Assembly: GCA_027063545.1 (NCBI GenBank)
Contig: JAMORN010000143.1
Span: forward strand, 1 to 6,800
DNA: 6,800 nucleotides
Direction: 5' to 3'
Source: JAMORN01 sp027063545 [NCBI: bacterium]
GTDB taxonomy: Bacteria; JAMORN01
Shown here in pieces: positions 1 through 6,800 of the stretch (position 1 is the stretch's first letter; each line of letters starts with the position of its first letter). The position numbers were made by a program, and so were the translations under genes. Under the pieces are notes generated by a model. The model was not told the origin of the DNA. It ran no database searches and saw nothing but the letters and a program-made list of their open reading frames with translations.

Positions 1-381
1 AATTAAAAATATTGATAAAAGGTTTTGAAAAATTACATCATGGGCTATAAGTTCACTTTTATATTTAGTTTGAGAGAGTAAAAGCACAGCCCCTAATCCT
101 GTTGGAGCCATGGCTATTAAGAAAACTCCGTTTGGTATATTTATAAAAAAGAAATATTTTATTATATATAGTAGAGTTGGAAGGATAAAAAATCTATAAA
201 TAGAGGAAAAAAGTAGGTATTTTATATTCTTTTTTATATTTCTCCCTAAAGGCAAAAGAAGAAAGGATAAAAATAACGAAAATCCAAGAACAATAGGGAT
301 AGTAGATTTAAGATTAAATAATGGAGGAGAAAAATAGCCTAAAATTAAACTAATAGCAATTAAAGAAAAATATAGAACCAT
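1..381 (-). CDS. Polytopic membrane protein, probable BASS/AEC-like transporter (N-terminal part, runs off left edge)
   Basis: The minus strand reads open for 127 codons from an ATG at 381-379 to the window edge with no stop, so this is the 5' part of a longer gene. The product is strongly hydrophobic, with likely membrane segments near residues 2-17, 28-46, 53-80 and 84-103. A short basic loop (RNIKKNIK, 47-54) separates the second and third. The stretch MAPTGLGAVLLLSQ (91-104) followed by a polar turn and ELIAHDVIFQNLLSI resembles the proline/glycine-broken helices of bile acid:sodium symporter (BASS) or auxin-efflux-carrier (AEC) transporters. I cannot separate these two families, and the substrate is unknown. 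The frame stays open upstream to a stop at 478-480 but has no ATG, GTG or TTG there, so 381 is the only ordinary start. No good Shine-Dalgarno precedes it. The gene is divergent from rtcB. Confidence 0.65.
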   Translation of the reverse strand, partial: MVLYFSLIAISLILGYFSPPLFNLKSTIPIVLGFSLFLSFLLLPLGRNIKKNIKYLLFSSIYRFFILPTLLYIIKYFFFINIPNGVFLIAMAPTGLGAVLLLSQTKYKSELIAHDVIFQNLLSIFLI

Positions 382-420
382 AGTTTTAGAAAATAAATTT
401 TTCTTTTTAAAATTACTAAA

Positions 421-428
421 AAAGGAGG
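421..428 (+). promoter_or_regulatory. Ribosome binding site of rtcB
   Basis: AAAGGAGG lies 6 bases before the ATG at 435, close to an ideal Shine-Dalgarno. It fixes the rtcB start. It sits in the 53-base gap between the two divergent genes. I could not assign convincing -35/-10 boxes for either gene there; the gap is almost pure A/T. Confidence 0.85.
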
Positions 429-434
429 AAATCG

Positions 435-1604
435 ATGAAGATAATAGAGGAATATAATGGAAAAAAACTACCTCATCCTATATACTCATGGGCTGATGAG
501 ATAGAAGAAGAGGCTTTTAACCAAGCTGTAAATATTGTCCGTATGCCTAATTTATACAAACATTTGGCAATAATGCCTGATGTTCATTCAGGATATGGTA
601 TGCCTATAGGGGGTGTTGCTGCTTTTGTGAATGTTATTATTCCCTATGCAGTGGGGGTTGATATAGGTTGTGGTATGATCGCAAGAAGACTCAATATAAA
701 AAAAGAAGATTTACCAAAAGAGATTTTAGGGATGTTTATTAATAGAGTGAAAAAAAAGATACCATTAGGATTTGAACACCACAAAAAACCTAGACACTGG
801 GACAAAATAGATGAATTTGATGATATCTATATATTAAGAATACAGAAAAAAGAGGCGCTTCATCAACTTGGAACCCTTGGAGGAGGAAATCATTTTATTG
901 AAGTAGATTACGACCAAGAGGGTTATGTATGGATTATGATCCATTCAGGTAGCCGTCATGTAGGAAAAGAAACAGCAGATTATTATCATAGACTAGCAGT
1001 GGAGTTTGTTGAAAAGTATTATAAAAAAACATTATCAGATAAGAATTTAAGCTTTTTTTATTTAGATAGTAAAGAAGGACAGGAGTATTTTAAGGCAATG
1101 AATTTATGCCTTGATTTTGCTTATGAGAATAGATATCAACTTATGGAAGATGTGCTTGATATACTTCACACATTTGTCTATTTTGAAATAATTGATGAGG
1201 TTCATATTCATCATAATTTCGCAAGTGTAGAGAGACATTTTGATAGAGAGGTTATAGTGCATAGAAAAGGAGCAGTTTTAGCAGATAAAGGAGTTAGAGG
1301 AATTATTCCAGGATCAATGGGGACAAAATCTTATATTACTAAGGGGAAAGGTAATCCTTTATCTTTTAAGAGTTCTTCTCATGGAGCAGGAAGGGTGATG
1401 AGCCGTCATAAGGCTATGAAAACATTAACTATTCAGGAAGTAGAAGAGGCTATGAAAGGGGTAGTTCATTTGCCGTTTAAGAGTAAAAGACAACTTGATG
1501 AGGCTCCACAGGCTTATAAAGATATCGATGAAGTAATTAAACAGGAAGAGGATTTGATAAATATAGAGTATATATTAAAACCAATGGCAGTAGTAAAGGG
1601 ATAA
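435..1604 (+). CDS. rtcB: RNA-splicing ligase RtcB (tRNA/RNA 3'-phosphate ligase)
   Basis: RtcB joins RNA 2',3'-cyclic phosphate or 3'-phosphate ends to 5'-OH ends using GTP and Mn2+, through a covalent histidine-GMP intermediate. It acts in the cytoplasm in RNA repair or tRNA splicing. All family landmarks are visible in order: MPDVHSGYGMPIGG (47-60), VGVDIGCGM with metal ligands D76 and C79 (73-81), GGGNHFIE with N152 and H153, HSGSRHVG with H170, VHIHHNFA with H260 and N261, RKGA (277-280), PGSMG (292-296), and SSSHGAGR (313-320), in which H316 is the expected guanylylated residue. At 389 residues it is near the bacterial length (E. coli about 408) and looks complete and active. No archease or rtcA gene is adjacent. 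It stands alone between a divergent transporter and a strong terminator, so it is probably monocistronic or the end of its transcript. Confidence 0.96.
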   Translation: MKIIEEYNGKKLPHPIYSWADEIEEEAFNQAVNIVRMPNLYKHLAIMPDVHSGYGMPIGGVAAFVNVIIPYAVGVDIGCGMIARRLNIKKEDLPKEILGMFINRVKKKIPLGFEHHKKPRHWDKIDEFDDIYILRIQKKEALHQLGTLGGGNHFIEVDYDQEGYVWIMIHSGSRHVGKETADYYHRLAVEFVEKYYKKTLSDKNLSFFYLDSKEGQEYFKAMNLCLDFAYENRYQLMEDVLDILHTFVYFEIIDEVHIHHNFASVERHFDREVIVHRKGAVLADKGVRGIIPGSMGTKSYITKGKGNPLSFKSSSHGAGRVMSRHKAMKTLTIQEVEEAMKGVVHLPFKSKRQLDEAPQAYKDIDEVIKQEEDLINIEYILKPMAVVKG

Positions 1605-1647
1605 AATTAATTGTTTATTTTTTAAACAATTAATTTTATATTTTTTT
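1601..1647 (+). terminator. Intrinsic terminator after rtcB
   Basis: A perfect 17-bp inverted repeat (1601-1617 with 1623-1639) has a five-T loop and is followed by seven Ts at 1641-1647. The stem contains the rtcB stop codon (1602-1604). Only one of the 17 pairs is G:C, unusually weak in composition but long. The T-run is only on the plus-strand side, so it should end plus-strand transcription and separate rtcB from the operon beginning at 1677. Confidence 0.85.
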
Positions 1648-1664
1648 AGTAATAATGAAAAAAT

Positions 1665-1670
1665 AGGGAG
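1665..1670 (+). promoter_or_regulatory. Ribosome binding site that fixes the start of the phosphatidyltransferase gene
   Basis: AGGGAG ends at 1670. An in-frame TTG follows immediately at 1671, too close to be used, while the ATG at 1677 lies 6 bases away. The gene therefore most likely starts at 1677. The upstream gap (1648-1676) should hold the operon promoter. An AATAAT at 1651-1656 is -10-like but has no good -35 partner. Confidence 0.7.
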
Positions 1671-1676
1671 TTGTTT

Positions 1677-2306
1677 ATGCTTGAACGTTTTAAACCTATA
1701 TATTCTGAGTTTTTAACCCCAATAGCATTAATATTTAAAAAATTAAAAATAAAACCCAATATTATTTCAATATTGGGAGCTTTATTATTAGTAATAGGTT
1801 CAATTTTTATAGTATTTCATAGATATTATACAGCTTTATTTATAATGTTAGTTGGTGGATTATTGGATGGGGTTGATGGTAAAGTCGCAAGAGAAACAAA
1901 GAATGTTACAAAATTTGGAGCATTTTTAGATTCCACAATGGATAGGATAGCTGAGATTTTAATAGGGGTTATTTTATTTGTTTATTTATATAATTTAGAT
2001 ATTAATGAATTACTTAAAGAATTTATTCTATATTTAGCAATATATGATATGGGAGTATTTATGCTTATATCTTATGTAAAAGCTAGAGCAGAGGGATTGG
2101 GAATAGAGTGTAAAGGAGGAATATATCAACGGAGTGAAAGAGGGCTTTTATTAGGTATCTTACTACTATTTAAACAAGTAGGAATAATAGTTTATGTAGT
2201 ATTAAGTGCAATATTAGGTACTTATACTGTATATCAAAGAATAAAAGAGGTATATAATAATTATAAATTTATGATAATTCAAGAAGGAGATGTTAAAGAT
2301 GGTTAG
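1677..2306 (+). CDS. CDP-alcohol phosphatidyltransferase family protein
   Basis: Integral membrane enzyme of 209 residues that transfers a phosphatidyl (or similar diacyl/dialkylglycerol-phosphate) group from a CDP-activated lipid to an alcohol, releasing CMP, in phospholipid head-group synthesis. The family signature DxxDGxxARx8GxxxDxxxD is intact: D64, D67, G68, A71, R72, G81, D85, D89. These are the Mg2+-binding and catalytic acidic residues. KIKPNIISILG (24-34) is the usual sequence before the first membrane helix, and several hydrophobic helices follow (about 30-48, 51-63, 93-108, 115-135, 155-185). The late stretch GIYQRSERG is more like inositol-phosphate-type synthases (PIP or archaetidylinositol-phosphate synthase) than classic PgsA, so the head group could be inositol phosphate or glycerol phosphate; the substrate is not decided. 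It is the first gene of the probable operon and overlaps the next gene by 8 bases. Confidence 0.9.
   Translation: MLERFKPIYSEFLTPIALIFKKLKIKPNIISILGALLLVIGSIFIVFHRYYTALFIMLVGGLLDGVDGKVARETKNVTKFGAFLDSTMDRIAEILIGVILFVYLYNLDINELLKEFILYLAIYDMGVFMLISYVKARAEGLGIECKGGIYQRSERGLLLGILLLFKQVGIIVYVVLSAILGTYTVYQRIKEVYNNYKFMIIQEGDVKDG
2284..2289 (+). promoter_or_regulatory. Ribosome binding site that decides the start of the zinc-ribbon gene
   Basis: AAGGAG lies inside the end of the phosphatidyltransferase gene. It abuts an ATG at 2290 with no spacer, but is 9 bases before a second in-frame ATG at 2299. The second start is therefore preferred, and places M-V-R just before the CxxC pair. Confidence 0.65.
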
Positions 2307-2745
2307 AATTTGTGTTATTTGTGGTAATGAACTTATACATGAGGATGAATATACAAATGTATGTTATAGATGTCAGGATAAATTATTGGAGAATTTTCCT
2401 TTAATAGGGGAGATATTAAATTCTTTATTGTTTGAAGTTATAAATGATTTAACTATGGAGGAAAAGGAAAGAAAGCGTAGAACCTTAGCTTTATATAATG
2501 TAGTTAGAATATTTGGAGAGGAACCAGATATTAATATAGAAAATGCCGATGATTTTTTAGATAATGAGGCTGAGATTGTAAATATATTAAATGATATATT
2601 AAGAGAAAATGAGGAAGCAGATATTGAAGGGAAATTAGGAGCTTGGAGAAGCTATGCTTTGATTAATGCGATAAAAGAGGTAGGAGGAGAGCCATATATT
2701 GAATTTATAGATAGTAAATATCATAAATACTTTAAGTTTGATTAA
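2299..2745 (+). CDS. Small zinc-ribbon protein of unknown function
   Basis: I do not recognise this 148-residue protein. Its N-terminus carries two CxxC pairs, C5-V-I-C8 and C22-Y-R-C25, spaced as in a zinc ribbon or knuckle, so it probably binds one Zn2+. The rest is acidic and mostly helical in character: a hydrophobic helix near 30-50 (ENFPLIGEILNSLL), a charged EEKERKRR stretch (about 53-60), then alternating acidic helices and a C-terminal segment SYALINAIKEVGGEPY. There is no signal peptide or membrane segment, so it is probably cytoplasmic. The gene overlaps the preceding one by 8 bases and is followed 8 bases later by rnhA, so the three should be co-translated. A nucleic-acid or protein-interaction role is possible from the ribbon and the rnhA neighbour, but that is inference only. 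Confidence 0.75.
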   Translation: MVRICVICGNELIHEDEYTNVCYRCQDKLLENFPLIGEILNSLLFEVINDLTMEEKERKRRTLALYNVVRIFGEEPDINIENADDFLDNEAEIVNILNDILRENEEADIEGKLGAWRSYALINAIKEVGGEPYIEFIDSKYHKYFKFD

Positions 2746-2753
2746 TTTTTATT

Positions 2754-3206
2754 ATGAAAAAAGTTATAATATATACTGATGGGGGATGCTGGGGTAATCC
2801 TGGTCCTGGTGCATGGGCAGCTCTTTTAGAATATAATGGAATAAAGAAGTTAATCTCAGGATTTGAGAAGGAAACCACTAATAATAGAATGGAGTTAAAG
2901 GCTGTTATAGAAGGATTGAAAGTTTTAAAATATCCTGTAGAGGTTGAAGTTTATACAGATTCAAAATATATATATAATGGTATAAATGAATGGATAAAAA
3001 CATGGATAAAAAATAACTGGAAGACTTCAAATAAAAAAGAGGTAAAAAACAAAGATTTATGGGAAGAATTATTGAAACTGGTAGAAAAACATAAAGTAAA
3101 GTGGTTTTGGGTAAAAGGACATAATAATATAGAAGGTAATGAGATATGTGATAAAGAAGTACAAAAGGTAATAAAGGAAAATATAAAATCAATTAAGGAG
3201 AAATAG
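2754..3206 (+). CDS. rnhA: Ribonuclease HI
   Basis: Cytoplasmic endonuclease that cuts the RNA strand of RNA:DNA hybrids, removing primers and R-loops, with two Mg2+ ions. The 150 residues match the usual type 1 length. The active site is complete: D9 in YTDGGCWGNPGPG, E47 in NNRMELKAV, D69 in YTDSKYI, and D133 in NEICDKEV, with the catalytic-loop H123 in VKGHNN. The basic protrusion (handle) with WIKTWIKNNWKTSNKKEVKNKDLW (split here only to name it; residues 80-103) is present, as in E. coli RNase HI. The last helix after D133 (KEVQKVIKENIK) is lysine-rich and lacks the alanines usual after this Asp. No Shine-Dalgarno precedes the ATG, which lies 8 bases after the previous stop, so translation probably depends on coupling. 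A 2-base gap separates it from the next gene. Confidence 0.96.
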   Translation: MKKVIIYTDGGCWGNPGPGAWAALLEYNGIKKLISGFEKETTNNRMELKAVIEGLKVLKYPVEVEVYTDSKYIYNGINEWIKTWIKNNWKTSNKKEVKNKDLWEELLKLVEKHKVKWFWVKGHNNIEGNEICDKEVQKVIKENIKSIKEK

Positions 3207-3208
3207 AG

Positions 3209-3898
3209 ATGTTAGTAAAAGAATCCTTAAGAACAAGAGGAATAATTGTTGAGGTTGGTTTTGTACCTCCTTTAGCAAATTTTTCTAAAAAAACTTTAAT
3301 AGCATTTCAAACATCTGTTGAGGAAATTATAGATATTTCTGAAATAAAAAAAGGTGAAGGTTTTATTTTTATGATAAGTAAAGGTGATGGCTTTGATGGA
3401 GAAATTCAGATTAATTTATCAAGGGAGAAATTATTAATGCATATTCTTTTCCCAAGTGGTGCAATTGTTGAACTAATAGAAATTTTTGATAGTATTATAA
3501 AAATATTAAGAGATATAATTAGGCCCCATATTTTTGCTCCTGTTGTTGTAAACATAAGAAAACAGGTTACCACGCAAGAAAAAGATGCAAATTTATTTTT
3601 TACTGAGAGTTTATTTAAATTTAGCAAAGAAAGAGAAGATATATTAGGAAGACCTATTCAAACTATGGGAATAAAATTGATGATGCCGCCTTTTTTAGGT
3701 TCGTCAAGGGAACAAACAGATGCTATAGAATTAAAAATAGAGACATTAAATGAAGACCCAAGAGATATATATTTAGAAATAAATAGAGTATTTAGTGTTC
3801 CAATACCAAGTGCTAACTTTACCACTGTTAAAGATTTTATTTTATCCACAGAAGATTATTTAAATAATAACGTATTAGATTTTATATCATTTAAGTAG
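3209..3898 (+). CDS. Unrecognised 229-residue protein upstream of the sigma-54 activator
   Basis: I do not recognise a family. The start ATG at 3209 has a good AAGGAG (3195-3200) 8 bases upstream, inside the end of rnhA. The protein has no cysteine, no signal peptide and no obvious membrane helix, and looks like a soluble alpha/beta protein. Landmarks: GFVPPLANFSKKTL (17-30), GEIQINLSREKLLMHILFPSG (64-84), a hydrophobic helix IVELIEIFDSIIKILRDI (86-103), a Pro-rich turn KLMMPPFLGS (156-165), and an end segment DIYLEINRVFSVPIPSANF (186-204). The five-base gap to the sigma-54 activator suggests translational coupling, and an accessory or sensory partnership with that activator is conceivable, but nothing in the sequence shows it. 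Codon use looks like that of its neighbours. Confidence 0.8.
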   Translation: MLVKESLRTRGIIVEVGFVPPLANFSKKTLIAFQTSVEEIIDISEIKKGEGFIFMISKGDGFDGEIQINLSREKLLMHILFPSGAIVELIEIFDSIIKILRDIIRPHIFAPVVVNIRKQVTTQEKDANLFFTESLFKFSKEREDILGRPIQTMGIKLMMPPFLGSSREQTDAIELKIETLNEDPRDIYLEINRVFSVPIPSANFTTVKDFILSTEDYLNNNVLDFISFK

Positions 3899-3903
3899 AG
3901 AAA

Positions 3904-5367
3904 ATGAAAGGCCATATTTTAATAATTCAAGAATATAATATTCTAGATAAATCATGGGTAGATGCTTTTAATAAAAATAATTTTAGTTTTGATATTTTTA
4001 ATATATCAGAAGGTTCAACTCATGAGTTAAAGGAACTAAAAGAGCCTGATGTAATTCTTTTAAATATAAACAACTTTTCATCTAAAATAGAAAGTTATAT
4101 TAATTATCTAAAGTTAAACTTTCATGGTATAGAAATAATTGCCATAATTCCAATAGAAAATATAGTAAGGGTTATAGATTTAATACTGAAAAGAGGAATA
4201 TTTTTGTATCTACCTAAACCAGTTGATGTTGAGAATCTTATTTTCGTTATAAAGAAAGCAATTGATGAAAAGAAGAAGACTCAAGAGCTTAAAGAAATGG
4301 AGCTTCAAATTTTCAAAGATACATGGTATACTTCTCCTAAAATGCGAAGGATTTTAAATCTAATATCAAAGTTGGCTATTACAGATGCTACAGTTCTTAT
4401 AACAGGAGAATCAGGTACAGGTAAAGAGGTGACAGCAAAATATATTCATTCATTGAGTCATAGAAGAAACTATCCCTTTGTAGCAGTTAACATAAGTGCA
4501 ATTCCTGAGAATTTAATTGAAAGTGAACTTTTTGGTTATACTAAAGGAGCATTTACTGGGGCAATGAAAGATAAACCGGGTCTTATAGAAGAAGCAAATG
4601 GGGGAACTTTATTTTTAGATGAGATAGGCGATTTACCATTTAATGTACAAGTAAAGTTATTGAGATTTTTACAGGATAAATCTTATAGAAGGGTGGGAGA
4701 CACTAGAGAGAGATATGCAAATGTAAGGATAATAGCAGCAACTAACAGAAACTTACAGGAAGAAATAAAAAAAGGTAATTTTAGAGAAGATTTATTTTTT
4801 AGATTAAATACCTTTCATATAGAGTTGCCTCCATTAAGAGAGAGAAAAGAATGTATAACAAGTTTAGTTAATCAGTTTATTATTAAATATAATTTAATGT
4901 ATAAAAAGAATATTGCTCAAATAGATAAAGAGGCAATGGTGGTATTATTTGAATATGATTATCCGGGAAATATAAGAGAATTGGAACATATAATAGAATA
5001 TGCTGTTGTGATGGATGAAGATGGAGTAATAAAAATAGACGATTTACCGCCTAATATACTAAATTCTAGTAGTAAGAAGGCATTAACTTATTCATCTCTT
5101 AATTCTTTGCCTTATATAAAGGAAAGTGAGGAGAAAGAAAAAGAGGGCTACTTAATAAGAGAAAGTAGTAAAAAAGAAGATAAAAATGATTACAAAATTG
5201 TTAGAAAAGATAAAATGAGATTAAAAACCTTAAAGGAAGTTGAACTAGAATATATAAAAGAAGTATTGGCTGTTTGTAATAATAATCATTCAGAGGCTGC
5301 TAAGATACTAGGGATAAGTAGGGCTACTTTATGGAGAAAATTAAAGGAGTTAGAAGAAAAACAATAA
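3904..5367 (+). CDS. Sigma-54-dependent transcriptional activator with a degenerate receiver domain
   Basis: NtrC-family enhancer-binding protein of 487 residues that uses ATP to open promoters bound by sigma-54 RNA polymerase. Domains: a receiver-like fold at 1-125, AAA+ domain at about 140-380, a charged Lys/Glu/Ser-rich linker (388-437), and a Fis-type helix-turn-helix (about 461-485, SEAAKILGISRATLWRKL). The AAA+ motifs are intact: Walker A GESGTGKE (168-175), GAFTGA sigma-54-contact loop (215-220), Walker B GGTLFLDE (233-240), arginine-finger region FREDLFFRLN (293-302), and YPGNIREL (353-360). The receiver is degenerate. The phosphoacceptor Asp position is Asn (N54 in VILLNINNF), the acidic pair after the first strand reads Q9-E10, but the Lys of the KP motif (K105) remains. 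It is therefore probably not activated by ordinary phosphorylation. fliW and csrA just downstream suggest a flagellar regulator (FleQ/FlrC-like role). No clear Shine-Dalgarno is present; the start is 5 bases after the previous stop. Confidence 0.95.
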   Translation: MKGHILIIQEYNILDKSWVDAFNKNNFSFDIFNISEGSTHELKELKEPDVILLNINNFSSKIESYINYLKLNFHGIEIIAIIPIENIVRVIDLILKRGIFLYLPKPVDVENLIFVIKKAIDEKKKTQELKEMELQIFKDTWYTSPKMRRILNLISKLAITDATVLITGESGTGKEVTAKYIHSLSHRRNYPFVAVNISAIPENLIESELFGYTKGAFTGAMKDKPGLIEEANGGTLFLDEIGDLPFNVQVKLLRFLQDKSYRRVGDTRERYANVRIIAATNRNLQEEIKKGNFREDLFFRLNTFHIELPPLRERKECITSLVNQFIIKYNLMYKKNIAQIDKEAMVVLFEYDYPGNIRELEHIIEYAVVMDEDGVIKIDDLPPNILNSSSKKALTYSSLNSLPYIKESEEKEKEGYLIRESSKKEDKNDYKIVRKDKMRLKTLKEVELEYIKEVLAVCNNNHSEAAKILGISRATLWRKLKELEEKQ

Positions 5368-5388
5368 TTAAAAAAAAGGGAGTAAATA

Positions 5389-5823
5389 ATGGAAAAAGAA
5401 AAGAATGAAACTAATAAAGAGACAATAATTTATTTTCCTCAGGGAATACCAGGATTTGAAGAGTATAAAAGATATGTAATATATTTATCAGAGGAATTTT
5501 CTCCATTTAAAATTCTGAAGTCAATTGACAATGATGAGCTAAATGTTAAATTTATAATAGTAGAGACTAATTTAATAAAACCTGATTATAAAATAGAATT
5601 GACAGATTTAGATAGAGAAGACTTAAGATATGAAGATGGGGATGTAGTACAAGATTTTTTTATTGTAACAATAGACCCAAAGAATTACAAAAACTCATAT
5701 ATAAACTTAATGGGACCATTGGTTATTAATTTTACTAAAGAATTAGGAAAACAATTAATAATAGACAGATATATTGAACAGCCGTTATATTATTTTTTAA
5801 AGGAAGAGGAGAATTCTAAATAG
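5389..5823 (+). CDS. fliW: Flagellar assembly factor FliW (CsrA antagonist)
   Basis: FliW binds CsrA and blocks its RNA binding; flagellin competes for FliW, so flagellin secretion sets CsrA activity. The 144 residues match the family length. Family signatures are seen: [18 protein letters not shown] (13-30), [10 protein letters not shown] (38-47), KFIIVET (54-60), an acidic middle [13 protein letters not shown] (73-85), VTIDP (93-97), and the closing [18 protein letters not shown] (105-122), the usual NLxAPxxIN...Q region. The first ten residues are a charged extension. The start at 5389 has AAGGGAG (5376-5382) 6 bases upstream. It lies 21 bases after the activator gene and 20 bases before csrA, the conserved fliW-csrA order known from Bacillus and other flagellated bacteria. 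Confidence 0.95.
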
Positions 5824-5826
5824 TAA

Positions 5827-5840
5827 TTTCATGGAGGAAA
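5827..5840 (+). promoter_or_regulatory. Probable CsrA-binding hairpin over the csrA ribosome binding site
   Basis: Just after the fliW stop, TTTC (5827-5830) can pair with GAAA (5837-5840), leaving the hexaloop ATGGAG (5831-5836). Together they read TCATGGAGGA, an exact fit to the known CsrA/RsmE target pattern (A/U)CANGGANG(U/A) with GGA in a hexaloop closed by C-G. The GGAGG is also the Shine-Dalgarno of csrA, 6 bases before its ATG at 5844. CsrA bound here would block ribosome entry on its own gene. The pattern is directly visible; autoregulation is inferred from known CsrA biology. Confidence 0.65.
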
Positions 5841-5843
5841 AAG

Positions 5844-6089
5844 ATGTTAGTATTAACAAGAAAGAAAGGTGAAATAATAAGAATAGGAGATAATATTAAG
5901 ATTATAGTTAGTGATATTCAGGGTAAAAGTGTAAAGATAGCTATAGATGCCCCTAAGGAAATTAGTATATATAGAGAAGAAATTTATCAAAAGATATTAC
6001 AGGAAAATAAAAAAGCCAATGATTCCATAAAGGATTCAAGTATTGATTTAGGAATTTTGAAGAAATTATTTGATGGAAAGAAAAAATGA
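5844..6089 (+). CDS. csrA: Carbon storage/translational regulator CsrA
   Basis: Homodimeric RNA-binding protein that blocks translation by binding GGA-containing hairpins in mRNA leaders, with flagellin mRNA the classic target where FliW is present. The 81 residues hold the full core: [18 protein letters not shown] (1-18) with the RNA-contact residues L4 and R6, [11 protein letters not shown] (30-40), and R44 in IYREEIY, the second key RNA contact. N55 (QENKKA) lies at the position of an Asn reported to be important for FliW binding in Bacillus subtilis CsrA, and a C-terminal tail of about 20 residues ([13 protein letters not shown] and a lysine end) fits the FliW-dependent type. The gene follows fliW by 20 bases, has a strong GGAGG, and overlaps the next gene by ATGA. 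Its product may repress itself through the hairpin at 5827-5840. Confidence 0.97.
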
Positions 6090-6800
6090 AAATTTTTGCT
6101 TCTTTATCACAATTTATAGAAACTCCTTATTATAAAGGAAAATTAGGTAGATGGGTTGCTAATGCGAATTTTTTAGATGCTCTTCTTGATTATTCTGATT
6201 TTGATGAATACCACTTTTATTTCAATAATATAGATTATTATCAATATTTTATAAATTATATAGAAAGTCGTCCTTACTATCATAAAGTAGAGGGAAAAAT
6301 TAGAGGTTTTTATAAGAGTCAACTTATAGAAAATTTAAAAAAGTATGATTATTTTGTTTTTCATCAAACAGGCTGGTATTTAGAAAATCCGAATTTAATT
6401 TATTTAAGAAATACTAAAATAAAAAAGAAATTTGTAATAACAGGAATAACTCATTCTTTAAACGATTTCTCTTCTATTATAGGTATGATTAAATATATTA
6501 CATCACTACCATCAGATATTGATTCTATTATAGCAACCACTTCAACAGCTAAGAAAGTTTTAAATAATTTAGAAAAAGAAGTTAAAACATTTTTATCTAA
6601 TGATTATAATAATATTAAAATAAATATTTCTGTAATTCCTTTAGGTTATGAATATATGTGGGATAAAAAAACTTCTTTATTTTTGAATAAAGAGGAAGCC
6701 AGAGCGCATTTAGGTATAAATAAAGATAGTTTTATTTTGTTATATCTGGGAAGGTTATCTATAGAAACAAAAACAGATCTATTTAATTTTTTATTTAATA
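6086..6800 (+). CDS. GT4-type glycosyltransferase (N-terminal part, runs off right edge)
   Basis: An open frame of 238 codons runs from ATG 6086 to the window edge, so the C-terminus is missing. It fits a GT-B fold, family 4 glycosyltransferase. The N-terminal acceptor domain starts with [10 protein letters not shown], has VFHQTGWYL (91-99) and GITHSLND (120-127), and [12 protein letters not shown] (148-159) is the usual end of that domain. VIPLGYE (183-189) is the linker, then [20 protein letters not shown] (205-224) opens the nucleotide-sugar domain, with the GR and the later K229 as expected donor-site residues. There is no signal peptide; it should be cytoplasmic or peripheral. Its start overlaps the csrA stop (ATGA), with GGAAAG (6075-6080) as a weak ribosome binding site, so it is coupled to csrA. 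Sugar and acceptor are unknown; flagellin glycosylation is a plausible inference from context. Confidence 0.88.

What the first reader, a model, noticed from the sequence alone, without database searches (positions are those of the whole stretch)
5827..5840. Consensus CsrA-binding hairpin masking the csrA Shine-Dalgarno
The sequence shows a 4-bp stem with an ANGGAN hexaloop closed by C-G, reading TCATGGAGGA, an exact match to the known CsrA/RsmE target pattern. It overlaps the csrA ribosome binding site and lies between fliW and csrA. This implies CsrA represses its own translation without affecting fliW on the same mRNA, so the FliW:CsrA ratio would be self-tuned: free CsrA lowers CsrA output only.
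Basis: partly seen in the sequence, partly recalled or inferred. Interest (0 to 1): 0.6.

Follow-up and report, generated by a model that had tools for sequence, protein, structure and literature searches.

The report
Likely CsrA self-control hairpin at csrA
A tiny RNA hairpin at the start of the gene for the regulator CsrA matches the site CsrA binds, and the same hairpin often recurs in front of csrA in very different bacteria, mainly when csrA is not translationally tied to the gene of its antagonist FliW, so CsrA probably limits its own production there.

Summary
The hairpin is there as described: TTTC[ATGGAG]GAAA at 5827-5840, holding the csrA Shine-Dalgarno. Alone it is marginal (about 0 kcal/mol) and absent from longer minimum-energy folds, so relatives must decide. 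In 128 csrA loci sampled across Bacteria the same kind of hairpin lies at the csrA start in 10 of 23 operons with fliW at least 16 nt upstream, 14 of 30 with csrA before fliW, 6 of 34 without fliW nearby, and 0 of 41 where csrA overlaps or closely follows fliW, the layout known to couple the two genes in Bacillus subtilis. Controls: 8 of 164 fliW starts, 11 of 273 other starts. Stem pairs 1-4 covary while the GGA stays; in one phylum the hairpin precedes a separate Shine-Dalgarno. In this genome CANGGANG is at csrA, both flagellin starts and about ten other gene starts, but with a stem of 3 or more pairs only at csrA and one small ORF. Best reading: autogenous CsrA repression, known in E. coli, here as a cross-phylum element that looks like an alternative to fliW-csrA coupling. 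No binding was tested. New variant of a known kind.

The parts
5389..5823 (+). fliW, CsrA antagonist; its own start region has no CsrA-type hairpin (best ANGGAN stem 1 bp)
   Evidence: Pfam PF02623 E=1e-28; start scan
5827..5840 (+). CsrA-type hairpin: 4-bp stem TTTC/GAAA with hexaloop ATGGAG, C-G closing pair
   Evidence: sequence; fold; shuffles; counterparts in other phyla
5831..5836 (+). ANGGAN hexaloop ATGGAG
   Evidence: sequence; consensus ANGGAX on a stem, PMC4005645 passage
5833..5837 (+). csrA Shine-Dalgarno GGAGG, inside loop and closing pair
   Evidence: sequence
5844..6089 (+). csrA, 81 aa; R6, R44, E46 and N55 are present
   Evidence: Pfam PF02599 E=1.2e-23; translation; roles of R6, E46, N55 from a PMC11934962 passage, role of R44 recalled
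5800..5805 (+). possible second, weak GGA site (AAGGAA) in the 3' end of fliW, about 31 nt upstream; speculative partner for the other face of the CsrA dimer
   Evidence: sequence only

Best explanation
The hairpin is an autogenous CsrA operator. When CsrA is free of FliW it binds the ANGGAN loop at the csrA Shine-Dalgarno, keeps the ribosome off, and lowers further CsrA synthesis. FliW-bound CsrA should not bind, so the loop senses CsrA in excess of available FliW. In this genome the site lies after the fliW stop, so fliW translation should be spared. Across bacteria the same element appears in nearly half of the operons where csrA has its own ribosome entry beside fliW, and is missing where csrA is closely coupled behind fliW. 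Shown here: the sequence element, its recurrence, its covariation, and its dependence on gene layout. Inferred: binding, repression, relief by FliW, and the function as a ratio or level control.
For: Exact CANGGANG hairpin at the csrA Shine-Dalgarno. Hairpin (ANGGAN, stem of 3 or more with G-U allowed, -40..+6) in the cross-domain sample of 128 loci: 10/23 spaced, 14/30 csrA-first, 6/34 no fliW nearby, 0/41 coupled; Fisher coupled vs spaced plus csrA-first 8e-8. In 30 genomes of 30 different families, same order: 4/5, 7/10, 0/5, 0/10. Controls: 8/164 fliW starts, 11/273 other starts, or 16/273 if any candidate start counts. Dinucleotide shuffles of the leaders of all 207 loci give means of 0.7 (spaced, observed 22/37) and 0.9 (csrA-first, observed 40/66). 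Stem pairs 1-4 pair above flank shuffles: 0 of 10,000 each on 46 sites of the cross-domain sample; 0, 0, 0 and 7 on all 94 sites; pairs 5-6 do not. In 12 loci by a pattern test, 7 clear, the hairpin precedes a separate Shine-Dalgarno. In the own genome both flagellin starts carry CANGGANG, and of 23 genome-wide CANGGANG-N2-8-ATG sites only csrA and one small ORF have a stem of 3 or more. CsrA is known to repress its own translation in E. coli (PMC7652899 passage).
Against: This copy is among the weakest: bare +0.3 kcal/mol (2 of 72 hairpins are at or above 0; median -2.8), absent from longer folds. More than half of spaced and csrA-first loci in the cross-domain sample have no such hairpin (13/23 and 16/30). 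A terminating fliW ribosome (stop at 5821-5823) would overlap the hairpin, so partial coupling may bypass CsrA. In the coupled class the leader is largely fliW coding sequence, which by itself may exclude the hairpin. CANGGANG before ATG is no more frequent genome-wide than its reversed control (23 vs 26), and by my count 13 of the 23 sites are at plausible starts of ORFs of 80 aa or more, ten of them neither csrA nor flagellin, so the motif without the stem is not specific. Shuffle tests do not remove relatedness. No relative of its own phylum is held. No binding data.
Confidence: 0.72

Rival explanations
1. In this window the motif is only a good Shine-Dalgarno with chance A/T flanks; csrA autoregulation in other phyla does not carry over.
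For: The stem is three U-A pairs plus one C-G in a 22-27% GC genome; marginal energy; stems of 3 or more occur at 7/164 own gene starts, csrA included; CANGGANG occurs at about ten other gene starts.
Against: C-G closing with 4 pairs arises in 0.17% of shuffles; of 23 CANGGANG-N2-8-ATG sites only two have a stem of 3 or more and one is csrA; position and layout match the recurrent element.
Confidence: 0.19
2. The hairpin is a CsrA-independent translation tuner (thermometer-like or Shine-Dalgarno-sequestering structure).
For: In relatives it is often predicted to form (50 of 72 in the MFE fold of -40..+20) and usually holds the Shine-Dalgarno.
Against: The loop matches ANGGAX, the high-affinity CsrA/RsmE loop (PMC4005645 passage), but the test required ANGGAN, so this is partly by construction; GGA in a loop is not a tight Shine-Dalgarno lock; in one phylum it sits upstream of a separate Shine-Dalgarno; it is rare at fliW starts (8/164).
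Confidence: 0.06
3. CsrA binds here mainly to set stability or processing of the fliW-csrA mRNA (discoordinate operon control) rather than to block initiation.
For: CsrA binding between genes of polycistrons with discoordinate control was reported in Campylobacter jejuni (PMC4894983 passage); the site is intergenic here.
Against: The site covers the Shine-Dalgarno, and 69 of 71 hairpins of non-coupled loci start their loop at -9 to -23 of the start codon, which fits initiation block.
Confidence: 0.13

Closest known systems
E. coli csrA leader autoregulation (Yakhnin 2011, as cited in PMC7652899, passage)
   Same: CsrA represses its own translation; one site overlaps the csrA Shine-Dalgarno
   Different: E. 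coli uses four sites and CsrA is antagonised by CsrB/C sRNAs; csrA is not next to fliW. The MG1655 leader does not pass the hairpin test used here (best stem 0), so the test misses a known case. Here there is one consensus hairpin in a FliW-type system.
B. subtilis fliW-csrA module (PMC6529632, passages)
   Same: fliW upstream of csrA; FliW antagonises CsrA; ratio thought critical; the authors also say the system has mechanisms to restrict its own synthesis, without 'autoregulat' in the text
   Different: There fliW overlaps csrA and coupling sets the stoichiometry; the authors predict further systems that restrict abundance. Here a 20-nt gap carries a CsrA-type hairpin.
Flagellin leaders bound by CsrA (hag, Campylobacter flaA, Leptospira flaB3; PMC7652899, PMC4894983, PMC8668096 passages)
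   Same: CsrA acts at the ribosome-binding site; ANGGA loop with compensatory changes among Campylobacter species; GGA hexaloop at flaB3
   Different: Target is flagellin, not csrA

Membership tests
CsrA/RsmE high-affinity RNA site | ANGGAX hexaloop directly on a stem | tested here: met
   TTTC[ATGGAG]GAAA; definition from a PMC4005645 passage
CsrA/RsmE high-affinity RNA site | stem stable enough to present the loop | tested here: inconclusive
   about 0 kcal/mol here; median -2.8 over 72 hairpins
CsrA/RsmE high-affinity RNA site | CsrA binds it in a GGA-dependent way | not testable with these tools
   needs gel shift
Autogenous CsrA control | site at the Shine-Dalgarno of csrA itself | tested here: met
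Autogenous CsrA control | element recurs with compensatory changes beyond the Shine-Dalgarno | tested here: met
   in other phyla only, no relative of its own phylum is held
Autogenous CsrA control | csrA translation falls when free CsrA rises | not testable with these tools
   needs reporter
FliW-CsrA partner-switch module | FliW and CsrA genes linked; CsrA with N55 and C-terminal extension | tested here: met
   residue role from a PMC11934962 passage
FliW-CsrA partner-switch module | flagellin mRNA carries CsrA sites | tested here: inconclusive
   CANGGANG at both flagellin starts, two copies in one leader, but stems of only 2 bp and no binding data

The most novel reading that the evidence does not exclude
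Bacteria with FliW-type control hold CsrA in check in one of two alternative ways: translational coupling of csrA to an upstream fliW, or a conserved autogenous CsrA hairpin where csrA has its own ribosome entry (fliW-gap-csrA or csrA-first). The hairpin is an old cross-phylum regulatory element of csrA that senses CsrA not bound by FliW.
Probability: 0.6. Interest if true: 0.7.

Novelty: new variant of a known kind. Interest (0 to 1): 0.58.

Why it matters
In B. subtilis the FliW:CsrA ratio is set by coupling of overlapping genes, and Oshiro et al. predicted that further systems restrict FliW-CsrA abundance (PMC6529632 passages). A cross-phylum hairpin at csrA, nearly absent when fliW and csrA are coupled, names a candidate and suggests from gene layout which bacteria autoregulate CsrA. 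It is directly testable with leader reporters and gel shifts.

Tried and rejected
Rfam: three sub-threshold matches, none at a csrA leader, in the seven loci given (five csrA loci L001, L003, L005, L006, L013 and two flagellin loci; E up to 5). The genome-contig scan with FliW gave one distant locus and used the only scan. No relative in the same phylum is held, so conservation could be tested only across phyla. A regulon by pattern CANGGANG-N2-8-ATG gave 23 sites against 26 for the reversed pattern, so I claim no regulon from it. The 98-aa ORF on C57 with a strong hairpin looked like FlgM by eye; Pfam gave no FlgM match and the family search gave E=0.97, below cut-off, so I leave it unnamed. 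Alignment A1 held 82 of the 94 distinct sites; I left 12 out without a recorded criterion, so no count rests on it. Sampling bias: I searched the phyla of G054, G063, G008, G048 and G087 because their first csrA locus had the hairpin; the counts over 207 loci are therefore inflated and the cross-domain sample is the fairer one. Not fetched: one of the 31 matching genomes (G016), a partial match (G106), nine genomes, second csrA copies, and matches that one search did not list.

Full report
WHAT IS THERE. The window carries fliW (5389-5823) and csrA (5844-6089) on the + strand, in the only genome held of its phylum (1.57 Mb, 355 contigs, 83% complete). At 5827-5840 lies TTTC[ATGGAG]GAAA, with the Shine-Dalgarno GGAGG inside and the csrA ATG 6 nt after it. 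Among 57 ANGGAN on the + strand and 16 on the - strand of the window it is the only one with a Watson-Crick stem of 4 or more; shuffles of its own 46 nt give 4 pairs with C-G closing in 0.17%. Its predicted stability is near zero and longer folds do not contain it.

OWN GENOME. In 207 kb (40 sampled contigs and the window; contig C291 was added because it holds a flagellin gene, and C151 lay in a range I chose knowing it held the other), 164 gene starts were scored. CANGGANG within -40..+6 occurs at 3: csrA and the two flagellin genes. Stems of 3 or more around ANGGAN (G-U allowed) occur at 7 of 164, of 4 or more at 3 of 164, csrA among both. One flagellin leader has two CANGGANG copies 24 nt apart. 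The motif alone is not exclusive: over the whole genome CANGGANG-N2-8-ATG occurs 23 times (26 for the reversed control). By my count, 13 of these are at plausible starts of ORFs of 80 aa or more: csrA, two flagellins and ten others outside the sampled contigs. With a stem of 3 or more there are two of 23: csrA and a 98-aa ORF on C57.

RELATIVES. CsrA searches over partly overlapping sets of 98, 199, 24, 45, 1, 2 and 386 genomes and fetched stretches gave 218 csrA loci, 207 after dropping 11 identical ones. Test: an ANGGAN loop with 3 or more contiguous pairs in -40..+6. Over all 207: fliW upstream with a gap of 15 nt or less or overlap (coupled), 1 of 61; fliW upstream with a larger gap (spaced), 22 of 37; csrA first, 40 of 66; no fliW within about 1.4 kb, 8 of 42; other, 1 of 1. 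These rates are inflated, because the phyla were chosen for a hairpin in their first genome. In the 128 loci of the cross-domain samples: coupled 0 of 41, spaced 10 of 23, csrA first 14 of 30, no fliW 6 of 34; Fisher coupled against spaced plus csrA first 8e-8. In the 30 genomes fetched (31 matched), each of another family and perhaps another phylum, the counts in the same order are 0/10, 4/5, 7/10 and 0/5; Fisher 0.0005. The one coupled exception (L260) has a G-U pair and G-C closing.

CONTROLS. Same test: 11 of 273 other gene starts with the best Shine-Dalgarno start, 16 of 273 if any candidate start counts, in an earlier set of 105 csrA loci of which 54 passed; 8 of 164 fliW starts. Dinucleotide shuffles of the leaders of four classes (206 of the 207 loci): means 0.7 (spaced), 0.9 (csrA first), 0.6 (coupled), 0.7 (no fliW). 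Covariation, with one site per non-coupled locus chosen by position alone: on the 46 distinct sites of the cross-domain sample, Watson-Crick pairing exceeds flank shuffles at pairs 1-4 (0 of 10,000 each) and not at pairs 5-6; on all 94 distinct sites (99 of 146 loci have a usable ANGGAN) 0, 0, 0 and 7 of 10,000. Pair 3 shows T-A, A-T, G-C and C-G. These shuffles do not remove relatedness. In 12 loci, 7 of them clear and from one phylum, the hairpin stands upstream of a separate Shine-Dalgarno, so the GGA is not kept merely as ribosome site. Loops start at -9 to -23 in 69 of 71 hairpins of non-coupled loci. Bare hairpin energy: median -2.8 kcal/mol over 72; present in the minimum-energy fold of -40..+20 in 50 of 72, not in the window's own.

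MECHANISM. CsrA here has N55, reported as required for FliW antagonism (PMC11934962 passage), and FliW is reported to block CsrA's RNA binding in B. subtilis (PMC7652899 passage). A CsrA site on csrA would therefore read CsrA in excess of available FliW and trim it. In this layout the site follows the fliW stop, so fliW should be spared, although the terminating fliW ribosome reaches the hairpin and may keep some coupling. In csrA-first operons fliW starts within 15 nt of the csrA stop in 48 of 66, so repression would probably lower both proteins there. B. subtilis, where fliW overlaps csrA, sets the ratio by coupling, and its authors predict additional control of abundance (PMC6529632 passages). 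The near-exclusion of hairpin and coupling suggests two alternative solutions. Against this stands the fact that in the coupled layout the leader is largely fliW coding sequence, which could exclude the hairpin without any functional trade-off.

WHAT IS KNOWN. CsrA repression of its own translation is known in E. coli (PMC7652899, PMC3856055 passages). Flagellin leader hairpins with ANGGA loops are known (PMC4894983, PMC8668096 passages). [quoted passage not shown] In the rows shown by my ten searches of the held open-licence library I saw no paper on a csrA-leader hairpin conserved across phyla or tied to fliW-csrA layout; I saw listings and passages only, some lists were cut, and subscription papers are mostly not held. 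The term 'autoregul' or 'autoregulat' has no occurrence in the held main texts of PMC13407953, PMC11934962, PMC7366521, PMC4894983, PMC4682653, PMC6529632 and PMC4066749.

VERDICT. The interpretation as autogenous control is well supported by comparison, weakly by this copy's own stability, and not tested biochemically. The wider pattern is the more interesting result.

Noticed in passing
L286 (contig C57 of the same genome) 4476-4772, - strand: A 98-aa ORF has a strong CsrA-type hairpin ACCTAC[AAGGAG]GTAGGT at its Shine-Dalgarno; it is the only, sub-threshold, FlgM match in the genome (E=0.97).
   Followed up: partly
L103/L282 (flagellin gene, contig C291): Flagellin leader with two CANGGANG sites 24 nt apart, one at the Shine-Dalgarno.
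   Followed up: partly
L106, L109, L110, L112, L116, L117, L120: In one phylum the csrA hairpin stands upstream of a separate Shine-Dalgarno.
   Followed up: yes
L221, L225, L226, L121, L066, L223: csrA leaders that fail the test but look like variants of the hairpin (5-, 7- or 8-nt loops, or GNGGA loops), so the counts may be lower bounds.
   Followed up: no
L263-L285 (own genome), e.g. L265, L267, L268, L276-L280, L285: CANGGANG without a stem at the starts of about nine further ORFs, several looking like secreted or membrane proteins; possible further CsrA targets or chance.
   Followed up: no
window 5831-5872: The AUG inside the hairpin loop opens a 13-codon frame overlapping the csrA start, without its own Shine-Dalgarno; probably incidental.
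   Followed up: no
window 2299-2745, 3209-3898 and 6086-6799: Three ORFs in the fliW-csrA neighbourhood without any Pfam match (E up to 1).
   Followed up: no
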